Under the pieces are notes generated by a model, which was not told where the DNA came from, searched no databases, and saw only the letters and a program-made list of their open reading frames with translations. Of a stretch of 61,767 nucleotides of DNA, positions 1-61,767 are shown piece after piece; the stretch's first letter is position 1; each line of letters starts with the position of its first letter. Position numbers and translations under genes: made by a program. Source of the stretch: a virus; the IMG/VR virus record IMGVR_UViG_3300046524_000143, positions 1-61,767 of that record. One strand, written 5' to 3'.

Positions 1-127
1 CGAGCAGCAAACATAGGGAGACTCGAAAGCTCAGCTTATGCCGGAATCGATACAGCAACAGGCCGAGCACAAATTCTAGTGCAAGGGGACTTCCGAGGAA
101 GTGAGGCGCAAACCAGTTGCCGTTATA
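1..127. repeat. 127-bp direct terminal repeat, left copy
   Basis: Bases 1-127 are identical to 61641-61767. The same 127 bases also occur internally at 56376-56502. The base just before the right-end copy (a, 61640) differs from the base just before the internal copy (c, 56375). The repeat therefore begins exactly where the two acyltransferase genes start to be identical. A length of 127 is also a common assembler k-mer size, so this is best read as a circular-contig overlap rather than a biological terminal redundancy. Confidence 0.9.
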
Positions 128-631
128 GAAGAACGTCAGGATTACGGCTGACACAATAAAGAGGATAAATGCCTTGCCAGCCCTTTGCTTGGCATACGAC
201 AGTGCCACAGCAAAGATTAGGTAAAACCACATCTCCAACGCCACTGACCAGCCGAACCAATGAGCAGGGTTGGTGTAGGTATTCCCATAGTCGAATATCG
301 GAATGAAACACAAGGTATTCCAGATCTTCGACATCGACGCGTCGTCCATGGCGAGGAAAAGCAGCGCCGTGATCAAGTACATCGGCAGGATGCGCGTGAG
401 GCGATTGCGAATAAAATCCGCAGGCCCGCCACGAGAACGCTCCGTCACCATGGCGATCACGAAGCCTGAAATGATGAAGAAGACGTCGACGCCCATAGCG
501 CCGATTCTCCAAGGGAAGTCGGCGAATGGACCAGCAGGTGGCTTGGTCGCCATAGGTGCATGCGCCAACAGGACCATCATGGCCGCGATCCCGCGAAGCA
601 CTTGAATGCTGTTTAGCTTTTGCTTGTCCAT
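1..631 (-). CDS. acyltransferase-3 family membrane protein, N-terminal part (continues across the contig junction)
   Basis: The reading frame starts at the ATG at 631-629 (MDKQKLNSIQVLRG) and runs leftward off the window without a stop. Recognisable family-3 acyltransferase features are QVLRGIAAMMVLLAHA near the N-terminus, with the conserved Arg and His, and the hydrophobic GVDVFFIISGFVIAMV. Enzymes of this family are multi-pass inner-membrane proteins that transfer acetyl or other acyl groups to surface sugars. In phages they usually modify O-antigen or capsule and so alter receptors. Joined to the frame at 61207-61640 it gives about 354 residues. Positions 1-583 are identical to the second copy at 56376-56958. 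The exact substrate cannot be told. Confidence 0.88.
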   Translation of the reverse strand, partial: MDKQKLNSIQVLRGIAAMMVLLAHAPMATKPPAGPFADFPWRIGAMGVDVFFIISGFVIAMVTERSRGGPADFIRNRLTRILPMYLITALLFLAMDDASMSKIWNTLCFIPIFDYGNTYTNPAHWFGWSVALEMWFYLIFAVALSYAKQRAGKAFILFIVSAVILTFFYNGNWFAPHFLGSPLALEFVLGLLLYRFRHKLSFRVSLCLLL

Positions 632-815
632 GTAGAGCCTTATGTGCCAAGTGACAAAAGGTGATGGCGATGCAGCGCAAGCGGTGAAGACGTGACCTTG
701 CTGGACCTACGATTGCAACCCAAAGGAAAAGCTCACTTAGCTATACTGTACTCAGTGTTCAAAATAGTCAAACGTGTCCAGTGACTAAAAGGCGTGAATG
801 CTGCAGATCGGGTTT
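632..815. promoter_or_regulatory. upstream region of the acyltransferase with a degenerate SOS-like half site
   Basis: No gene is seen here. The 12-mer GCTATACTGTAC at 740-751 is repeated exactly at 1177-1188, where it forms the left half of a good LexA box. At 740 the right half (ACAG) is missing, so this is at best a decayed or half LexA site. The region presumably carries the promoter of the leftward acyltransferase gene. Confidence 0.3.
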
Positions 816-1124
816 TCAGTGGACTCGACGCCACGCCCGCTCAATTTGCAGGAAGATGGCCGGCACGGCTGAAGCGGAGCCAAACGACACTGGACGATCA
901 TCGCGCGGGTATCCCCACACTGGCGACGACCGGATCATACTGAGCGCCGCTCTTGGATGCACGCCGGTCGCCTCAAGCTCGCCCAGTACCTCAGCTTCAA
1001 TCTGGTGCATGAGTGCCCAGGTAAGCACGCCCGCCTCTCGGTAGCGCATTACCGCCCGCGGGACAATCTTTCTCGCTGCTTCGTCCGCTGCGTCCAGATC
1101 CTCGAGAATCCCTTCATCTACCAT
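816..1124 (-). CDS. hypothetical protein, 102 aa
   Basis: The frame starts at ATG 1124 behind a strong ribosome site (GGGGGAG). The product is largely helical and acidic at the N-terminus (MVDEGILEDLDAADEAARK) with a basic C-terminus (ERAWRRVH). I do not recognise the family and see no signal peptide or membrane segment. It is transcribed divergently from imuA. The LexA box at 1181-1200 lies between the two starts, so it may be co-controlled by SOS. It lies upstream of and in line with the acyltransferase gene. Confidence 0.6.
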   Translation of the reverse strand: MVDEGILEDLDAADEAARKIVPRAVMRYREAGVLTWALMHQIEAEVLGELEATGVHPRAALSMIRSSPVWGYPRDDRPVSFGSASAVPAIFLQIERAWRRVH

Positions 1125-1180
1125 AACTCCCCCAACTCATTAAACCGTTAGTATTTCGACATGGCTGTTTTGTCACGCTA

Positions 1181-1200
1181 TACTGTACGAACATACAGTA
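1181..1200 (+). promoter_or_regulatory. LexA box upstream of imuA
   Basis: The site matches the CTGT-N8-ACAG SOS consensus with symmetric flanks (TACTGTAC ... ATACAGTA). It overlaps a plausible promoter: TTGTCA at 1170-1175 and TACAGT at 1194-1199. The imuA start codon is at 1216, leaving a leader of only about 10 nt. Confidence 0.85.
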
Positions 1201-1215
1201 TTTTGCAAACACAAC

Positions 1216-1959
1216 ATGAACCATACGATCGCCGCTGCCGAGCTAGAATCGTTGCATCCGTCGCTCTGGCGCGCTTCCCAGTTGGGGCGCAGCCGGACGC
1301 AATGCATCGATACAGGGCACCCAGCGCTGACGCATCAGCTTCCCGGCGGCGGCTGGCCTGTCGGCACGCTTGTCGACTTGCTAGTGCAGCAGCCGGGAAT
1401 AGGGGAGATGCGGCTGGTCGCGCCGGCATTGGCAAAGGTGGCGGCTCGCAAAGTCGTGTTACTGCAGCCGCCGCATGCACCACAGGCCCTGTCGCTCGCT
1501 GCACTGGGCGTACCGCCAGAGTCCGTGCTGTGGCTGCGCTCGGAACGTACCGCGGATGCCCTTTGGGCCGCTGAGCAGGTACTAAAGAGTGGGAGTTGCG
1601 GCGCCTTGCTGTTCTGGCCCGGGCAAACCTCGAGCAGCAGCGCACGCCAGCAACCGGTGCGAGCCGAAAGTCTGAGACGCTTGCACCTGGCAGCGCAACA
1701 GGGAGAAACGTTGTTCTTCAACTTCCGCCCGCTGACAGCCGAGCAGGACGCCTCGCCAGCGCCTCTCCGCTTGAGCGTGCGGCCGGCGCCCGGCGGCATC
1801 AATGTCGGGGTGGTAAAACGGACGGGTCCGCAGCGGGATGAGCCGATCTTCCTGCCGATGTCGGTCTCGACGTTTATTCCGCAGCCGCATCGCGAGCGGG
1901 TCCCAGAGCGGATTGCGAAAGTTGCCCGCGTCGAGCTACCGACCGATTTCCATTACTAA
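1216..1959 (+). CDS. imuA: ImuA, translesion-synthesis accessory protein
   Basis: This 247-residue protein has the N-terminal pattern typical of ImuA, including 'WRASQLGR' and the glycine-rich LPGGGWPVGTLVDLL. The latter corresponds to the degenerate RecA-like nucleotide loop of this family. In the host, ImuA works with ImuB and the DnaE2 polymerase in error-prone bypass of DNA damage. Here neither imuB nor dnaE2 follows: the next gene is the oppositely oriented integrase. The length is normal for the family and the frame is intact. A near-consensus LexA box precedes it, so expression is expected after DNA damage. It could partner host ImuB-DnaE2 or interfere with host RecA or ImuA. Its position beside attP marks it as conversion cargo. 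Confidence 0.88.
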   Translation: MNHTIAAAELESLHPSLWRASQLGRSRTQCIDTGHPALTHQLPGGGWPVGTLVDLLVQQPGIGEMRLVAPALAKVAARKVVLLQPPHAPQALSLAALGVPPESVLWLRSERTADALWAAEQVLKSGSCGALLFWPGQTSSSSARQQPVRAESLRRLHLAAQQGETLFFNFRPLTAEQDASPAPLRLSVRPAPGGINVGVVKRTGPQRDEPIFLPMSVSTFIPQPHRERVPERIAKVARVELPTDFHY

Positions 1960-2164
1960 AATACAGGTCTAAGTCGTTGTTTACAAAGAGCCTGTACAGT
2001 GGTCGAAAGTGGGAATGTTATAATGCTTGATTCGGCATTAAGCCCTTGATCCATTTCAGAAAACTTTCAGCTACGAATGTTAAGTACAGCCAAGCACGCG
2101 ACCTAGCATCCATGCGGGTTTCAGCGGGTTTTACAGAAATTCGTATAAAATTTTACTGAAATCT
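1960..2164. other. probable attP region beside the integrase gene
   Basis: This AT-richer stretch of about 205 bp lies at the 3' end of int, the place attP occupies in lambda-like phages. The hexamer TTTCAG occurs at 2054-2059, 2065-2070 and 2119-2124, and in inverse orientation (CTGAAA) at 2156-2161. These may be arm-type integrase sites. No tRNA gene fragment or obvious core was recognised, so the integration target stays unknown. Confidence 0.45.
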
Positions 2165-3262
2165 TTACGCGGCAATTACCTGCCAGTCGCCCCGTAGATC
2201 GTGATATTTGTCGGTCATTGCCGCCGTCTTGTGGCCGAGCATTGACTGAGCAAAGGCAGCGCCGAATTGCTCCCGGTACAGGCGTTCGGACAGACTGCGG
2301 ATCTCATGGAAGCTCGGTGGCGTCCTCCCCTCGGCGGCCTTGATGCCCGCAGCTTCACGGGCCTTTTGGAACGAGTTCGACAGGCCGTTGCTTGTCACTC
2401 GGTCACCGGGCTTGGCCGATCCTTGATGCTCCACGTGATGCACCAGATAGTGCGTCGTGATCAGGTCGCGGCAGGCTTGGACTGCCTCGCCAATCGAAAC
2501 ACCTACTTTTGCCAGTCGAATATCGCCGCTCAGCCGCAACTTGACGGTCCCGTTGCTCTTACCTTGGGTAACGTGCAAGTGCCCCTCGCGCCAGTCGGAG
2601 AACTTCAGGCCGGCGATGTCGTCGCGGCGCTGCGCCGTCGTCAGGGCGAGGTACATGGCCCGCTGCAGCCACCGCGGCGCCTTCGCATGGATTGCATGGA
2701 ACTGCTCGAGCGACAGGCGCTCACGCTTCACCTGGGGCCGTGGAGCGCGAGTAGCGGAGACCGGATTGCGGCCGACGTCGATCAAGCCCTGCGTTTCTGC
2801 CCATCGGAACACGTCGCTCATGCGCGCCCGTACGGCATTGGCCGTCGCTTCGCCACTTTCTTCCTCTACCTCTTCCAGAAACTTCGCCACATGTGCAGTG
2901 GCGATGTCCTTCAGCCGGCGCTTGCCGATATCCGCCTCGGTCATCTTCTTGATGTACATCGTGCAGGCGCGGATCGTGTTGTCGCGCGGCTTCTTCTTCT
3001 CCAGCCACAGTTCCTTGTAGACTGGCAGCCAGCCTTCAAGCGTGTACTCGGTCTTACCCATCACCCAATCGACCAGCGACGACGGCTCGCGGGCTGCCAA
3101 TGCCGCGTTGGCGGCACGCGCCTGCTGTACTGCGTGCGCCTTATCCCGCCCGAGCCCTTTTTGCGTCTTCTCGACCGGGTTGCGGTAATAGAAGTACCCA
3201 GCCGGGTTCTGGTACAGGTTCGGCGGCAGCGCGCGGTGCTTAGCAAGTCGTCTACGGCCCAT
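2165..3262 (-). CDS. int: tyrosine recombinase, phage integrase
   Basis: This is a 365-residue lambda-type integrase. The N-terminus (MGRRRLAKHRALPPNLYQ) resembles the short arm-binding domain of lambda-like integrases. It is followed by a core-binding helical domain at about residues 70-175 and a catalytic domain. The catalytic set is visible: Arg in TTAQRRDDIAGL, His-x-x-Arg in SFHEIRSLSERLY, His in MLGHKT and the nucleophile Tyr in TDKYHD. It mediates attP x attB recombination. The start lies directly behind the xis stop codon (TAA at 3266-3264), so the two are translated together. It is the last gene of the leftward operon. Confidence 0.95.
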   Translation of the reverse strand: MGRRRLAKHRALPPNLYQNPAGYFYYRNPVEKTQKGLGRDKAHAVQQARAANAALAAREPSSLVDWVMGKTEYTLEGWLPVYKELWLEKKKPRDNTIRACTMYIKKMTEADIGKRRLKDIATAHVAKFLEEVEEESGEATANAVRARMSDVFRWAETQGLIDVGRNPVSATRAPRPQVKRERLSLEQFHAIHAKAPRWLQRAMYLALTTAQRRDDIAGLKFSDWREGHLHVTQGKSNGTVKLRLSGDIRLAKVGVSIGEAVQACRDLITTHYLVHHVEHQGSAKPGDRVTSNGLSNSFQKAREAAGIKAAEGRTPPSFHEIRSLSERLYREQFGAAFAQSMLGHKTAAMTDKYHDLRGDWQVIAA

Positions 3263-3263
3263 C

Positions 3264-3455
3264 TTAGTCCGCCACGTATTGCGCGTCGCGCTTCACTTGC
3301 CAAGACTTGCCGATCTTCTTGGGCTGCGGCTGGATCCGACCATCGTGGACCCAGCGGAGCAAGGTGTTTTCGTGCGGGATCTTCGAGAACATCATGGCAG
3401 CCCATTCGCGAAGCGTCACGTAACGAGACTGGATCACCTGTTTCGTTGCTGGCAT
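3264..3455 (-). CDS. xis: excisionase (recombination directionality factor)
   Basis: The 63-residue basic protein has the winged-helix excisionase pattern: VTLREWAAMMF, then ENTLLRWVHDGRI and a basic KKIGKSWQVKR. This resembles lambda-type Xis and binds near attP to steer Int toward excision. It sits immediately upstream of int with a 1-nt gap. The assignment rests on size, motif and position. Confidence 0.85.
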   Translation of the reverse strand: MPATKQVIQSRYVTLREWAAMMFSKIPHENTLLRWVHDGRIQPQPKKIGKSWQVKRDAQYVAD

Positions 3456-3456
3456 A

Positions 3457-3588
3457 TCATTCCTCCCTGCACGTGCATGGTTTATGGCCTTGGCCGCAAT
3501 CCCCTTCGCAGCCGGGCGCCTTAATCAATTTGTTTGCCGCTAACGTACCGAGCAGCAGAATAGCGATGAAGAGTAGGGCGTCGATCAT
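3457..3588 (-). CDS. small membrane protein with a cysteine-rich tail, 43 aa
   Basis: A short frame starts at ATG 3588 and ends with TGA at 3459-3457, two bases before the xis start. The N-terminal half is a membrane helix (LLFIAILLLGTLAANKLI). The tail holds four cysteines (PGCEGDCGQGHKPCTC) that could bind a metal. It overlaps the end of the upstream gene by four bases, as its neighbours do, and has a ribosome site (GAGGGAACC). I do not recognise the family. Confidence 0.6.
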   Translation of the reverse strand: MIDALLFIAILLLGTLAANKLIKAPGCEGDCGQGHKPCTCREE

Positions 3589-3983
3589 CCTGGTTCCCTC
3601 CCGGCGTGGTGGTGCGCCCCGATGTGCGCATCCATTGCTTCATCCAGATCCAAGTTATGCATAAGCTCCTCAACCTCGGGCGGCAATTGCGCATGTTCGG
3701 TTTCGCTATGCATCCACCACCACTTCCAAGCCTTCCACCGCGCTGCATCGGCCCGCAGGCGCTCGACTTCGGCGATCAGTTCAAGCACAGTAGCGGGGCA
3801 AACAGCCGCGATGTAGGCGGCGTCGGCGTCAGTGCCGCATTGCATGTCTTCGTCGTCGCCGGTGTGGTAGAGAATCTGCGCGATTTCATCGTGATTCTCG
3901 GCGTGAATCTCGCCCATTCCCGGCGCATGCCACGGTCCCGGCGTTGCCGCCAGTGCCAGCGCTTTCAGCTTGTCGATGTCCAT
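3585..3983 (-). CDS. Ea22-like phage accessory protein, 132 aa
   Basis: The chosen start is ATG 3983 (MDIDKLKALALAATPGPWHA). Longer upstream extension would overlap the next gene. The opening and the later DADAAYIAAVCPATVLELIAEVERLR are typical of Ea22/Ead-type proteins of lambdoid early-left operons. That segment forms a short coiled coil. Their function is unknown. The C-terminus is His-rich (AHIGAHHHAG). The gene overlaps the small membrane-protein gene by 4 bp. Confidence 0.75.
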   Translation of the reverse strand: MDIDKLKALALAATPGPWHAPGMGEIHAENHDEIAQILYHTGDDEDMQCGTDADAAYIAAVCPATVLELIAEVERLRADAARWKAWKWWWMHSETEHAQLPPEVEELMHNLDLDEAMDAHIGAHHHAGREPG

Positions 3984-3984
3984 G

Positions 3985-4323
3985 TCATGTCTCCTTTGTG
4001 GCGCCGACTTCAGCAGCAGCACGAACGATAGCGCGACGGGTGGCGGCAGACTTATCACTGGCCCACATTTCATAGCCGTAGACGCGCGGCTGCGGGCCTG
4101 CATAGGCGTATGTGGAATCCTCGTACTCGGATATTTCCACGCTCATATTCAGCATCACCGCCAAGCGCAGCGCATCGCCGTCATCGGTCAGCGGGCTCCA
4201 GCGCCGCCGAGCAACAGGGTCGACAGCAACCGATTCGTTTGGCGCGTTTAACGGAATGATCCATTCGATGGGCTGCCCTGCGGCCTTTGCCGCAAGCTCC
4301 AGCAGTTCGCGATCAGTTTTCAT
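3985..4323 (-). CDS. DUF2591-like phage protein, 112 aa
   Basis: The protein starts MKTDRELLELAAKAAG and contains RRRWSPLTDDGDALRLAV, a pattern I associate with the phage DUF2591 group. That group occurs among Ea22-type genes and its function is unknown. The C-terminal segment ATRRAIVRAAAEVG is helical. The stop codon lies one base from the next start, which is consistent with one tightly packed operon. Confidence 0.72.
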   Translation of the reverse strand: MKTDRELLELAAKAAGQPIEWIIPLNAPNESVAVDPVARRRWSPLTDDGDALRLAVMLNMSVEISEYEDSTYAYAGPQPRVYGYEMWASDKSAATRRAIVRAAAEVGATKET

Positions 4324-4903
4324 TGGCCTCCTCCTGTTTCGATTGAGGGGATGGAGCGGCAGCAGCCATCAGCGCGTTCCAGTTGGCGTCTTTCTGCTCC
4401 TGCGTCAGGGTCGGCAGCGCGGCGGTTGCCATGCGGTGCAGCGACTCCATGCGCGTCACCAGCGTGCGCAGCTTGCAGCCTTTGCGGATCGTGACCGCGC
4501 CAGTTGTGACATCGCAGGGGATCGGCCAGTCCATCGGATCAACGGGTGCTGTTCCAGCTGTGCGACCGTCAATGTAGGCGATGAGAGCGGCAAGCGCGTG
4601 GTCAATTCCGGCGTCGTTGCCGCAGCAGTGGGCATCCACCGAAGCTGCCCCGAGGTCATCCATCAGTCGCCGGAACTCAGGCGTGTCAATGCTCGCAGGC
4701 TTTCGTTCTGCCAGCTCGCGCTCGATGTCCTGCCCGAGGTCGGCCAGTTGCTGGAGCTTGGCCTCTGCCAGCTCACGCTCCAGTCGTTCAATCCGATCCG
4801 CCGCTTCTTGCGCACGGCTGTAGAACTGGCGGCGCGATAGTTCGCCACTCATTGCCATTTCATAAGGCATGCGCAGCACGCCGAACAGCATCAGGTCGCT
4901 CAT
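4313..4903 (-). CDS. Ea22-like phage protein, 196 aa
   Basis: The start at ATG 4903 (MSDLMLFGVLRMPYEMA) is preferred over upstream extensions because it overlaps the preceding stop as ATGA. Residues about 35-65 (AADRIERLERELAEAK) form a coiled coil. The C-terminal half, including LHRMATAALPTLTQEQK, is Ala-rich. No enzymatic motif is visible. It belongs to the set of early-left accessory proteins. Confidence 0.72.
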   Translation of the reverse strand: MSDLMLFGVLRMPYEMAMSGELSRRQFYSRAQEAADRIERLERELAEAKLQQLADLGQDIERELAERKPASIDTPEFRRLMDDLGAASVDAHCCGNDAGIDHALAALIAYIDGRTAGTAPVDPMDWPIPCDVTTGAVTIRKGCKLRTLVTRMESLHRMATAALPTLTQEQKDANWNALMAAAAPSPQSKQEEANEN

Positions 4904-5520
4904 GCTTTTTCCTTTCCACCACTCTGATATACCGCACACTGGCCGCGACATGGCGTATAGCCTCCGCAGCACACGTATTCGCCGCCGTCGCCTTCTTTTT
5001 CTTTCGCCCATTCCGGTTTGCGTACCAGCATGAATCCGTCAGATGGCCTAAATTGTTCCAGCTCGCGCTCCAGGTGGCGGATACGCTCGGCATACGGGGC
5101 GATGATGTTACGCACTTGGTCGGCGCTGTAGTAAGGCTGGTCAGCGGCGTCCGCGAAGTTCGGGAAGCAATTGCCCGTGCTGATAGATGGCGGCGGCAGT
5201 GCTTGGGTATCCAGAGGGGCGGAGACAGGAGCAGCGATCTCGTAAGTTGCAGCGAAAATATCATCCCGGCAAGGGTAGATTTCGCCCTTGATGCCTCGGA
5301 TGATCCAGTCGCCCTCATTGGCGCGCATGACACCTTCCAGCGTCTTGATTTCGCAGTAGGCTGGCTGGGTCGGGTCGTGCCATTTGCCGGTATTGTGCGT
5401 GATGATGTCGTTGCGCGTCACGGCATCGTCGTACCAGTCAGGGTATGGGACCGGGCCGTTATTGCGGCGCTGAAACTGGAATGCTTCAATGGCGACTGGC
5501 TTTTTGCGGTATTCGCTCAT
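4900..5520 (-). CDS. conserved phage protein with a KTLEGVMRA segment, 206 aa
   Basis: The first 90 residues have the recurrent phage pattern YRKKPVAIEAFQ ... KTLEGVMRANEGDWIIRGIKGEIYPC, a small beta-rich domain of unknown function common in early phage operons. Residues 125-160 form a helical linker (IRHLERELEQFRP). A cysteine-containing tail (YVCCGGYTPCRGQC) follows. The fusion of this domain to an Ea22-like tail is typical mosaicism. It overlaps both neighbours by 4 bp. Confidence 0.8.
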   Translation of the reverse strand: MSEYRKKPVAIEAFQFQRRNNGPVPYPDWYDDAVTRNDIITHNTGKWHDPTQPAYCEIKTLEGVMRANEGDWIIRGIKGEIYPCRDDIFAATYEIAAPVSAPLDTQALPPPSISTGNCFPNFADAADQPYYSADQVRNIIAPYAERIRHLERELEQFRPSDGFMLVRKPEWAKEKEGDGGEYVCCGGYTPCRGQCAVYQSGGKEKA

Positions 5521-6257
5521 GCTTGCGGCTCCTTTTGTTCACTGGTGGCGATGGCTGCGCGCAAGATGCGAGGTGCCCACCATGCTGGGTCGCTGATGAC
5601 GGTGCCGGGCGGCATTTCACGCTTAAGCCAGTCGGCAAATGCTTCGGACACTGCGCCAGCATGCGCAGCCTGTGCTTCCTTGCTTGGAACGCGGCCCAGC
5701 ACTTCATCCATTTGTGCCATTGCTTCCGCGTGGCCTTCGGGGTCGGCGCGCCGCGACACGGCCTCGTAAATTTCCCCATCGCTCGGCTCGCTCGCGCTTG
5801 CCGTGGTGGCCGCAGCCTTGAGTGCACCGTCGAGTGCGCGGCGTCCCATCGCTTCGCACTCGGCAGGGTCCATGCCTATCGAACGCAGGTGGTCGTCAAG
5901 CTTGTCATCGGGAACCGCCAGCAACTCATCGGGCGCATCTGCCTGCTGGGTGGCCGGTGCAGCGGCGATCATGTCGCGGTAGGCTTCCCATGCCTTCGTA
6001 GCCGGTTCGCGCTTGTCATGGAAGTAGCGCATGCCAGCGTGCAGCATGTCCTTGTTGGCGACCAGCGGCACCAGCTTGTAGCCGGTAGGTGCTTCGGGCG
6101 CGGCTTGCCGGGCTTGCCAGCCACGGGCGAATGCTGCACGGGAATCATTGGCGCGCTGCATGACGGACGTGTGAGGGCTATCAGGGATCGGATACGCTTC
6201 ATCAATGGCAGCGTCGAATAGCGCTTTCTCGGTGACGCGCGGCTCTTGGTTATCCAT
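5517..6257 (-). CDS. Ea22-like phage protein, 246 aa
   Basis: The start is placed at ATG 6257 (MDNQEPRVTEKALFDAAIDE). The upstream extension would run through the neighbouring gene. The segment SRAAFARGWQARQAAPEAPTG followed by YKLVPLVANKDMLHAGMR is a familiar early-left phage motif. The rest is Ala/Glu-rich and helical. The function is unknown, and no membrane or signal segment is seen. Confidence 0.75.
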   Translation of the reverse strand: MDNQEPRVTEKALFDAAIDEAYPIPDSPHTSVMQRANDSRAAFARGWQARQAAPEAPTGYKLVPLVANKDMLHAGMRYFHDKREPATKAWEAYRDMIAAAPATQQADAPDELLAVPDDKLDDHLRSIGMDPAECEAMGRRALDGALKAAATTASASEPSDGEIYEAVSRRADPEGHAEAMAQMDEVLGRVPSKEAQAAHAGAVSEAFADWLKREMPPGTVISDPAWWAPRILRAAIATSEQKEPQA

Positions 6258-6492
6258 TTTGCTGTCCTTTCTCTGCGGCAGTTTCGATAAGCGTGACGGT
6301 TGCTGGCTCGGCGTTATAGTCAGCAAACATCCCTGCGTTGCACTTTGGCTTTGGGCATTGCAGGTGCTGAGTAGCAAGTCTGGTCGTCAGCGGTTCAAAA
6401 GCATGCCCGCACGCCGGGCAAGTCACGCGCCAACGGTTCGTGCGACCGTCATGGCTGCTGCCAATGCATTTGGCAACGGTTGATGCGCTCAT
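6250..6492 (-). CDS. small zinc-ribbon protein, 80 aa
   Basis: ATG 6492 overlaps the upstream stop as TGATG. The alternative one codon earlier is GTG. Two cysteine pairs, CPACGH and CPKPKC, lie around residues 25-55 and suggest a zinc ribbon. A DNA- or protein-binding role in early phage development is possible, but the function is unknown. Confidence 0.7.
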   Translation of the reverse strand: MSASTVAKCIGSSHDGRTNRWRVTCPACGHAFEPLTTRLATQHLQCPKPKCNAGMFADYNAEPATVTLIETAAEKGQQNG

Positions 6493-8213
6493 CACGCCTC
6501 TCCTGTCTTGCTGGAAGCTGTGCCGCTTTGAAGCGCACGGATGGCGTCAGCACATTCCTGACGGCCTTTGCGCTTGAAGTGGATCGCAAACTCGTCGCGC
6601 TTTACTGGGCCAAGCTCCTGCACCAACTTGTCGCAGACCTCTGCGGCATCTGCCAGCGCCTGATTGCGGATTGCCTCGGCGTTCTGTGCGCCGGCCGTGC
6701 TCACGGTGCGCTTCATCATCCTGAATCGCTTGGCGAACTCGCGCATCGTGAGGTCCATCTGCGCGCCCTTCACGTACCAGTTTTCACACAGATTCGCGGC
6801 ATCTTCTAATGCTTGGTTATAGATCTCATCTGGCGCGCTCACGGTGCTGGTAGTAGGGGCGATAACTGAGCCGTTGTCGTTTTTGTTCGTGCGCTGCGCG
6901 CGGCAACGGCAGGCCGCGTTCCACACATACTGTGCGGCTGAGTAGCTGGTGGTCGAAAGCACGCCGATCATTTGCTCGTCCTGCATGTGGCTGTACCAGA
7001 ACGAATTGAAATCCTGATTCTCTGCTACGCCGGGTGCTCCGACGATCATGGCGGGTGCCGCGAAGGGCGGCGAGGACAACGCCTGCTCGGCTGTCTCGGC
7101 CTTCGCTGCCGGGGCGCTCAAATAGAGCTTGTCGCCGACCTTAAGGGGTGATCCGTTCTCGCCGTAGAGGATTTCCACGAACAGACCCTCTTCGCCTGCG
7201 TCAACTTCCGCGACAGGCTCGGCCTTCGCTGCTTGCTGGGTGGCCGCAGGGGATACGGTGAGGATGCCCAACTTGATATGGCCGAGCGTGCGGGACTCGC
7301 CCATTGTCAGCCCGCAGGACGAACACGCCAGCGTAGGGTCGCTATAGTTCGGCGCTGCCTGCTGGGTGACTTCCTGTGCTGCCTCAGACTTGCTTACCAA
7401 CTCAGCGGCAGAATGGAGTGCATCGCGGTGTCCAGCCTTGTAAGCGTCAAAAGACATGCTGTATTCCTCGCAAGCTCGCTCGTAGCTGCACGGGATGTTC
7501 ATGATTGCGTTATGCAATTCCGGCACTGCTTGCACCTTGGTTGCCTGTGACTGGCCCGCGAGGCTGTCGATGAAGCTTTTGATGATCTGCATGCAGCGCG
7601 CGTCTTCTTGCGCAGTTGCACCTCCGAGGCGGCTTTCGTCCAGCAGCGTGCACATGCGGTCGAGCGCGCGGCGAACTTCGGGAGGCACTGCTATTTCGAG
7701 CGCACCGTTGAAAAGTTCCTGTGACTGGCTTGCAAGCTCGGTGGCAATCGCAGCGCGGACTTTCCATGCAGCCAAAGCCACGCCACGCCAGCCCTTGTTG
7801 ATCCCGCTGCTATGAATTTCAGGCCAGTGCTTTTCAAACAGCGCCATCTCATCCGTCAGAGCGCAGGTCGTCTGCTCTACTGCGACCGGGGCAGCTTTGC
7901 GCATCAGGCGCACCACAGCGTCCAAGGTGTCTGAGACGTGAACTTGACCAGTGCGCGGAGCGTGGTCAGGCCGCCTCAGAACTTCCTCATAAACGGCGTA
8001 GCCATCGAACAAGATATCGGGAATTGCTGCACCGTCCGCGCTCGTCCGCTCATCTCGTGCGTCGCTCCAGTCCAGCGAGTGGCCCGGCAGCTTGTCTTCA
8101 ATGCGTCGTTTCTGATCTGGCATATCTTCTCCTAATTTGTCTTCTAGGCGCGCAGTCTTGTAGGCGTGGTATAGGGCGTCTGGCTTGTAGCGAATGTCCA
8201 TCTGCGTAGTCAC
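6492..8213 (-). CDS. large mosaic Ea22-like protein, 573 aa
   Basis: The longest protein of the left operon starts with GTG at 8213, coupled to the ninB stop as GTGA; an in-frame ATG lies at 8201. It is a string of short modules. They include a DEMALFEKHWPEI segment, a CSSCGLTM Cys pair, a beta-rich FVEILYGENGSPLKVGDKLY domain, and repeated helices near the C-terminus (NQALEDAANLCENW and NQALADAAEVCDKL). These two C-terminal segments resemble each other and look like an internal duplication. The function is unknown. The modular build is usual for Ea22-type proteins. Confidence 0.75.
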   Translation of the reverse strand: MTTQMDIRYKPDALYHAYKTARLEDKLGEDMPDQKRRIEDKLPGHSLDWSDARDERTSADGAAIPDILFDGYAVYEEVLRRPDHAPRTGQVHVSDTLDAVVRLMRKAAPVAVEQTTCALTDEMALFEKHWPEIHSSGINKGWRGVALAAWKVRAAIATELASQSQELFNGALEIAVPPEVRRALDRMCTLLDESRLGGATAQEDARCMQIIKSFIDSLAGQSQATKVQAVPELHNAIMNIPCSYERACEEYSMSFDAYKAGHRDALHSAAELVSKSEAAQEVTQQAAPNYSDPTLACSSCGLTMGESRTLGHIKLGILTVSPAATQQAAKAEPVAEVDAGEEGLFVEILYGENGSPLKVGDKLYLSAPAAKAETAEQALSSPPFAAPAMIVGAPGVAENQDFNSFWYSHMQDEQMIGVLSTTSYSAAQYVWNAACRCRAQRTNKNDNGSVIAPTTSTVSAPDEIYNQALEDAANLCENWYVKGAQMDLTMREFAKRFRMMKRTVSTAGAQNAEAIRNQALADAAEVCDKLVQELGPVKRDEFAIHFKRKGRQECADAIRALQSGTASSKTGEA

Positions 8214-8647
8214 TTATTGGCGGCTGATTCGTCGCTCCACTGCACGCCGCGCGCAGCACCGAAGGCGTACAGGTACTCGATAAACTGCGCTGCCTCCTTG
8301 ATCGAGAATCGCCGGGACTGGATGCCGAGTTGCACAATCCGACGCCCATCGAGGCTAGGGACCACTTCACCCTCGCCCTTAAGCGGGGTGCCGGCAGCGC
8401 GCATCTCGTCGGCGAACTCATCGATCAAAAGCCGCTTCATGCTTTCCTCGTCCCACTTGCGGCCGATATGCTCGATCTGGCGTGCGATGTCTCCGATCAT
8501 TGCGTGGTACTTCTCTTCTTGCGCACGCTTCTTTACCGGCTCGGAGAAGACGACCATCCAGCCGGCGGGAGCTTCCATGCAGTACCGGGCAGCGTTGTTG
8601 CGGGCCTGATCGTGCATTAGGAAGAAGGGGCGGCGTTGGGCTGTCAT
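8210..8647 (-). CDS. ninB: NinB/Orf recombination protein
   Basis: This 145-residue protein matches the lambda Orf (NinB) pattern: an aromatic N-terminal strand ending in APAGWMVVFSEP and helices around EESMKRLLIDEFADEM. Lambda Orf binds single-stranded DNA and SSB and substitutes for host RecFOR as a recombination mediator. Its placement with a RecA-like ATPase and Gp157 in the same operon supports a phage recombination module. The ATG overlaps the upstream stop (ATGA). Confidence 0.85.
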   Translation of the reverse strand: MTAQRRPFFLMHDQARNNAARYCMEAPAGWMVVFSEPVKKRAQEEKYHAMIGDIARQIEHIGRKWDEESMKRLLIDEFADEMRAAGTPLKGEGEVVPSLDGRRIVQLGIQSRRFSIKEAAQFIEYLYAFGAARGVQWSDESAANK

Positions 8648-8814
8648 TTCGTCCTCCCTGCAGCATCGGCATAAGAGACAATCCGGCGATCTTCATTCGC
8701 CATCACACGGTCAAACAACACCATCGCGCGTGCTTTAGCGTAGACACTGCCTTTGGAGCGCCAGTAGCCGTACCAAACCTCGGACAGGTAGAGCGCTTCG
8801 AACAGTCGGATCAT
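8644..8814 (-). CDS. hypothetical small protein, 56 aa
   Basis: The frame starts at ATG 8814 (MIRLFEALYLSEVWYGYW) and ends in TGA overlapping the ninB start. It is rich in aromatic and basic residues and predicted mostly helical. It fills exactly the space between two clear genes with 4-bp overlaps at both ends. That spacing is the main support. I do not recognise the family. Confidence 0.62.
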   Translation of the reverse strand: MIRLFEALYLSEVWYGYWRSKGSVYAKARAMVLFDRVMANEDRRIVSYADAAGRTK

Positions 8815-9035
8815 GGCCTTGCCTCCTCACACAGCGCAGCGAAGTCAACCTTCTCCAGCCGCTCAGCCATCTCAACCGCTGGCATGTCGAATGCCTCAAC
8901 AAGCGCGTCAAGTAGTTGCATGTCGGTCGGCGCGTCTGCCATCACGTCGGCCATGTCGGCAAGGCGCGGATAGTCACCATTTCGGGCGTCACGCATGAAT
9001 CGGTCGTACATGTCTTTTGCTTGGTCGTTGGTCAT
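8811..9035 (-). CDS. hypothetical acidic protein, 74 aa
   Basis: The product (MTNDQAKDMYDRFMRDAR...) is acidic and helical, with repeated DMADVMADAP and VEAFDMPAVEMAERL segments. It starts at ATG 9035, overlapping the upstream TAA by one base. There is no known domain. Its placement inside the recombination cluster is the only hint of function. Confidence 0.65.
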   Translation of the reverse strand: MTNDQAKDMYDRFMRDARNGDYPRLADMADVMADAPTDMQLLDALVEAFDMPAVEMAERLEKVDFAALCEEARP

Positions 9036-9523
9036 TATTTAATTTCCTTGGCTTGAAGTGGCAGCCGCTTGGCCATGCCAGAGTTGGATCGGCTAAATGG
9101 AATCGTCAACGCGTCTTCTACGTCCATGCACATGTACGCAATCCTGTAGTGAAGCGCCGATGGGCTTGCTCCAATCTCCTTGGCCCATGCCGTCATATTC
9201 ATGGTCTTGCCATTGAATGTGATGAGACGGGTGTCGCTCTTGTTGTTGTTCTGCTCGGTAATAGTCGCCCACCGGCAGTTGCCTGGTTCATAGTTACCCG
9301 TCGAATCAATCCGGTCTATTGAGGTGCCCTCTGGCCTCGGACCCATGTCCGCCAAAAAGTCCTCAAAACTGTTGCGCCACCGTTCGCAGACTTTTATCCC
9401 CTTCGCCCCGTAGTACTGATAGCTAATGCTTGATGGGCGCTCGCACCTGGCGATGATCGATTGCCAAGTGCCGAAGGTTGGTGACTTGGTCATGCCATGC
9501 GTCTTGACTCCGTTCCGCGCCAT
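9035..9523 (-). CDS. HNH-like homing-type protein with C-terminal DNA-binding module, 162 aa
   Basis: The start chosen is ATG 9523 (MARNGVKTHGMTKSPTFG). The run TWQSIIARCERPSS ... YYGAKGIKVCERW ... SIDRIDSTGNYEPGNCRWAT is the recognised pattern of a widespread phage HNH/AP2-associated nuclease-like family. Its C-terminus (TAWAKEIGASPSALHYRI) resembles a NUMOD/IENR-type helix-turn-helix. Such genes often behave as free-standing homing elements inserted between functional genes. Here it interrupts the recombination cluster. Confidence 0.75.
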   Translation of the reverse strand: MARNGVKTHGMTKSPTFGTWQSIIARCERPSSISYQYYGAKGIKVCERWRNSFEDFLADMGPRPEGTSIDRIDSTGNYEPGNCRWATITEQNNNKSDTRLITFNGKTMNMTAWAKEIGASPSALHYRIAYMCMDVEDALTIPFSRSNSGMAKRLPLQAKEIK

Positions 9524-9528
9524 AGCTC

Positions 9529-10044
9529 TCACCTTATTTCTAGCCTGGTTGCCTGCGACAGTTTCGCGCCAGGGATTTCGCGCCCAGCCTTGATCGCTTG
9601 CTTGATGGCCGCCTTGTCTGGAGTCGGCGATGGCGGTGGCGGTGGATCCGGCATACGCATGAACTCGGCGGGAATCTGCTTCTCGTCCCAAATCTCGACA
9701 GATGACGGATTCCTCTTGATCGTCAGCGCGAAGTGCGGGCAGTCCAGCTTCGACACGCCGGCAATCTCGAGCCCGACTTTCAGGCGATCGGCCAATGCCG
9801 CGGCGCGCTTCTCGATTGCGAGGCGCCGCGCCTTCATCTGCTCCTCGGCGTCCTTTATGCTTGCTGCGGTGGCTTGCAGGTTGCGGATGACGAAGCCGTA
9901 GTTTTGTGCCTTAAGCTCCAATGGCCAAACTTCGGCTTCCAGCGTGTCGTTCAGCGTCTGCTCGTCCACGCCGGCGTCCATCAAGACGTCAGTGATGTTG
10001 CGATACTCGGCTGCCAGCTCAAACAACGTTAATGAATTGCTCAT
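9529..10044 (-). CDS. siphovirus Gp157-like protein
   Basis: The 171-residue protein starts at ATG 10044 (MSNSLTLFELAAEYRNI). It shows the Gp157 pattern: a helical N-terminal two-thirds (NYGFVIRNLQATAASIKDAE), a conserved small beta domain (FALTIKRNPSSVEIWDE) and a Pro-rich linker before the basic C-terminus. Gp157 was named from a Streptococcus siphophage and has been linked with altered phage resistance. Its biochemical role is unknown, but it commonly neighbours recombinases, as here. Confidence 0.85.
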   Translation of the reverse strand: MSNSLTLFELAAEYRNITDVLMDAGVDEQTLNDTLEAEVWPLELKAQNYGFVIRNLQATAASIKDAEEQMKARRLAIEKRAAALADRLKVGLEIAGVSKLDCPHFALTIKRNPSSVEIWDEKQIPAEFMRMPDPPPPPSPTPDKAAIKQAIKAGREIPGAKLSQATRLEIR

Positions 10045-10559
10045 ACATGCCTCCATGACTCATGGCGAACGATTCGGGAAATATGGCACTGCAGAACTCC
10101 ATATCGGCTGGCAATACTGACTTGCGTTTCACCACTTTCATAAGCGGCGCGAATTGCCAGAACGTCGACCACGGTCAGCTTGGAGAAACCGTTGTTTTCC
10201 CCTCGCACAATCTCCGGGTTAAGGCGAACCGGGTTTCGATCGCCAGTCGGCGCAGCCCCTTTAGCTCGACCCTTGCGCTTCATGTCCAATGAATTGTCAG
10301 ATGGCGTCCCAAGGAAGAGATGTTCCGGGTTTACACACGCAGGAACGTCGCATCGGTGGCACACCAGTAGGCCCGCTGGAATTGGGCCGTAGGCAAGCTC
10401 ATATGACACTCGGTGCGCTTTTCGATGCTTCCCGTTCACATAAATGGTCCCGTAACCTTTGCTGCCCGTTTTCGCTTTTATCCACAAAAGACAACCGCTT
10501 TCATCGGCGCGAGCGCCATCGGCTAAGCGCTTTTCAACCGAGTCAAATGTGCGGCTCAT
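10041..10559 (-). CDS. HNH endonuclease, 172 aa
   Basis: The core HNH_3 motif is visible: KAHRVSYELAYGPIP followed by LLVCHRCDVPACVNPEHLFLG, with the conserved Cys, His and Asn. The C-terminal segment VLAIRAAYESGETQVSIASRYG is a helix-turn-helix typical of this family. It is likely a free-standing homing endonuclease or a phage nuclease acting on DNA. It lies between the RecA-like ATPase and Gp157 with 4-bp overlaps. Confidence 0.85.
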   Translation of the reverse strand: MSRTFDSVEKRLADGARADESGCLLWIKAKTGSKGYGTIYVNGKHRKAHRVSYELAYGPIPAGLLVCHRCDVPACVNPEHLFLGTPSDNSLDMKRKGRAKGAAPTGDRNPVRLNPEIVRGENNGFSKLTVVDVLAIRAAYESGETQVSIASRYGVLQCHISRIVRHESWRHV

Positions 10560-11449
10560 TGCGCAGTCTCCTGGTTGACTTCAAACTCGGCTTTGCGCCC
10601 GTTGTAGACGTTCGCCGCGGAGACCATGGCGTCTTGATTGCCAAAGCCCTTGGCGTACTTGTAGGCCTTAGCAAATGCCGCCTGCAGGTCTTCCAGCGTC
10701 TGCGCATCAACGATGCCGCCGGTCAGCTCGGTCATCGTGTCCTCGTCAAAGGACGCAGCTTCGACGCCGGTGTTCAGCCATTGCATCAGCGCGGCACCAG
10801 TGGCCGGCGTGATCACCTGCGGGTCGCCAGCGAACAGGCCGGTACGGTCCTTCGTGGCGGTGGCATAGTGACCGCCGTGGACCAGGTCGAGCACTGTCGT
10901 GAACTCGTAGATGATCCCGTCGCGCTGCTCAGCCTTCATGCCGAGCTGGAGCACCTTCGTCTTGCCGTGGTTGTCCTTCTCCTGCGAGGTCTCGGTCTTG
11001 CTACGCATCGTGACGATGACGTGCATCCGTGACTGCAGCATGGCGTCAATGAACTTGCGGTGGCGCGGGTCGCTCTCCGACCATGCCGACCACGTATTGC
11101 CCTTGAACTTGGTCTGCGCGATCTGCTCGTTTAGCTGGAGCATGCCGCCAGTACCGTTCCACTCATGCGAAATGCTGTCGATGATCAGCACGTCATAGCC
11201 TGCTTTCTCGGCCTCATGGATGGCGGCGATGTAGCGCTCAGGGCTGTACGGCGCGGTCAACTCCATCACATCGAACTCCATCAGGTCGCAGTAGAGCGAT
11301 GCCGACCCGTGCTCGGTGTCGATCACTGCCACCTTGCCACCGAGACCCTGCGCGAGCAGGATGGACGAGTAGGTCTTGCCTGAGCCTGATGGGCCGGTCA
11401 GCGCCAGCCGCAGCTTGGCCTGCTTTCTCACGGCTTTTACGAATGCCAT
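10556..11449 (-). CDS. RecA-like ATPase of the phage recombination module (Sak4-type)
   Basis: The start at ATG 11449 (MAFVKAVRKQAKLRLALTGP) is chosen because upstream sequence is not conserved-looking. Walker A is GPSGSGKT at residues 19-26, and the Walker B-like strand is DVLIIDSISHEWNG. About 297 residues with an AAA/RecA fold match the AAA_24/Sak4-type ATPases that act with single-strand annealing or Orf proteins. The C-terminal part (TLEDLQAAFAKAYKYA) is a helical appendage. Together with NinB and Gp157 it gives a recombination operon. Confidence 0.85.
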   Translation of the reverse strand: MAFVKAVRKQAKLRLALTGPSGSGKTYSSILLAQGLGGKVAVIDTEHGSASLYCDLMEFDVMELTAPYSPERYIAAIHEAEKAGYDVLIIDSISHEWNGTGGMLQLNEQIAQTKFKGNTWSAWSESDPRHRKFIDAMLQSRMHVIVTMRSKTETSQEKDNHGKTKVLQLGMKAEQRDGIIYEFTTVLDLVHGGHYATATKDRTGLFAGDPQVITPATGAALMQWLNTGVEAASFDEDTMTELTGGIVDAQTLEDLQAAFAKAYKYAKGFGNQDAMVSAANVYNGRKAEFEVNQETAQ

Positions 11450-11460
11450 TTCCTTCTCCT

Positions 11461-11625
11461 CTAGAATGGTAGGTCGTTGTCCTTGACGTACTGCTCGTGC
11501 TCCTTGCGCTGCTGCTCGGTCATCGTCGGCGCCCATACGCTGGAGTAGCCAACCGAACCGGCGCGCCGCTGCGTCATCTCCTGGTACTGCTGGAGCGCGT
11601 CTACTGCATCTTCGATCTCGTTCAT
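11461..11625 (-). CDS. hypothetical small protein, 54 aa
   Basis: GGAGG lies at ideal distance before ATG 11625; an ATG one codon earlier is possible. The product is acidic and helical at the N-terminus (MNEIEDAVDALQQYQEM) and ends in KEHEQYVKDNDLPF. The C-terminal DNDLPF resembles acidic SSB-type tails, which bind recombination partners, but this is only a resemblance. Confidence 0.6.
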   Translation of the reverse strand: MNEIEDAVDALQQYQEMTQRRAGSVGYSSVWAPTMTEQQRKEHEQYVKDNDLPF

Positions 11626-11638
11626 CATGTCCTCCGGA

Positions 11639-11797
11639 TCAGGGCGGCAAACGCACCGACAACACAATCACCACGTCCACCAGGAGCAGCATGAGCACGC
11701 CGGCCAGCTTCACCAGCAGCACGAAAAGCTCTCCGTTCATGGCGTCGGTCGCCCACGGGTCGCGCTTACTGCTCGCTGCTTTCGGATTGAGTCCCAT
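11639..11797 (-). CDS. small membrane protein, 52 aa
   Basis: The frame starts at ATG 11797 behind AAAGGAGCAG and ends in TGA at 11641-11639. The N-terminal 18 residues are polar (MGLNPKAASSKRDPWATD). They are followed by one long hydrophobic helix (LFVLLVKLAGVLMLLLVDVV), so it is probably a single-pass inner-membrane protein. The family is unknown. Confidence 0.6.
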   Translation of the reverse strand: MGLNPKAASSKRDPWATDAMNGELFVLLVKLAGVLMLLLVDVVIVLSVRLPP

Positions 11798-11813
11798 GAC
11801 TGCTCCTTTGGTG

Positions 11814-12017
11814 TTACCAATTCTGGATGCGGTTACGCTCGGCGATCAGGTCGACCACGTTGCGCTTCAAGTCTTGCGGCACCAGGCCACGCAGCAAGCG
11901 TTCGAAGTAGGCGACTTCTTCCTGTGCCCGGCGGATCTTGCAGGTGGTCCACCACAGGGCGGCGGGTTTGGTGATCTTGCGCACCAGGCGGCGGGCGATG
12001 CGGCGGGCGGCGATCAT
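11814..12017 (-). CDS. hypothetical basic protein, 67 aa
   Basis: The product is a strongly basic helical protein (MIAARRIARRLVRKITKPAAL) that contains AYFERLLRGLVPQDLKR. It overlaps the upstream gene by 4 bp. It could bind nucleic acid or membrane. No family is recognised. Confidence 0.62.
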   Translation of the reverse strand: MIAARRIARRLVRKITKPAALWWTTCKIRRAQEEVAYFERLLRGLVPQDLKRNVVDLIAERNRIQNW

Positions 12018-12226
12018 TTGAATGCCTCCTTCGAAAAGCAGCGCGGACCTTCACGCAATTTGATGTAGACGCCGCCACGCTCCTCGCACAGTTGCTGGCT
12101 GCTTTTCACTGGCGGCATATTCAAGTGCGGTGCAATGCTGAATACAAAGGCGGCCGCAGAACCAAAGATGAGCAGGCCAGCAGCAATTGCTACCGTTGCG
12201 GCGAAGGCGTCCTCAAGGCGGCTCAT
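12014..12226 (-). CDS. small membrane protein, 70 aa
   Basis: A hydrophobic helix (TVAIAAGLLIFGSAAAFVFS) follows a short N-terminus. The C-terminal half contains two cysteines (QQLCEERGGVYIKLREG, PRCF). This topology suggests an inner-membrane anchor with an outside domain. It overlaps both neighbours by 4 bp. Confidence 0.62.
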   Translation of the reverse strand: MSRLEDAFAATVAIAAGLLIFGSAAAFVFSIAPHLNMPPVKSSQQLCEERGGVYIKLREGPRCFSKEAFK

Positions 12227-12489
12227 TTGGCACGCTCCGCCTCAGGTTTTGCGCTCGCCGGCTTTCCGCAAAACGGGCAGAAAGACGCAACCATGTTTAA
12301 TTGCTTGCCCTTTGCCGTGTTGTACGGCTTGTTGTCGCCGTGTACGGTGTACGGAAGATTGATAGCCACAGCACCGGTCGAAAAGTCGATGGCAAGGAAG
12401 TTTTCCGAAAGGGCAGGGTTCACGACGCCTTGCTTAGCTGCGTGATCTGTCAATTTCTGCCGGATCTCGGTAAGGCAGTTGCAATTCAT
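12223..12489 (-). CDS. zinc-binding phage protein, 88 aa
   Basis: The start is ATG 12489 (MNCNCLTEIRQKLTDH), with AGGAG upstream. The product carries an N-terminal CNC pair and a C-terminal FCPFCGKPA, which together probably bind one zinc. The central part is beta-rich. Similar Cys-bracketed proteins are frequent in phage early operons and have no assigned function. It is the first gene of the operon segment downstream of the inverted-repeat gap at 12490-12889. Confidence 0.72.
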   Translation of the reverse strand: MNCNCLTEIRQKLTDHAAKQGVVNPALSENFLAIDFSTGAVAINLPYTVHGDNKPYNTAKGKQLNMVASFCPFCGKPASAKPEAERAK

Positions 12490-12889
12490 GCTTTTCTCCT
12501 CGCTATCGTTGTTAGGCGTGGCGCCGGGCGGCTTTCGCTGCTCCCGATCCTTGACACGCTCGTGTCGGGCATATCGGGGCATGGGTACTAGCCATGCGGC
12601 TACGGCAATGCGGTGCCACAAGAAAAAGAGCGATCATCACCCCGTATAAATGCAGCCCGTCCGGGAATCCGTACTATCTGCAGCAAAGGTTCGATATGGT
12701 TTTGCACGCCCCGCGCTCTTTCTTGTGGCCACCCCTTACGAGGGTGAGGCGGGACCTGACGCAATCCGAGCGCTTCTGCTCCCGAAGAAGGACCCCTGTT
12801 TAATCGACCGGAGATTGACTAGCGGCGGATTGTTTGTAGGTGCGCCACACACCTTTGCCGTACGAGCCCCGGCTCCGGGCTTGCTGCTG
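12490..12889 (-). ncRNA. 400-bp non-coding gap with a long inverted repeat (candidate structured RNA)
   Basis: No convincing gene is present. Bases 12615-12632 (GCCACAAGAAAAAGAGCG) are the reverse complement of 12714-12729 except for a two-base insertion. In the leftward transcript this gives a stem of 16 bp with a 2-nt bulge and an 81-nt loop. The architecture resembles the element at 13620-13723. It could be a small RNA, an antitermination element or a processing site. The loop was not found to encode anything. Confidence 0.4.
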
Positions 12890-13198
12890 TCACACTGGCT
12901 CACCTGCTGCGGCTAGAGCGGCACGGGCGTGCTCAAGAGCCTGCTGCAATTCGGGCCAATCGCTCAGCTCGACGCTGCAAGCTGCTACCGCGCTAATTTC
13001 GTCAAGAGCATTCACCAGCTTGTGGTGCGCGCCGCAGGCCTTGACGATGAAGGCGGCATCTTCCTCGCGCTCACACTCGGCGACCACGCGCTTTCCAGTC
13101 AAATCCGACGCATCATCAACAAGAACGGTTACTGGTGCATGGCAAGTCCAGCACTCTGCGCGCCAAGGCGTCGCAGTATGGTTCGGTGTCACATCCAT
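12890..13198 (-). CDS. Ead-like phage protein, 102 aa
   Basis: The product has a Cys pair (AECWTCHAPVTVLVDDAS) near residue 15. The C-terminus is helical (QQALEHARAALAAAGEPV). The FIVKACGAHHKLVNAL segment is common in lambdoid Ead/Ea8.5-type proteins. It is probably an early accessory protein with no known enzymatic role. AGGAGAGGAG lies upstream of ATG 13198. Confidence 0.7.
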   Translation of the reverse strand: MDVTPNHTATPWRAECWTCHAPVTVLVDDASDLTGKRVVAECEREEDAAFIVKACGAHHKLVNALDEISAVAACSVELSDWPELQQALEHARAALAAAGEPV

Positions 13199-13246
13199 GT
13201 TCTCCTCTCCTTATTCGGTGGACTGCGTTCTACCTTCGCCCGGTGC

Positions 13247-13594
13247 TTATTCGGCATTCGCGCCGAGGATCGAGCGCGCTTCTTCCGGCCAGTAGGTGCT
13301 TTCATCCCACTGCGTTTCGCTCGCCATGACGTAGCATGGAATATCCTCGCCATCGATGACGATCAGCGGCGTAGCCCAGGTCGAAGCCAGATAGGTGTAG
13401 GTGTCATCATCCGCAACGATGGCGCCGTTGCTCCAGATCGGACCGCCAGTCCACTCCATATCCGATTCCAGGCCGGCGACAACGTGCTGCGGGTTGCGCT
13501 CTTTGATCAGTCGCGCTGCTTTCGCCCAGTCGAAGACCATGCGCTCGCGTCCGCGATTTGCCTGTCCCATCATGAATGCGCTCGTCGTATCCAT
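13247..13594 (-). CDS. hypothetical phage protein, 115 aa
   Basis: ATG 13594 is preceded by AAGGAGAG. The N-terminal helix (MVFDWAKAARLIKERNPQ) is followed by a beta-rich domain (EWTGGPIWSNGAIVADDD, WATPLIVIDGEDIPCYVM). The protein is acidic overall. The family is unknown. A long hairpin (13620-13723) sits in its leader, only 26 nt upstream of the start codon. Confidence 0.68.
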   Translation of the reverse strand: MDTTSAFMMGQANRGRERMVFDWAKAARLIKERNPQHVVAGLESDMEWTGGPIWSNGAIVADDDTYTYLASTWATPLIVIDGEDIPCYVMASETQWDESTYWPEEARSILGANAE

Positions 13595-13850
13595 TTGTCT
13601 CTCCTTCTTGATTTGGTCAGTTACAAGAGAATCGGCTACCCAGGTTTCCCTGTACGCTCTGTGACAGCCGCTACATACGCCTCACGGAATGAGCACATGC
13701 AGCACAACCGACTCTCTTGTAACGATCGTCTTTCCGATCAGCCAGGCACACCACGCGTCCTAAAGCCTTGCTTTCACAAGGAGGATCGGACTTCCCGTAC
13801 GCACATGCCTGCCGGTGTTATCTGCCCCACTACCGGCTTGGGTCGAAAGC
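13595..13850 (-). ncRNA. leader with a 16-bp long-range hairpin (candidate structured RNA)
   Basis: Bases 13620-13635 (GTTACAAGAGAATCGG) and 13708-13723 (CCGACTCTCTTGTAAC) are inverted repeats matching at 15 of 16 positions. In the leftward RNA the single mismatch becomes a G-U pair, so all 16 positions pair. In a rightward RNA it would be an A-C mismatch. That asymmetry favours a leftward structured transcript with a 72-nt loop. No gene is seen in the stretch. Confidence 0.45.
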
Positions 13851-14102
13851 TCAACCGCCTGCAACAACACCTGCCACTTCCTGCCGCTCGTACTGCTTAA
13901 CTGGTGCTTCGCGCCTGAGAGCGTCAAGCTCTGCCAGCGCCTCATTGAACAACTCCGAACTCGGGTTCATATACTCCGCGATGGCTCGGACCTTGCCGTG
14001 TTTGTGCTCTATCAGCCACGGCTTGGCTGGGCGCGGTATCAACCGCATGTCGTCGATTTCTAGGCGCAGCGCCTGATTCCCGGAGATCAAAACGACCTCC
14101 AC
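13851..14102 (-). CDS. hypothetical phage protein, 83 aa
   Basis: The frame begins with GTG at 14102 and overlaps the upstream gene by 16 bp. The product has a beta-rich N-terminus (EVVLISGNQALRLEIDDM) and a helical C-terminus (LFNEALAELDALRREAP). Codon usage looks like that of its neighbours. The family is unknown. Confidence 0.6.
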   Translation of the reverse strand: MEVVLISGNQALRLEIDDMRLIPRPAKPWLIEHKHGKVRAIAEYMNPSSELFNEALAELDALRREAPVKQYERQEVAGVVAGG

Positions 14103-14386
14103 TGGTGATCGCTCTTCCGCACTTCGCGCTCGTAGATCACGCTGTCGACTCGTGCTTCGCGCAATTCGGTCAGGTAGTCCATGCGCCGATATTCGCCGAC
14201 CCAGTACCTGATCAGCTCGATGTCGTTCTGGCTCAGCAGGTACATCACGTTGACGCGGGTGCCGGGGAGGCAGATTTCATCAACCAGGCACTCTTCGTCC
14301 TCAGTCGCAGGCAGGCCGTAGACGTCGTACTTAATGCCGCGGTAGTCGAAGCGGCTATAGAGCAGGGTTGCAGGTGCGAGACACAT
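14087..14386 (-). CDS. hypothetical phage protein, 99 aa
   Basis: It starts at ATG 14386 behind GGAGGCTGCC. The sequence contains YSRFDYRGIKYDVYGLPA and IELIRYWVGEYRRMDYL, a mix of strands and helices, with no motif I recognise. It is probably an early accessory protein in the leftward operon. Confidence 0.65.
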   Translation of the reverse strand: MCLAPATLLYSRFDYRGIKYDVYGLPATEDEECLVDEICLPGTRVNVMYLLSQNDIELIRYWVGEYRRMDYLTELREARVDSVIYEREVRKSDHQWRSF

Positions 14387-14396
14387 GGCAGCCTCC

Positions 14397-14534
14397 TCAA
14401 CGTGCGCACTCAGGCGCCTTACCGTTGATGAGATGCCAGCCGAGTGCCTGGCGTACCTGTTCCGGCGTCGGTGGCGGTTTGTGGTCCACCTGGCGCTGCT
14501 GCATCCACTGACGGACTTCCTCTTTCGTAGGCAC
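14397..14534 (-). CDS. hypothetical small protein, 45 aa
   Basis: A GTG start at 14534 is preceded by AGGGAGC. The product (MPTKEEVRQWMQQRQVDHK, then PPPTPEQVRQALGWHLI) has two short amphipathic helices joined by a proline stretch, and its stop is 10 bp before the next start. The clean ribosome site and spacing support it. The function is unknown. Confidence 0.55.
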   Translation of the reverse strand: MPTKEEVRQWMQQRQVDHKPPPTPEQVRQALGWHLINGKAPECAR

Positions 14535-14544
14535 GATTAGCTCC

Positions 14545-14676
14545 CTAGTTGGCGTTCAACTTGCTGGAAACTGCGTAAGTAACCTTCTGAATCTCTTCGA
14601 CGAGCACCAGGCCGTAGACAGCTGCCAGGACAAAGCCAAGGAGGAGCAGGGCTGCGTATGCGTAGGTCGTTTTCAT
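14545..14676 (-). CDS. small membrane protein, first gene of the left operon, 43 aa
   Basis: ATG 14676 opens a 43-residue product with one hydrophobic helix (AYAALLLLGFVLAAVYGLVL) and a short polar tail. It is the promoter-proximal gene behind the pL-like promoter at 14721-14749, the position of lambda N. It does not look like an N-type RNA-binding antiterminator. Confidence 0.6.
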   Translation of the reverse strand: MKTTYAYAALLLLGFVLAAVYGLVLVEEIQKVTYAVSSKLNAN

Positions 14677-14713
14677 CGCTGTGCTAGTCCTTCTTGTGTT
14701 GGTGCGTCGTCGA

Positions 14714-14762
14714 TGAATTCACTATACGCCAGAAAAACTAGTAAGACAAGAAAAACTAGTAA
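14714..14762 (-). promoter_or_regulatory. pL-like early-left promoter with two tandem operators
   Basis: On the minus strand TTGTCT (14749-14744) and TATAGT (14726-14721) are separated by exactly 17 bp. The direct repeat AGAAAAACTAGTAA occurs at 14731-14744 and 14749-14762, an 18-bp period. These are likely repressor operators, because a related CTAG-containing site lies in the right promoter at 16688-16700. Confidence 0.6.
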
Positions 14763-14816
14763 ATTTTTAGGAGTGTTGTTTTAAACAGATCAAAGAGTCT
14801 GTAGTTTGATGCAGAC

Positions 14817-14842
14817 GGAAAAAATCCCGCTCGCGGCGGGAT
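14817..14842 (-). terminator. rho-independent terminator of the zinc-ribbon gene
   Basis: In leftward orientation the strand reads ATCCCGCCGCGAGCGGGAT followed by TTTTTT: a strong GC stem with a T run. It closes the transcript of the 14913-15242 gene and insulates it from the pL operon. Confidence 0.75.
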
Positions 14843-14912
14843 GGTTCGGAGGGCGCGTGAGCCTCAGCCGCAGTATGCGGCCGGGGGACAGCGAAGGGAG
14901 GGCGGCGAGCGG

Positions 14913-15242
14913 CTAGGGAGCGTGCCCGAAACGCGTCTTGTAATCGGCTTCCATGCGCTCGCATGCGCCGGCTAGGAATCTACTGTCACTGGAAGAGTTG
15001 GACTTGCGCTCTTGTTCCTTCCAGCATGAGGCAATGACATCGCGGGCCTCCGCTTTGGCCTTGCCCTCTGGCGATGATCCGAGGATCGCGCCGGTAACCA
15101 GGATAGCGACGAGAGCGCCAACCACACCGACTGGCAACCATAGCCACCAGTTCATCCGTCGCGCTCTGGCGCCGCACTGAGGGCAGGCCGCAGCCTCGGT
15201 GCTCACGTTGGCACCGCACTCACTGCAAGAGATCAATGCCAT
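14913..15242 (-). CDS. LexA-controlled zinc-ribbon membrane protein, 109 aa
   Basis: The N-terminus is a zinc ribbon (SCSECGANVSTEAAACPQCG). It is followed by a basic stretch, one membrane helix (WLWLPVGVVGALVAILVTGA) and a periplasm-side helical tail with two cysteines. GGAGG precedes ATG 15242. A near-consensus LexA box lies 91 bp upstream and a terminator lies just downstream, so it is a one-gene SOS unit inside the immunity region, where lambda carries rex. Roles such as exclusion, membrane signalling or relaying SOS to the phage switch are possible. None is proven by sequence. Confidence 0.75.
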   Translation of the reverse strand: MALISCSECGANVSTEAAACPQCGARARRMNWWLWLPVGVVGALVAILVTGAILGSSPEGKAKAEARDVIASCWKEQERKSNSSSDSRFLAGACERMEADYKTRFGHAP

Positions 15243-15332
15243 AGGGCCTCCAATTGACCCGGAACTGGACCGTTGCGTTTAGTTCTTTCGGCAACATAAT
15301 CTTGTGGAACAGTCGCCGGGAAGCATGTACAC

Positions 15333-15352
15333 TACTGTATAAATAAACAGTA
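15333..15352 (-). promoter_or_regulatory. LexA box upstream of the zinc-ribbon gene
   Basis: The site has perfect CTGT and ACAG halves (15335-15338 and 15347-15350) with an all-A/T spacer and TA flanks on both sides, very close to the gammaproteobacterial consensus. The nearest correctly oriented gene is 14913-15242 on the minus strand. The rest of 15243-15463 shows no gene. Confidence 0.85.
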
Positions 15353-15463
15353 CTTTCAATAAACAATCATGCTGTAGTTACAGATAGAAACAATCGACAC
15401 ACAACTGTTATATCTTTTGGACTAGAATCAAATGGAGCCCAACCGTGACCGCAAGCAATAAAT

Positions 15464-15694
15464 CTAGCTTCTCAGGTGCCCTAATACCTGGCGCAACAGC
15501 ATTTTCAGTTCTTCATTTTGCTGCTTGATGTCGTCTAGAGGGGATGCGCTCAAGCGCGAAAGCATCTCTGCATTAAGTGAATGTCCATTCCTCTCCGCGG
15601 CCGCCACCAGCTCTTCGTGTAGGGCCGTCGGTATGCGAAGCGCGGTCTTAATGTGATTCTTCTGTTTCTGTTGTGGAATTGGAGGTGTTCTCAT
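15464..15694 (-). CDS. Arc-like ribbon-helix-helix repressor
   Basis: The 76-residue protein contains ALRIPTALHEELVAAAERNG followed by HSLNAEMLSRL, the classic strand-helix-helix of Arc/Mnt-type regulators. The C-terminus is a short coiled coil (QQNEELKMLLRQVL) that may mediate tetramers, as in Mnt. Arc-type proteins control antirepressor or immunity genes in P22-like phages. It lies in the immunity region. A perfect palindrome 41 bp upstream of its start is a likely operator. Confidence 0.85.
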   Translation of the reverse strand: MRTPPIPQQKQKNHIKTALRIPTALHEELVAAAERNGHSLNAEMLSRLSASPLDDIKQQNEELKMLLRQVLGHLRS

Positions 15695-15734
15695 ACCCCC
15701 AATTTTTCCATGTTGCTAGAAAAATACAGTAATG

Positions 15735-15753
15735 TGCCTTCATTATGAAGGCA
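15735..15753. promoter_or_regulatory. perfect palindrome, likely operator of the Arc-like repressor
   Basis: TGCCTTCAT and ATGAAGGCA are separated by one base, a 9-bp perfect dyad. It lies in the intergenic region upstream of the Arc-like gene (start 15694). Ribbon-helix-helix repressors usually bind such dyads and regulate themselves. The surrounding 15695-15929 is AT-rich with no other feature seen. Confidence 0.5.
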
Positions 15754-15929
15754 GTTGTTTGGTGAGTATTGGTGAGAAATATTTCATTACCGCGTGCAAT
15801 AATTAATCTTACGTAGGAATAATCGTACATAGGAATCAGCATGGATTAAGTCGATTCATATGCCCGCGCTTTAGAAGCACCGCACCACCTGGCGTCGCTC
15901 CCGCTTCCAACTACTACTAGAGTGCCTCG

Positions 15930-16196
15930 ATGACGAACCATAATGACGAGTCGACCGAACATCGAGTTCTCGCAGCACTCCGCGAGACCAACCCTCAAAA
16001 ACACGCCGAGATCGTGGCTGCGGTCGAAGCAATGGCGGCCGCATTCCCGAAACCCGCCAAGGTATCGCTTGCTCGCCCTGCGTCACTTCGCCTTGTGGTC
16101 AGCGATGGCCGCACTGTCCGCACTGGGAAGCGCTCTAGCCATCACCAGGAGCGAATTCTTCCCACTCTCGGTCATCCTGCGGTACTCACTAAGTAA
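15930..16196 (+). CDS. possible small protein convergent with the repressor gene, 88 aa
   Basis: The N-terminal 45 residues (NHNDESTEHRVLAALRETNP, HAEIVAAVEAMAAAFPK) look like genuine helical protein. The last 38 residues overlap the 3' end of the CI gene on the other strand and look like shadow sequence. The ribosome site is weak. It could be a truncated or antisense gene in the immunity region. Treat as tentative. Confidence 0.35.
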   Translation: MTNHNDESTEHRVLAALRETNPQKHAEIVAAVEAMAAAFPKPAKVSLARPASLRLVVSDGRTVRTGKRSSHHQERILPTLGHPAVLTK

Positions 16197-16631
16197 AGCC
16201 GCTTCGTCCTCCGATACCCACTGCAGATTCAACGACTGACTCTTGTGGTCAGCGAAGGCTGCGTTGTCGATGTTCGGAAGGGCCTTCGCCATCACCAAGA
16301 GCGAGTTCTTCCCACTTTCGTTCTTCCTGCGGTATTCACTCAGTAGGGCTGACTCACCCCCCGACACCCATTGCAGGTTCGGAGACTGACGTTCGTCACG
16401 TCCCTCTGCTTCAGGGACGCTATCGTCGCCAGCTCCCGTCATAAGCCACTCCGGCGTTGTGCCAAGAACTTCTGCCACCTTCTTGATCCGGTTGCGGTTC
16501 GGCGCCGTCCCATCCTCATTCTCCCACTGCTGAACGGTCTGCCAAACCACGCCCACAGCTTTCGCTAGGGCCTCTTGGCTTTGGAAGCCACGCTCAAGGC
16601 GCTTCTGCTTGATTCGTTGATGGATGCTCAT
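16083..16631 (-). CDS. CI-type repressor with tandemly duplicated tail and no cleavage domain
   Basis: The start is ATG 16631 (MSIHQRIKQKRLERG). Residues 1-65 are a HTH_3/XRE domain (EALAKAVGVVWQTVQQWENE). There is no S24/LexA-type peptidase domain. Instead residues about 82-131 and 132-182 are a tandem repeat of 50 residues, both containing NLQWVS and ALLSEYRR with SGKNSLLVMA, about 75% identical. The repeated segment looks like the short dimerisation tail of small repressors. It is expected to hold lysogeny by binding the CTAG-type operators. Without a peptidase domain it should not respond to RecA by self-cleavage. Confidence 0.85.
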   Translation of the reverse strand: MSIHQRIKQKRLERGFQSQEALAKAVGVVWQTVQQWENEDGTAPNRNRIKKVAEVLGTTPEWLMTGAGDDSVPEAEGRDERQSPNLQWVSGGESALLSEYRRKNESGKNSLLVMAKALPNIDNAAFADHKSQSLNLQWVSEDEAALLSEYRRMTESGKNSLLVMARALPSADSAAIADHKAK

Positions 16632-16677
16632 TCCGCAACTATGCCAAGAACGACTAGTAGCGGATACACAGAATTTT

Positions 16678-16713
16678 CTTGTGTCTGCTAGATTTTCTAG
16701 TACAATGGGTTTC
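16678..16713 (+). promoter_or_regulatory. pR-like promoter with operator
   Basis: TTGTGT (16679-16684) and TACAAT (16701-16706) are 16 bp apart. Their spacer contains the perfect dyad CTAGA-TTT-TCTAG (16688-16700). A second ACTAGTAG lies at 16653-16660, toward the repressor start. Transcription would begin near 16713, at the cro-like ATG (16714), so that mRNA may be leaderless. Confidence 0.5.
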
Positions 16714-16974
16714 ATGGATACCTCATCTCACCAAGCGCTATCTCGCGCGATCGCTCAATACCCGACCTTGAAGGCATTTTCGGATGCCCTCGACGTCCGC
16801 TATCAGGTAGTTCAGCAATGGCTAGTCAACGGTGTTCCGGCTGAATATTGCCCGCTCATCGAGAAGCTGACCGGCGAGCGTTGCGAAGACCTGAACAGCA
16901 AAGTCGATTGGGCGTTCATACGTTCCAACAAGCCTGGAGGCGTCAAGCGCCGCAGGGCAGCGGCAAAGAACTAG
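16714..16974 (+). CDS. Cro/YdaS-like DNA-binding protein, 86 aa
   Basis: The product (MDTSSHQALSRAIAQYPTLK, then AFSDALDVRYQVVQQWLVNG) has a YdaS-type helix-turn-helix followed by ECPLIEKLTGERCEDL-like sequence usual for that family (here YCPLIEKLTGERCEDL). It is transcribed divergently from the repressor, the position of cro. The in-frame ATG at 16705 lies inside the probable -10 box, so 16714 is the better start. It is expected to repress the repressor promoter and favour lytic growth. Confidence 0.8.
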   Translation: MDTSSHQALSRAIAQYPTLKAFSDALDVRYQVVQQWLVNGVPAEYCPLIEKLTGERCEDLNSKVDWAFIRSNKPGGVKRRRAAAKN

Positions 16975-17071
16975 TAGCACCAGCAGTCCACATCCTGCAA
17001 CACGATTCATAGGATGCGCAGCAAAGCAATTCAGTCACCAACATCCTTCAACACGGTTTAGAGGAGAAGTG

Positions 17072-17329
17072 ATGAAAGACCCCAGAAACCTTGCAGTAAA
17101 GACGTTCATGAATAGCCATGAGTACCGGGATTTCAACGAAGCCTGCGTCTTGGTGGATGTTCCGCACAGCCAAATCATGCGGAAACTCGCGAACGATTGG
17201 GCTAGGCAGATCAAGTCTAGCGAGATCGCCGGGCAGAAGAAAGACACCGGCACGGCCCCGAATTGGTCCTTGCCAAACCCGCACTCAAGGGTGAACTACG
17301 GCATCGCGCCGGTTCGGCTTCGGGTTTGA
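17072..17329 (+). CDS. hypothetical early regulator (CII position), 85 aa
   Basis: GAGGAGAA precedes ATG 17072. The product starts MKDPRNLAVKTFMNSHEY and contains DFNEACVLVDVPHSQIMRKL, which may be a short DNA-binding helix pair. It occupies the place of cII in lambda, but no clear family match is evident. Upstream, CATCCTGCAACACGATT (16991-17007) is repeated with two changes at 17042-17058. Confidence 0.55.
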   Translation: MKDPRNLAVKTFMNSHEYRDFNEACVLVDVPHSQIMRKLANDWARQIKSSEIAGQKKDTGTAPNWSLPNPHSRVNYGIAPVRLRV

Positions 17330-17446
17330 TGGTCTCGGCTCGTACACCTGGGCGAAGTAGGGAACACGGCGAGCAAAACAAGAAGTGAACATTCGGGTGG
17401 ATCCACTGCCAAGGTGGGCCGCCACTTGCGGCGAGACAGGGGACAT

Positions 17447-17644
17447 ATGGACAACTCGGCTCGAGTAAGCACGTTGAACGACCTGAAAGAGAAAGTGATT
17501 TTCTGGGCAGTGCAGGTCCGAATGACCGAGAAGGCGATTCGTGATGCCCCAGCAGGAAGCGTGAGTGCCGCGAAGAGGCGGCACTACCACGCGAAGATGA
17601 AGCTCAACGAAGTGACCGATATCTACCAGGGGAAATTGCGATGA
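17447..17644 (+). CDS. hypothetical protein, 65 aa
   Basis: The start is ATG 17447 (MDNSARVSTLNDLKEKV), behind AGGGGAC. The product is helical and basic. The next gene starts inside its stop codon (ATGA-type overlap at 17641), showing translational coupling. The function is unknown. Confidence 0.6.
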   Translation: MDNSARVSTLNDLKEKVIFWAVQVRMTEKAIRDAPAGSVSAAKRRHYHAKMKLNEVTDIYQGKLR

Positions 17645-17952
17645 AGCCGGATACTTCCAAAGACCGTAACAAGGTTCTGTCTGCGATCAAGCGTAAGCCC
17701 GGTGTGACGATCTTCGAACTGGTACGGATCGTGAACCTCCCGCGCAGCTTCATCGCCATCACCATCGCGCAGCTGCAGCGCAAAGAGGCGATTCGCGCAG
17801 TCAAACTGCCGGCGCGCCCTGGCATCAGCGAAATCCGCCGCGGCTACGAGATCGTGACCGACCAGCGACCGTCACCGCATATGAAGCACGTCATCCCGGC
17901 ACAGTGGGACGCAATGGTGTATTTGTTTGGCACGGCCATGGTGATGCCATGA
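17641..17952 (+). CDS. winged-helix DNA-binding protein, 103 aa
   Basis: The region NKVLSAIKRKPGVTIFELVR followed by IVNLPRSFIAITIAQLQRKE has the three-helix spacing of a winged HTH, with a wing-like segment after it (AIRAVKLPARPGISEIRRGY). It probably acts as a transcriptional or replication-initiation regulator in the early-right operon. It overlaps both neighbours. Confidence 0.65.
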   Translation: MKPDTSKDRNKVLSAIKRKPGVTIFELVRIVNLPRSFIAITIAQLQRKEAIRAVKLPARPGISEIRRGYEIVTDQRPSPHMKHVIPAQWDAMVYLFGTAMVMP

Positions 17953-18416
17953 CCTACCTGCGCATGAAGCAATCGTCGCCACTGAAGCGCACGACACCGC
18001 TGCAGCAGAAGACTCCGTTGAAGCGTACCGGCTTCCTGCGTCGCTCCAAGGAACAGATCACCAAGAAGGTGGTTGGCATCAAATCGCGTGGCATGAAGGG
18101 CCGTACGCCTACCGCGCTCGAGCGCCGTTTCATGAACGACGTTGCAGCAATCGGCTGCATCGCATGCCTGAAGGACGGCCACGTCAATCCCTGGATCTCT
18201 CTGCATCACATCGCAGGCCGTACCGCGGTGAATGCGCACATGTACGTGCTGCCGCTTTGCGCTGGGCATCACCAGGATGGCACCGGGGCCGATCCGTCCC
18301 TGATCGCAGTTCACCCCTACAAGGCACGCTTTGAAGAGCGCTACGGCACGCAGATGGATCTGTTGGCCGAGTGCGTGGCAAAGATCGGATGGAACACCCA
18401 AGGAGAAACAGCATGA
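17949..18416 (+). CDS. Ref-like RecA-dependent HNH nuclease
   Basis: The basic N-terminus is rich in PLKRTTPL/TPLKRTGF-type repeats. The HNH core is ISLHHIAGRTAVNAHMYVLP followed by LCAGHHQDGTGADPS and ARFEERYG. This matches the P1 Ref family of RecA-dependent nucleases and related NinG-like phage nucleases. Ref cuts DNA within RecA-formed D-loops. The start (ATG 17949) overlaps the previous stop. Confidence 0.8.
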   Translation: MTYLRMKQSSPLKRTTPLQQKTPLKRTGFLRRSKEQITKKVVGIKSRGMKGRTPTALERRFMNDVAAIGCIACLKDGHVNPWISLHHIAGRTAVNAHMYVLPLCAGHHQDGTGADPSLIAVHPYKARFEERYGTQMDLLAECVAKIGWNTQGETA

Positions 18417-18844
18417 ACGGCATCGCCGCCAATCTTAAGCTACTCATGGAGCGCATTCCAGGTCTGCGGTCGGACGCAGGTTCGGACTCTGTGAAACCAT
18501 CAGACGGCGCAAAGCTAATGAGCGAAAAGGCTGAACTAGTAGCCCGCAAAACAGCTTTGGAAACTGAGTATGTAGCTTTAGCTGCGGTCATTGCACCCGA
18601 GTCCGGCGCCAGCCAGGGCAGGTGCAATTGGGCGCATCGTCGCCGCTCGATCGTGAAGAAGGAAATGGTCTATTTGCAGCAGAGGCTTGCCGAGATTAAT
18701 GCCGAGCGCAAACGACGTAGCGGAGCTCTCGTAGTCGAAAAGCATTTCATGGATGTCTGCCGCGAGACGCTAACCGTGGAGCAGTTTAGTGCACTCCTTC
18801 ACCACGCGATCGAACGAGCAAGCGAGCAGGATCAATCATGCTAA
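18413..18844 (+). CDS. hypothetical coiled-coil protein, 143 aa
   Basis: ATG 18413 overlaps the upstream TGA. The product contains two coiled-coil stretches (SEKAELVARKTALETEYVAL and KKEMVYLQQRLAEINAERKR) and ends in a helical AVV-free tail (LTVEQFSALLHHAIERAS). There is no known domain. It is an early-right operon member. Confidence 0.65.
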   Translation: MNGIAANLKLLMERIPGLRSDAGSDSVKPSDGAKLMSEKAELVARKTALETEYVALAAVIAPESGASQGRCNWAHRRRSIVKKEMVYLQQRLAEINAERKRRSGALVVEKHFMDVCRETLTVEQFSALLHHAIERASEQDQSC

Positions 18845-18945
18845 CCATCGTCAAGCGCATCGTCATGTGGCTCTACTGCCGAGAAATCATTAGCGCCACG
18901 ACAGTGGTTCGTCTGTTCAAGCGCCTCAAGCTGCGGGAGTCCTGA
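18838..18945 (+). CDS. 35-aa protein overlapping the preceding gene
   Basis: ATG 18838 lies inside the end of the previous gene, and the TGA at 18943-18945 is two bases before the next ATG. The product (MLTIVKRIVMWLYCREIISA...) is a basic, amphipathic peptide, possibly membrane-active. The perfect fit between its neighbours supports it, but there is no family match. Confidence 0.5.
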   Translation: MLTIVKRIVMWLYCREIISATTVVRLFKRLKLRES

Positions 18946-18947
18946 CC

Positions 18948-19610
18948 ATGTCGACCATCAAAAAACTCCCCTTAGATTCAGTTTGCGATCCATTCCTCGC
19001 AGATGGCGCCTTTGATTCAACGCTGCCCTTGAGCGAAGACGAGTTGCTTTCTCATGGATGGGTCGGCCTTGCTATTTCGAAGAAGCATGGCATGGCCGTG
19101 ATGGCTTCAACCTGGCCGAGCGCAAGTTGCCCTGGATATGTTCACTACAGCTGCAGCGGCGGGCCTGACTTCATCGAGGTCAGCTCCAAGAAGCCATGGA
19201 AGCCGGCGGCAATCGGATTTGCCGTTGACACCCTACTGGAAGAATATGAATTGTGCGCGGCAGATCTCAAGTGGTCAAAAGCGGGCCGGGCGCACAAGCC
19301 AGACGGCGTTGTCGACACCAATGCAGCATCGAATGAGTTTGTTTATTTCGTCACCGCCGGGCCGTTTGTCAAGATCGGGAAAACTTCGGGCACTCCAGAT
19401 GGTCGCATCGCCGCTTTGCAAACAGGCTGCCCATACCCGATGACGTTGGCTGCTTATGAGTCTGGCGGGCTTCGGGAGGAAGCTGCGCTGCACTGCCGCT
19501 TTGCCGAGTACCGCGTGCGGCCTGACGGCGAATGGTTTCGATACGAAGGCGCGCTCCGGGAATACATCGCGACTGTCGCCAAGGGCAAAGCAAAGGCGGT
19601 TCAAGCATGA
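18948..19610 (+). CDS. GIY-YIG-like (T5orf172/MUG113) protein, 220 aa
   Basis: The C-terminal 90 residues contain EFVYFVTAGPFVKIGKTSGT ... RIAALQTGCPYPM ... EWFRYEGALREYI, the pattern of the T5orf172/MUG113 domain. That domain is a relative of GIY-YIG nucleases. The N-terminal 120 residues are unassigned. It may be a nuclease or DNA-binding protein acting in early phage DNA metabolism. Confidence 0.75.
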   Translation: MSTIKKLPLDSVCDPFLADGAFDSTLPLSEDELLSHGWVGLAISKKHGMAVMASTWPSASCPGYVHYSCSGGPDFIEVSSKKPWKPAAIGFAVDTLLEEYELCAADLKWSKAGRAHKPDGVVDTNAASNEFVYFVTAGPFVKIGKTSGTPDGRIAALQTGCPYPMTLAAYESGGLREEAALHCRFAEYRVRPDGEWFRYEGALREYIATVAKGKAKAVQA

Positions 19611-20386
19611 ACCCTCTAGCAAACTACGACGCAGCATGCTACGCCCTTGCGCAAGCTGCATCCGTCGACGAAGTTTTGAATATCCGCGATCAAGCCGAGG
19701 CAATGCGCGCATATGGGCGACAAGCGAAGAACCGCGAGCTGGAGACCTATGCGCAAGAAATCCGCCTGCGCGCTGAGCGAAAGCTTGGCGGCCTGATCAT
19801 TCAGCAAAAAGAAACAGTCGGCTTGGCGCCTGCTGGCCGCCCTCCGAAATCGGTCGTGGCCGACGACCAATTAAATAAGGTTCCGACTCTGGCTGAAATG
19901 GGCATCAGCAAAGACCTGTCCAGCCGCGCCCAAAAGCTCGCTGCCGTGCCAGAAGCAGAGTTCGAGGCCAACATCGTCGAGCACAAACAGCGCATCGCCG
20001 CCGAAAACGCTCGTGTCATCAACAAGCTAGAAAAGGCCGGCGAGGCTGCGACCAAAAGCAAGCTGGCCGACCCCGATCTGCTAGCGGAAAACGCCCGGCT
20101 TGTCGAGGAAATGGCGGAGCTGTCGGAGTTCATCGCGACCCTTCAGGCCAACCTTAAGGAAACGCTCGCGGACAACGAAATGATGGGCCGCGTGTTCGAC
20201 GCCGACGACCGCATCAAGGCCGCGATGGATGAAGCGCGGCGACAGAAGGCCATTGCCGAAAACGCCGAGCGCACCCTCGCCGCCAAATCGGGCGAGTTCA
20301 TCGAGCGCGCTCGTGCCGTCACCTATTGGAAGAACCGGGCCGAAAAGGCCGAGAAAAAACTCGCCGCTTTGGAGAAGTCAGCATGA
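19607..20386 (+). CDS. hypothetical coiled-coil phage protein, 259 aa
   Basis: ATG 19607 (MNPLANYDAACYALAQAAS) overlaps the upstream stop. Residues 1-75 (EVLNIRDQAEAMRAYGRQAK, RAERKLGG) match a common phage protein whose N-terminus resembles ParB-neighbour or DUF3102-like sequences. The C-terminal half is a long coiled coil (MDEARRQKAIAENAERTLAA). It precedes the helicase with an ATGA overlap and may be a replication accessory protein. Confidence 0.7.
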   Translation: MNPLANYDAACYALAQAASVDEVLNIRDQAEAMRAYGRQAKNRELETYAQEIRLRAERKLGGLIIQQKETVGLAPAGRPPKSVVADDQLNKVPTLAEMGISKDLSSRAQKLAAVPEAEFEANIVEHKQRIAAENARVINKLEKAGEAATKSKLADPDLLAENARLVEEMAELSEFIATLQANLKETLADNEMMGRVFDADDRIKAAMDEARRQKAIAENAERTLAAKSGEFIERARAVTYWKNRAEKAEKKLAALEKSA

Positions 20387-21891
20387 CCACTCTGAACTAC
20401 GCAAGCGCCAAATTTCCTGAGCCGCGCCCGTTCCAGGTGTCGGCACGCGAAAAGCTTCGGGCCGGCTTCATCGCAGGCCACCGCTGCCAGATGGTGATGA
20501 GCCCGACCGGCTCGGGCAAGACCATCCTGGCGATGTTCCTGATCCATGAGTCGCTGCAGCGTGGCAAACGCGCCATTTTTGTGGCCGACCGTCGCACGCT
20601 GATCAATCAGACCTCGGAAGTCGCCGACTCGCTGGGCCTGACCAGGCATTCGGTGCTGATGGCTGGGCACTGGCGCTTTAACCCGGCCATACCATTCCAG
20701 ATCGCCAGCGCACAGACCCTTGCTCGTCGCTCCTGGCCTGATGCAGACCTGATCATCATCGATGAGGCGCATACCCAGCTCAAGGCGTGGACGGATCATA
20801 TCCCTGACGCACGCGCCGCCGTCATCGGCCTGTCTGCCACGCCATTCAGCAGCGGTCTGGGCAAACTCTTCACCAACCTCGTCAACGCAACCACGATGCG
20901 CGAACTGACGGAGTCAGGCGTTCTCGTACCGATGCGCGTCCTGTCCTGCACCAAGGTAGATATGCGTGGCGCCGCGACTGCTGGCGGCGAGTGGACTGAC
21001 GCCGCTGCGCAGGAGCGCGGCATGGAGATCATCGGTGACGTGGTGCATGAGTGGATCAAGCACGCCGAGGGGCGCAAGACGGTCGTGTTCGGTGCGACGA
21101 TCGCTCACTGCGAAGCGATGGCGCGCGAGTTCAATGACGCTGGGATCATGGCGACCGTGTTCACCGCCGAGACCACCGAAGCCGAGCGCAAGGAAATTTT
21201 GGACGACTTCAAGTCTGCCGATTCCGTGCTGAAGGTGCTGATCTCCGTGGAGGCGCTTGCCAAGGGTTTTGACCAGCGTGACGTCAGCTGCGTGTGTGAT
21301 GTTCGCCCGCTGCGCAAATCGCTATCGACCGCGATCCAGATGTGGGGCCGTGGACTGCGTGCGTCGCCGGAGACCGGCAAGAAGGACCTGCTGCTACTCG
21401 ACTTCTCGGGCAACATCGTCCGCTTCGCTGAAGACTACGAAGCGATCTTCCACGACGGTCTCGATGCGCTCGACATGGGTGAGAAGCTCGACAAAACCAT
21501 CCGCAAGGATAACGAGGAAGAACAGGATCACCCGGCCAACTGCCCGCAATGCCAATTCATCCCGTTCCGCAAACGCTGCATTTCGTGCGGTTTCGAGATT
21601 ATCAAGCCGAACCTGATCGAGCATGAGGCCGGCGAGATGGTCGAGTTCAAGGTGGGCAAGGCCACTGTCGGCGACAAGCTCAAGGTTTGGGAGCAGGCCG
21701 TTACCTTGTGCCGCAACCAGGGCAAGCCCGAGACCGCGAAGGGCAGGGCATCCCACCTGTACAAGAGCATCACCGGCGTATTCCCACGTGGTCTACCGGA
21801 ATTCGATAAGGTGCCAAACGTACCAATCTCGCGCGCCGTGATGAACAAGGCCAAAGCAAACGCGATCGCTTACCGTGCGGGGCAGCGATGA
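20383..21891 (+). CDS. DEAD/DEAH-box superfamily 2 helicase, 502 aa
   Basis: The start at ATG 20383 overlaps the upstream TGA. Motifs in order are Walker A SPTGSGKT (residues 40-47), DEAH in LIIIDEAHTQL, motif III GLSATPF, motif V KGFDQRDVSCV and motif VI QMWGRGLR. A C-terminal zinc-finger-like cluster (CPQCQFIPFRKRCISCGF) follows. It presumably unwinds DNA for phage replication with the adjacent primase. No DnaB-type replicative helicase is present. Confidence 0.92.
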   Translation: MTTLNYASAKFPEPRPFQVSAREKLRAGFIAGHRCQMVMSPTGSGKTILAMFLIHESLQRGKRAIFVADRRTLINQTSEVADSLGLTRHSVLMAGHWRFNPAIPFQIASAQTLARRSWPDADLIIIDEAHTQLKAWTDHIPDARAAVIGLSATPFSSGLGKLFTNLVNATTMRELTESGVLVPMRVLSCTKVDMRGAATAGGEWTDAAAQERGMEIIGDVVHEWIKHAEGRKTVVFGATIAHCEAMAREFNDAGIMATVFTAETTEAERKEILDDFKSADSVLKVLISVEALAKGFDQRDVSCVCDVRPLRKSLSTAIQMWGRGLRASPETGKKDLLLLDFSGNIVRFAEDYEAIFHDGLDALDMGEKLDKTIRKDNEEEQDHPANCPQCQFIPFRKRCISCGFEIIKPNLIEHEAGEMVEFKVGKATVGDKLKVWEQAVTLCRNQGKPETAKGRASHLYKSITGVFPRGLPEFDKVPNVPISRAVMNKAKANAIAYRAGQR

Positions 21892-22838
21892 CGATCCAGA
21901 AAGCGATAAGCGCTCTGTCGTTCGTGCCGCCTCACGACCGTGATACGTGGGTCAAGATGGGCATGGCGATCAAGTCGGAGTTCGCGGAAGACGGGTTTGA
22001 AGTTTGGGACTCCTGGAGCCAGGGCGCCGACTCATATGACCGCAAGGCGGCGCGCGCAGTGTGGCGCAGTATCAGCGCCGCCGGCAAGCTCGGTATCGGT
22101 TCTCTGTTCCATACAGCAGCTGCCAACGGGTGGCGCGACAACGGTGAGCATCGCGGTCCACTCACCGAGCACGAAAAAATCGAGCGCAACAAGGCCCGCA
22201 TGGCGCGAGAGGCAGCAATCTTTGCTGAGGAGCGCCGCAAGCAGCAGGGCTACGCTGCAGCCGCTGCAGCCGCACAGGCAGTCATCGAGCAGTGTGAGCT
22301 GAAAACGCACTACTACCTAAATGCCAAGGGCTTACCCGATGTGGTCGCACTGGTGAACGACATGACCCTTGTCGTCCCAATGCGAAACCTGGAGACCAAT
22401 GCACTCCAAGGGATGCAGACGATCTCCTGGGTGCCAGAGGAGCGCCGCTGGGAAAAGAAGATGGCGACCGGCATGCGCGCCAAGGGTGCCGTGCTCAGGC
22501 TGGGCAATCCAAGGGCGAAGGAGACGTTTCTGTGCGAGGGATACGCCACTGGCCTGTCCATCGAGCTCGCGCTGCGCCGGCTGCGTTTAAGCGCCTCTGT
22601 TCTGGTCTGCTTCAGTGCAGGGAACCTTGAATACGTCGCCAGCCAGATCAGTGGCCCAGCCTTTGTTGCAGCAGACAACGATGCATCACAAACCGGCGAG
22701 AAGACTGCGCGCAAGACCAGCTTCCCATGGGCCATGAGCGACCAGCCCGGCGAAGACTTCAACGACGTTCACCAGCGGGCCGGCCTGGCAGCGCTTTGCA
22801 AACTGATTATGGAGCTTCGTAAGCGCCGCGCCGCATAA
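21888..22838 (+). CDS. phage primase with PriCT and Toprim domains, 316 aa
   Basis: Residues 1-75 match the PriCT-2 domain (FVPPHDRDTWVKMGMAIKSE ... GIGSLFHTAA). The C-terminal half is a Toprim fold (ETFLCEGYATGLSIELAL; VLVCFSAGNLEYVA; FVAADNDAS). It lacks the zinc-finger module of DnaG. It makes primers, or acts as a primase-like factor, with the upstream helicase. The ATGA overlap couples the two. Confidence 0.88.
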   Translation: MTIQKAISALSFVPPHDRDTWVKMGMAIKSEFAEDGFEVWDSWSQGADSYDRKAARAVWRSISAAGKLGIGSLFHTAAANGWRDNGEHRGPLTEHEKIERNKARMAREAAIFAEERRKQQGYAAAAAAAQAVIEQCELKTHYYLNAKGLPDVVALVNDMTLVVPMRNLETNALQGMQTISWVPEERRWEKKMATGMRAKGAVLRLGNPRAKETFLCEGYATGLSIELALRRLRLSASVLVCFSAGNLEYVASQISGPAFVAADNDASQTGEKTARKTSFPWAMSDQPGEDFNDVHQRAGLAALCKLIMELRKRRAA

Positions 22839-23209
22839 GACCCCCAACGGTGGAGCGGGCGACACCTCAAAAAACGTGCACGGGCTTGAAATCGGCCCAC
22901 ACCGCAAATAGACCGGCAGCACTACCGAGTACCAGGGCACAGCAAGAACGGGGCGCAGAGGGGGCCCTGCCGAGGCCTGAGAGCACAGGTCGGAGCGAAC
23001 AGAGGAAAGAGTTGAAAAGTTTGATCCGCTTCGAAGGCGCATTTCGCCAAGTGTTCCATCGAAGCGGATCGGAGGGGCGGCCTGGGCGAGCCGTAGCGGA
23101 CTGACCACCCGTAAATGCGCCACTCTCGATGAGAGTTCTTGCTGAATTTTGCTCAGGGGCCAAACACCCCTACACCGTACGTATCGAGGGGTTCAACCAA
23201 CCCCTCTAA
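22839..23209. other. 370-bp non-coding region after the primase gene (candidate origin or RNA)
   Basis: No convincing gene is found. A perfect 12-bp inverted repeat (GATCCGCTTCGA at 23023-23034, TCGAAGCGGATC at 23059-23070) encloses a smaller stem (GGCG...CGCC). A second hairpin (GAGGGGTT/AACCCCTC, 23186-23193 and 23199-23206) lies just before the next gene and has no T run. The position next to helicase and primase makes an origin or regulatory RNA plausible. Confidence 0.4.
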
Positions 23210-23428
23210 ATGACGACTATGAGCGAGAAGAAAGTGGCTGGAAACATTCGCGAGTTGCCTCAAAAGATCGAGCAACGCTTGGCTGAGTTGGTGCAAATGG
23301 GCGAGTTTGACGATGGCGACGTAAGCCACTGCCGCAGGACGTACTGGAGCGCACGAGAAGACTGGCATTCGATCCTGATCGATTGCTATGACCGGGCGAA
23401 GCAAAAGCAGAGGGAGAAGCAGGCATGA
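23210..23428 (+). CDS. hypothetical protein, 72 aa
   Basis: The start is either ATG 23210 or ATG 23219; neither has a strong ribosome site. The product (KVAGNIRELPQKIEQRLAEL ... REDWHSILIDCYDRAKQKQR) is charged and helical. It overlaps the next start as ATGA. The family is unknown. Confidence 0.6.
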   Translation: MTTMSEKKVAGNIRELPQKIEQRLAELVQMGEFDDGDVSHCRRTYWSAREDWHSILIDCYDRAKQKQREKQA

Positions 23429-24048
23429 ATAACCAAAACACAGGAGGGGCGATGAAACCACATAAGCACGCAGAAGTAATCAAGGCATGGGCGGATGGTG
23501 CGGAAATAGAATTCCGCGGCGATCATCACAAGGAATGGATGCCGGCCCTCAGCCCATCATGGGCTGATTACAACGAATACCGAATCAAGCCAGTTGAGCC
23601 GGAACGCGTGTATCCGCAAACCGCGATGACAAACAACGAGCTCAAGGTATTCGCGCACCGTGCCGGGACAACTTGCGTTGACGATTGTCGAGACGCAGCC
23701 AATGCGGCCCTGCGCCGCGCAGTGGACAGCGGCCAGGTGCTGCCAGCAGAAGGGGCGCTGAAGCTAAACACGATCATCGGCTACGCCTATCAGCTTGCCG
23801 GCGCAGTCGGCGCGCCATCGTACGTCCTTGACGTGCTCTCAAGGCCTGAATGCGTGACCATGGATCAAGCGGAGGCACTTAACTGGCAGCCTGCAGACCG
23901 CGCCGGGCGCGACATGGCGATTGCCGAAGCGGTGCAGCAGGCTTTCGTCGATCGATTCAATCGCGCCGGCTTTTACTGCAGCGGCATGCCAGTCAAGGTG
24001 AGCTGCGATCTCAACCTGCACACCATCATCGAGCAGGTGCAAGCATGA
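23425..24048 (+). CDS. conserved phage early protein, 207 aa
   Basis: Residues 10-55 (HKHAEVIKAWADGAEIEFRG ... YNEYRIKP) match a small domain found in many phage early proteins. An internal ATG at 23452 has a better ribosome site (AGGAGGGG) and could be the true start. The C-terminal part (RAGTTCVDDCRDAANAALRR) resembles Ea22-type proteins. The function is unknown. Confidence 0.75.
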   Translation: MNNQNTGGAMKPHKHAEVIKAWADGAEIEFRGDHHKEWMPALSPSWADYNEYRIKPVEPERVYPQTAMTNNELKVFAHRAGTTCVDDCRDAANAALRRAVDSGQVLPAEGALKLNTIIGYAYQLAGAVGAPSYVLDVLSRPECVTMDQAEALNWQPADRAGRDMAIAEAVQQAFVDRFNRAGFYCSGMPVKVSCDLNLHTIIEQVQA

Positions 24049-24329
24049 ACATCGTCTACCCGATCACCCGCGAGCAGTTCGAGCCCGTCCGCGTCGTGCT
24101 TGAAGCCAACCGCAAGCAGACGCGGCCGCGCATCCACGACCTCTATGACGTGTTCAGCGCGATCCTCTACCGCGAGCAGAACGGCATCGGCTGGCGGGAC
24201 TTGCCGCGCGACGTGTTCCCACCGTGGCGCACCGTGCACGAGTACCACACCATGTGGACGATGCCGCCGCGCGATGGCGGTGAGCCGCTTATGAGTCGCG
24301 TCAAGGCCATGCTGGGAGTGAAGTCATGA
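24045..24329 (+). CDS. IS5-type transposase N-terminal domain protein (DUF4096-like), 94 aa
   Basis: The whole protein corresponds to the N-terminal domain of IS5-family transposases: RPRIHDLYDVFSAILYREQN, GIGWRDLPRDVFPPWRTVHE. It has no DDE catalytic domain and no terminal inverted repeats around it. It is in frame, overlaps both neighbours by 4 bp and ends cleanly, so it looks like a domesticated DNA-binding module rather than insertion-sequence debris. Confidence 0.75.
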   Translation: MNIVYPITREQFEPVRVVLEANRKQTRPRIHDLYDVFSAILYREQNGIGWRDLPRDVFPPWRTVHEYHTMWTMPPRDGGEPLMSRVKAMLGVKS

Positions 24330-24751
24330 GCACCAAGAACCGCACAATCGATCGGCGACACATGATCGTCCCGCTCGCGCGCATCGCCGGTAAGCAGCGT
24401 GTCGGCCAGGAAGACGCCGACGATCTGACCCTGCCAACCCTGATCTACCTGGACGCAGCAAAGCGCGGGGAATGTCCGCACGCCGGCTACAACTCACTTG
24501 CTACAACCTTGCTCGCCGCCGCAAGCATCGCCTCACAGACGCAATCCAAGCGCTTTTACGACATGGTCAACAGCGCCTATCAGATGCTTGTGAAGGCTGG
24601 GCTACGACCCACAGCGATGCTCGACCTGACCACGACCGAGTACCAGGCAATCCGCTCGGCGGTGGCGTGGTACGTGCGATCGCTGCCGGTGATTGAGGTA
24701 GGTGTCCTGAGCCGCGCATATGCCCGTGCGCAGGCAATGATGGCTCACTGA
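24326..24751 (+). CDS. hypothetical phage protein, 141 aa
   Basis: The protein (IDRRHMIVPLARIAGKQRVG ... QEDADDLTLPTLIYLDAAKR) is helical throughout, with FYDMVNSAYQMLVKAGLRPT in the middle. It is of a type often seen near the replication genes of proteobacterial phages. No function is known. It overlaps the preceding gene. Confidence 0.65.
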   Translation: MSTKNRTIDRRHMIVPLARIAGKQRVGQEDADDLTLPTLIYLDAAKRGECPHAGYNSLATTLLAAASIASQTQSKRFYDMVNSAYQMLVKAGLRPTAMLDLTTTEYQAIRSAVAWYVRSLPVIEVGVLSRAYARAQAMMAH

Positions 24752-24759
24752 GGAGCGGT

Positions 24760-25521
24760 ATGAATACGCGTGCATCCAAATTCGAGGACGTGTGTGATGC
24801 CTTAAGGATTGGCGATGGCACTCCGGCCCAGATTGCGCAGCGCTCAAAAGCCAGCCTATCTGCTACTAAAAGACACCTTAGTCAGCTACATAACGAGGGT
24901 CTGGCGCATGTGACTCGATGGGAGATTGGATCGTCGCCGGCGCGAGTATGGTCATTCGGGCCGGGTGAAGATGCGCCGAAGCCGATACCTACCGCAGAAG
25001 AAATTCAAACACGGCAGGCAAAGAGATCCGAATACCTTCGGCAATACGCACTCGAAAACAAGGATCGCTTTGCGAAGAATCTAGCCAAGTATCGAAATGC
25101 CAATCGTGAAAAAGTCAACGAAAGCAACCGGCGCTCAAGGGAGAGGCACCAGGAACGAGCTAGAGCAACATGGATCGCATATTACGAAGCGAATAAAGAA
25201 AAATGTAAAGCTGCAACTAAGAAGTGGCGGTTAGAAAACCGTGATGCGTATCGAGTAATGAGGCAGAACCGACGAGCTCGACAACGCGATGGGAAGCTAT
25301 CCAAAGATATCGTCGCTCGACTGTACAAGTTACAGCGTGGGAAGTGTGCCTGTTGCAGCCTGCGGCTAGGGAAGGACTTTCATATTGACCATATCAATCC
25401 ACTTGCGAAAGGTGGAAGGAACGCAGACGACAACGTCCAATTGCTTCGCCGACTTTGCAACCAGAAAAAGAACGCAAAGGACCCGATCGACTACATGCAA
25501 GAGAAGGGGTTCTTGCTGTGA
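24760..25521 (+). CDS. HNH endonuclease with N-terminal winged helix, 253 aa
   Basis: Residues 1-65 look like a winged HTH (GTPAQIAQRSKASLSATKRH). The middle is a highly charged, Asn-rich coiled region (REKVNESNRRSRERHQERAR). The C-terminal 70 residues are a complete HNH domain: CACCSLRLGKDFHIDHINPL, then NVQLLRRLCNQKK. The lower GC of the middle region compared with its neighbours suggests recent acquisition. It is probably a free-standing mobile nuclease. Confidence 0.85.
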   Translation: MNTRASKFEDVCDALRIGDGTPAQIAQRSKASLSATKRHLSQLHNEGLAHVTRWEIGSSPARVWSFGPGEDAPKPIPTAEEIQTRQAKRSEYLRQYALENKDRFAKNLAKYRNANREKVNESNRRSRERHQERARATWIAYYEANKEKCKAATKKWRLENRDAYRVMRQNRRARQRDGKLSKDIVARLYKLQRGKCACCSLRLGKDFHIDHINPLAKGGRNADDNVQLLRRLCNQKKNAKDPIDYMQEKGFLL

Positions 25522-25733
25522 ATTCAAAATATTCCTGCCACGGCAAGCCTCGTCCTGCCACGCACAGCACCTACAAGGCCCAAGCCGGCTGGAAGCTCTG
25601 GCAGAACACTCGCAAGCCGTTCTACGTCGATATCAAGTCTGCTTTCGGCACGACGGAGTGCCAGTACACAAAGGACCATGCAGGCGATCCGCAGTGCTCG
25701 GGGTGCGTGCATCAATTCAAGGAGGAGGCGTGA
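25518..25733 (+). CDS. hypothetical cysteine-containing protein, 71 aa
   Basis: The start is GTG 25518, overlapping the HNH stop. The product (MNSKYSCHGKPRPATHSTYK) ends with CQYTKDHAGDPQCSGCVHQF, three cysteines that could bind zinc. AGGAGGAGGC at its end serves as the ribosome site for the overlapping methyltransferase-locus genes. Confidence 0.62.
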   Translation: MNSKYSCHGKPRPATHSTYKAQAGWKLWQNTRKPFYVDIKSAFGTTECQYTKDHAGDPQCSGCVHQFKEEA

Positions 25734-26503
25734 ATGAGTTGGCACTTTTCGCAGGCGCTGGTGGAGGCATTCTCGGAGGCCACCTGCTCGGGTGGAGAAC
25801 AGTCTGCGCAGTCGAGTACAACGCCTACGCCCGCAGCGTACTACTGGCCCGACAAAACGACGGAACACTCCCGCCTTTCCCGATTTGGGATGACGTCCGA
25901 ACCTTTGACGGAAAGCCTTGGCGAGGCGTTGTTGACGTGGTTTCGGGCGGCTTCCCGTGCCAGGACATCAGCGTTTCCGGCAAGGGAGACGGCCTCGACG
26001 GCGAGCGGAGCGGACTATGGAGTGAAATGGCCCGGATCATTCGCGAGGTTCAGCCCCGATTCGTGTTCGTGGAAAACTCCCCAGCTCTCACTTGCCGGGG
26101 ACTTGGACGAGTTCTCGGAGACTTGGCCTGCATGGGGTTTGATGCGAAATGGGGCGTGCTGGGAGCTCACAACGCCGGAGCTCCCCACTTGCGCGACCGA
26201 ATTTGGATTGTGGCCAACGCCGTGCGCGTCGGATTCGAGTCACAGGAAGGCGTCGCCCAATCCGCATCTGACCAAGAACGGCACGCTCAAGCACATCGGA
26301 AAATCTGGGGTGTTGAGTCAGATTCGCCTCAGCCAGGCGGTAAAGCACTTCGCCAAGCCTGGCGATACGGATGGCCCACTGAACCCGGAGTGGACCGAAT
26401 GGCTGATGGGATGGCCGATCGGGCAGACCGCATTAAAGCCCTTGGCAACGGACAAGTTCCGCGAGTGGCAGCAGCAGCATGGAGGATCTTAAGTCATGAA
26501 TGA
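25730..26503 (+). CDS. C5-cytosine DNA methyltransferase, 257 aa
   Basis: The start is GTG 25730, only about 4 nt behind AGGAGG. Motif I is LFAGAGGGILGG, motif IV GGFPCQDIS with the catalytic Cys, motif VI FVFVENSPAL, motif VIII HLRDRIWIVA and motif X IKALGNGQVPRVAAAAW. The target-recognition region between VIII and X is short (about 70 residues). It methylates cytosine at C5, presumably to protect phage DNA from host restriction. Almost its whole length is overprinted by a second open frame on the same strand (25734-26492). Confidence 0.92.
   Translation: MNELALFAGAGGGILGGHLLGWRTVCAVEYNAYARSVLLARQNDGTLPPFPIWDDVRTFDGKPWRGVVDVVSGGFPCQDISVSGKGDGLDGERSGLWSEMARIIREVQPRFVFVENSPALTCRGLGRVLGDLACMGFDAKWGVLGAHNAGAPHLRDRIWIVANAVRVGFESQEGVAQSASDQERHAQAHRKIWGVESDSPQPGGKALRQAWRYGWPTEPGVDRMADGMADRADRIKALGNGQVPRVAAAAWRILSHE
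25734..26492 (+). CDS. overprinted Trp-rich protein of unknown function in an alternative frame, 252 aa
   Basis: This frame, +1 relative to the methyltransferase, starts at ATG 25734, about 8 nt behind AGGAGG. That is better spaced than the methyltransferase GTG. It stays open for 252 codons. It contains SSTTPTPAAYYWPDKTTEHS, SCSWKTPQLSLAGDLDEFSE, TWPAWGLMRNGACWELTTPE, GLWPTPCASDS and LNPEWTEWLMGWPIG. From memory, this Trp/Pro-rich pattern recurs in phage proteins annotated beside or over C5 methyltransferases; I cannot verify that here. The function is unknown. Confidence 0.6.
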   Translation: MSWHFSQALVEAFSEATCSGGEQSAQSSTTPTPAAYYWPDKTTEHSRLSRFGMTSEPLTESLGEALLTWFRAASRARTSAFPARETASTASGADYGVKWPGSFARFSPDSCSWKTPQLSLAGDLDEFSETWPAWGLMRNGACWELTTPELPTCATEFGLWPTPCASDSSHRKASPNPHLTKNGTLKHIGKSGVLSQIRLSQAVKHFAKPGDTDGPLNPEWTEWLMGWPIGQTALKPLATDKFREWQQQHGGS

Positions 26504-26636
26504 GCAGCATAACAAGATCCAAGGCGGCGTTCTGGATTGGCCCGATACCACTAGTCCAGAATTCGATACGCACGACGGGCTAGGAGCGCCATGGGATCAC
26601 GGTTCAACTGGCGGCGCCGACCTGGAGTTTCCATAA
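26496..26636 (+). CDS. hypothetical small acidic protein, 46 aa
   Basis: ATG 26496 lies four bases after the stop of the overprinted frame and inside the end of the methyltransferase gene. The stop TAA overlaps the next ATG by one base (TAATG). The product (MNEQHNKIQGGVLDWPDTTS) is acidic and probably disordered. Spacing alone supports it. Confidence 0.5.
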   Translation: MNEQHNKIQGGVLDWPDTTSPEFDTHDGLGAPWDHGSTGGADLEFP

Positions 26637-26878
26637 TGCGCGCCCCAAGCCCCGACCAAATCTGCGGCATGTGCGTCGACTTCACCAGGAAGAACGCCGA
26701 GCCTCAGTACGTCGCCCTCGGCATGGGCCGGTGTCACGGCTACGACCAGGATGCCACGTCACCAGTGCGCTACGTCGCCTGGAGCGAGACCTGCGTCCTG
26801 TTCGACAAGGACAAGGCGAACGCTCATGCACGCCGCCGGTTCGTCGAGAAGTGCCAACTTGAGCGGGAGGGCGAATGA
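26636..26878 (+). CDS. small zinc-binding protein, 80 aa
   Basis: The start is ATG 26636, in TAATG overlap. Cysteines in QICGMCVDF, GRCHGY, SETCVLF and EKCQL could bind one zinc. The family occurs in phage replication regions with no known role. It overlaps the RuvC-like gene by 4 bp. Confidence 0.65.
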   Translation: MRAPSPDQICGMCVDFTRKNAEPQYVALGMGRCHGYDQDATSPVRYVAWSETCVLFDKDKANAHARRRFVEKCQLEREGE

Positions 26879-27354
26879 TCCTAGCCATCGACCCCGGTAC
26901 AACCGAGAGCGGGTGGTGCCTATACGACGGCACGAGTGTCCATAACTCGGGCGTGCTGGCTAACCACGAAATGCTGGCGGTTCTCCAACTCGTGACCGCC
27001 GACCAGCTAGCTATCGAGCGCGTGGCGTCATACGGCATGGCAGTGGGCCGCGAAGTGTTCGAAACGTGCGAATGGGTCGGGGAATACCGGAACGAGTGGC
27101 GACGGCGCGGCAAGGGGGAGGCGATCCTCGTCTACCGCAAGGACGTGAAGATGCACCTGTGCGGCACCACGAAGGCGGCAGACCCGAACGTGCGCCGGGC
27201 CTTGATCGATAAATTCCCGCGCACAGGCGGGGGAGCAACACCACAGATCGGCATTAAATCCAAACCCGGGCCGCTTTACGGGGTATCTAGCCACGCATGG
27301 GCGGCGCTTGCGGTGGCGGTGACGGCAGTAGAACAACACAGGGGGAGATCATGA
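26875..27354 (+). CDS. RuvC-like Holliday-junction resolvase, 159 aa
   Basis: The ribonuclease-H-like fold is marked by ILAIDPGTTESGWCLYDG with the first catalytic Asp, LAIERVASYG with the catalytic Glu, and a C-terminal SSHAWAALAVAV with His and Ala-rich helix. The length suits phage RuvC-type resolvases. It resolves branched DNA before packaging. It starts at ATG 26875, overlapping the upstream stop. Confidence 0.87.
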   Translation: MILAIDPGTTESGWCLYDGTSVHNSGVLANHEMLAVLQLVTADQLAIERVASYGMAVGREVFETCEWVGEYRNEWRRRGKGEAILVYRKDVKMHLCGTTKAADPNVRRALIDKFPRTGGGATPQIGIKSKPGPLYGVSSHAWAALAVAVTAVEQHRGRS

Positions 27355-27647
27355 GCTTCAAAGACAATCCAAAGTTTGCCGAATTACAGATCGAAGTAGA
27401 GCGCGACATCACGCCCGGCTTATCGGCAGTCCAGCGCGCAATCGAGTTCGTGCGCACTCGCGGCAGGGCGACATCGGCCGAAGTTCACATCGTTCTGGGA
27501 CTCGACTCGGACGAATTGCCGTCCGAGCACCTTGTGGACGCGCTGGAAGATGGGCGACTGGTCAAGCAGGGCAAGTTCTGGACGCTGGGCGCGGCGGCGT
27601 TGTCGTCGGTCGGCTTGATGGATGTTGTTGAAGTGGAGGCAGCATGA
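27351..27647 (+). CDS. hypothetical winged-helix-like protein, 98 aa
   Basis: Residues 20-75 (AVQRAIEFVRTRGRATSAEV ... HLVDALEDGRLVKQGKFWTL) have helix-turn-helix plus wing spacing. It may be a DNA-binding regulator. ATG 27351 overlaps the resolvase stop. Confidence 0.6.
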   Translation: MSFKDNPKFAELQIEVERDITPGLSAVQRAIEFVRTRGRATSAEVHIVLGLDSDELPSEHLVDALEDGRLVKQGKFWTLGAAALSSVGLMDVVEVEAA

Positions 27648-27784
27648 AGCTAGGCCAATTTTACATTCTCGTTGGGACAGCATTCCTGGCACCCCATGTG
27701 TCTTCAATGGTGGGGATCGGTGCTGCTGCAGGCTATATGGCGCTTGGCCTCTGGATCGGATTCCGGCAAAAGGAGGCGGCATGA
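27644..27784 (+). CDS. small membrane protein, 46 aa
   Basis: The product (MKLGQFYILVGTAFLAPHVS ... GAAAGYMALGLWIGFRQKEA) has two hydrophobic segments and a basic end. ATG 27644 and the TGA overlap both neighbours. It is probably an inner-membrane peptide. The function is unknown. Confidence 0.6.
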   Translation: MKLGQFYILVGTAFLAPHVSSMVGIGAAAGYMALGLWIGFRQKEAA

Positions 27785-27972
27785 GCGGCTTACTTCAGCG
27801 GTTGCGCTGCAGTTGGTTTGGTCACCAGCTGGAGCACTGGCGCAATATCTATGGCGACGAAATAAATCACATGGGCGGCAAACGAAGTATCTGGACTTGT
27901 ACAAAGTGCGGTGTGTACAAGCTGAGGCCCGAACTCTACGAAGTCGATTCGAGCGAAGGAGGGCGGCAATGA
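27781..27972 (+). CDS. DUF1660-like small protein, 63 aa
   Basis: The pattern LRCSWFGHQLEHW ... SIWTCTKCGVYK, a Cys/His pair followed by CxxC, suits the DUF1660 or zinc-ribbon type prophage proteins. It probably binds zinc. No function is assigned. It overlaps both neighbours by 4 bp. Confidence 0.68.
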   Translation: MSGLLQRLRCSWFGHQLEHWRNIYGDEINHMGGKRSIWTCTKCGVYKLRPELYEVDSSEGGRQ

Positions 27973-28169
27973 GCAGGAATCAACGGGAGGGCCGATATGC
28001 AGGTTCGCTGAACGGGCGCCACTACCGCACACGAGGCGTGAACTGCATTGTCAGCACCTTAGACGTTTGCATTGAACTGGAAGTGCGCCGGTTGGGTGGC
28101 GCATCACGTCTGTTTGATCGGTTGTTTGCTCATATTGGCCGGTCGAAACAAGCGGGAGGAGTGGCATGA
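27969..28169 (+). CDS. hypothetical basic protein, 66 aa
   Basis: The protein starts MSRNQREGRYAGSLNGRHYR and is strongly basic at both ends, with a helical middle (LDVCIELEVRRLGGASRLFD). The family is unknown. It is coupled to the next gene by a 4-bp overlap. Confidence 0.58.
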   Translation: MSRNQREGRYAGSLNGRHYRTRGVNCIVSTLDVCIELEVRRLGGASRLFDRLFAHIGRSKQAGGVA

Positions 28170-28513
28170 ACGCGCCCGGCCAAGAAATCCTCGAAGAAGC
28201 CCCTCAAGCCGACAGCCCATTCGTCACCGTCATGAAGCTATGGGCACGCTGGATGACACTAACCGACAGGCGGGAGTCAGGGGGCTGGGCTCATCCGCAG
28301 GACGTGAAGGAGTTCATGCGCGCCGGGGAAGCGATCGATACGATGGTTAACGATTTGCCAAGTTCGCATCGGTGGGCGATCTACCGTGCGTACGGCATCG
28401 CGACCATTTGGCGGTTCCCAAGCCTGCCGCTAGCTGACGTCGTAATCGAAGCCGAAAACATTTTGACGCCGAGGATGCTGAGAAATGTTGACGTGCGGAG
28501 ATATTTCCTTTAG
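28166..28513 (+). CDS. last gene of the early-right operon (antitermination position), 115 aa
   Basis: The protein (FVTVMKLWARWMTLTDRRES ... WAIYRAYGIATIWRFPSLPL) is Trp-rich and helical. It occupies the place of lambda Q just before the non-coding late-control region. I see no clear Q homology. A role in late transcription is inferred from position only. Confidence 0.6.
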   Translation: MNAPGQEILEEAPQADSPFVTVMKLWARWMTLTDRRESGGWAHPQDVKEFMRAGEAIDTMVNDLPSSHRWAIYRAYGIATIWRFPSLPLADVVIEAENILTPRMLRNVDVRRYFL

Positions 28514-28554
28514 GATAGTGCTGCTAGTGTTCACAAGTGCGCACTAGCGAAACG

Positions 28555-28585
28555 AAACCGGCACCGCAAAGGCCGGTTTTGTCGT
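28555..28585 (+). terminator. terminator after the early-right operon
   Basis: AAACCGGC (28555-28562) pairs with GCCGGTTT (28572-28579) across a 9-nt loop, and a T follows. The stem is strong and the T tract short. Confidence 0.6.
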
Positions 28586-28938
28586 TTACGGCCCACTTAG
28601 CAGATAGTTTTGGGGCTCGCGTCACTCTCACGATACGAGAGACCACACTGAGGCAGGTTGGGCAGATTTCGTGCCGTATGGATGACGTTTTCGACTGCTT
28701 AGTCTTCCTCAGTGTGGTGAAATGCGCAGGCTGATGCGCTGTCAGTTAGCGATAGCGAACCAGACGTGGAACTGGCGCCTAGCGAGCTCAAACCGAGGCT
28801 GGTTACATGGTTTGAGTAAGATGCGACGCGCAAACATCGAAAGCCGGGGATCAGCGCCGGCCACCACTAATAGTCTCCTCCCTGCCTACCAAGGCTAGGA
28901 TTCGCCGCCTGCCGCAGAAATGCGCTCGCGGCTTTTTT
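28586..28938 (+). ncRNA. non-coding late-control region, candidate small RNA ending in a terminator
   Basis: No supported gene is found between 28514 and 28995. A perfect 8-bp hairpin (CTCAAACC at 28787-28794, GGTTTGAG at 28809-28816) is followed by a terminator (GCCGC at 28911, GCGGC at 28928, then TTTTTT). The layout resembles a late promoter with an antiterminable leader or a short regulatory RNA. Confidence 0.4.
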
Positions 28939-28995
28939 ATTCGAGGTCTGCCGCAAGCAACAGCGCAGCGGCTAGCGAAGACCTATGCCGGCCAA

Positions 28996-29268
28996 GTGGA
29001 CGACGGTAGCCCTCTCTTCGCATTTGCCCATTACGGCCAGATCCGCAACATCGACCAGCTGCTTGACGATCTCACCCGGCGCGCCAAAGCAGCCGCGGGC
29101 ATTTCCCGCGCCAGGACCACTCAGGCACAGCGAGACCTGAACGCGCTTTTGCTCTACGTGAAAGACGCACTGTCCTCACGAGTTCGCATTGGAGACAAGG
29201 ACCGGCACCGGTTCATCCAGCGCGGACGACGGGCGTTCGTCACGATGTGGGCGACGCTAGACGAGTAG
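28996..29268 (+). CDS. hypothetical protein, 90 aa
   Basis: The start is GTG 28996, since no in-frame ATG is upstream. The product (FAHYGQIRNIDQLLDDLTRR ... RRAFVTMWATLDE) is helical and basic. It could be a late-operon regulator. The family is unknown. Confidence 0.55.
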   Translation: MDDGSPLFAFAHYGQIRNIDQLLDDLTRRAKAAAGISRARTTQAQRDLNALLLYVKDALSSRVRIGDKDRHRFIQRGRRAFVTMWATLDE

Positions 29269-29334
29269 TTTATTGGTAGTCTGACCCGCCGTCGTAGTTG
29301 GTCATGAGATCGCATCAGCAAATCAGGGCACGTC

Positions 29335-29649
29335 ATGGACGACTCCGCACGTATCTACCGCGCCGTAATCCTGCGTGCGGTCCTCGGACCTAGCGCAAAC
29401 ATCGCCAAGGTAGACGACCTCGCCCGCCTGAATCGCCTGTGCGAGCACTTGGCCGATTGCGAGCAGGCGCAGCGAATCCTGAAGCGTAAGGGATATGGGA
29501 AGGCTGGAATGACGTTCATTGAGCTAGCCTGCAGCGTGCCGGATCATGTCAAGGGAATCTTCCGCGGCCTTCTCCGATCGGCAGGCGTGAAATTGCCGGA
29601 AGATCGATCCAAGATCGATGAAGCGTTCGACATTTGGACGTCACGCTAA
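29335..29649 (+). CDS. hypothetical protein, 104 aa
   Basis: The product starts MDDSARIYRAVILRAVLGPS and contains LADCEQAQRILKRKGYGKAG. It is helical and has no known domain. It is transcribed toward the convergent terminator at 29661-29689. Confidence 0.62.
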   Translation: MDDSARIYRAVILRAVLGPSANIAKVDDLARLNRLCEHLADCEQAQRILKRKGYGKAGMTFIELACSVPDHVKGIFRGLLRSAGVKLPEDRSKIDEAFDIWTSR

Positions 29650-29660
29650 AAGGAAGCAAA

Positions 29661-29689
29661 CCCGCAAGATACTTTAAGTATTTCGCGGG
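29661..29689. terminator. bidirectional terminator between convergent genes
   Basis: CCCGCAAGATACTT pairs with AAGTATTTCGCGGG with one mismatch and one wobble. The hairpin lies between the stops of the 29335-29649 (+) and 29697-29900 (-) genes. T-rich sequence follows on the plus strand (CAGTTTTTG). Confidence 0.65.
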
Positions 29690-29696
29690 CTGGCAT

Positions 29697-29900
29697 TCAG
29701 TTTTTGCAGGCGCCGCTTGAAAGCGCGGCGTTACGCAAGGCTAGAAGCGCCTCGAGGTAAGCTGGCAACCAGGGCGGAACCGGCGTTCCGCCATTAGCCC
29801 ACGCGTTCACTGACTGCGTGCTAATGCCGGTGCGGCGCGCGAGTTCAGCCTGAGACCAGTGCAGCGCTTTGAGTGAAGAGATCAATTCGGACGGCGTCAT
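29697..29900 (-). CDS. XRE-family helix-turn-helix regulator, 67 aa
   Basis: The start is placed at ATG 29900 (MTPSELISSLKALHWSQAEL). The HTH (ELARRTGISTQSVNAWANGG) is complete. A C-terminal PPWLPAYLEALLALRNA helix follows. It probably regulates its own small leftward operon or the late region. Similar compact XRE proteins flank terminase genes in many phages. Confidence 0.8.
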   Translation of the reverse strand: MTPSELISSLKALHWSQAELARRTGISTQSVNAWANGGTPVPPWLPAYLEALLALRNAALSSGACKN

Positions 29901-29917
29901 AGTCGGCTTGGTTATAG

Positions 29918-30109
29918 TTAGAGATAGCAGGGTCCGGACGCGGTACTGATAACGCCGGCGTCGCAAGTTGCCACGAATTCTAATTCATCGCGCGGGTACA
30001 TCGGGCTGACTTCGGAAAGCGCCTCTTCGCGAGCCCACTCAAACGACATACCTTCGGATGCCGCAATCTCGGCGCCTTGGTACAGAACAGTGTAGGTGTA
30101 GTTGGCCAT
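29918..30109 (-). CDS. hypothetical small protein, 63 aa
   Basis: ATG 30109 is preferred because AAGGAG lies 6 nt upstream; ATG 30115 would touch it. The product (MANYTYTVLYQGAEIAASEG, then SFEWAREEALSEVSP) is a compact alpha/beta protein. The family is unknown. Confidence 0.62.
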   Translation of the reverse strand: MANYTYTVLYQGAEIAASEGMSFEWAREEALSEVSPMYPRDELEFVATCDAGVISTASGPCYL

Positions 30110-30133
30110 TCCCATCTCCTTGTGTTTGGTTGA

Positions 30134-30442
30134 TCAGGCAAACAGGTTGTTGATCTCGGCGATTTTGCGAGCGCTGTCAGATGCCTTCGACAGTGCGGAC
30201 GCGGCGCAGCGTTCAGCGTAAGCCTTAGCTCTGGCCATCAGGTCGCGCACTTCGTCGATGGAGACCTTCTCCAGGCCGTTGTGCGGCACGAATTTGTACA
30301 GCTGCTCATTGCGGCAGAGGATGTAGGCATCGGGAGCGTAGTCGCCAGGAGTGGCAACCTTCGCCATAACCTCGAGGCCGGACACGAAGCCGACTTTGAC
30401 AGTTTGGCCGACTTCCCATGCTTGCTTGGACTTGGTGATCAT
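30134..30442 (-). CDS. hypothetical protein, 102 aa
   Basis: AGGAGAG lies before ATG 30442. The N-terminal half is beta-rich (WEVGQTVKVGFVSGLEVMAK). The C-terminal half is a helix (MARAKAYAERCAASALSKAS). It is transcribed divergently from the terminase genes, with 137 bp between them for promoters. The function is unknown. Confidence 0.65.
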   Translation of the reverse strand: MITKSKQAWEVGQTVKVGFVSGLEVMAKVATPGDYAPDAYILCRNEQLYKFVPHNGLEKVSIDEVRDLMARAKAYAERCAASALSKASDSARKIAEINNLFA

Positions 30443-30579
30443 GGCGCTCTCCTAAGTGGTTGTGAATGCGTTCCCGATGAATGAATAATACACCTTGCCT
30501 TAATAAATACAATCGAAATCTTCAAGTAGGTTGAATGTTTGTGTGGTTTGCGCATACAGGAAGCCGCTGACCGGACATC

Positions 30580-31161
30580 ATGACCATCGCCCCCAAACAG
30601 CAGCGCTTCGTCGATGAGTATTTAATCGACTTGAATGCGACCCAAGCCGCCATCAGGGCTGGGTACAGCGCCAAGACGGCGGGGTCGCAAGCGTTCGACC
30701 TCCTGAAAAAACCTGAAATCCAAGGCGCAATCTCGGCTCGCCAGCAAGAGCGCCAAAAGCGCACCGAAGTGACGCAAGACCGCGTATTGCAAGAGGTGGC
30801 GCGGCTGGCGTTCCTGGATATCCGCAAGGTGCTGACGGACGGAGGGAATCTCAAGCCGATAAGCGAGCTCGACGACGATACTGCTGCCGCTATCGCTGGC
30901 CTCGAGATCATGGAAGAGCATCAGGGTAGTGGCGCCGACCGGGTGTTCATCGGATACACAAAGAAGCTGAAGCTGTCGGACAAGAAGGGCGCGCTCGAGC
31001 TTCTGATGCGACACCTCGGCATGCTGAAAGATCGCACCGAGATCAGCGGCCCGAATGGCGGCCCGATCCAGACGGAATCACGAAAACTCCAGGACCTGAC
31101 TGACGATGAACTCCTCGCCCTTGCAACAGGCCGCGGCGAAGGAGCTTCTAATCCGGCGTAG
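30580..31161 (+). CDS. terminase small subunit
   Basis: The 193-residue protein has the Terminase_2 pattern: LTPKQQRF-like opening (TIAPKQQRFVDEYLIDLNAT), a HTH (QAAIRAGYSAKTAGSQAFDL) and a C-terminal helical region. It recognises the packaging site on phage DNA and delivers it to the large subunit. It overlaps the large-subunit gene by 56 bp. Confidence 0.92.
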   Translation: MTIAPKQQRFVDEYLIDLNATQAAIRAGYSAKTAGSQAFDLLKKPEIQGAISARQQERQKRTEVTQDRVLQEVARLAFLDIRKVLTDGGNLKPISELDDDTAAAIAGLEIMEEHQGSGADRVFIGYTKKLKLSDKKGALELLMRHLGMLKDRTEISGPNGGPIQTESRKLQDLTDDELLALATGRGEGASNPA

Positions 31162-32578
31162 GGCACGCGAAAGCATCCTTCATTACGTCAACGCAATCGA
31201 CGTACCAGGCCGCCCGATTGGCGACGATCAGGACAGCGAGATATTCGAGCCGGTCGAGACGACGATCGCACATCACCACCGCCTGTTACTCGAGAAGCTG
31301 GACCAAGTAAGCAAGACCCCGCATGGCCGCATGATGGTCTTCATGCCACCCGGGAGCGCGAAGTCGACGTATGCCTCAGTCGTGTTCCCCTCGAAGTACC
31401 TGGGCGAGCAGGGCGGCAGAAAGCTGATCCTGGCGAGCTACGGCGACGACCTGGCGCGGAAAATGGGCCGGCGCACTCGCTCGATCATCAAGCAGCGGCG
31501 TTACAACGGCATCTGGGGTTGCTCACTGACTACCGAATCGAGTGCGGCGCAGGAGTTCGCGCTGACCAACGGCAGCGAGTATATGTCCTGCGGCATCCTG
31601 TCCGGCATCACTGGCAATCGCGCCAACGGCATCATTATCGATGACCCGATCAAGGGGCGCGAGCAGGCGAACTCCGAGACTGTCCGCGCGAAGACGTGGG
31701 ACGCCTACGAGGACGACCTGAAGACGCGCCTGATCCCTGGCGGATGGATCGTGCTAATCCAGACTCGCTGGCACGAGGATGACCTTGCCGGACGGATCCT
31801 ACCGACTGGCTGGAATGGCGAAAGCGGTCGGATCCTGTGCAAGGACGGGAACGAGTGGGAAGTCTTGTGTCTCCAGGCGCGCTGCGAGGTTGATAACGAT
31901 CCGCTAGGCCGCCAACGAGGCGAATACCTCTGGCCGGAATGGTTCGATCGGAAGCACTGGGCACAGTTCGAGCAGAACGCGCGAACCTGGGCGGCACTGT
32001 ACCAGCAGCGACCAACTCCGCTCGATGGCGACCTGTTCAAGCCGGACCAGATCAGCATCATCGACGCGCTACCCGAAGCAAATATCCAGTGGGTACGCGG
32101 CTGGGACTTGGCGAGTACAACAGACGGCGACTACACCGCTGGCGTGAAGCTCGGGCGCCTACCTGACAACCGTCTCGTCATCGCCGATGTCGTCAGGCTG
32201 CGAACCGGCCCCGAAAGGCGAGACGCTGCGCTCGTGAACACGGCGGCACTCGATGGCAAGAGAACCAAACAGAGCATTCCCCAAGACCCAGGACAGGCCG
32301 GCAAAACGCAGGTTCTATACCTCACGCGCGCCCTGGTCGGCTACACGGTATTGAGCTCGCCAGAGTCCGGCAACAAGGTAACGAGGGCCGAGCCGGTAGC
32401 CGCCCAAATCAACGTCGGTAATGTGGCGATGCTGCGGGGCGATTGGAATGCGGCATTTGTCGACGAACTGCGCGCGTTCCCGAACGGAGCGAACGATGAC
32501 CAGGTCGACGGACTTTCGCGCGCCTTCGCTGAATTGATCGTGAAGCGCATTGCGACCATCACACCGCTGCGCATGTAA
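31106..32578 (+). CDS. terminase large subunit
   Basis: The 490-residue packaging motor has the Walker A-like MPPGSAKST at residues 80-88, Walker B region GIIIDDPI and a C-terminal RNase-H-like nuclease domain. The nuclease domain starts near WDLASTTDGDYTAGVKLG and ends with NDDQVDGLSRAF. It hydrolyses ATP to drive DNA into proheads and cuts the concatemer. Confidence 0.95.
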   Translation: MNSSPLQQAAAKELLIRRRARESILHYVNAIDVPGRPIGDDQDSEIFEPVETTIAHHHRLLLEKLDQVSKTPHGRMMVFMPPGSAKSTYASVVFPSKYLGEQGGRKLILASYGDDLARKMGRRTRSIIKQRRYNGIWGCSLTTESSAAQEFALTNGSEYMSCGILSGITGNRANGIIIDDPIKGREQANSETVRAKTWDAYEDDLKTRLIPGGWIVLIQTRWHEDDLAGRILPTGWNGESGRILCKDGNEWEVLCLQARCEVDNDPLGRQRGEYLWPEWFDRKHWAQFEQNARTWAALYQQRPTPLDGDLFKPDQISIIDALPEANIQWVRGWDLASTTDGDYTAGVKLGRLPDNRLVIADVVRLRTGPERRDAALVNTAALDGKRTKQSIPQDPGQAGKTQVLYLTRALVGYTVLSSPESGNKVTRAEPVAAQINVGNVAMLRGDWNAAFVDELRAFPNGANDDQVDGLSRAFAELIVKRIATITPLRM

Positions 32579-32586
32579 GGAATCCT

Positions 32587-33969
32587 ATGAGCGACGTAAG
32601 CACGAAATCCAAGTCCGTCGCGGCGATGGAGACGGAGTGGGATTTGGCTCGCGATCTCCTAGGAGGTACGCCGGCGATGCGCGCTGCCGGGCAGCGACAT
32701 TTACCGCAATGGGAAAACGAGACCGATAAGGCGTACCGGAACCGGTTAGCCGCTGCAGTTCTGTTCCCAGCGTACGAGCGTACGGTCGAGACTTTGGCTG
32801 CAAAGCCATTTTCCAAGCCTGTGACGATCGGCAAAGACGTGCCCGAGCAAATCCGGGAATGGCTGGATAACGTCGACCTGCAGGGCCGGAACATCGACAT
32901 GTTCGCAGCTGACTGCATGGAAGCGGCAATGGGGTTCGGCATTGGCGGGATTTTGGTCGACTGCCCCGATACGAGCAACCTGGAACGAACCGCCGATGGA
33001 GTCGTTACCAAGGCTACCGAAAAGGCTGCCGGCCTGCGGCCATACTACGTGCAAATTCATGCGCACCAGTTCCGTGGCGCACGCGCAAGGTGCGAAGACG
33101 GCACGTGGAAGCTGACCCAGTTTCGCTTTCTCGAGGTCGTCGAGGAAGATGAGGGCGACTTCAATACGAAGGAAGTTGAGCAAATCCGCGTTCTAGAGCC
33201 TGGCAAGTGGTCCACATGGCGCTTCGATAACAAAAAGAAGGAGTGGGTTCAGTACCAAGCGGGCGTAACGACTCTGGCGAAGGTCCCATTCGTACCGTTC
33301 TATGGTAAGCGCATTGCATTCATGGTCGGCAAGCCGCCCCTCGCCAAGGTGGCATATCTAAACGTGCAGCACTGGCAGGAATCGAGCGACCAGCAAAAGT
33401 CCGTTAAGTTCGCGCGTGTGCGCATGGCGGCGATCACTGGTGCAGAACACGTCAAAGACGACGAAATCACAATCGGCGCGGATTATTTCATCAAGTTGCC
33501 GACTGGTTGTGATCTGAAGGTCGTGCAGGGCTCGGCCGAGTCCGTGAAAGTCGGTCGCGATGAGCTGGATGCCCTTGAAGAGCAGATCCGGCAGGCTGGC
33601 GGCGAGCTACTGGTTATTAAGCCTGGCCCTGTCACTGCTACGCAGACGAACTCCGAGAACGCGGTAGGCATGTGCGTACTGCAGCGCATTACGCTCGGGT
33701 TGGAAGACGCGCTCGACCAAGCCTCGCAGATTATGGCTGAGTGGGTGAACTTGCCAACGGGCGGCCACATCACGCTGTTTAACGATTTCGGCGTTGCCTC
33801 GCTGGCCGAAGCGTCGATGCAGGTGGTAACCGGCATGAAACTCAGCGACGAGACCAAGTTCGAGGAAGCGCAGCGCCGCGGCATCATCTCGGCCGACCGG
33901 AAATGGAAAGACGAAAAAGCTCGGATTGACGCGCAGGGCAAGGGCTCGAGTACAGAGCCCGGCGCCTAA
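32587..33969 (+). CDS. portal protein (DUF4055 type)
   Basis: The 460-residue protein matches the DUF4055 portal family: MRAAGQRHLPQWENETDKAY, RNRLAAAVLFPAYERTVETL and MGFGIGGILVDCPD are recognisable. The dodecameric portal sits at one capsid vertex and docks the terminase and connectors. It lies 8 bp after terL. Confidence 0.88.
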   Translation: MSDVSTKSKSVAAMETEWDLARDLLGGTPAMRAAGQRHLPQWENETDKAYRNRLAAAVLFPAYERTVETLAAKPFSKPVTIGKDVPEQIREWLDNVDLQGRNIDMFAADCMEAAMGFGIGGILVDCPDTSNLERTADGVVTKATEKAAGLRPYYVQIHAHQFRGARARCEDGTWKLTQFRFLEVVEEDEGDFNTKEVEQIRVLEPGKWSTWRFDNKKKEWVQYQAGVTTLAKVPFVPFYGKRIAFMVGKPPLAKVAYLNVQHWQESSDQQKSVKFARVRMAAITGAEHVKDDEITIGADYFIKLPTGCDLKVVQGSAESVKVGRDELDALEEQIRQAGGELLVIKPGPVTATQTNSENAVGMCVLQRITLGLEDALDQASQIMAEWVNLPTGGHITLFNDFGVASLAEASMQVVTGMKLSDETKFEEAQRRGIISADRKWKDEKARIDAQGKGSSTEPGA

Positions 33970-33995
33970 ATGAGTTGTATGTCACATTGAACACC

Positions 33996-34028
33996 AAAGC
34001 CTCGCGCGAAAGCCCGGGGCTTTTTTTC
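33996..34028 (+). terminator. terminator between portal and scaffold genes
   Basis: AAAGCCTCG (33996-34004) pairs with CGGGGCTTT (34015-34023) with one G-U wobble, and a run of seven Ts follows. It probably attenuates the late transcript to tune the dose of downstream head proteins. Confidence 0.7.
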
Positions 34029-34102
34029 ATGCCGCTAGCGGACGCGATGCGGTGCACGGCCGGAAGGCCAATTTGATGGGCGGATGCCCGGGAAGTCTGA
34101 CA

Positions 34103-34912
34103 ATGCCATTCAAATTCAATGCTGACGGCACGATTGCGATCGATGCCGAGAAAAAGCTGCCGATTTTCGTCTACGGCGACGGCCGCGAAGCCCCGTTCGA
34201 TGCGGATACCACGGTCGCGACCATTGGCCGGCTCAATGGCGAAGCCAAATCGCACCGCGAAGCGAAGGAGGCCGCTGAAGCCCGGTTGAAGGGCTTCGAA
34301 GGCATCGAAAACGCCGAGGACGCCCGCAAGGCGCTCGACACGATCAAGAACCTGAATGCAGGCGAACTCAAGACCGCCGCGCAGGTGCAGGAAATCAAGG
34401 ATGCCGCTGCTCGTAGCGCGCAGGAGCAGGTCGCCGCAGCTGCGAAGGCTAGCGCCACCCAGATCCAAGAGCTGTCCGCGACCCTGGAAAAGCGCACGTC
34501 CGAACTTAACAGCCACATGATCGGCAACGGCTTCGCCAATTCCAAGCTGCTGACCGACGACAAACACCCGATGCGCTTGGCGATCCCTGGCGAGATGGCG
34601 CGAGCTTACTTTGGCGCGCATTTCAAGGTCGAAGATGGCAAAACGGTCGGCTATGACGCCGCCGGCAACAAGATTTATTCGGCCACCCGCCCCGGCGAGC
34701 TGGCTGATTTCGACGAATCGCTCGACCACCTGGTGCGCGCCTGCCCGTTCAAGGACCAGATCCTGAAGGGCTCGGGTGCATCAGGCAGCGGCGCCGGCCA
34801 AAGCAAGGCGGGCGCTGGTGGTGACAAGCAGATCTCCCGCAAGCAGTTCGAATCCATGAACCCGACTGACCGCGCCGCCGCAATGAAAGGCGGCACGACG
34901 GTTGTGGACTAA
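34103..34912 (+). CDS. scaffold-like head protein, 269 aa
   Basis: The start is ATG 34103 (MPFKFNADGTIAIDAEKKLP). A conserved beta-rich N-terminus is followed by a long coiled coil (SHREAKEAAEARLKGFEGIE ... KDAAARSAQEQVAAAAKASA) and a Gly-rich linker near the end. Position between portal and coat, charge and coiled coil are typical of scaffold proteins that guide coat assembly. Confidence 0.82.
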   Translation: MPFKFNADGTIAIDAEKKLPIFVYGDGREAPFDADTTVATIGRLNGEAKSHREAKEAAEARLKGFEGIENAEDARKALDTIKNLNAGELKTAAQVQEIKDAAARSAQEQVAAAAKASATQIQELSATLEKRTSELNSHMIGNGFANSKLLTDDKHPMRLAIPGEMARAYFGAHFKVEDGKTVGYDAAGNKIYSATRPGELADFDESLDHLVRACPFKDQILKGSGASGSGAGQSKAGAGGDKQISRKQFESMNPTDRAAAMKGGTTVVD

Positions 34913-35034
34913 GCGCCACCGAACTCGATTTTCGTGCAGTACACGTATCGCATGCCAAACCCTGGATGGGGGAATTGGCGTATGGGCTGGATGGCCTGTG
35001 CAGTTATTCAACTCCTACTTCGATTTTCCAAATG

Positions 35035-35056
35035 ACCCGCCTTGAGCGGGTTTTTT
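35035..35056 (+). terminator. terminator upstream of the coat protein gene
   Basis: ACCCGC and GCGGGT form a stem around a 5-nt loop and TTTTT follows. It precedes the coat gene by 22 bp, so the coat probably also has its own promoter or relies on late antitermination. Confidence 0.75.
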
Positions 35057-35077
35057 ACTCCTGAAAGGTAAAGCAAC

Positions 35078-36247
35078 ATGGGTACTTTGACTCTGACCGG
35101 CCTGATCCCGACCATTTACGAAGCGATGGACGTCGTGTCCCGCGAAAAGGTCGGCTTCATCAACGCAGTTTCGCAAGACTTCAGTGCCGAGCGCGCCGCA
35201 CTGAACCAGACCGTGCGCTCGCCGGTCGTGGGTGCAATGGCTGCGGAAGACCTGGCAGCCGCTGCTTATGCCGCCGACACCCCGAACCAGACCATCAACT
35301 ACGTCGATATGGCGATCACGAAGGCCCGTTCGGTCCCGTTCGGCATCACCGGCGAGGAATCCAAGGGCCTGCAAAGCGCCGGCACCCTGCAACAGGTCAA
35401 CCGCGACCGCATCGCCCAAGCACTGCGCACCCTGACCAACGAGATGGAGGTGGACCTGTACCAAGAGGTCTACAAGTCGGCTAGCCGCGCCTACGGTACC
35501 GCCGGCACCACCCCGTTCGGCACCGCTGGCGACTTCTCGGACTTCGCTGGATCGCACGAGATCCTGGATGAGAACGGCGCACCGGATGCTGACCGCCACC
35601 TGATCCTCGGCTCGACCGCAATCCGTAATATCCGCGGCAAGCAGTCGGTACTGTTCAAGGCGAACGAGGCCGGCACCGAAGATCTGCTGCGTCGCGGCAT
35701 CATCGGCCAGGTGGAAGGTCTGGACGTCCACCAATCGGCTGCCATCAAGGGCGCCGTGACTGCCGGTACTGGCGCTTCGGCAACCACCAACGCCGCTGGC
35801 TACGCTGTTGGTGCCACCGTGATCACCCTGGCTTCGGCCGGTACCGGCACCGTGCTGGCTGGCGACTTCGTGTCGTTTGCTGGCGACACCCGCAAGTACC
35901 TGGTGGCTTCGGGCGATACCGACGTCTCGAACGGCGGCACCCTGACCTTGGTAGAGCCGGGCCTGATGCAAGCAATCCCGGCATCGGCGACGGCCGTCAC
36001 TGTGGTCGCTGCCGGCACCCGCAACATCGTGCTGCAGCGCTCGGCGATCCAACTCGCCACCCGCGCGCCGGCTATGCCGGAAGGTGGCGACGACGCAGAC
36101 GACGTGATGATGGTGACCGACCCGGTGTCGGGCATCACCTACGAGTTCGCGATCTACAAGCAGAAGCGCCAGGTTCGCTACGAGGTCAACCTCGCCTGGG
36201 GCAAGAAGCTGATTACTCCGCGTCATACCGGCATCCTGCTGGGCTAA
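35078..36247 (+). CDS. major capsid protein (P22 coat-like, HK97 fold), 389 aa
   Basis: The sequence opens LTLTGLIPTIYEAMDVVSRE and contains ARSVPFGITGEESKGLQ and VNRDRIAQALRTLTNEMEVD, the look of the P22 gp5/HK97-fold coat family. A Gly/Ala/Thr-rich inserted domain occurs around residues 225-325. It forms the icosahedral shell. A strong ribosome site (GAAAGG) and codon bias (GGC, ACC, CTG) point to high expression. Confidence 0.9.
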   Translation: MGTLTLTGLIPTIYEAMDVVSREKVGFINAVSQDFSAERAALNQTVRSPVVGAMAAEDLAAAAYAADTPNQTINYVDMAITKARSVPFGITGEESKGLQSAGTLQQVNRDRIAQALRTLTNEMEVDLYQEVYKSASRAYGTAGTTPFGTAGDFSDFAGSHEILDENGAPDADRHLILGSTAIRNIRGKQSVLFKANEAGTEDLLRRGIIGQVEGLDVHQSAAIKGAVTAGTGASATTNAAGYAVGATVITLASAGTGTVLAGDFVSFAGDTRKYLVASGDTDVSNGGTLTLVEPGLMQAIPASATAVTVVAAGTRNIVLQRSAIQLATRAPAMPEGGDDADDVMMVTDPVSGITYEFAIYKQKRQVRYEVNLAWGKKLITPRHTGILLG

Positions 36248-36255
36248 CTGTGATG

Positions 36256-36273
36256 GGAGGGCTTCGGCCCTCC
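36256..36273 (+). terminator. UUCG-capped hairpin after the coat gene
   Basis: GGAGGGC-TTCG-GCCCTCC is a very stable tetraloop hairpin without a T run. It more likely protects the coat mRNA 3' end or attenuates transcription than terminates it fully. Confidence 0.5.
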
Positions 36274-36293
36274 TGCCCTCCATAGGAGCAAGC

Positions 36294-36488
36294 ATGCAGA
36301 CAATGAAAGTAAAGCCCTGGAGCGACGATCAGGGTGACCATGTGCTGATCAACGTCGACGATTTCGACCCTGACAAGCATGAGGCGCTGGAAGGTAAGTC
36401 ACCGGAAGCATCTGGCGAAAGTGAAGGCGAAGAGCAAGACATTCCAGCAGCCGCGGTACGTCGTGGCCGCAAGCCAAAAGCAGAATAA
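36294..36488 (+). CDS. hypothetical head-region protein, 64 aa
   Basis: The product is short and acidic (SDDQGDHVLINVDDFDPDKH) with a basic end (VRRGRKPKAE). Similar small proteins lie between coat and connector genes in many siphophages. The function is unknown. Confidence 0.68.
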   Translation: MQTMKVKPWSDDQGDHVLINVDDFDPDKHEALEGKSPEASGESEGEEQDIPAAAVRRGRKPKAE

Positions 36489-36497
36489 GGAAACACC

Positions 36498-36878
36498 ATG
36501 CTCACCGACGCGCAAAAGGTCGACGCCCGCCGTTGGATGGGGTATCCGACGCTGAACCCCGGCTTTGCCGACACCATCTACACGACCTCGTTCGGCTCCG
36601 TGTCGATCACGGAAAAGCTGGCAAACCTGGCGGACGGCGAGGAAACGGTCCTGATCGAGAAATACCTGACGCCGCTGGAATCGCTCGAAGCCGCAATTCT
36701 CACGGTCAGCGACAACCTCGACACAAACGTGGCGGCTGTGTGGCAGCGCAATACCAACGAGCAGGCCGACCGCGAGCGTCTGTTCGACTCCGTGCGCCGC
36801 CGCATGTGCGCGTTTCTCGGCTTTAAGCCGGGGCCGGAGCTGGGTGGCGGTGGCAGCCTGTCGTTGGTGCGAGCATGA
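36498..36878 (+). CDS. head-tail connector-like protein, 126 aa
   Basis: The helical protein (MLTDAQKVDARRWMGYPTLN ... LESLEAAILTVSDNLDTNVA) occupies the position of gp6/gp15-type head-tail adaptors. It probably joins the portal ring. Identification is by position and fold type rather than by a signature motif. Confidence 0.72.
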   Translation: MLTDAQKVDARRWMGYPTLNPGFADTIYTTSFGSVSITEKLANLADGEETVLIEKYLTPLESLEAAILTVSDNLDTNVAAVWQRNTNEQADRERLFDSVRRRMCAFLGFKPGPELGGGGSLSLVRA

Positions 36879-37312
36879 CTTGCATCGCATGGGATGGCCG
36901 CACCTTAGCGGCAGACAAGCGCGTCGACTGCAATGGCTATCCGGCGACAGCAATCAAGATCTTCCGCGCGCCCGATGGAGCTCTGATCGGCGGCGCCGGG
37001 GACTCTGACGTCATCAGCGCCCTGCGCGAGTGGTATCAGCAGGGATGCAACCCGGAGGCATACCCGAACAACCGCGCTGAAGGCGGCTGCTATGCGACGC
37101 TACTGGTGATTACGCCGGCGAAGGAAGTGCGCATGTACCTGTCGGGCCCGTCGCCCATCGTCCTGCAGAACAAGATGTTCGCGATTGGCTCTGGCGCCGA
37201 CTTCGCGCTGGCTTCCATGCACCTTGGCCACAGCGCACGCAAGGCTGTGGAAGTGGCGTGTGCTTTAGACGTCGGCTGCGGCAACGGAATAGACACGCTG
37301 AGGCTGGAATGA
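36875..37312 (+). CDS. Ntn-hydrolase (HslV/proteasome-like) protein, 145 aa
   Basis: The N-terminus TCIAWDGRTLAADKR puts a Thr directly after the initiator Met, as in HslV-type threonine peptidases. GALIGGAGDSDVISALREWY and FAIGSGADFALASMHLG fit the family's beta-sandwich strands. It lies in the connector genes with 4-bp overlaps. It may trim head proteins or be a structural relic of such a protease. Length is shorter than HslV (about 175). Confidence 0.75.
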   Translation: MTCIAWDGRTLAADKRVDCNGYPATAIKIFRAPDGALIGGAGDSDVISALREWYQQGCNPEAYPNNRAEGGCYATLLVITPAKEVRMYLSGPSPIVLQNKMFAIGSGADFALASMHLGHSARKAVEVACALDVGCGNGIDTLRLE

Positions 37313-37923
37313 TGACCGGGGACCGCCTCCAAAGCCTGCTCTACGCCGGCTACGCCAAGCTTGCCGCCAAAGCTGGTTTCTTGTGCGACGTTTACCGCTT
37401 CGATGAACCAATCGCAGTGACAGATGAGCTATACAAGATCGCCCGCATCCCGGTCGCGCTCGCCGCCGAGAAGAAGTTCGCGATCCCGAACAAGTATCAG
37501 ACGCCGACTTGGTACTGCTACGCCGATGGCAGGATCTTGCAACCACGCGACATCCTGAAGGGGCCAGCCGGCACCTTTTATATCGGCGATATGCAGCCGA
37601 ATCTGCCGATCCAGGCGGTATCGACAAACCACGTGATCTCCATCGGCCGCGGCTCGTATGACGGCGGCAACCAAAACATTGAGTTCTACGCTACCGGCAT
37701 CCCCGTCTTCATGCAGTTCAAGCGCGAAGATATCAAGCAGGCGCAGTACGCGACGACGATGGGGCAGGCGATCACGCACTGGACCACGTTTATTCCGCTG
37801 CCTGAAGGGATGCTGAAGCAGGACGACGTGGTGCAGGACGAAGAGGGCATTCGCTACATCGTCGATGCGCCAGATTTCACCAGTTTAGGCTATGTCGCCC
37901 ACCTTAGGCTGATCACGATATGA
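37309..37923 (+). CDS. head-tail joining/tail-region protein, 204 aa
   Basis: ATG 37309 (or 37312) overlaps the upstream stop. The product is beta-rich (TPTWYCYADGRILQPRDILK, FYIGDMQPNLPIQAVSTNHV) and lies at the head-tail junction of the operon. It is probably a stopper or tail-completion protein. The family is not recognised with certainty. Confidence 0.65.
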   Translation: MMTGDRLQSLLYAGYAKLAAKAGFLCDVYRFDEPIAVTDELYKIARIPVALAAEKKFAIPNKYQTPTWYCYADGRILQPRDILKGPAGTFYIGDMQPNLPIQAVSTNHVISIGRGSYDGGNQNIEFYATGIPVFMQFKREDIKQAQYATTMGQAITHWTTFIPLPEGMLKQDDVVQDEEGIRYIVDAPDFTSLGYVAHLRLITI

Positions 37924-38345
37924 CGATGACCATCGATCTGGGCCAGGCGTTGGCCGGTTTGAACCGGCTCGCCATGCTCAACATGTCGCCGTGGATGCAG
38001 TCGATCGGCCAGAAGGCGCAGCAGGATACTCAGGCGCGCATCCAGCAATCGAAGCACGACCCGGAAAACCAGCCGTGGTCGCCGTGGCAGCCCAGCACCG
38101 AGAGGCATCGCACTCGCAAGGGTAACGCGGGGCAGGGCCTGCTCTGGGACGAGGGGACTTTACTCAATTCGATCAAGTTTGCGGCCGATGGGCACGGCGT
38201 GACGGTCGAAACCGAGGTCGGCTATGCGGGCTACTTGCACGACGGCACCGAGCGCATGGCGGCCCGTCCTTTCCTCGGCTGGTCCGACGCCGAAACGTCG
38301 GCGATGGAGTTCAGCGCGATCCAGTTCATCGAGGCGATGCTGTGA
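37920..38345 (+). CDS. virion morphogenesis/HK97-gp10-like protein, 141 aa
   Basis: KAQQDTQARIQQSKHDPENQ followed by PWSPWQPSTERHRTRKGNAG and YAGYLHDGTERMAARPFLGW is typical of the phage virion morphogenesis family (Mu gpG/P2 gpS, HK97 gp10-like). It helps join tail to head. Confidence 0.85.
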   Translation: MTMTIDLGQALAGLNRLAMLNMSPWMQSIGQKAQQDTQARIQQSKHDPENQPWSPWQPSTERHRTRKGNAGQGLLWDEGTLLNSIKFAADGHGVTVETEVGYAGYLHDGTERMAARPFLGWSDAETSAMEFSAIQFIEAML

Positions 38346-38545
38346 AGACGGTGATCCTGTTTCAGGCCCACTACCAGCACGTGGACGGTAAAGTAATCCG
38401 CCACCCAGCGGGGGCGCAAATCGAACTGCCGGACGAGGAGGCTGACTTCGTGATCAAGGCGACGCTTGGGGTGCGTGCAAAGCGCTTGGAACTGGCAGAA
38501 AACACACCCGGCACGCCGGAAAGGAAGCGCAAGCATGATCGCTGA
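38342..38545 (+). CDS. hypothetical small protein, 67 aa
   Basis: A GTG start overlaps the upstream stop. The sequence includes VIRHPAGAQIELPDEEADFV, a short beta-rich motif seen in small tail-region proteins of siphophages. The C-terminus is basic. No function is known. Confidence 0.65.
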   Translation: MKTVILFQAHYQHVDGKVIRHPAGAQIELPDEEADFVIKATLGVRAKRLELAENTPGTPERKRKHDR

Positions 38546-38984
38546 TAACGCCGAAGACCTTGTCGCACGCGTGACTTCTGTGCCGGCACTGGCGAATTCT
38601 GCAGGCCTGGCACTCGGCGGGCGCGGTGCCGATCCCGCGCTGACGAAGATCCCGCTGCCCGCTGCCTGGATCATGTTCGGCAAGGACCAGGTCAACGAGC
38701 CGCCCTACGGCACCTCGCAAAGCGGCGGTTCAGGCGGCATGGTCCCGATGGGCGAGAACGTCCAGCAGGTGTTCAGCATTGTGATCTACGTGCCCTATCT
38801 GAGCCAAGACGATCTGCTGACGGTGCAGTTCCCGCTACTCGAAGCCGTGATCGCGGCCGTGCGCGGCAATGGCCGCGCAGCCCCCTCCGGTAATCGGTGG
38901 CGATACATCGGCCAGAAGCTCGCGATGGTCTATCCGGACCGCCTCGCCTACGAACAGCACTACACCCTAGACGCTTTCATGTAG
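38535..38984 (+). CDS. tail terminator-like protein, 149 aa
   Basis: The start is ATG 38535 (MIADNAEDLVARVTSVPALA). The alpha/beta protein (VQQVFSIVIYVPYLSQDDLL ... LLEAVIAAVRGNGRAAPSGN) matches the size and position of tail terminators, such as lambda gpU-type or gp37-like. These cap the tail tube before joining the head. Confidence 0.7.
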   Translation: MIADNAEDLVARVTSVPALANSAGLALGGRGADPALTKIPLPAAWIMFGKDQVNEPPYGTSQSGGSGGMVPMGENVQQVFSIVIYVPYLSQDDLLTVQFPLLEAVIAAVRGNGRAAPSGNRWRYIGQKLAMVYPDRLAYEQHYTLDAFM

Positions 38985-38994
38985 CAGCATCCCG

Positions 38995-39013
38995 CCCGCG
39001 ATGAGCGGGTTTC
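38995..39013 (+). terminator. weak terminator before tail sheath/tube genes
   Basis: CCCGC and GCGGG form a 5-bp stem with GATGA loop and TTT after it. It is probably an attenuator. Confidence 0.45.
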
Positions 39014-39039
39014 TCTACCTCCGAAGATAAGGAATATTT

Positions 39040-39828
39040 ATGCCTCTCATCAGTAACGCCGCCCTGCAGGAAATCGGCGACAAACTCGCACGCTTTGCCG
39101 CCATGTCGGTTGGCGACCCGAATTTCGACGATTCCTTTACCGCCGGCCTCGACGCTGCAAGCAACGCCGTGCTCTCCGGCTCGAACAGCATCGCTCAATA
39201 CCTGCTCGACTCCAACGACGAAGCCGTAACCGCCGACCTGCTGCCCGCGGCGCGTGACCTGGACGAATCTCACCCGGTGATGCCTAACGGCTTCCTGCTC
39301 GGCATCCCCGGCATCAGCGCGATGATCAAGGCGATCGACGCGCACCTGAAGCGCTACGCCGGCGTGACGAACCTCGACGCCTACCTGTCGACCCTGAACG
39401 CGAGCGCGCCGACCCTGCGCTTTCACGCAGCCTTCACCGACCACCTGAAAACGCTGTCGGCCAAGAACGTGTTCATCGGCGCCGATCTGGATCTCGCCCG
39501 GGTTAACGTGACTGGTGCTGCTGCCGGCACCTTCACGCACCTGGCCGCAATCGACAAGACCAAGTATTCGGGCGCCAAGCTGGTCGCCAAGAACGTCGGC
39601 GCGCTGACCGCGAGCACGAGCCTGTCGATCACCGGCAAGAAGTTCGACGGCACCACGGCGACCCTGACCGCGACGATCACCACGCTGACCGATGGCGCCG
39701 AAACCAACCTGTCGGACGTCACTAAGGTCTTTATCGATGTGACCGGTATCACCGTTACCTCGGGCGGTACCGCCGGCAACGTAGTGAAAATCGTCGCCAA
39801 GACCGACCGCAGCATCGCCGCAGCCTAA
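39040..39828 (+). CDS. tail protein of unknown subtype, 262 aa
   Basis: The N-terminal 150 residues are helical (LQEIGDKLARFAAMSVGDPN). The C-terminal 100 residues are Thr/Val/Ala-rich strands (TTATLTATITTLTDGAETNL) like an Ig-type domain. It sits directly before the tail tube gene and may decorate or extend the tail. A contractile sheath is unlikely. Confidence 0.68.
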   Translation: MPLISNAALQEIGDKLARFAAMSVGDPNFDDSFTAGLDAASNAVLSGSNSIAQYLLDSNDEAVTADLLPAARDLDESHPVMPNGFLLGIPGISAMIKAIDAHLKRYAGVTNLDAYLSTLNASAPTLRFHAAFTDHLKTLSAKNVFIGADLDLARVNVTGAAAGTFTHLAAIDKTKYSGAKLVAKNVGALTASTSLSITGKKFDGTTATLTATITTLTDGAETNLSDVTKVFIDVTGITVTSGGTAGNVVKIVAKTDRSIAAA

Positions 39829-39856
39829 CCCTAACTCTCCGATAAGGTAATCAATC

Positions 39857-40615
39857 ATGGCATTTAACGACAATTCCTACGGCCTGTTCCAGGGTCAGCT
39901 GTTCCTGGCGCCGCGCACCATGAATGGCCCGCTTACCGGCGGTTACCAGCCGGTGGGCGATGCCGACATGTTCACGATCGACCCGAAGCAAAAGTTCGAG
40001 GACATCGAGGAAAGCCAGACCGGCCTGGGCCTGACAGCCGCGCATATCCCGACCCAGACCTCGGTGTCCGCGAAAGTCCGCCTGCTGAACATCAAGCTGG
40101 ACAACTGGGAGCGCGCGGTGTGGGGCACCCAGTCCGGCGCGGTCGCAGGCGGCACCGTCTCGGGCGAGCCGGTCGTAGTGTATGCCGATTCGATGGTGCC
40201 GCTCGCTCACCCGGGCGTGTCGAACGTCGCCATCGCCGGCCTGACCGAAGGCACCGACTACGTCGTCGACGAGCGCCAGGGCGCAGTTACCATCCTGCCG
40301 ACCTCGACCGCATCGTTCCCGATGACGACGACCGTGTCGTACTCGTACGCAGCCTACAGCGGCAAGGTCGAAGCCTTCACCCAAAGCCAGCCGGTGTTCT
40401 CGATCATGATGCTTGGCATCAATACCGCGAACTCGAACCAGCCGGTGCGCGTCGAGTGCTACCAATGGGCGCCGGACATGGCGAAAGTGCTGAACATGAT
40501 CGAAAAGAAACACATGAACTTCGAGCTCGACGGTATGCTGCTGCAGGACCAGTCCCGCCCGCTGCCGAGCGGCGACTCTCCGTTGTCGCAGTTCTTCACG
40601 GTGACCAAAGGCTAA
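39857..40615 (+). CDS. major tail tube protein, 252 aa
   Basis: The protein opens MAFNDNSYGLFQGQLFLAPR and contains DADMFTIDPKQKFEDIEESQ and VSAKVRLLNIKLDNWERAVW. It is beta-rich with strong codon bias, followed by the tail chaperone and tape measure genes. Position and composition identify the tube subunit. Confidence 0.82.
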   Translation: MAFNDNSYGLFQGQLFLAPRTMNGPLTGGYQPVGDADMFTIDPKQKFEDIEESQTGLGLTAAHIPTQTSVSAKVRLLNIKLDNWERAVWGTQSGAVAGGTVSGEPVVVYADSMVPLAHPGVSNVAIAGLTEGTDYVVDERQGAVTILPTSTASFPMTTTVSYSYAAYSGKVEAFTQSQPVFSIMMLGINTANSNQPVRVECYQWAPDMAKVLNMIEKKHMNFELDGMLLQDQSRPLPSGDSPLSQFFTVTKG

Positions 40616-40618
40616 CCA

Positions 40619-41038
40619 ATGAGCGAAGACCTGAAAGCCCTGTTTCCGGGCCAAGAGGTCGTCGCTGGCGGGGAGACGATCGTCGTTTCCCCGTTCGTGT
40701 TCGGCCAACTCCCCAAGGTTGCAAAGTGCTTCGCGTCGATTAAGAGCGTCATCGAAGGCGGCAATCTGATCGAGATCGCATCGGCCGGCGGCGAAGACCT
40801 GCTCCAGCTGCTGTGCCTGGCGGCGAAGAAGAAGCGCGAGTGGTTTGATACGCTGCCGTCCGACGAAGGTCTCGCCCTCATGGCCGCAGTCATCCAGGTG
40901 AACCGGGATTTTTTCGTCCAGCGGATGTCTCCCGTACTCCAACGCCTCACTCAGGCCGTGAGTGGGACTGGGGCGCCATTGTCGCCAGACTCATCCGAGC
41001 AGGGCACAGATGGGGTGACATCCCCGGGTACACCCTGA
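40619..41038 (+). CDS. tail assembly chaperone, short form (gpG-like), 139 aa
   Basis: The protein (EDLKALFPGQEVVAGGETIV ... FGQLPKVAKCFASIKSVIEG) is the upstream half of a tail chaperone pair. The slippery heptamer T-TTT-TTC at 40909-40915 lies in frame near its end. Most ribosomes end at 41038. The chaperone keeps the tape measure soluble during tail assembly. Confidence 0.85.
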   Translation: MSEDLKALFPGQEVVAGGETIVVSPFVFGQLPKVAKCFASIKSVIEGGNLIEIASAGGEDLLQLLCLAAKKKREWFDTLPSDEGLALMAAVIQVNRDFFVQRMSPVLQRLTQAVSGTGAPLSPDSSEQGTDGVTSPGTP

Positions 41039-41187
41039 GCCAGATCAAGCTCTTTATCCGCGAGGCAACTGTGCTCGAGCGGGAAGAGGCGGCGCAGCGG
41101 CTTGCTCACGGCTTCATGGCTGCGAACGCGGACGGCGACAAGGTGAACGATGCGATTCGGGCGCTGACGGAAAGGCCAGGCGAATAG
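40915..41187 (+). CDS. tail assembly chaperone, frameshift extension (gpT-like part)
   Basis: After a -1 shift on TTTTTTC the frame from 40915 stays open to TAG 41185-41187. It encodes DWGAIVARLIRAGHRWGDIP, GYTLSQIKLFIREATVLERE and EEAAQRLAHGFMAANADG. The region has no good start of its own. The fused product would be 99 + 90 = 189 residues. This matches the gpG-gpGT arrangement of lambda and most siphophages. Confidence 0.85.
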   Translation, partial: RPADVSRTPTPHSGREWDWGAIVARLIRAGHRWGDIPGYTLSQIKLFIREATVLEREEAAQRLAHGFMAANADGDKVNDAIRALTERPGE

Positions 41188-41257
41188 GACAAATCGCTGA
41201 TGCGCGCCAAAAAGGAGCGTGCTAGAGTTCGTTATCATTCCTTCAACGGAGTAGGAA

Positions 41258-41689
41258 ATGAAGAAGACGGCCTTCGCAGCAACGCTCTTATCCGCTGCAA
41301 ACCTCGCTCTGGCCGCGCCCGTTTATCTGGATTGCGTCACCAAGTTCGATAATCCTCCGCCTGGTGCGGCGAGTGAGTTCAGGTTTTCGGTGAAGATTGA
41401 CGAGACCAGCGGAGACGTCACGCATACGGACTCGGATGGTTCCGCTTTCAACGCCAAGGGGTTCTTCACTCCGCGCGAAGTCGGGTACAAAGTCGAGTCC
41501 GAAGGCGGAACCTTCGTTAAGGCGACCTCGTACACGATTGACCGGTCCAATCTCACTGTCGTTCGTACGTTTCGCTCCGAGCTTTCCGAGCGCGGTAAGG
41601 AGTCGTTGCAGAAGTGGGACGATCAAGCGCGCGGGATTGTCACCAAAGGCACCTGCAAGATAGCGGACGTCAAAAACCGCAAGTTCTAG
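41258..41689 (+). CDS. exported protein of unknown function (moron), 143 aa
   Basis: A signal peptide is clear (MKKTAFAATLLSAANLALAA, with cleavage near AAP). The mature part is beta-rich with two cysteines near its ends (DCVTKFDN, GTCKIADV) that could form a disulphide. It lies between the tail chaperone and tape measure genes. It has its own ribosome site (GGAGTAGGAA) and an extended -10-like TGCTAGAGT at 41220-41228. It probably acts in the periplasm of the lysogen. Confidence 0.75.
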   Translation: MKKTAFAATLLSAANLALAAPVYLDCVTKFDNPPPGAASEFRFSVKIDETSGDVTHTDSDGSAFNAKGFFTPREVGYKVESEGGTFVKATSYTIDRSNLTVVRTFRSELSERGKESLQKWDDQARGIVTKGTCKIADVKNRKF

Positions 41690-41692
41690 GAC

Positions 41693-42226
41693 TTAACGAA
41701 TCATGGCGATCCGTTCCAGCATCGGAAGCTGGTCGTGGTGAAGTAACAGGACCTGAGTTCTGCTGGCAAGCTCCCTTGCCGAGCACGTGTACACAGCCGG
41801 GCTGACCACGACTGCTATGTTCGCGCCGTAGTACAACTTCCCAGCAATAACCTCCTGCACAGCCCGGTTTCCGACTGGGCGCGTGTACATCTTGCATTGA
41901 ATCACAGCCTTCGTTCCCCGAAGGACCGCGACCACGTCGGCGCCCTGGTCTTGTGGCGGTGTCGTATGCGTTCGCCAACCGGCATCGCGGAGCACTAGTG
42001 CGCAGTAATCCTCATAGGCAAGTGGAGATAGGAACGAGACGTCGGCGCTCGCAAGGCGGTCAGCTTGCTTGTCTAGGCTGACGCGCAAGGCGTAAACAAA
42101 AACAGCCAGGGCGACGAAGCCAATGATTGTGTAGCGCAATGGAACGCGCGAGACGATCCACACGGCACACGCGGCGATGATGCCGAGCCAGGAGTAGTAG
42201 CAAAGCTTTTTCAGCAGCCACAGCAT
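41693..42226 (-). CDS. membrane-anchored Mrr-like restriction endonuclease (moron), 177 aa
   Basis: Two hydrophobic segments (YSWLGIIAACAVWIVSRV and YTIIGFVALAVFVYALRV) precede a PD-(D/E)xK nuclease domain of the Mrr_cat type. The domain reads LSPLAYEDYCALVLRDAGWR, DQGADVVAVLRGTKAVIQCK with the D and QxK catalytic residues, then VGNRAVQEVIAGKLYYGA. It is read against the tail operon, has a TGCTAGATT element (42241-42233) upstream and is convergent with the exported-protein gene. It is likely an antiphage or exclusion function of the prophage. Confidence 0.82.
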   Translation of the reverse strand: MLWLLKKLCYYSWLGIIAACAVWIVSRVPLRYTIIGFVALAVFVYALRVSLDKQADRLASADVSFLSPLAYEDYCALVLRDAGWRTHTTPPQDQGADVVAVLRGTKAVIQCKMYTRPVGNRAVQEVIAGKLYYGANIAVVVSPAVYTCSARELASRTQVLLLHHDQLPMLERIAMIR

Positions 42227-42258
42227 TTCGTAAATCTAGCACAACCGAGCGAGCATAC

Positions 42259-45200
42259 ATGGCTTCCATGAACATCGAAATGCGCCTGAACCTGGTAGAC
42301 ACGGCCAGCGCTCCAGTGCGGGCGTTTATTTCGACCCTTGAGAGCCTTGAGGCGGCAGTTTCCGGTGTGTCGGGCCGAATGGCAGGCCTTGCAACTGGCC
42401 TGGACGCGCTTGGCGCATCACTTGGCCTGATCAAGACCAATTCGGCCGGCGCTGCCGCTGAACTTGGGGCGGTTGGTACGCAGGCAGGGACTGCTGCCGG
42501 CGAGACTGCGCGCCTGGAAACGACGATGGCGGCTCTCTCGCTGTCCATGGAGCGTATCGTCGGTCAACTCGGCGCAACCACGACTGGGCTTGCCCGCATG
42601 GGTGGCGCAGCCGTTGCAGCCGGGACCGAAGCCGGCGCCGCAATGAATGGTGTCGGGGCCGGCGCGCAAGGCGCAAATACCCATGTGAACACGCTTGCCA
42701 GCTCGATCAAGGGCATGGCTCAGTTGTGGGCGGCCTTCAAGATTGAAAAAGGCATCAAGACTTCGATCGCAGACGCCGCGGAGTACGAGCGCACCGACAA
42801 CCGCCTGCGCAATATGAACCTGACGCCGGAAGAATCGGACGCGATTCACCAGTCCGTGCGTCAGACCGGCCGCGACTTCCACCAGTTCGACCAGAACGAA
42901 CTGTTGGAGATGGCGATCGACCTGCGCAACGCCACCGGCAGCGCGCACGAGGCGGCGACGGGCCTGAAAGGCTTCGCTCAGTCCGTCTTCGCGATCAACC
43001 TGTCGATGCCGAGCGGGAAAAAGCTCGATGAGCAGGGTACCCTGAACTTCGCCAAGTTCTTGGAGGGGCGTGGCGTCACCATGGATCCGGCCGCAATGGC
43101 TGCTCAACAGGATCTGGTCACCAAGATCGTTGCCGCCACACAGGGTCGTGTGAACCCGAACAACCTGTTCGGCAACCTGACGTACGCCAAGGGCGGCCTC
43201 GGTCGCACGATGGACGACGAAGCGCTGGTGACGTTCGCCTCCATGATCGAGCAGGATACGATCGGCGGCGGCACTGGCGGACGCGTCGGCACGATGCTGA
43301 CCTCATTCGTCAACAGCATCACGAAGGCGAACGCGATCACGACCAAGAACCGCGACGAGTGGATGAAGCTTGGTCTCGTCGACCCGGGCAAGGTCAATGT
43401 CAATGCAAACACGGACCGCGTCACGAGCATCCAGGCTGGCGCAATTGCTGGCACGGACATCGTCGGCAAGAACTTCAAGCGTTGGGTCGACGAGTACCTG
43501 CGCCCGGCGCTAATTGCGGCCGGCGTCAATATGGACGAGCTGAACGCGGTCAAGTCGAAGACCGACGTCTTGTTCCCGAACCGGAACGCGTCCGAGGCGG
43601 CATTCCAGCTCCTGTCGAAGAAGGAGTTGATCGAAAAGAACTCGGCAATGATCAATCAAGCCGCCGGCAAGGATCAGCAGGTCAAGAACGGCGAGGGCAT
43701 CTCAGCAGCGAATTGGGAGCGCTTTCACAAGGCAGTCAATGACCTTGCGATCGCGATCGGCACGGCGCTGCTTCCAGTATTGAACCCGCTGCTGGAAGGC
43801 TTCACGAAGATCATCGAAGTAATGGGCCGCCTAAGCCAGGATCACCCAATCTTCGGCTTTATGCTGGGCCTGGTGGGCGCGCTGGGTAGCGTGTCTCTGA
43901 TGATCTCTGGTGTGACTCGCCTGTTTGGGCCGCTAGCGGCAATCCTCGGCGTGACCGGAGCGTCTTTCGGCGGATTTGGCGCAATGGTGGCCAGCGCAGG
44001 CACTATCGTCTCGGCAGCCATCGGGTTTATCCTGCGGTGGCTGCTGCGCCTGATTGGCCCGATCGGCTTGATTCTCCTGGCATGGGATGCTGGCCTAGGC
44101 GATTGGATCTCGAAGCTGAACGTGTTCGGCCATTCGGTCGGCGATTGGGCCTCGTCGCTGGCTGACAAGGTCGTCAACGCATTCCAGAACATGTGGGTGC
44201 GCACCAAGCAGTTCTTTGGTTTCCTGTCGGACGATGCCGCAGCTGCGCAGATCCAGGCCAACAATAAGGCAAGCGCACAGAGGCAGTCGAAACTCGGCTT
44301 TGGCCCGCAACCTGCCGCGAAGGCCGCAACGCGTGGCGGCGCCTCGGGCGACTGGGGCCGCGGCGAGGAAGTAACGCCGGCCGCCAAGGCTGTCGAAGAC
44401 AAGATCAAGCGCGACAGGGATATTGCCAAGCAACTGGCTGAAAACAAGGCGGAATCAGCCGGCCTCCTCGGCGGTGGCAAAAAAGGTGGCCGCTTCAAGA
44501 ACTACGACGCCAACCTTGACGACGCCAAGAACGATCTCCGCCTGGAAGAGGATGAACTTGCCCGCCACATGAAGGCCGTGGACGAGCTCTATAAAGCAAA
44601 CCAGATCTCGATCGACGAGTATTACGACGACAAGCTGGCGACGATGCGCAAAAGCGTCACGGCGCAGATTGCCGAGCTCGAGCGCGAACGTGCGGCGTAC
44701 CAGCAGCAGGGCGACAAAGCCGGTGTGAGCCGCGCCAATACCGAAATCGAGCTGCGCAAGCGCGACCTTGCGGACAACGAGAAGTCGGTCGAGATTCAGC
44801 GTCAGAAAGACCTGAACGCGCTAAAAGAGCGTGGGTTGCAGCTCGACGCCCAGCAACTGCAGGCAGAGGGCAAGCGCAACCAGGCCGCACTTGCGCGTGA
44901 GGTACAAAAGCTCAAGAAAGATCAGGAAGAGTACCTCCGCAACGGCGACTATGAGCACGCAATGCTCGCGCAGCAGGCGATCGACACCGCCAAACTGACG
45001 GCATCCTGGGAAGCTTATGGCGACGCGGTCAAGAAGGTGCAGGAGGATACGCAGACCAAGGAAGTAGCGGTCAACGCCGAGGTGAAGGCCGGCGCCCTGA
45101 CGAAGTACCAGGCCGAGCAGAAGGTGTTCGCACTCCGGCAAGAGGAAGCGCGTCAACTCGACGAACTGATCGCAAAGGAACGTGCACTGATCGAGGCGTC

Positions 45201-45906
45201 GGACGCGCCGCAGGGCGTGAAGGACCAGCGCCTGAAAACGCTGGACTTGGCACAGGCGAGGGCCAACGCAACACTGTCGGAGATGAACCCAGAGGCGGCG
45301 CGCATTAAGGAAACGCTCGATGGCGGTATTCAGAACGGCTTCAGCACTCTGTTCAAAGACATCATTTCCGGCTCAAAGTCAGCCAGCGCAGCCTTCAAGG
45401 ACTTCGGGAAAAACATCGCGAACGTGATGAACCAGTTGATCTCCGAGCAGCTAGGGCGGGAGCTGTTCCAATCCCTGTTCGGTCAGGGCGGCGTGAGCAT
45501 GGGCGGCATGGGCGGCGGCTTCAACTTTGGCGGCGGCGGGTTACTGAGCGGCCTGTTCAGCAAGGGCGGTGGTAGCTCTGAACCGTTCACCAATGCGGAC
45601 ATCTCGATGGTCGGCGGCAGCGAGGGTGGCTTCTTTTCAAGCATCAGCAACTGGTTTTCCGGCCTAATGGGCTTCGATGTAGGCACTGATAACGTCCCGG
45701 CCGACATGATCGCCCAGATTCACAAGGGCGAAATGATCGTGCCGGCGTACGACGCCGAACGTATTCGTAACGGCGGGATGAGCCAAAGACCGCTCACGAT
45801 CAACAATCACTTCGCGTTCTCGGGCCCGGTAAGCCGTGAGACGCAATCACAGGTTGCGCACTCAGCATTCGTTGGCGCCCAACGAGCAGCAGCGAGGAAC
45901 GGATGA
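42259..45906 (+). CDS. tail tape measure protein, 1215 aa
   Basis: The longest gene in the window. It starts with a helical region (NIEMRLNLVDTASAPVRAFI), has a hydrophobic stretch around residues 540-610 (ILRWLLRLIGPIGLILLAWD) and ends with long coiled coils and a Gly-rich tail. It sets tail length and helps DNA entry. The C-terminal SMVGGSEGGFFSSISNWF and KGEMIVPAYDAERIRNGG are typical of tape measure ends. It overlaps the next gene by 4 bp. Confidence 0.93.
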   Translation: MASMNIEMRLNLVDTASAPVRAFISTLESLEAAVSGVSGRMAGLATGLDALGASLGLIKTNSAGAAAELGAVGTQAGTAAGETARLETTMAALSLSMERIVGQLGATTTGLARMGGAAVAAGTEAGAAMNGVGAGAQGANTHVNTLASSIKGMAQLWAAFKIEKGIKTSIADAAEYERTDNRLRNMNLTPEESDAIHQSVRQTGRDFHQFDQNELLEMAIDLRNATGSAHEAATGLKGFAQSVFAINLSMPSGKKLDEQGTLNFAKFLEGRGVTMDPAAMAAQQDLVTKIVAATQGRVNPNNLFGNLTYAKGGLGRTMDDEALVTFASMIEQDTIGGGTGGRVGTMLTSFVNSITKANAITTKNRDEWMKLGLVDPGKVNVNANTDRVTSIQAGAIAGTDIVGKNFKRWVDEYLRPALIAAGVNMDELNAVKSKTDVLFPNRNASEAAFQLLSKKELIEKNSAMINQAAGKDQQVKNGEGISAANWERFHKAVNDLAIAIGTALLPVLNPLLEGFTKIIEVMGRLSQDHPIFGFMLGLVGALGSVSLMISGVTRLFGPLAAILGVTGASFGGFGAMVASAGTIVSAAIGFILRWLLRLIGPIGLILLAWDAGLGDWISKLNVFGHSVGDWASSLADKVVNAFQNMWVRTKQFFGFLSDDAAAAQIQANNKASAQRQSKLGFGPQPAAKAATRGGASGDWGRGEEVTPAAKAVEDKIKRDRDIAKQLAENKAESAGLLGGGKKGGRFKNYDANLDDAKNDLRLEEDELARHMKAVDELYKANQISIDEYYDDKLATMRKSVTAQIAELERERAAYQQQGDKAGVSRANTEIELRKRDLADNEKSVEIQRQKDLNALKERGLQLDAQQLQAEGKRNQAALAREVQKLKKDQEEYLRNGDYEHAMLAQQAIDTAKLTASWEAYGDAVKKVQEDTQTKEVAVNAEVKAGALTKYQAEQKVFALRQEEARQLDELIAKERALIEASDAPQGVKDQRLKTLDLAQARANATLSEMNPEAARIKETLDGGIQNGFSTLFKDIISGSKSASAAFKDFGKNIANVMNQLISEQLGRELFQSLFGQGGVSMGGMGGGFNFGGGGLLSGLFSKGGGSSEPFTNADISMVGGSEGGFFSSISNWFSGLMGFDVGTDNVPADMIAQIHKGEMIVPAYDAERIRNGGMSQRPLTINNHFAFSGPVSRETQSQVAHSAFVGAQRAAARNG

Positions 45907-46526
45907 CAGCATTTGCCGAGGTAAGGATTGACGACAACCTGATCATCTACCGCACTGTTGGCGGCCCGACATTCTCGACCGATGTAGTGGTCGTGGATTC
46001 GGGTCGCGAGCAGCGTAATGCCAATTGGTCACTCCCGCTTGGGTCATGGGAGCTAGGCGAGCGACAGATGATGCCTAACGATCTGACGGTGATGAAAAAT
46101 TTTTTCATCGCTCGCCAGGGCAGGGCGCAGGGATTCCGGTTTAAAGACTGGGCCGATTACCGCGACGAAGGCATGGGTGTGCTCCTACCCGTCCCCAATG
46201 CTGACGGCAGCTATCAGATGTACAAGCTCTATCCGTCCGGCGGTGTCAACGGTCAGCGCAAGATCAACAAGCCTGTCGACGGCACTGTGAAGGTGTACAG
46301 CGCTGGCTCCTTGGTTACCGCCTCAGTTGACACCACCACCGGGATCGTGACCGGCGTATCCGGCGACGCGCTCACCTGGACTGGTGAATTCGATATCGCC
46401 GTCCGCTTCGATACCGACCAGTTGCGGGCTGAATTTATCGGCGCATCTGGACCCGGTGGCGCCGCGAACGTCAAGGACGTCTATTTTCACCTCTATAGCC
46501 TGCCGATCAAGGAATACCGTCTTTGA
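45903..46526 (+). CDS. DUF2460 distal tail protein, 207 aa
   Basis: The pattern FIARQGRAQGFRFKDWADYR with an N-terminal beta-sandwich identifies the DUF2460 family. These proteins form the distal tail ring next to the hub, equivalent to gene-transfer-agent distal tail proteins. ATG 45903 overlaps the tape measure stop. Confidence 0.9.
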   Translation: MTAFAEVRIDDNLIIYRTVGGPTFSTDVVVVDSGREQRNANWSLPLGSWELGERQMMPNDLTVMKNFFIARQGRAQGFRFKDWADYRDEGMGVLLPVPNADGSYQMYKLYPSGGVNGQRKINKPVDGTVKVYSAGSLVTASVDTTTGIVTGVSGDALTWTGEFDIAVRFDTDQLRAEFIGASGPGGAANVKDVYFHLYSLPIKEYRL

Positions 46527-47398
46527 AAAACCTCACTACGGCGTTGCTAGGCCACTATGCCGGCGATAGGACCACGCTTGCCACTTGCTGGAAGGCGACG
46601 CGGACGGATGGTGTCGTCGTGGCCTCGACTGGCTTGGACCGTGACCTAGACATCGATGGCCTGACGTATAAGTCCGAACAGAGCTACATGCCGTCGAATA
46701 TCGACAGTTCATCGGAACTCAACCCGGACAATTTGGAAATCGAAGGCTTCCTGCGCTCGCCTGCGATCACGGACGACGATATCCACTCTGGTCTGTGGGA
46801 CTACGCTGCAGTCGAAATCTTCGAGGTCAACTACGCGGACTTGACGCAAGGGCGAAACGTGCTGCGCGTCGGCACGCTGGGCGAAGTCCGCGGCGGTCGC
46901 TCCAAGTTCACGGCCGAACTTCGCGGCCTCCTGCAGGCGCTGACGAAGACGATCGGCAAGCTGGTGCAGAAGGACTGCCCATACGACCTGGGCGACAGCC
47001 GCTGCAAGATCGATCTGACATCGATCACTGTCACCGGTACGGTCGGCTCTGTCGTCGGCAATCGCATCATCAACGATCCCGCACGCACCGAGGAAGCAGA
47101 GCGGTTCACGGCCGGGAAACTGACCATGACCAGCGGTGCGAATGCCGGTCGCAGCATGGAGGTCAAGCGCAGCGCACCCGGGGTATTGGAGCTCACGCAC
47201 GCATTCTACGAGCCGATCGAGCCTGACGATACCTACTCGGTGTATGCCGGGTGCCTCAAGCGGTTCGATGAGGACTGTAAGACCAAGCACAACAACGGGC
47301 CGAACTTCGGCGGCTTCCCGCACTTGCCGGGGAACCGGATCTATAGGCAGGGTGGCATCGACTACGGAGATGCCGTAGACACGACAGGTACGGTATGA
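46523..47398 (+). CDS. DUF2163/BR0599-type tail protein, 291 aa
   Basis: TYKSEQSYMPSNIDSSSELN, ADLTQGRNVLRVGTLGEV and KDCPYDLGDSRCKIDLTSIT match the DUF2163/phage BR0599 family. It contains the conserved Cys near the C-terminus (CLKRFDEDCKTKHNNGPNFG). It is a baseplate hub component paired with DUF2460 and the NlpC/P60 peptidase. Confidence 0.9.
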   Translation: MKNLTTALLGHYAGDRTTLATCWKATRTDGVVVASTGLDRDLDIDGLTYKSEQSYMPSNIDSSSELNPDNLEIEGFLRSPAITDDDIHSGLWDYAAVEIFEVNYADLTQGRNVLRVGTLGEVRGGRSKFTAELRGLLQALTKTIGKLVQKDCPYDLGDSRCKIDLTSITVTGTVGSVVGNRIINDPARTEEAERFTAGKLTMTSGANAGRSMEVKRSAPGVLELTHAFYEPIEPDDTYSVYAGCLKRFDEDCKTKHNNGPNFGGFPHLPGNRIYRQGGIDYGDAVDTTGTV

Positions 47399-47796
47399 CC
47401 ACGAGACAGCAGATCATCGATGCGGCGAGGTCGTATAGGGGCTGTGCATACCACCATCAGGGGCGCAACCGGGCAGGCATCGACTGCGCCGGCCTGATCG
47501 TCTGCGTGGCGCGCGATGTCGGTATCGAGCTTCGGGACATGGGCGGCTATCCGCGCACGCCCGATGGAAAGGCATTGCGCAGCTTCGTTGAGGAGCAAGC
47601 TATCCGCGTAGACGCTTACCAGCCGGGCGACATCCTTTTGATGCGTTTTGAGCGCGATCCGCAGCATCTCGCCATCGCCACTGATTACGGGATGATCCAC
47701 GCCTACCTAGGGGCGGGCAAAGTCGTGGAGCACGTTATCGACAAGACTTGGGCAAAGCGCATCGTGCAGGCATACGCATTTCCGGGGGTTGAATGA
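47395..47796 (+). CDS. NlpC/P60 tail peptidase, 133 aa
   Basis: The catalytic Cys31 lies in GRNRAGIDCAGLIVCVARDV and the His in PQHLAIATDYGMIHAYLG. This C40-type cell-wall peptidase belongs to the tail tip and probably cuts peptidoglycan cross-links during DNA injection. It overlaps both neighbours. Confidence 0.9.
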   Translation: MTTRQQIIDAARSYRGCAYHHQGRNRAGIDCAGLIVCVARDVGIELRDMGGYPRTPDGKALRSFVEEQAIRVDAYQPGDILLMRFERDPQHLAIATDYGMIHAYLGAGKVVEHVIDKTWAKRIVQAYAFPGVE

Positions 47797-50213
47797 GCGG
47801 TCAAATTGTCGGGCAAATCGCTGGCGCAGTCCTTGGCGCCCCGTTCGGCCCGATCGGCGTTGCTATTGGTAGCGCGATCGGCGGCTCGATCGGCTCGACG
47901 TTCGACTCTCTCCCAACGCAATACGGGCCGCGCATCGAGGACCTTCGGGCTCAGAAGTCGGAGTATGGCGCACCCATCCCGATCATCTACGGCACCTTCC
48001 CGATCCAGGGGGATGTCATTTGGCAGCCGCCACTCAAGGAGGTGACTACCGAAACGGAACAGGGCGGAAAGGGCGGCCCAAGCCAGACGACCGTTACATA
48101 TACATACCTCGCAAGTTTCGCTGTTCTGCTGTGCGAAGGGCCGATCTCTGGCATCGGGCGCATCTGGGCCGGTCCTGCAAAGCGCCTGATATGGGACGGC
48201 GCGACGATGGAAAGCGGCTCGCTGCGCGTCTACCTTGGGACTGACGATCAAGAGCCCGATCCGCTGATGGAGCAGTACGAGGGCGTCGGCAATGTGCCGG
48301 CCTACCGCGGCTACGCGTACATCATGATCGAGGGCTTCGACACGTCCAAGGACGGCAATACACTTCCGTTCCTAACAGTTGAAGTGGGCGCATCGAGCGG
48401 CGATAGCTGCCCTGTGCCTAAGTCCACCTTTAACGTTGGTGGATACACCTATTCCATCTACGATCCTGCGCCAGTCAAGATTGCAGACGTTCCGGTATCC
48501 GTTTCCCAGTATGGCCGCGTGTTTTCCGATGCCATTACTGGCTGGGTATACTACGTCTACGCTGACCAGCTTGGGCATTGGTATCTGGACCGTGCCAATT
48601 CGTCTGGCGACGCCGGACCGCGCATCGCCCTTGGTGGGGGTGCCCCACGGATGGCCTGGAATAATTACGGCGAAGTGCGCGTTGTTGAGTATGGCGACAC
48701 GCAGGTAACGATCATCGATCTGGTCAACTGGACGTCCTCAACGTCTCCTGGGCTGACCGGCAGCGTTTGCACCTTTGACGAATCGCTTTGCGCGCCGGTC
48801 GAGATACCGATCGCGGATGTTGTATGGTCCGAGTCTGGCGGCCGAAGCGAGTTCAGATATCTCTCGTATTACAACAGTGTTAGCGGCTTATCTGCGGGCG
48901 TCCCAGCGATTGAGGATGTCGATACCGCCATCCAGAGATACTCCGGGGCCCAGCCGACCGTCAAATGGGGCTCGAGTGGCGAGCGTGCCGGCGGCGATCT
49001 GCTGCCGATGTGGGGTAGTGTGGGGGCCGCTAGCTTTTCCTCGCAAAACTCCAACTTCGCAGACAAGCCGAATATCTTCTGGGACGCCTACGACACCAAG
49101 CGCAGGATCCTTGTGGACTTCGCATCAGGCTCTTATGCTGGTCCGGACGGATTCATCGAAGGCGTATTCCCGCATTCAGGCGTGGGAGATGGGCAGGTGG
49201 TCTACAGCCCGGATCAGGACATGTTCTACGTGGTCGATGGCCTGAATATCCGCGCGTACGACCCGGAAAAGCTCAGCCCGGACGGCTGGCAGCCTGAGCC
49301 CTGCATCCTGTTCAATGGCGGTGTACTGCAAGCGTACGAGAACGAAGAGCCGATTCCAGTCGGTGCCAACATGCGCGTGTTCCTGCTGCCGAACGAGCCG
49401 GACTGGCTCGGTGTCCTCACTGGCAGCGGCGACATAATGAAGATCTTTGTCGGCGGTGCAGGCAGGACCAGCCCGAATGGCGTGCGGCTATCCGATGTCG
49501 TGGCTAACCTGCACGAGCGCGCCGGTGAGCCTCGGTGCGATGTGTCCCAGCTTTCGTCGGACATCGTTAACGGTTATTGCATCGCCCGCCAGACGACGGC
49601 GCGTGCGGCGATCGATGCGCTTCGGCCTGCGTTCTACTACGACGCGACCGAAAGCCAGGGGATCGTCAAGTACGTCAAGCGTGGTGGCTCGGCGGTAGCA
49701 GTGATCGAAGATGCAGACCTCGGCGCGCACGATGCAGGCAGCGAACCACCGGACCCGCTCAAGACGGTCCGTCGCATGGAAGTGGAGCTTCCGCGCTCGG
49801 TCAATGTGAAGTACCTGCTGGCGGCTGACGACTACAACCAGGCCACCAAGCAGGCGCGCCGCCTCATCGGAGCAAGTGGCGACGAGCAAACCATAGAAAT
49901 TCCGCTTGTCCTGACTGACACGAAAGCACAGGAAGTCGCTGACGTGAACCTTCACGCCGCCTGGGCCGAGAGGCTGTCGTATCAGTTCACGCTGCCGCGC
50001 AAGTACTCGCACCTTGAGCCAACGGACCTGATCGTGGTCAAAGGCCACTTGATGCGCCTGACGAAGATCAACGCGACACCGCGCGGTATCCTCGAATGCG
50101 AGGCCGTTGCAGACGAATCAGTCTACTACTCGCCGCACGTGGTAGTCACTGAAACGCCGCCGAACGACGGCACCGTATCGCAGCCAAGCGAAACCCTGAT
50201 GGAACTATTCTGA
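47793..50213 (+). CDS. tail hub/tip-attachment protein, N-terminal part, 806 aa
   Basis: The start has a Gly-rich hydrophobic segment (QIAGAVLGAPFGPIGVAIGS). GAPIPIIYGTFPIQGDVIWQ follows, typical of J-like/GTA-type hub proteins. The middle is beta-rich and long. The C-terminus (MRLTKINATPRGILECEAVA) corresponds to the point where related hubs usually continue into a further domain. Here that domain is encoded by the next gene. Confidence 0.85.
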   Translation: MSGQIVGQIAGAVLGAPFGPIGVAIGSAIGGSIGSTFDSLPTQYGPRIEDLRAQKSEYGAPIPIIYGTFPIQGDVIWQPPLKEVTTETEQGGKGGPSQTTVTYTYLASFAVLLCEGPISGIGRIWAGPAKRLIWDGATMESGSLRVYLGTDDQEPDPLMEQYEGVGNVPAYRGYAYIMIEGFDTSKDGNTLPFLTVEVGASSGDSCPVPKSTFNVGGYTYSIYDPAPVKIADVPVSVSQYGRVFSDAITGWVYYVYADQLGHWYLDRANSSGDAGPRIALGGGAPRMAWNNYGEVRVVEYGDTQVTIIDLVNWTSSTSPGLTGSVCTFDESLCAPVEIPIADVVWSESGGRSEFRYLSYYNSVSGLSAGVPAIEDVDTAIQRYSGAQPTVKWGSSGERAGGDLLPMWGSVGAASFSSQNSNFADKPNIFWDAYDTKRRILVDFASGSYAGPDGFIEGVFPHSGVGDGQVVYSPDQDMFYVVDGLNIRAYDPEKLSPDGWQPEPCILFNGGVLQAYENEEPIPVGANMRVFLLPNEPDWLGVLTGSGDIMKIFVGGAGRTSPNGVRLSDVVANLHERAGEPRCDVSQLSSDIVNGYCIARQTTARAAIDALRPAFYYDATESQGIVKYVKRGGSAVAVIEDADLGAHDAGSEPPDPLKTVRRMEVELPRSVNVKYLLAADDYNQATKQARRLIGASGDEQTIEIPLVLTDTKAQEVADVNLHAAWAERLSYQFTLPRKYSHLEPTDLIVVKGHLMRLTKINATPRGILECEAVADESVYYSPHVVVTETPPNDGTVSQPSETLMELF

Positions 50214-53101
50214 TGAACATCAACGCACTCAGGGACGATGACGATAACGCGGGCTTCTATGCCGTGGCGACAAGCTCGGCGAAGTCTTGGCCTGGCGCGA
50301 CGATGTACCAGTCAAGCGACAGCGGCTCGTCCTACCAGGTCGTGAGTACGTTCACTTCCCGGGCAACGATGGGGCGCACGCTTGGCGCCCTGGGCGACTA
50401 CGAAGGCGGCAACACGGTCGACGAGATCAATTCGCTGACCGTGAAACTCACGTACGGCACGCTGGCATCGGTGCCGTATGAAAGCCTGCTGGAAGGCGCG
50501 CAGGCGGCTTTGATCGGCGACGAGGTCGTCTATTTCCGTGACGCGGTTCTCAACGGGAGTGGCCTCTACACGCTGCGGGGGTTGCTGCGTGGCCGGCGCG
50601 GCACCGAGTGGGCCATGAGCACGCACGCCACCGGCGACCGCTTCGTGCTGCTTACTCCCGGTACCGTGAAACCCATCCCGCAGGTTACCTCAGACATCGG
50701 CAAGACACGCCTGTACAAGATGGTGACGTCGGGCGCCTCGTTGTCCAGCGCTAATCCGCAGTCGTTCACGAACTTGGGCGCCCGGCTCAAGCCGTATGCC
50801 CCGGTCCTGATCGGCGGCGGCAGCGATGCGGACGGCAACCTGACGATCAACTGGACTCGCCGTACGCGCGTTTCCGGCGAGTGGAAGGACGGTCTGGAAG
50901 TGCCGCTCGGCGAGGCAAGTGAGGCTTATGACGTCGAGATCGTCGATCAGACCTTAACCAATGTGAAACGCACCTTCAGCAACCTGCCTTCCCCGACCGT
51001 TATGTACAGCGCGGCCGATCGGATCGCGGACGGTTACGTCGATGGTGATCCAACATTCGTCAAGGTCTACCAATTATCTGCCATCGTCGGGCGCGGCTAT
51101 CCGGGCATCGGTGCGCTCCACTACACCGGCAAGATCGCAAGCGGTGGCGGCTCGGGCGGTGGCTCGGGTAGTGGTCCGGTGGCTCCAGTGCTGACGGGTC
51201 CATCTGGCTCGCAAACGGGAGCAACGACGGCTTCGGGCAGCGTCTCGACGAATCAGGGCAACGGGACGCTGTACGCTCTGTTCTCAACCAGCTCGACCGC
51301 AACTGCAGCGCAAGTCAAGGCTGGGCTGTCGCAAGCCGTGACGACTGCTGGTCCGCAATACGTGAACGCCACCGGTTTGACCGCAGACACGACCTACTAT
51401 CCGCACTACCTGCACCGCAATAGCTCGGGTCTCGATTCGCTCGTGGTTACCGGTCTCAGCTTCAAGACAGCGGCATCGGGCGGCGGTACGCCAGCCCCTA
51501 CGGCCCCGGTCCTTACCTCGCCTACCGCTACCAAAACCGGTCAGACTACGGCGACTGGTACCGTGCTCACCGACAAAGCGGACGGCACGCTGTACTACCT
51601 GTTCTCCACCAGCCCAACCGCGACCCCCACCTCCGTCAAGGCTGGTTCCTCGCAAGCCGTTACCGCGACTGGCATCCAGAACGTCAGTGTCACCGGCCTC
51701 ACGGCGGGAACCACGTACTACCCGCACTATCTGCACCGGAGTGCGGCGGGTCTGGAATCCGTCGTAGTTGATGGTTCGGCTTTCACGACCGATGCGGCTA
51801 CCGGCGGCGGCGGTTCTACCGCGACCGTAACTTACACAGCCAGCACCGCAGCGGTCACGAACCCGGAGCGCGGCTTCTACGTTCACATCTTGCATGGCGG
51901 GGATTTCTCGTCAGGCAACCTGAACCCGTACAAAGCTCAGAACATGAGCATCGTGCTGTACCAGGCCTACCTGACCGCGTACAAGACCTCGGCGCTCGAC
52001 TCGACCTTCCTGAACGCGTTCCAGGCGAACCTGAACTCGATCCGCTCCAACGGCATGAAGACGGTCCTGCGCTTCGCCTACACCAAGACGGATACGGTCG
52101 ACGCTTCGCTGACCCAAATCCAGTCCCACATGGACCAGCTCGCCCCGTACCTCGCCGCGAACAAGGACGTCATCATGGGCATGCAGTGCGGCTGGGTTGG
52201 ACAGTGGGGCGAGTTCCAAGGCTCCACGAACTTCGGCGCTGACTCATGGCCGCCGAACCTGTCGACCATCAACAGGAATCTCCGCAAGGCAGTGGTCGAC
52301 AAGGCGCTGGCCGTCATGCCGTCCGATCGCTGGGTGCAGGTGCGTCAGCCGTGGATCAAGATGTACAACACTGGCAACACCCCGGCAACCGCTTCTGACC
52401 GCGATAGCGCCAATGCCGTGGGCAGGGTAGGCCACTTCAACGACTGCTTCCTGTCGGGTAACGATGATGCGGGAACCTATTACCTGCAACCCGGCGAAGA
52501 GACATTCCTCTCGGCTGACACGAAATACGTGCCGATGGGTGGCGAAACCTGCACCTACAACGAGCCTCGCTCCTCTGGTGCGACCGCCTTGACCGAGATG
52601 ACCAGGTTCCACTGGACCTTCTGCAACGCGGGCTATAACGAGTCGGTGATCCTGTCGTGGAAGAACAGCGGCCACTACGCCATCTTCAACAAGCGCCTCG
52701 GCTACCGCTTGAGCCTGACCACGGGTACTTACCCGACGACCGGCACGAAGGGCAGCGCGATCACCGTCAACTTCAAGATCACGAACGACGGCTTCGCGGC
52801 CCCGTCTTCGCAACGCACCGTGAAACTGGTACTGCGCAATACGAGCACGAACGCGGTGACGGTCGTGTCTCTGGCTACGGACTTGCGCAACTGGCTGCCT
52901 GGTACGACCGTCACGGTCAACGAAGCGGTTACGATCCCGGCGGGTATCGCGTCGGGAACATATCGGCTCCTGCTCTGGCTGCCCGATCCGGCGTCGGGGC
53001 TCGCTTCGCGCCCTGAGTACGCGATCCAGCTGCTGAATACCGGCGTGTGGGAATCGGCGACCGGCTACAACGATCTCGGCCACACGATCACGATCTCGTA
53101 G
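50213..53101 (+). CDS. hub C-terminal domain fused to a repeat and DUF4874/DUF4832-type module, 962 aa
   Basis: Residues 1-315 continue the hub fold (DNAGFYAVATSSAKSWPGAT ... GLYTLRGLLRGRRGTEWAM). Two FN3-like repeats of about 100 residues follow at 323-422 and 427-525, both with TTYYPHYLHR. From residue about 550, TNPERGFYVHI opens a DUF4874/DUF4832-like sugar-active module with GMQCGWVGQWGEF. This is likely a host-recognition or polysaccharide-degrading arm. ATG 50213 overlaps the upstream TGA. Confidence 0.82.
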   Translation: MNINALRDDDDNAGFYAVATSSAKSWPGATMYQSSDSGSSYQVVSTFTSRATMGRTLGALGDYEGGNTVDEINSLTVKLTYGTLASVPYESLLEGAQAALIGDEVVYFRDAVLNGSGLYTLRGLLRGRRGTEWAMSTHATGDRFVLLTPGTVKPIPQVTSDIGKTRLYKMVTSGASLSSANPQSFTNLGARLKPYAPVLIGGGSDADGNLTINWTRRTRVSGEWKDGLEVPLGEASEAYDVEIVDQTLTNVKRTFSNLPSPTVMYSAADRIADGYVDGDPTFVKVYQLSAIVGRGYPGIGALHYTGKIASGGGSGGGSGSGPVAPVLTGPSGSQTGATTASGSVSTNQGNGTLYALFSTSSTATAAQVKAGLSQAVTTAGPQYVNATGLTADTTYYPHYLHRNSSGLDSLVVTGLSFKTAASGGGTPAPTAPVLTSPTATKTGQTTATGTVLTDKADGTLYYLFSTSPTATPTSVKAGSSQAVTATGIQNVSVTGLTAGTTYYPHYLHRSAAGLESVVVDGSAFTTDAATGGGGSTATVTYTASTAAVTNPERGFYVHILHGGDFSSGNLNPYKAQNMSIVLYQAYLTAYKTSALDSTFLNAFQANLNSIRSNGMKTVLRFAYTKTDTVDASLTQIQSHMDQLAPYLAANKDVIMGMQCGWVGQWGEFQGSTNFGADSWPPNLSTINRNLRKAVVDKALAVMPSDRWVQVRQPWIKMYNTGNTPATASDRDSANAVGRVGHFNDCFLSGNDDAGTYYLQPGEETFLSADTKYVPMGGETCTYNEPRSSGATALTEMTRFHWTFCNAGYNESVILSWKNSGHYAIFNKRLGYRLSLTTGTYPTTGTKGSAITVNFKITNDGFAAPSSQRTVKLVLRNTSTNAVTVVSLATDLRNWLPGTTVTVNEAVTIPAGIASGTYRLLLWLPDPASGLASRPEYAIQLLNTGVWESATGYNDLGHTITIS

Positions 53102-53123
53102 CACTGCAATAACTGACTGCCAC

Positions 53124-53147
53124 AAGCCACCTTTGGGTGGCTTTTTT
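53124..53147 (+). terminator. terminator after the chimeric tail gene
   Basis: AAGCCACC and GGTGGCTT form an 8-bp stem, followed by TTTTTT. It separates the hub genes from the fibre genes. Confidence 0.8.
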
Positions 53148-53158
53148 ATGGGACATCT

Positions 53159-54391
53159 ATGGCAAACAGCAGCACAAACATGCCGCAAATCAGCGCGTCG
53201 CAGGCAAACAAGGAAGTGACGCTCAACGCCATTGTGGACGCACTGTCACCAGCTGCGCTTTACGGGCGCAATGCAGTAACGACCGCAGCCCTAACTTGGG
53301 GGTACCTTGGTGGCACCGTGTCGATCAGCGGCACACCGACACAGGTAGCCAACGGCACTGTTACGCTGGCGGCATCAGCTACCAACTACATCGAGGCGAA
53401 CCCGGCGACCGGCGCAGTATCGGTCAATCAGACCGGCTTTACGTCTGGCCGCACACCGCTGTATTCCGTGGTCACGGGCGCGGCGACGGTGTCGAACTAT
53501 ACCGATCTGCGCGTGCTTGGCGGAGGTGGCGGGGGCGCGACAACTGATGACATCGCCGATGCGATCGCGGCGCACGAGGCGGAATCGGACCCGCACACGC
53601 AGTACCAGAAGGAGTCGGAGAAGGGCGCCGCCAACGGTTACGCCAGTCTGGATAGCGGCGGCAAGCTGCCGACCTCCCAGTTGCCGAACCTCGCAATCAT
53701 CGACTTCCTCGGCACGGCGGCGAACCAGACCGCCATGCTTGCCCTGACCGGCGAAAAGGGCGACTGGTGCGCACGGTCGGATAACAGCAAGGTCTACGTC
53801 ATTACCGGGTCGGACCCGACCTCGATTGGCTCGTGGACTGCGCTTAGTTATCCGACCGGAACCGGCGGCACCGTAACCAGCGTCGATCTCTCAGTGCCCG
53901 GAGTGCTCTATAACGTATCTGGCAATCCTGTCACGACGAGTGGCACGCTGACGTTTAGCCTGAAGACGCAAACCGCGAATACGTTCCTCGCTGGACCGGT
54001 ATCGGGCGCAGCCGCTACGCCGACCATGCGCTCACTCGTTGCTGCAGACATGGGCGCACTGCTCGCCGCCGTCAACGTCTTCACGAAAAACCAGTCTGTC
54101 GCCACCGTGGCCTTGACTGGCGCGTCGCCCGCTATCGACGCAAGCCTGACGAATAACTACAAGATCACGCTCACCGCCAACAATACGCTGCCCAATCCGA
54201 CCAATCTCACTGAAGGGATGGTCCTGAACTTCGCCATTGCGCAAGACGCTACCGGAGGCCGCGCGCTTTCCTTTGGATCTGTCTACAAGGTCACCGGCTC
54301 GATCAATACCGCAGCGAGTTCCAAGTCCTTCATGTCGTGCTATTACGATGGCAGTGAACTGCTGTGCAACATCAGCAAGGGGTTCGCATAA
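53159..54391 (+). CDS. tail fibre protein, 410 aa
   Basis: The N-terminus NMPQISASQANKEVTLNAIV is typical of fibres that start with a short attachment domain. It contains a collagen-free hinge (GGGGGATTDDIADAIAAHEA) and a coiled HTQYQKESEKGAANGYASLD repeat seen in many phage fibres. The C-terminus is beta-rich. Its stop overlaps the next ATG by one base. Confidence 0.8.
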   Translation: MANSSTNMPQISASQANKEVTLNAIVDALSPAALYGRNAVTTAALTWGYLGGTVSISGTPTQVANGTVTLAASATNYIEANPATGAVSVNQTGFTSGRTPLYSVVTGAATVSNYTDLRVLGGGGGGATTDDIADAIAAHEAESDPHTQYQKESEKGAANGYASLDSGGKLPTSQLPNLAIIDFLGTAANQTAMLALTGEKGDWCARSDNSKVYVITGSDPTSIGSWTALSYPTGTGGTVTSVDLSVPGVLYNVSGNPVTTSGTLTFSLKTQTANTFLAGPVSGAAATPTMRSLVAADMGALLAAVNVFTKNQSVATVALTGASPAIDASLTNNYKITLTANNTLPNPTNLTEGMVLNFAIAQDATGGRALSFGSVYKVTGSINTAASSKSFMSCYYDGSELLCNISKGFA

Positions 54392-55926
54392 TGTACATGT
54401 GCGGACCAGCATTCTTCAGGCCGGCGAATCTCCAGGCGGAATTGGGGCCAACGAGCCTGGTGTTCACGCAGCAGGCATCGATTAACCCGTTCGATCTTCA
54501 GCCGTCCAATCTTGTCTTCCTCTCGGAGCCCTTCACATCGGACACCGGGCAGTTCAATCGCTACACCGAAGCGACCATCGGGTCAACCAGCGTCTCCGGC
54601 GGGCAGATGACGGTTACCCACGCCGGCTCGCAAAACACGATCATCACGGAGGGTGCTGATCTAACGATGCCGCAAGCCTTCGTGTCGATCAATGTCGATC
54701 AGGCTGGTAATGCTGCTTCTGCTTACGATAACTTCGGCGTCGGTCTCGTCAAGGACGCAAATAATTTTCTGTTTGCGAGCATTGACCGACTAGCCTCGAT
54801 TATCCGTGTTCAGTCCAAGATTGCTGGTTCGAACGGGTTCTTTGCGTCCTCGACCAAAGGCTTCCCGACATCGTTCAAGCTCGGGCTGTCCTTGGTAGCA
54901 AATTCGATCGGGGTGTGGCTCGATACTGGAACCGGATGGGTTCTGCAAGTCACGTACGACCATACGGCGCGATACGACTTCCGGACTGTCGGAAACCTGA
55001 CCGGATGGAAGGCAGGCTTTACCGTCGCGACAGGATCGAGCTCCGCCTGGAAGGTTTCGAGCTTCAAGGCCGGTCGGTTCGGGGCAGTCGGCATGCGCGA
55101 CATGACTGTAGCGACCAATCTCGACGGGTCGCCGTATATTACAGGGAACCTTGCGACATTCCTCGCCACGGCGCCAGACCAGTCTGGCACGGGATATTGC
55201 GGGGTCTTTACACTCAACCTCGACACCTACGCCATCACGCAAGTTGGCGCGATCATGGTCCAGCGTGACGGCAAAATCTACAACGATCTTGCCGCTAGTT
55301 GTGTGGTCAATTCGGATGGTAGCCAGCGCCTGTTGATCAGTACCTGGGGCAATGGATTCGGGGGCGCCCTGAAAGTGCTGTATGGAGCTCTGGGTTCGGG
55401 CAATGTCCTATCCGGCTCGAATGTCGTCTCGACCCTATCGCAGCTCACCCTGCCTTTAGGAGCGAGCGGCGTCGGGGCATATGACCCATTCCTCGCCTAC
55501 GACAGCGCAAATTCACGCTGGCTCCTCGCCTATACGATCACCAACAATACAAGCTTTAGCGGGAACCCGTTCTACGCCGCTCTGGCTTATTCGTCGGACT
55601 TGTCGAGCTGGACCCTGATCGGGGCTGATTCTGCCGCTATTGGGTACGAGGGAACGAAACTGCTGAGGGTGAATGGTGCCTTCTACAACATGGCAGGCGG
55701 TCCGGCCGGTTCGGGTAATTCGTCCCGCATCTATAGTGCGAGCATGACTTATCTTGGCGCGCTCAACGCCACGTTCTCCGGAGGTACGGTTACCCAGCCG
55801 CACCCGATGGTATTCCCGTACGGGGATAAGCAAGTTCTCCTGACGTTCGACAGCACGCCTTACGGCATCGCTTCGTTCACCTGGGGGCGAGCCATCGTTC
55901 ACACGGCGAACCGGTACACGTCGTAA
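54391..55926 (+). CDS. putative tailspike or fibre with beta-sandwich and beta-propeller-like domain, 511 aa
   Basis: Residues 50-230 look like a LamG/DUF1349-type beta-sandwich (SGGQMTVTHAGSQNTIITEG). Residues 240-511 show repeated blades such as FLAYDSANSRWLLAYTITNN, resembling five-bladed propeller glycosidases. It is the last tail gene before the acyltransferase and probably binds or cleaves surface glycans. Confidence 0.7.
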   Translation: MYMCGPAFFRPANLQAELGPTSLVFTQQASINPFDLQPSNLVFLSEPFTSDTGQFNRYTEATIGSTSVSGGQMTVTHAGSQNTIITEGADLTMPQAFVSINVDQAGNAASAYDNFGVGLVKDANNFLFASIDRLASIIRVQSKIAGSNGFFASSTKGFPTSFKLGLSLVANSIGVWLDTGTGWVLQVTYDHTARYDFRTVGNLTGWKAGFTVATGSSSAWKVSSFKAGRFGAVGMRDMTVATNLDGSPYITGNLATFLATAPDQSGTGYCGVFTLNLDTYAITQVGAIMVQRDGKIYNDLAASCVVNSDGSQRLLISTWGNGFGGALKVLYGALGSGNVLSGSNVVSTLSQLTLPLGASGVGAYDPFLAYDSANSRWLLAYTITNNTSFSGNPFYAALAYSSDLSSWTLIGADSAAIGYEGTKLLRVNGAFYNMAGGPAGSGNSSRIYSASMTYLGALNATFSGGTVTQPHPMVFPYGDKQVLLTFDSTPYGIASFTWGRAIVHTANRYTS

Positions 55927-55971
55927 CTACATCACCAAGACTATCGACTATGATGCGGCATGGGTGATTGT

Positions 55972-57006
55972 TTAAGCTTGTTTGGCTAATTTCCGATTCA
56001 CGAGGTCATCTCTAAGCGCCCGAGTTAGCGGGACCTCGATGTATCTGTTGGCTAAACCCGCCAGCACGGTTGCGATCAAAAACAGGTAGATCCACGCGAG
56101 CCACCATACCGGCACTTGGGCGATCCGCATGGCGACGATGGCGAAGGGCTGAGTCAGATAGAAGCTGTACGAGATATCACCCATCCATACCAAGGAGGCT
56201 GGCCAGCGTACCTTCGCCGTGAGGTCAAGACCAACGCAGCCTGCCACCACCATGAAAGACGAAAGACCCCATGTCGCCACTCGCAGCATTGCGAGCTTGC
56301 TCGACGTAAGAGAGGTTTCGTGGATCGAAAGCCATGGCCTTGCCGAGCCAGCTTCCCACATGAGCCACAGCCCTCCGAGCAGCAAACATAGGGAGACTCG
56401 AAAGCTCAGCTTATGCCGGAATCGATACAGCAACAGGCCGAGCACAAATTCTAGTGCAAGGGGACTTCCGAGGAAGTGAGGCGCAAACCAGTTGCCGTTA
56501 TAGAAGAACGTCAGGATTACGGCTGACACAATAAAGAGGATAAATGCCTTGCCAGCCCTTTGCTTGGCATACGACAGTGCCACAGCAAAGATTAGGTAAA
56601 ACCACATCTCCAACGCCACTGACCAGCCGAACCAATGAGCAGGGTTGGTGTAGGTATTCCCATAGTCGAATATCGGAATGAAACACAAGGTATTCCAGAT
56701 CTTCGACATCGACGCGTCGTCCATGGCGAGGAAAAGCAGCGCCGTGATCAAGTACATCGGCAGGATGCGCGTGAGGCGATTGCGAATAAAATCCGCAGGC
56801 CCGCCACGAGAACGCTCCGTCACCATGGCGATCACGAAGCCTGAAATGATGAAGAAGACGTCGACGCCCATAGCGCCGATTCTCCAAGGGAAGTCGGCGA
56901 ATGGACCAGCAGGTGGCTTGGTCGCCATAGGTGCATGCGCCAACAGGACCATCATGGCAGCGATCCCGCGAAGCACCTGAATGCTGTTTAGTTTCTGCTT
57001 TTCCAT
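55972..57006 (-). CDS. acyltransferase-3 family membrane protein, internal complete copy, 344 aa
   Basis: The start is ATG 57006 (MEKQKLNSIQVLRGIAAMMV). The product has about ten hydrophobic helices and the family Arg/His motif in RGIAAMMVLLAHA. It is predicted to acylate surface polysaccharide and may change the host receptor (seroconversion). Bases 56376-56958 are identical to 1-583. The C-terminal part differs from the junction copy at about nine residues, and the junction copy has a 10-residue longer tail. Confidence 0.9.
   Translation of the reverse strand: MEKQKLNSIQVLRGIAAMMVLLAHAPMATKPPAGPFADFPWRIGAMGVDVFFIISGFVIAMVTERSRGGPADFIRNRLTRILPMYLITALLFLAMDDASMSKIWNTLCFIPIFDYGNTYTNPAHWFGWSVALEMWFYLIFAVALSYAKQRAGKAFILFIVSAVILTFFYNGNWFAPHFLGSPLALEFVLGLLLYRFRHKLSFRVSLCLLLGGLWLMWEAGSARPWLSIHETSLTSSKLAMLRVATWGLSSFMVVAGCVGLDLTAKVRWPASLVWMGDISYSFYLTQPFAIVAMRIAQVPVWWLAWIYLFLIATVLAGLANRYIEVPLTRALRDDLVNRKLAKQA
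56376..56958. repeat. 583-bp identical segment shared with positions 1-583
   Basis: The segment lies within the two acyltransferase genes. The copies diverge at 584/56959 (c versus a) and before 56376 (c versus a at 61640). Direct orientation means recombination between them would remove the 5.26-kb lysis region. Confidence 0.9.
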
Positions 57007-57200
57007 TGGAGAACCTATATCAGGCATTTCGTAAGAGTGCGGAACGGTTCGCACTGATGCTGATCTATCTCAACCAAAGCAAGAAAGACAGAAGATAGAC
57101 CTGTTTCAAACGCACCGCAATGCGATTCGACTGCGCGTTGTAACTATCCATCACCCGCCGCGAGCGGGCGCTGTAGAGGCATCTATATCCACCACCTGCG

Positions 57201-57227
57201 TTAGCGTGTAAACTTTAGGCACGCTAA
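57201..57227 (+). promoter_or_regulatory. inverted repeat upstream of the 57241 gene
   Basis: TTAGCGTG (57201-57208) and CACGCTAA (57220-57227) are perfect 8-bp arms around 11 bases, directly before GGGAGGGGCT and ATG 57241. It could be an operator or a leader hairpin. The remainder of 57007-57240 shows only another small hairpin (CCCGCCGCGAGCGGG). Confidence 0.45.
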
Positions 57228-57240
57228 CTAGGGAGGGGCT

Positions 57241-57786
57241 ATGACGCCGCTTGAGATGATCGCTGAATGGCGCAAGGGTTGCAGTTGCGCTCCGTCAGGC
57301 AAGGCTGAGGACTGCTGCGAATGCACGCGCGGCTTGATTGATGCGCTAGAGCAAAAGCTCGGCGGTACTGGCCCACAGTCGATCAGGCTGGGCGGCCACG
57401 ACGTCGTCTACGCTAAGCTTGGCGACAAAGTTATCTTCGACGGTCGAGGTAAGCAGTCGCAAGACAAGGCATCGAGCGTTGACGGCCAAGCAGTGATGAC
57501 GCAGAAGGACATGGGCGAACTACTCATCAAAATAGGTGAGGCTCTCTTGAACGATGGGCGGAACCACACCCAGCAGGCAGCCGCGCTCCTCAATTTCATG
57601 GAACTGCACGAGCCGACAAGCAGCCCGCTCGAAGTCAAGTATCGACACCTGACGGAGTTTCGACTTTACTTCAAGGGCTATCCGGGCGACCCGGGCACGA
57701 CTGGCAAGATTGTGCCGATGATGCCGGAGCGGTTTGCTCACAAGAAGATCGAGGACGTTTGGGACTTGAACTATGTGGGCCCATGA
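57241..57786 (+). CDS. hypothetical protein, 181 aa
   Basis: The N-terminus has a Cys cluster (CSCAPSGKAEDCCECTRG) that may bind metal. A beta segment (SIRLGGHDVVYAKLGDKVIF) and a helical middle follow. It lies between the internal acyltransferase and the lysis genes, and I do not recognise the family. The strong ribosome site supports expression. Confidence 0.65.
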   Translation: MTPLEMIAEWRKGCSCAPSGKAEDCCECTRGLIDALEQKLGGTGPQSIRLGGHDVVYAKLGDKVIFDGRGKQSQDKASSVDGQAVMTQKDMGELLIKIGEALLNDGRNHTQQAAALLNFMELHEPTSSPLEVKYRHLTEFRLYFKGYPGDPGTTGKIVPMMPERFAHKKIEDVWDLNYVGP

Positions 57787-57804
57787 GTAACAAGTAGCAC
57801 AAGC

Positions 57805-57863
57805 AGGCTCGCTTCGGCGGGCCTTTTTCATAGCAGAGCCACCTACGGGTGGCTTTTTCTTTT
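57805..57863 (+). terminator. two tandem terminators
   Basis: A first hairpin (AGGCTCGC/GCGGGCCT-like, wobble-containing) ends in TTTTT near 57829. A second (AGCCACC/GGTGGCT) at about 57837-57853 is followed by TTTTCTTTTT. They close the transcript before the lysis genes. Confidence 0.7.
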
Positions 57864-57875
57864 TCCGAGGTCGAA

Positions 57876-58160
57876 ATGGCGCGTCTCCGTCTCTTTGCCA
57901 TCTGGTTTGTCTGCCTGTGCGGGACGGCGCTCACGTTGATTCGGATGCTGGTTTGTGTCGCCAGTTCGCCACAGAAGGCGAAGGACATCGCCGTAGCTCT
58001 GGACCGCGCAGGGAACGCCGCGGTCAACGGAGACAACAGAGAAACCATCAGTAGCCGCGCGAACCGTGCGCGGTCGGAAGGCAGGGCTTGGGGCTGCGTC
58101 TTATGCCGACTCCTCGATGCGCTGAGCCCGAACCACTGCCGCGATTCGGCAGGTAAGTAG
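57876..58160 (+). CDS. lysis-region membrane protein, 94 aa
   Basis: The start is ATG 57876 (MARLRLFAIWFVCLCGTALT). One N-terminal membrane helix is followed by AVALDRAGNAAVNGDNRETI and CVLCRLLDALSPNHCRDSAG. This pattern is common in lysis modules of betaproteobacterial phages. The role is unknown; it may assist the holin. Confidence 0.72.
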   Translation: MARLRLFAIWFVCLCGTALTLIRMLVCVASSPQKAKDIAVALDRAGNAAVNGDNRETISSRANRARSEGRAWGCVLCRLLDALSPNHCRDSAGK

Positions 58161-58172
58161 TCCCCTCAACCC

Positions 58173-58196
58173 AGCCTGCCACGAGCAGGCTTTTTT
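58173..58196 (+). terminator. terminator within the lysis region
   Basis: AGCCTGC and GCAGGCT flank CACGA, and TTTTT follows. It is a strong intrinsic terminator between the 57876 gene and the holin-like gene. Confidence 0.75.
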
Positions 58197-58207
58197 ACGG
58201 GCCAACC

Positions 58208-58468
58208 GTGAATGACAACCAACACAACGAGGCGCTAGTGCAGGCCCGCTTAGACATTACCCGGCTCGAAGTTCAAGTCACCTATCTATCCGCAAGCACA
58301 GCGCGCCTTGAAGAGAGTAACCAGCAACTGACCGAGAAACTCGATCAAGTGCTGCTTACCCTTTCCGAGGCTCGGGGCGGGTGGCGAACCATGATGATCC
58401 TGGGCGGCGCAATGGCAAGCGTCGGCGCTGGGCTGTCGTGGGTGGCTCAACACTTCTGGAGGGGCTGA
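58208..58468 (+). CDS. XhlA-like holin-accessory protein, 86 aa
   Basis: A GTG start precedes a coiled coil (LDITRLEVQVTYLSASTARL) and a C-terminal membrane helix (TMMILGGAMASVGAGLSWVA). This is the arrangement of haemolysin XhlA-type proteins that cooperate with holins. It overlaps the lysin start as TGATG. Confidence 0.72.
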   Translation: MNDNQHNEALVQARLDITRLEVQVTYLSASTARLEESNQQLTEKLDQVLLTLSEARGGWRTMMILGGAMASVGAGLSWVAQHFWRG

Positions 58469-59010
58469 TGCTGACTCTGGAACAGTTGGTTCGGATCTAC
58501 CCGTATGGGCGTAACCGCGCGGCGCGCTACCTCGATGGTCTGAATGCCACGATGGACGAAGCCCAGATCAACACGCCCGAGCGGCAGGCTTCGTTTCTGG
58601 CGCAAGTCGGCGTCGAGTCGGGCCAGTTGCGCTACGTGCTCGAGCTGGCGAGTGGCGAGGCCTACGACACCGGACGGCTGGCGCAAAAGCTCGGCAACAC
58701 CACGGACAAGGACGGCGACGGCCAGCGATACAAGGGCAGGGGCTTGATCCAGGTGACCGGCAAGGACAACTACCGCGCCTGTAGCTATTTCATGTTCGGT
58801 GACGACCGACTCCTTCGCAACCCAGAGCTGCTGGAGTCGCCGACCAACGCCTGTCGCTCAGCCGGCTGGTACTGGACGTCGCGCGGCATCAACGCGATTG
58901 CGGATACCGGCGATCAGGCGCGCGTAACCCGGGCGGTCAACGGCGGTACGAATGGGCTACAGGAGCGGATCGATCTGTATGCGGCCGCACTACGTGTCTT
59001 GAAAGGGTAA
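58468..59010 (+). CDS. GH19-type endolysin, 180 aa
   Basis: The start is ATG 58468. Catalytic Glu50 lies in ASFLAQVGVESGQLRYVLEL, and YKGRGLIQVTGKDNYRA is the conserved substrate loop of the GH19 chitinase/lysozyme fold. It degrades peptidoglycan at lysis. No signal peptide is visible, so it needs the holin for release. Confidence 0.92.
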   Translation: MLTLEQLVRIYPYGRNRAARYLDGLNATMDEAQINTPERQASFLAQVGVESGQLRYVLELASGEAYDTGRLAQKLGNTTDKDGDGQRYKGRGLIQVTGKDNYRACSYFMFGDDRLLRNPELLESPTNACRSAGWYWTSRGINAIADTGDQARVTRAVNGGTNGLQERIDLYAAALRVLKG

Positions 59011-59013
59011 ATC

Positions 59014-59289
59014 ATGAAGGAATGGATACGCAAAATCTTTGCTCACATGATGAGTGAGGGTGATAACGCCACGCTTTGCCCAGTCCGGATTCTCGGGGCC
59101 GTCATGGTCGGGATCTACCACCTCGGCGCCTCGGTTGGAGTCGCGACCGGCAAGATCAATCTCGACATGGGCGCGCTAGGTGAATACGTGCGGCAGATGA
59201 TCGAGTTCATCGGGACGATTGCTGCATCGGTTGGCGCGAAGTCCCTCATGCGCGCTGATGCGCCGCGTAACCCACCACAGGGGCAATGA
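59014..59289 (+). CDS. holin-like membrane protein, 91 aa
   Basis: Two hydrophobic helices (VRILGAVMVGIYHLGASVGV and MIEFIGTIAASVGAKSLM) are separated by a short acidic loop. Size, topology and position between lysin and spanin genes identify a likely class II-type holin. Confidence 0.75.
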   Translation: MKEWIRKIFAHMMSEGDNATLCPVRILGAVMVGIYHLGASVGVATGKINLDMGALGEYVRQMIEFIGTIAASVGAKSLMRADAPRNPPQGQ

Positions 59290-59657
59290 CCATGATCGAC
59301 CTGATCCCATCGCCGTATCGGCTGCTCGCCGGGGCCATCTTCGCGCTAGCAGTCATCACCGGGTCGGCACTAGCTGGCGCCATGGTCAACGGCTGGAGGC
59401 TAGAGCGCGCCCACCTGAAAGAGTTGGCGGTCAAGCAGCAGGAGTACGACGCGTTGCTCGATAAGGTGCGCGAGCAGAACCAGGCGATCGCGACACTCAG
59501 CGCAGTTGCCCAGAACGCCGACTCGCTGCGCAAGGAGGCTGAGAAGCGCGCTGCTGTCGTCATCAAGGGTATCGACAAGCGATCGGCCGCAGTCGCCGGT
59601 AGCAATGCGAAGGACTGCGACGGCGTGCTGCGCGAGGCATGGGGAGCATGGCAATGA
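59286..59657 (+). CDS. Rz-like inner-membrane spanin, 123 aa
   Basis: One N-terminal membrane anchor (LLAGAIFALAVITGSALAGA) is followed by a long periplasmic coiled coil (EYDALLDKVREQNQAIATLS). With the overlapping lipoprotein gene it forms the spanin that fuses the two membranes at lysis. Confidence 0.88.
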   Translation: MTMIDLIPSPYRLLAGAIFALAVITGSALAGAMVNGWRLERAHLKELAVKQQEYDALLDKVREQNQAIATLSAVAQNADSLRKEAEKRAAVVIKGIDKRSAAVAGSNAKDCDGVLREAWGAWQ

Positions 59658-59971
59658 GAGCGCTCATCCTCTGCTCACTGCTGCTGACCGGCTGCGCCAC
59701 GACCAGGCCGACACCCGAGACGATACAGGTTCCGGTCGCTGTCGGATGCCTAGGTGATTTGCCGGCGCGGCCAGCGAACCGCTACGGCGTCGGTGCCTAC
59801 CCGGGCGACAAGGCCGCCGCTCAGATTGCGCTGCAGGACTCAGCGGCGTGGGAGGTCTATTCGACCGGGCTAGAGGCGGCGACGGCCGGCTGCCGGCCTA
59901 AAGATGAAAAGCTGCACAGCGAAAAACGCACCCTGATTGAAGCCTGGCCTCGTACACCGGAGAGCAAATGA
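59654..59971 (+). CDS. Rz1-like outer-membrane spanin lipoprotein, 105 aa
   Basis: ATG 59654 has GGGGAG 8 nt upstream. The lipobox LLTGC follows MRALILCSLL, and the mature part is Pro- and Ala-rich. Its start lies inside the end of the Rz gene in another frame, the usual Rz/Rz1 overlap. Confidence 0.85.
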   Translation: MRALILCSLLLTGCATTRPTPETIQVPVAVGCLGDLPARPANRYGVGAYPGDKAAAQIALQDSAAWEVYSTGLEAATAGCRPKDEKLHSEKRTLIEAWPRTPESK

Positions 59972-61188
59972 CCACCATTGATCCGAAGCTGATCGAGTTC
60001 GCGACCGTGCGGCAGATTGAATATATCGACGCCATCGAGAAAAACGGCAGCATGCGCGCCGCGGCCAAGGCGCTCGGCGTCACAAAGAGTTCCGTGCAGG
60101 AGTCGATGGCTCGACTCAAGATCGCCGCGGCACTCAAAGGATACTCGCCCGAGCATGATTTGACGCACCCGGTCGCACCAGGGCAGAAGTTGCACGGGAC
60201 GTCGACGCTGTACAAGAGCGGACAGCACGTGATGCAGTGGGTGAAGACCAACCCGTGCCAAGAAGCATTCCTCGAAATGATCCGAGAGGCAGCTCGCGGC
60301 TTCATCCAGGATGTCGGGCCCATTGATGCGCCGGCAGCGCCGCTCGACTTCCAATCCGACGTCATCCCATGGATCCAGATCGGTGATGCGCACCTGGGCA
60401 TGCTCGCCCATGCCAACGAGGTCGGTGAGAACTTCGACCTCAAGATCGCCGAGCAGGAGCTATGCGCCGCGATCGGCATCCTGATCGACGAGTTGCCGTC
60501 CTGCGAGCGGCTGGTGATCAACGACCTCGGCGACGCTACTCACTACGAGAACTTCGAAGGCGAGACCCAAGCCAGCCGGCACCGTCTCGATTGCGACACC
60601 CGCTTCCCGAAGATGATCAAGGTCTACTCGCGGGTGATGCGCTTCATCGTCGAGAAGGCGCTGACGAAAGCCAAGCATGTCGATGTGATCGTCAACCAGG
60701 GTAACCACAGCCGGACCAACGATATCTGGATGGCAGAGCTCCTGCGGGTCGCGTACGGACACACCGGCCGGGTCCACGTCCTGAACAACGATTCCGTGTT
60801 CATTGCCTACCGCATGGGCAAAACTTTGGTGATGACGCACCACTCCGACAAGTGCAAGCCATCACAGTTGGCCCATGTAATGACCAACGACTACCGTAAG
60901 GACTACGGCGAGACCGAGTTCCACTACGTAGACATAGGCCACGTGCACCATGGGATGGTCATGAAGGAGCATCCCGGCATCTTCGTCGAGTCGTTCAACC
61001 ACTTGGCAGCGCTCGATAAATGGGCGCACGACGCCGGCTATCGCAATCGCAAGTCTATTACGGTTATCCTTCGGTCGAAGCAATACGGCGAGCAAGGGCG
61101 CCGAGTGCTGACGATCAAGGAAATCCGCGACAGGTTAGGCAGGGCAGTGATTGCCGCGCCTGAAGAACGCGAAGTTTACACGGTGTAG
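59968..61188 (+). CDS. HTH-metallophosphoesterase, 406 aa
   Basis: Residues 12-50 are a HTH (RQIEYIDAIEKNGSMRAAAK ... VTKSSVQESMARL). The calcineurin-type phosphoesterase motifs are all visible: GDAHLG (139-144), LGDATH (187-192), GNHS (245-248), HH (291-292) and GHVHH (324-328). It probably hydrolyses nucleic acid or a phosphodiester. Such proteins are frequent in the last genes of late phage operons. It overlaps the Rz1 stop. Confidence 0.88.
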   Translation: MTTIDPKLIEFATVRQIEYIDAIEKNGSMRAAAKALGVTKSSVQESMARLKIAAALKGYSPEHDLTHPVAPGQKLHGTSTLYKSGQHVMQWVKTNPCQEAFLEMIREAARGFIQDVGPIDAPAAPLDFQSDVIPWIQIGDAHLGMLAHANEVGENFDLKIAEQELCAAIGILIDELPSCERLVINDLGDATHYENFEGETQASRHRLDCDTRFPKMIKVYSRVMRFIVEKALTKAKHVDVIVNQGNHSRTNDIWMAELLRVAYGHTGRVHVLNNDSVFIAYRMGKTLVMTHHSDKCKPSQLAHVMTNDYRKDYGETEFHYVDIGHVHHGMVMKEHPGIFVESFNHLAALDKWAHDAGYRNRKSITVILRSKQYGEQGRRVLTIKEIRDRLGRAVIAAPEEREVYTV

Positions 61189-61206
61189 AAGGGCTTCGCC
61201 TGATCG

Positions 61207-61767
61207 TTACTGGCGCGGTACGCCCAAACCTAGCTTCTGTGCTTGCTTAACCAGTTTCCGATTGTGGAGATCATCCCTGAGCGCCCGAGTCAGAGGGACC
61301 TCGACGTATCTGTTGGCTAATCCTGCCAGCACGGTTGCGATCAAAAACAGGTAGATCCACGCCGCCCACCATACCGGCACTTGAGCTATCCGCATGGCGA
61401 CAATGGCGAAGGGCTGAGTGAGGTAGAAGCTGTACGAGATGTCGCCCATCCATACTAGCGATGTCGGCCAGCGTATCTTCGCTGTAAGGTCCAGCCCAAC
61501 GCAGCCCGCTACCACCATGAAGGACGAAAGGCCCCAAGTAGCGACTCGCAGCATTGCAAGCTTGCTCGAGGTGAGGGATGTTTCGTGAATCGAAAGCCAT
61601 GGCCTCGCTGAGCCGGCTTCCCACATGAGCCACAGCCCTACGAGCAGCAAACATAGGGAGACTCGAAAGCTCAGCTTATGCCGGAATCGATACAGCAACA
61701 GGCCGAGCACAAATTCTAGTGCAAGGGGACTTCCGAGGAAGTGAGGCGCAAACCAGTTGCCGTTATA
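61207..61767 (-). CDS. acyltransferase-3 family membrane protein, C-terminal part (junction copy)
   Basis: The frame is open at the right window edge and joins 1-631 when the contig is circularised. Visible segments include SFRVSLCLLLVGLWLMWEAG, WMGDISYSFYLTQPFAIVAM and a final KLVKQAQKLGLGVPRQ. That tail is longer than the one in the internal copy. The gene is leftward, as is the internal copy. Confidence 0.88.
   Translation of the reverse strand, partial: YNGNWFAPHFLGSPLALEFVLGLLLYRFRHKLSFRVSLCLLLVGLWLMWEAGSARPWLSIHETSLTSSKLAMLRVATWGLSSFMVVAGCVGLDLTAKIRWPTSLVWMGDISYSFYLTQPFAIVAMRIAQVPVWWAAWIYLFLIATVLAGLANRYVEVPLTRALRDDLHNRKLVKQAQKLGLGVPRQ
61641..61767. repeat. 127-bp direct terminal repeat, right copy
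   Basis: Identical to 1-127. It starts immediately after the last base that differs between the two acyltransferase genes, which indicates an assembly-graph overlap of a closed circle. Confidence 0.9.

Follow-up and report, generated by a model that had tools for sequence, protein, structure and literature searches.

Two overprinted genes at a phage methyltransferase locus are very likely subunits of one C5-cytosine methyltransferase

RESULTS

Two long reading frames overlap at the methyltransferase locus

The DNA analyzed here (the window) is the whole 61,767 nucleotides of the viral record IMGVR_UViG_3300046524_000143 in IMG/VR. At its methyltransferase locus, two long open reading frames lie on the same strand (Table 1). 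One of them, alpha, begins with GTG and specifies a 257-amino-acid protein with the hallmarks of the catalytic part of a C5-cytosine methyltransferase. The other, beta, begins with ATG, would specify 252 amino acids, and is in phase +1 relative to alpha. The Shine-Dalgarno stretch ahead of both starts contains AGGAGG twice (25720-25725 and 25723-25728), lying 8 and 5 nt before the beta ATG and 4 and 1 nt before the alpha GTG. A preliminary description made from the sequence alone had reported the two overprinted frames with these coordinates, start codons, and lengths, all of which held; its judgment that the beta ATG is better spaced from AGGAGG than the GTG corresponds to these distances. 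The dual start, xTGAATG, is kept in most relatives, including nearly all of the 80 loci found by searching with beta (see below). The stop codon of an upstream ORF falls between the two starts, and we infer that its translation may be coupled to that of alpha and beta.

Table 1. Features of the alpha/beta locus, in window coordinates
Feature	Position	Strand	Basis
Upstream ORF, with its TGA stop (25731-25733) between the alpha and beta starts	25455..25733	+	
Shine-Dalgarno stretch AGGAGGAGG, common to GTG 25730 (alpha) and ATG 25734 (beta), 4 nt apart	25720..25728	+	
Alpha, C5-cytosine methyltransferase catalytic subunit (motifs I-VIII and X)	25730..26503	+	PF00145, phrog_363, AlphaFold/Foldseek
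Beta, overprinted +1-frame gene, proposed target-recognition/motif IX subunit	25734..26492	+	Conserved open frame, phrog_1008, constraint
Alpha motif I, FAGAGG, AdoMet binding	25748..25765	+	
Alpha motif IV, GFPCQ, catalytic Cys	25949..25963	+	Aligned to M.HhaI
Alpha motif VI, ENS	26072..26080	+	Aligned to M.HhaI
Alpha motif VIII, RDRIWIV	26192..26212	+	Aligned to M.HhaI
Beta WPTP, start of target-recognition-like segment (WPTPxxSD)	26211..26222	+	
Stretch with beta as the selected frame (alpha residues 166-240)	26225..26449	+	Codon-position rates; alpha pLDDT about 37-50
Beta motif IX-like stretch, LNPEWTEWLMGWPIG	26379..26423	+	hhalign chain; fixed synonymous alpha sites
Alpha motif X, ALGNGQVP, alpha again the selected frame	26438..26461	+	

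Judged by eye, the locus is flanked by genes for an HNH-endonuclease-like protein (24760-25521) and a RuvC-like resolvase (26875-27354). Also by eye, an ORF at 1216-1959 resembles ImuA of bacteria, and after it comes a minus-strand, integrase-like ORF (2165-3262); on the strength of this adjoining pair, the window is apparently a prophage that includes host DNA on the left. Near the right end, an ORF for an acyltransferase-3-like membrane protein (55972-57054, minus strand, by eye) could possibly serve to modify host surface sugars.

The second frame is kept open in relatives but not in complete enzymes

Synonymous shuffling of the window alone gave P = 0.014 for the open run of beta, which is moderately unusual for GC-rich DNA. 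The window by itself is therefore no proof of a gene, and the relatives decide the matter. A scan of IMG/VR with beta found 168 relatives, 80 of which were kept, and both frames were present in all 80. Since this sample had been picked by beta, we drew a second one that was picked by alpha alone. There, beta was open to its natural end in 76 of 77 distinct loci, for each of which synonymous shuffling gave a probability of 0.003 of an open frame, with 4.9 stops expected in the beta frame; the third frame of the same loci had 15.8 stops on average. The sole exception, L088, carries one stop in the motif IX-like stretch.

The layout was mostly likewise in 80 loci from bacterial genomes, a few of which had a single stop in one or the other frame. 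Single stops break alpha or beta in L088, L168, L194, L195, L229, L233, and L240, with both frames affected across the set, and such relatives might be decaying copies or reflect sequencing errors.

Distant relatives, mostly 33 to 60% identical to the queries, comprised 27 Bacteroides-type and 19 actinophage-type loci, together with one on a plasmid of the archaeon Methanomethylovorans. The long +1 frame was kept in almost all of them, most ending LPTPxxSD...LMGFPxGWT; in a few that were GC-rich or truncated, the +1 frame was individually nonsignificant. Complete C5 methyltransferases (nine canonical enzymes and four 400-amino-acid relatives) lack a beta frame, with P values from 0.11 to 0.96. 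Hundreds of loci have the alpha/beta arrangement; they lie in phages, prophages, and plasmids from many bacterial phyla and on a single plasmid from an archaeon.

In every deep-overlap record that we inspected, one of the two frames was annotated and never both. Beta is annotated as a "hypothetical protein" CDS in Pseudomonas phage phPA-G and Vibrio phage 1.236.O, and alpha is annotated in Acinetobacter phage ABMM1, E. coli PT62, Microcystis phage Mel-JY01, Manatee Spring phage, and Salmonella phage S9-5. The arrangement has been missed because annotation records one of the two genes. In Mycobacterium phage Jinglebell (L253, 953-1658), annotated minus-strand hypothetical genes cover an alpha/beta locus on the plus strand whose alpha frame is interrupted; we regard this minus-strand annotation as a likely misannotation.

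The selected frame alternates along the locus

We measured divergence by codon position in 61 independent pairs and counted the informative ones. Over alpha residues 1 to 165, third positions changed more than first positions in 60 of 60 pairs, marking alpha as the conserved frame. Over residues 166 to 240, the order was reversed, and alpha first positions, which are the third positions of beta, changed more than alpha third positions in 56 of 59 pairs, so that beta is the conserved frame there. Over residues 241 to 257, which contain motif X, third positions again changed more than first positions (48 of 53 pairs), and alpha is once more conserved. It follows from these switches that alpha controls the DNA at motifs I to VIII, beta controls it at the target-recognition stretch and motif IX, and alpha does so again at motif X.

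Excess synonymous constraint over the whole alpha gene was not found. The ratio of third- to first-position change over residues 1 to 165 was 2.2, compared with 2.4 in neighboring single genes, and constraint was confined to particular sites. Because the rates over residues 1 to 165 resemble those of neighboring single genes, we consider the N-terminal half of beta (about 160 residues) to be only lightly constrained; this region has no counterpart in canonical C5 small domains.

The constrained sites were resolved by an analysis of fourfold-degenerate alpha sites in 135 loci of at most 82% identity. Such sites were fixed where they overlie beta residues L67 (97%), P132 (100%), and G135 (99%), and likewise at P218, W223, G226, P228, and P236 (97 to 100%), while the remaining fourfold sites were near background, at about 36%. 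A fixed synonymous alpha site was also found at beta L9, and synonymous alpha sites were 99 to 100% fixed over the motif IX-like stretch of beta. Dual coding, in the sense that selection acts on both frames of one stretch of DNA, is thus shown; that beta is translated remains an inference.

Alpha is a catalytic domain without a small domain

Alpha matched PF00145 with an E value of 3e-30, the match ending at profile position 196 of 324, and matched phrog_363 with an E value of 2e-64. Alpha-type genes from ten bacterial genomes likewise end at about PF00145 position 160 to 180, whereas complete enzymes from the same genomes reach position 320. In an AlphaFold model of alpha, pLDDT was mostly 85 to 95 at residues 1 to 165 and at residues 241 to 257, which form the motif X helix, but only 37 to 50 at residues 168 to 240. 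The Foldseek matches of alpha to M.HaeIII and M.HhaI, about 167 residues long, were confined to the large domain of those enzymes. Neither a target-recognition domain (TRD), a small domain, nor motif IX was recognizable in alpha with the Pfam profile, AlphaFold, or Foldseek. Alpha therefore meets the criteria for the catalytic part of a C5-cytosine methyltransferase, having motifs I, IV (PCQ), VI (ENV/ENS), VIII, and X and a Rossmann-like large domain, and it fails those for a complete single-chain enzyme, since its chain holds no TRD or motif IX.

The C-terminal part of beta resembles a target-recognition segment and motif IX

Beta has the signature WPTPxxSD...LNPxWxEWLMGWPxGWT and matched phrog_1008 (E = 5e-20); no family matching it was found in Pfam, NCBIfam, or PADLOC. 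An AlphaFold model of beta alone was of low confidence (pLDDT 62), and Foldseek found no match with that poor model. Direct comparison of beta with a canonical C5 profile by hhalign was nonsignificant (E = 0.31), although the register was correct, and we therefore drew the link to canonical enzymes through actinophage intermediates. The WPTP/TRD stretch of beta aligned with the C termini of actinophage split and single-chain enzymes at 97.7% (E = 2e-12). The motif IX stretch, LNPxWxEWLMG, was aligned to a single sequence only (probability 51%, E = 1.6e-4). The split/single-chain group, with RLxPxFxEWMMGxPxGW followed by motif X, in turn aligned with the canonical RLTPRECARLMGFPD...GNSV at 91.6% (E = 8e-7).

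Tandem W/LPTPxxxD segments are common in the target-recognition stretch (for example, in L248, L251, L335, and L301), and specificity may possibly have grown through duplication of this repeat.

Actinophages carry the same pieces as separate genes or as one chain

The alpha and beta pieces occur as separate adjacent genes in the actinophages NiebruSaylor (gp6/gp5), Alma (gp83/gp82), Lilbooboo (gp32/gp33), and PrincessTrina (gp81/gp82). The match of NiebruSaylor gp5 to PHROG 1008 includes a C-terminal motif X. The same protein also matches the motif IX/X end of the single-chain enzyme PHROG 116, and NiebruSaylor gp6 matches the N-terminal part of that enzyme. Deb65 gp64 combines repeated LPTP segments, AAFPEWMMGWPAGW, and motif X in one chain. 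In these pairs, in Deb65 gp64, and in PHROGs 363, 1008, and 116, the alpha and beta pieces are homologous to those of the window. The actinophage pairs differ from the window type in that they overlap by merely 32 to 209 nt and carry motif X in the beta gene rather than in alpha. Beta was in +1 phase in all split pairs examined, with overlaps ranging from 32 to 897 nt, which suggests, as an inference, one ancestral split after which the overlap grew or shrank.

DISCUSSION

Two real and selected frames, an alternation of the selected frame, an alpha without a small domain, and a beta with related sequence are all shown by our data. The best explanation, to which we assign a probability of about 0.84, is that alpha and beta are mutually overprinted subunits of a single heterodimeric C5-cytosine methyltransferase. 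In this view, alpha (frame 0) would supply the catalytic domain with the AdoMet site, the catalytic Cys, and motif X, and beta (frame +1), whose start lies 4 nt further on and shares the ribosome-binding site of alpha, would supply the target-recognition segment and motif IX in its C-terminal part. The two would assemble into one active enzyme, which would probably methylate the DNA of the phage; escape from host restriction is the most plausible purpose. Translation of beta, assembly, activity, the need for both chains, and the biological role are all inferred: there are no expression, binding, or activity data, and the placement of the TRD in M.EcoHK31I counts against the heterodimer reading.

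Biochemically, the closest precedents are M.EcoHK31I and M.AquI, both established two-polypeptide C5 methyltransferases (PMC3404938). In M.EcoHK31I (YGGCCR), the large subunit has motifs I to VIII and X and the TRD, and motif IX lies in the small polypeptide (PMC3404938). The beta polypeptide of that enzyme is encoded within its alpha gene, in a different frame. The window type shares the alpha motif set (I to VIII and X) and the location of motif IX in a second polypeptide, a likeness of motif layout for which no sequences were compared. It differs in that the TRD stretch is selected in the beta frame instead of belonging to the large subunit, and in that beta spans nearly the whole alpha gene. 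The M.EcoHK31I type of layout, with motif IX only in beta, is therefore met, with the reservation that the motif IX link runs through intermediates and that the need for both polypeptides is inferred. M.AquI (CYCGRG) is split between motifs VIII and IX into two polypeptides (PMC3404938) and resembles the actinophage gene pairs; its alpha and beta genes overlap only briefly. Its motif X is in beta, whereas the motif X of the window is part of alpha, whose frame is the one selected there, so the window does not fit a split of the M.AquI type. M.HhaI and M.HaeIII share the large catalytic domain of alpha but are single-chain enzymes that also contain the TRD and motif IX; in complete C5 enzymes of this kind, the second frame is not open. 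The methylase locus of phage ShiLan harbors an out-of-frame HNH endonuclease (PMC11855218), another hidden alternate-frame gene at a phage methylase locus, but that endonuclease is a homing insertion and not an enzyme subunit. We found no description of the overprinted phage arrangement in the literature searched, although it may have been described elsewhere or in REBASE.

Could the second frame be a nonfunctional shadow, left open by codon bias and methyltransferase conservation? The P value of 0.014 for the window alone and the gene-like evolution of residues 1 to 165 would fit such a reading. It is all but excluded by the beta frame being open in 76 of 77 loci picked by alpha, the reversal of codon-position rates over residues 166 to 240, the fixed synonymous sites, and the absence of the frame from canonical C5 enzymes, and we rejected the shadow-ORF artifact on these grounds. 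A +1 ribosomal frameshift near motif VIII, yielding one chain of alpha residues 1 to 160 fused to the TRD and motif IX of beta and making the beta start incidental, is more tenable than a shadow and not excluded, but still very improbable. In its favor, the frame relation is +1 everywhere, and a translated fusion of alpha (1 to 160) and beta (161 to 252) has a sensible C5 domain order. Against it, the beta frame is kept open over some 160 codons before the junction and has a conserved start, and synonymous sites are fixed at beta L9, L67, P132, and G135, none of which a shift at motif VIII would need. Furthermore, actinophage betas have their own starts, and alpha's own motif X is under selection.

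The most serious rival holds that beta is a separate protein, such as an anti-host factor or one that regulates the methyltransferase or serves as its adaptor, and not the missing domain of the enzyme. Beta does have its own start and an N-terminal region of about 160 residues that is foreign to canonical C5 small domains, and alone it matches no PDB fold. However, its C-terminal half aligns with the TRD and motif IX of C5 enzymes of the split and single-chain forms, this is the very part missing from alpha, and complete C5 enzymes lack beta. We therefore consider a separate protein unlikely and prefer the heterodimer reading.

Several expectations of the preliminary description can be judged by these results. 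Its claim that the methyltransferase frame carries all expected motifs failed, as motifs I to VIII and X are present with no recognizable motif IX or TRD. It was right that the target-recognition stretch is where beta most resembles a protein, beta being the selected frame there, and its proposals of conserved dual coding and of comparable proteins next to the C5 methyltransferases of other phages were supported. So was a partner role for beta; a regulator outside the enzyme is less likely but not excluded. Beta had been considered of unknown function, which we correct, since it looks like the missing target-recognition/motif IX subunit. Of the two outcomes named as refuting, a beta broken in relatives with an intact methyltransferase is not general, L088 being the one exception, and synonymous constraint in the methyltransferase frame is present exactly at conserved beta residues.

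In prokaryotes, long genes that overlap on one strand are rare and disputed, and gene callers exclude them. The alpha/beta overlap, at about 750 nt and at hundreds of loci, can be tested on both frames; its two products seem to belong to a single enzyme instead of being unrelated, and the frame under selection changes within one locus. Because annotation captures a single frame, cloning such a phage C5 methyltransferase from its annotation would normally overlook a subunit, and a recoded clone could give a false "inactive" result. The natural overlaps, graded from 32 to 897 nt, are a ready-made series in which the growth of overlapping genes can be studied. A bolder reading, which we think likely, is that these loci represent an old and widespread class of C5 methyltransferases whose subunits are almost fully overprinted, the selected frame alternating from alpha to beta to alpha. 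If so, swapping one DNA segment could change the specificity of the enzyme while leaving both subunits matched.
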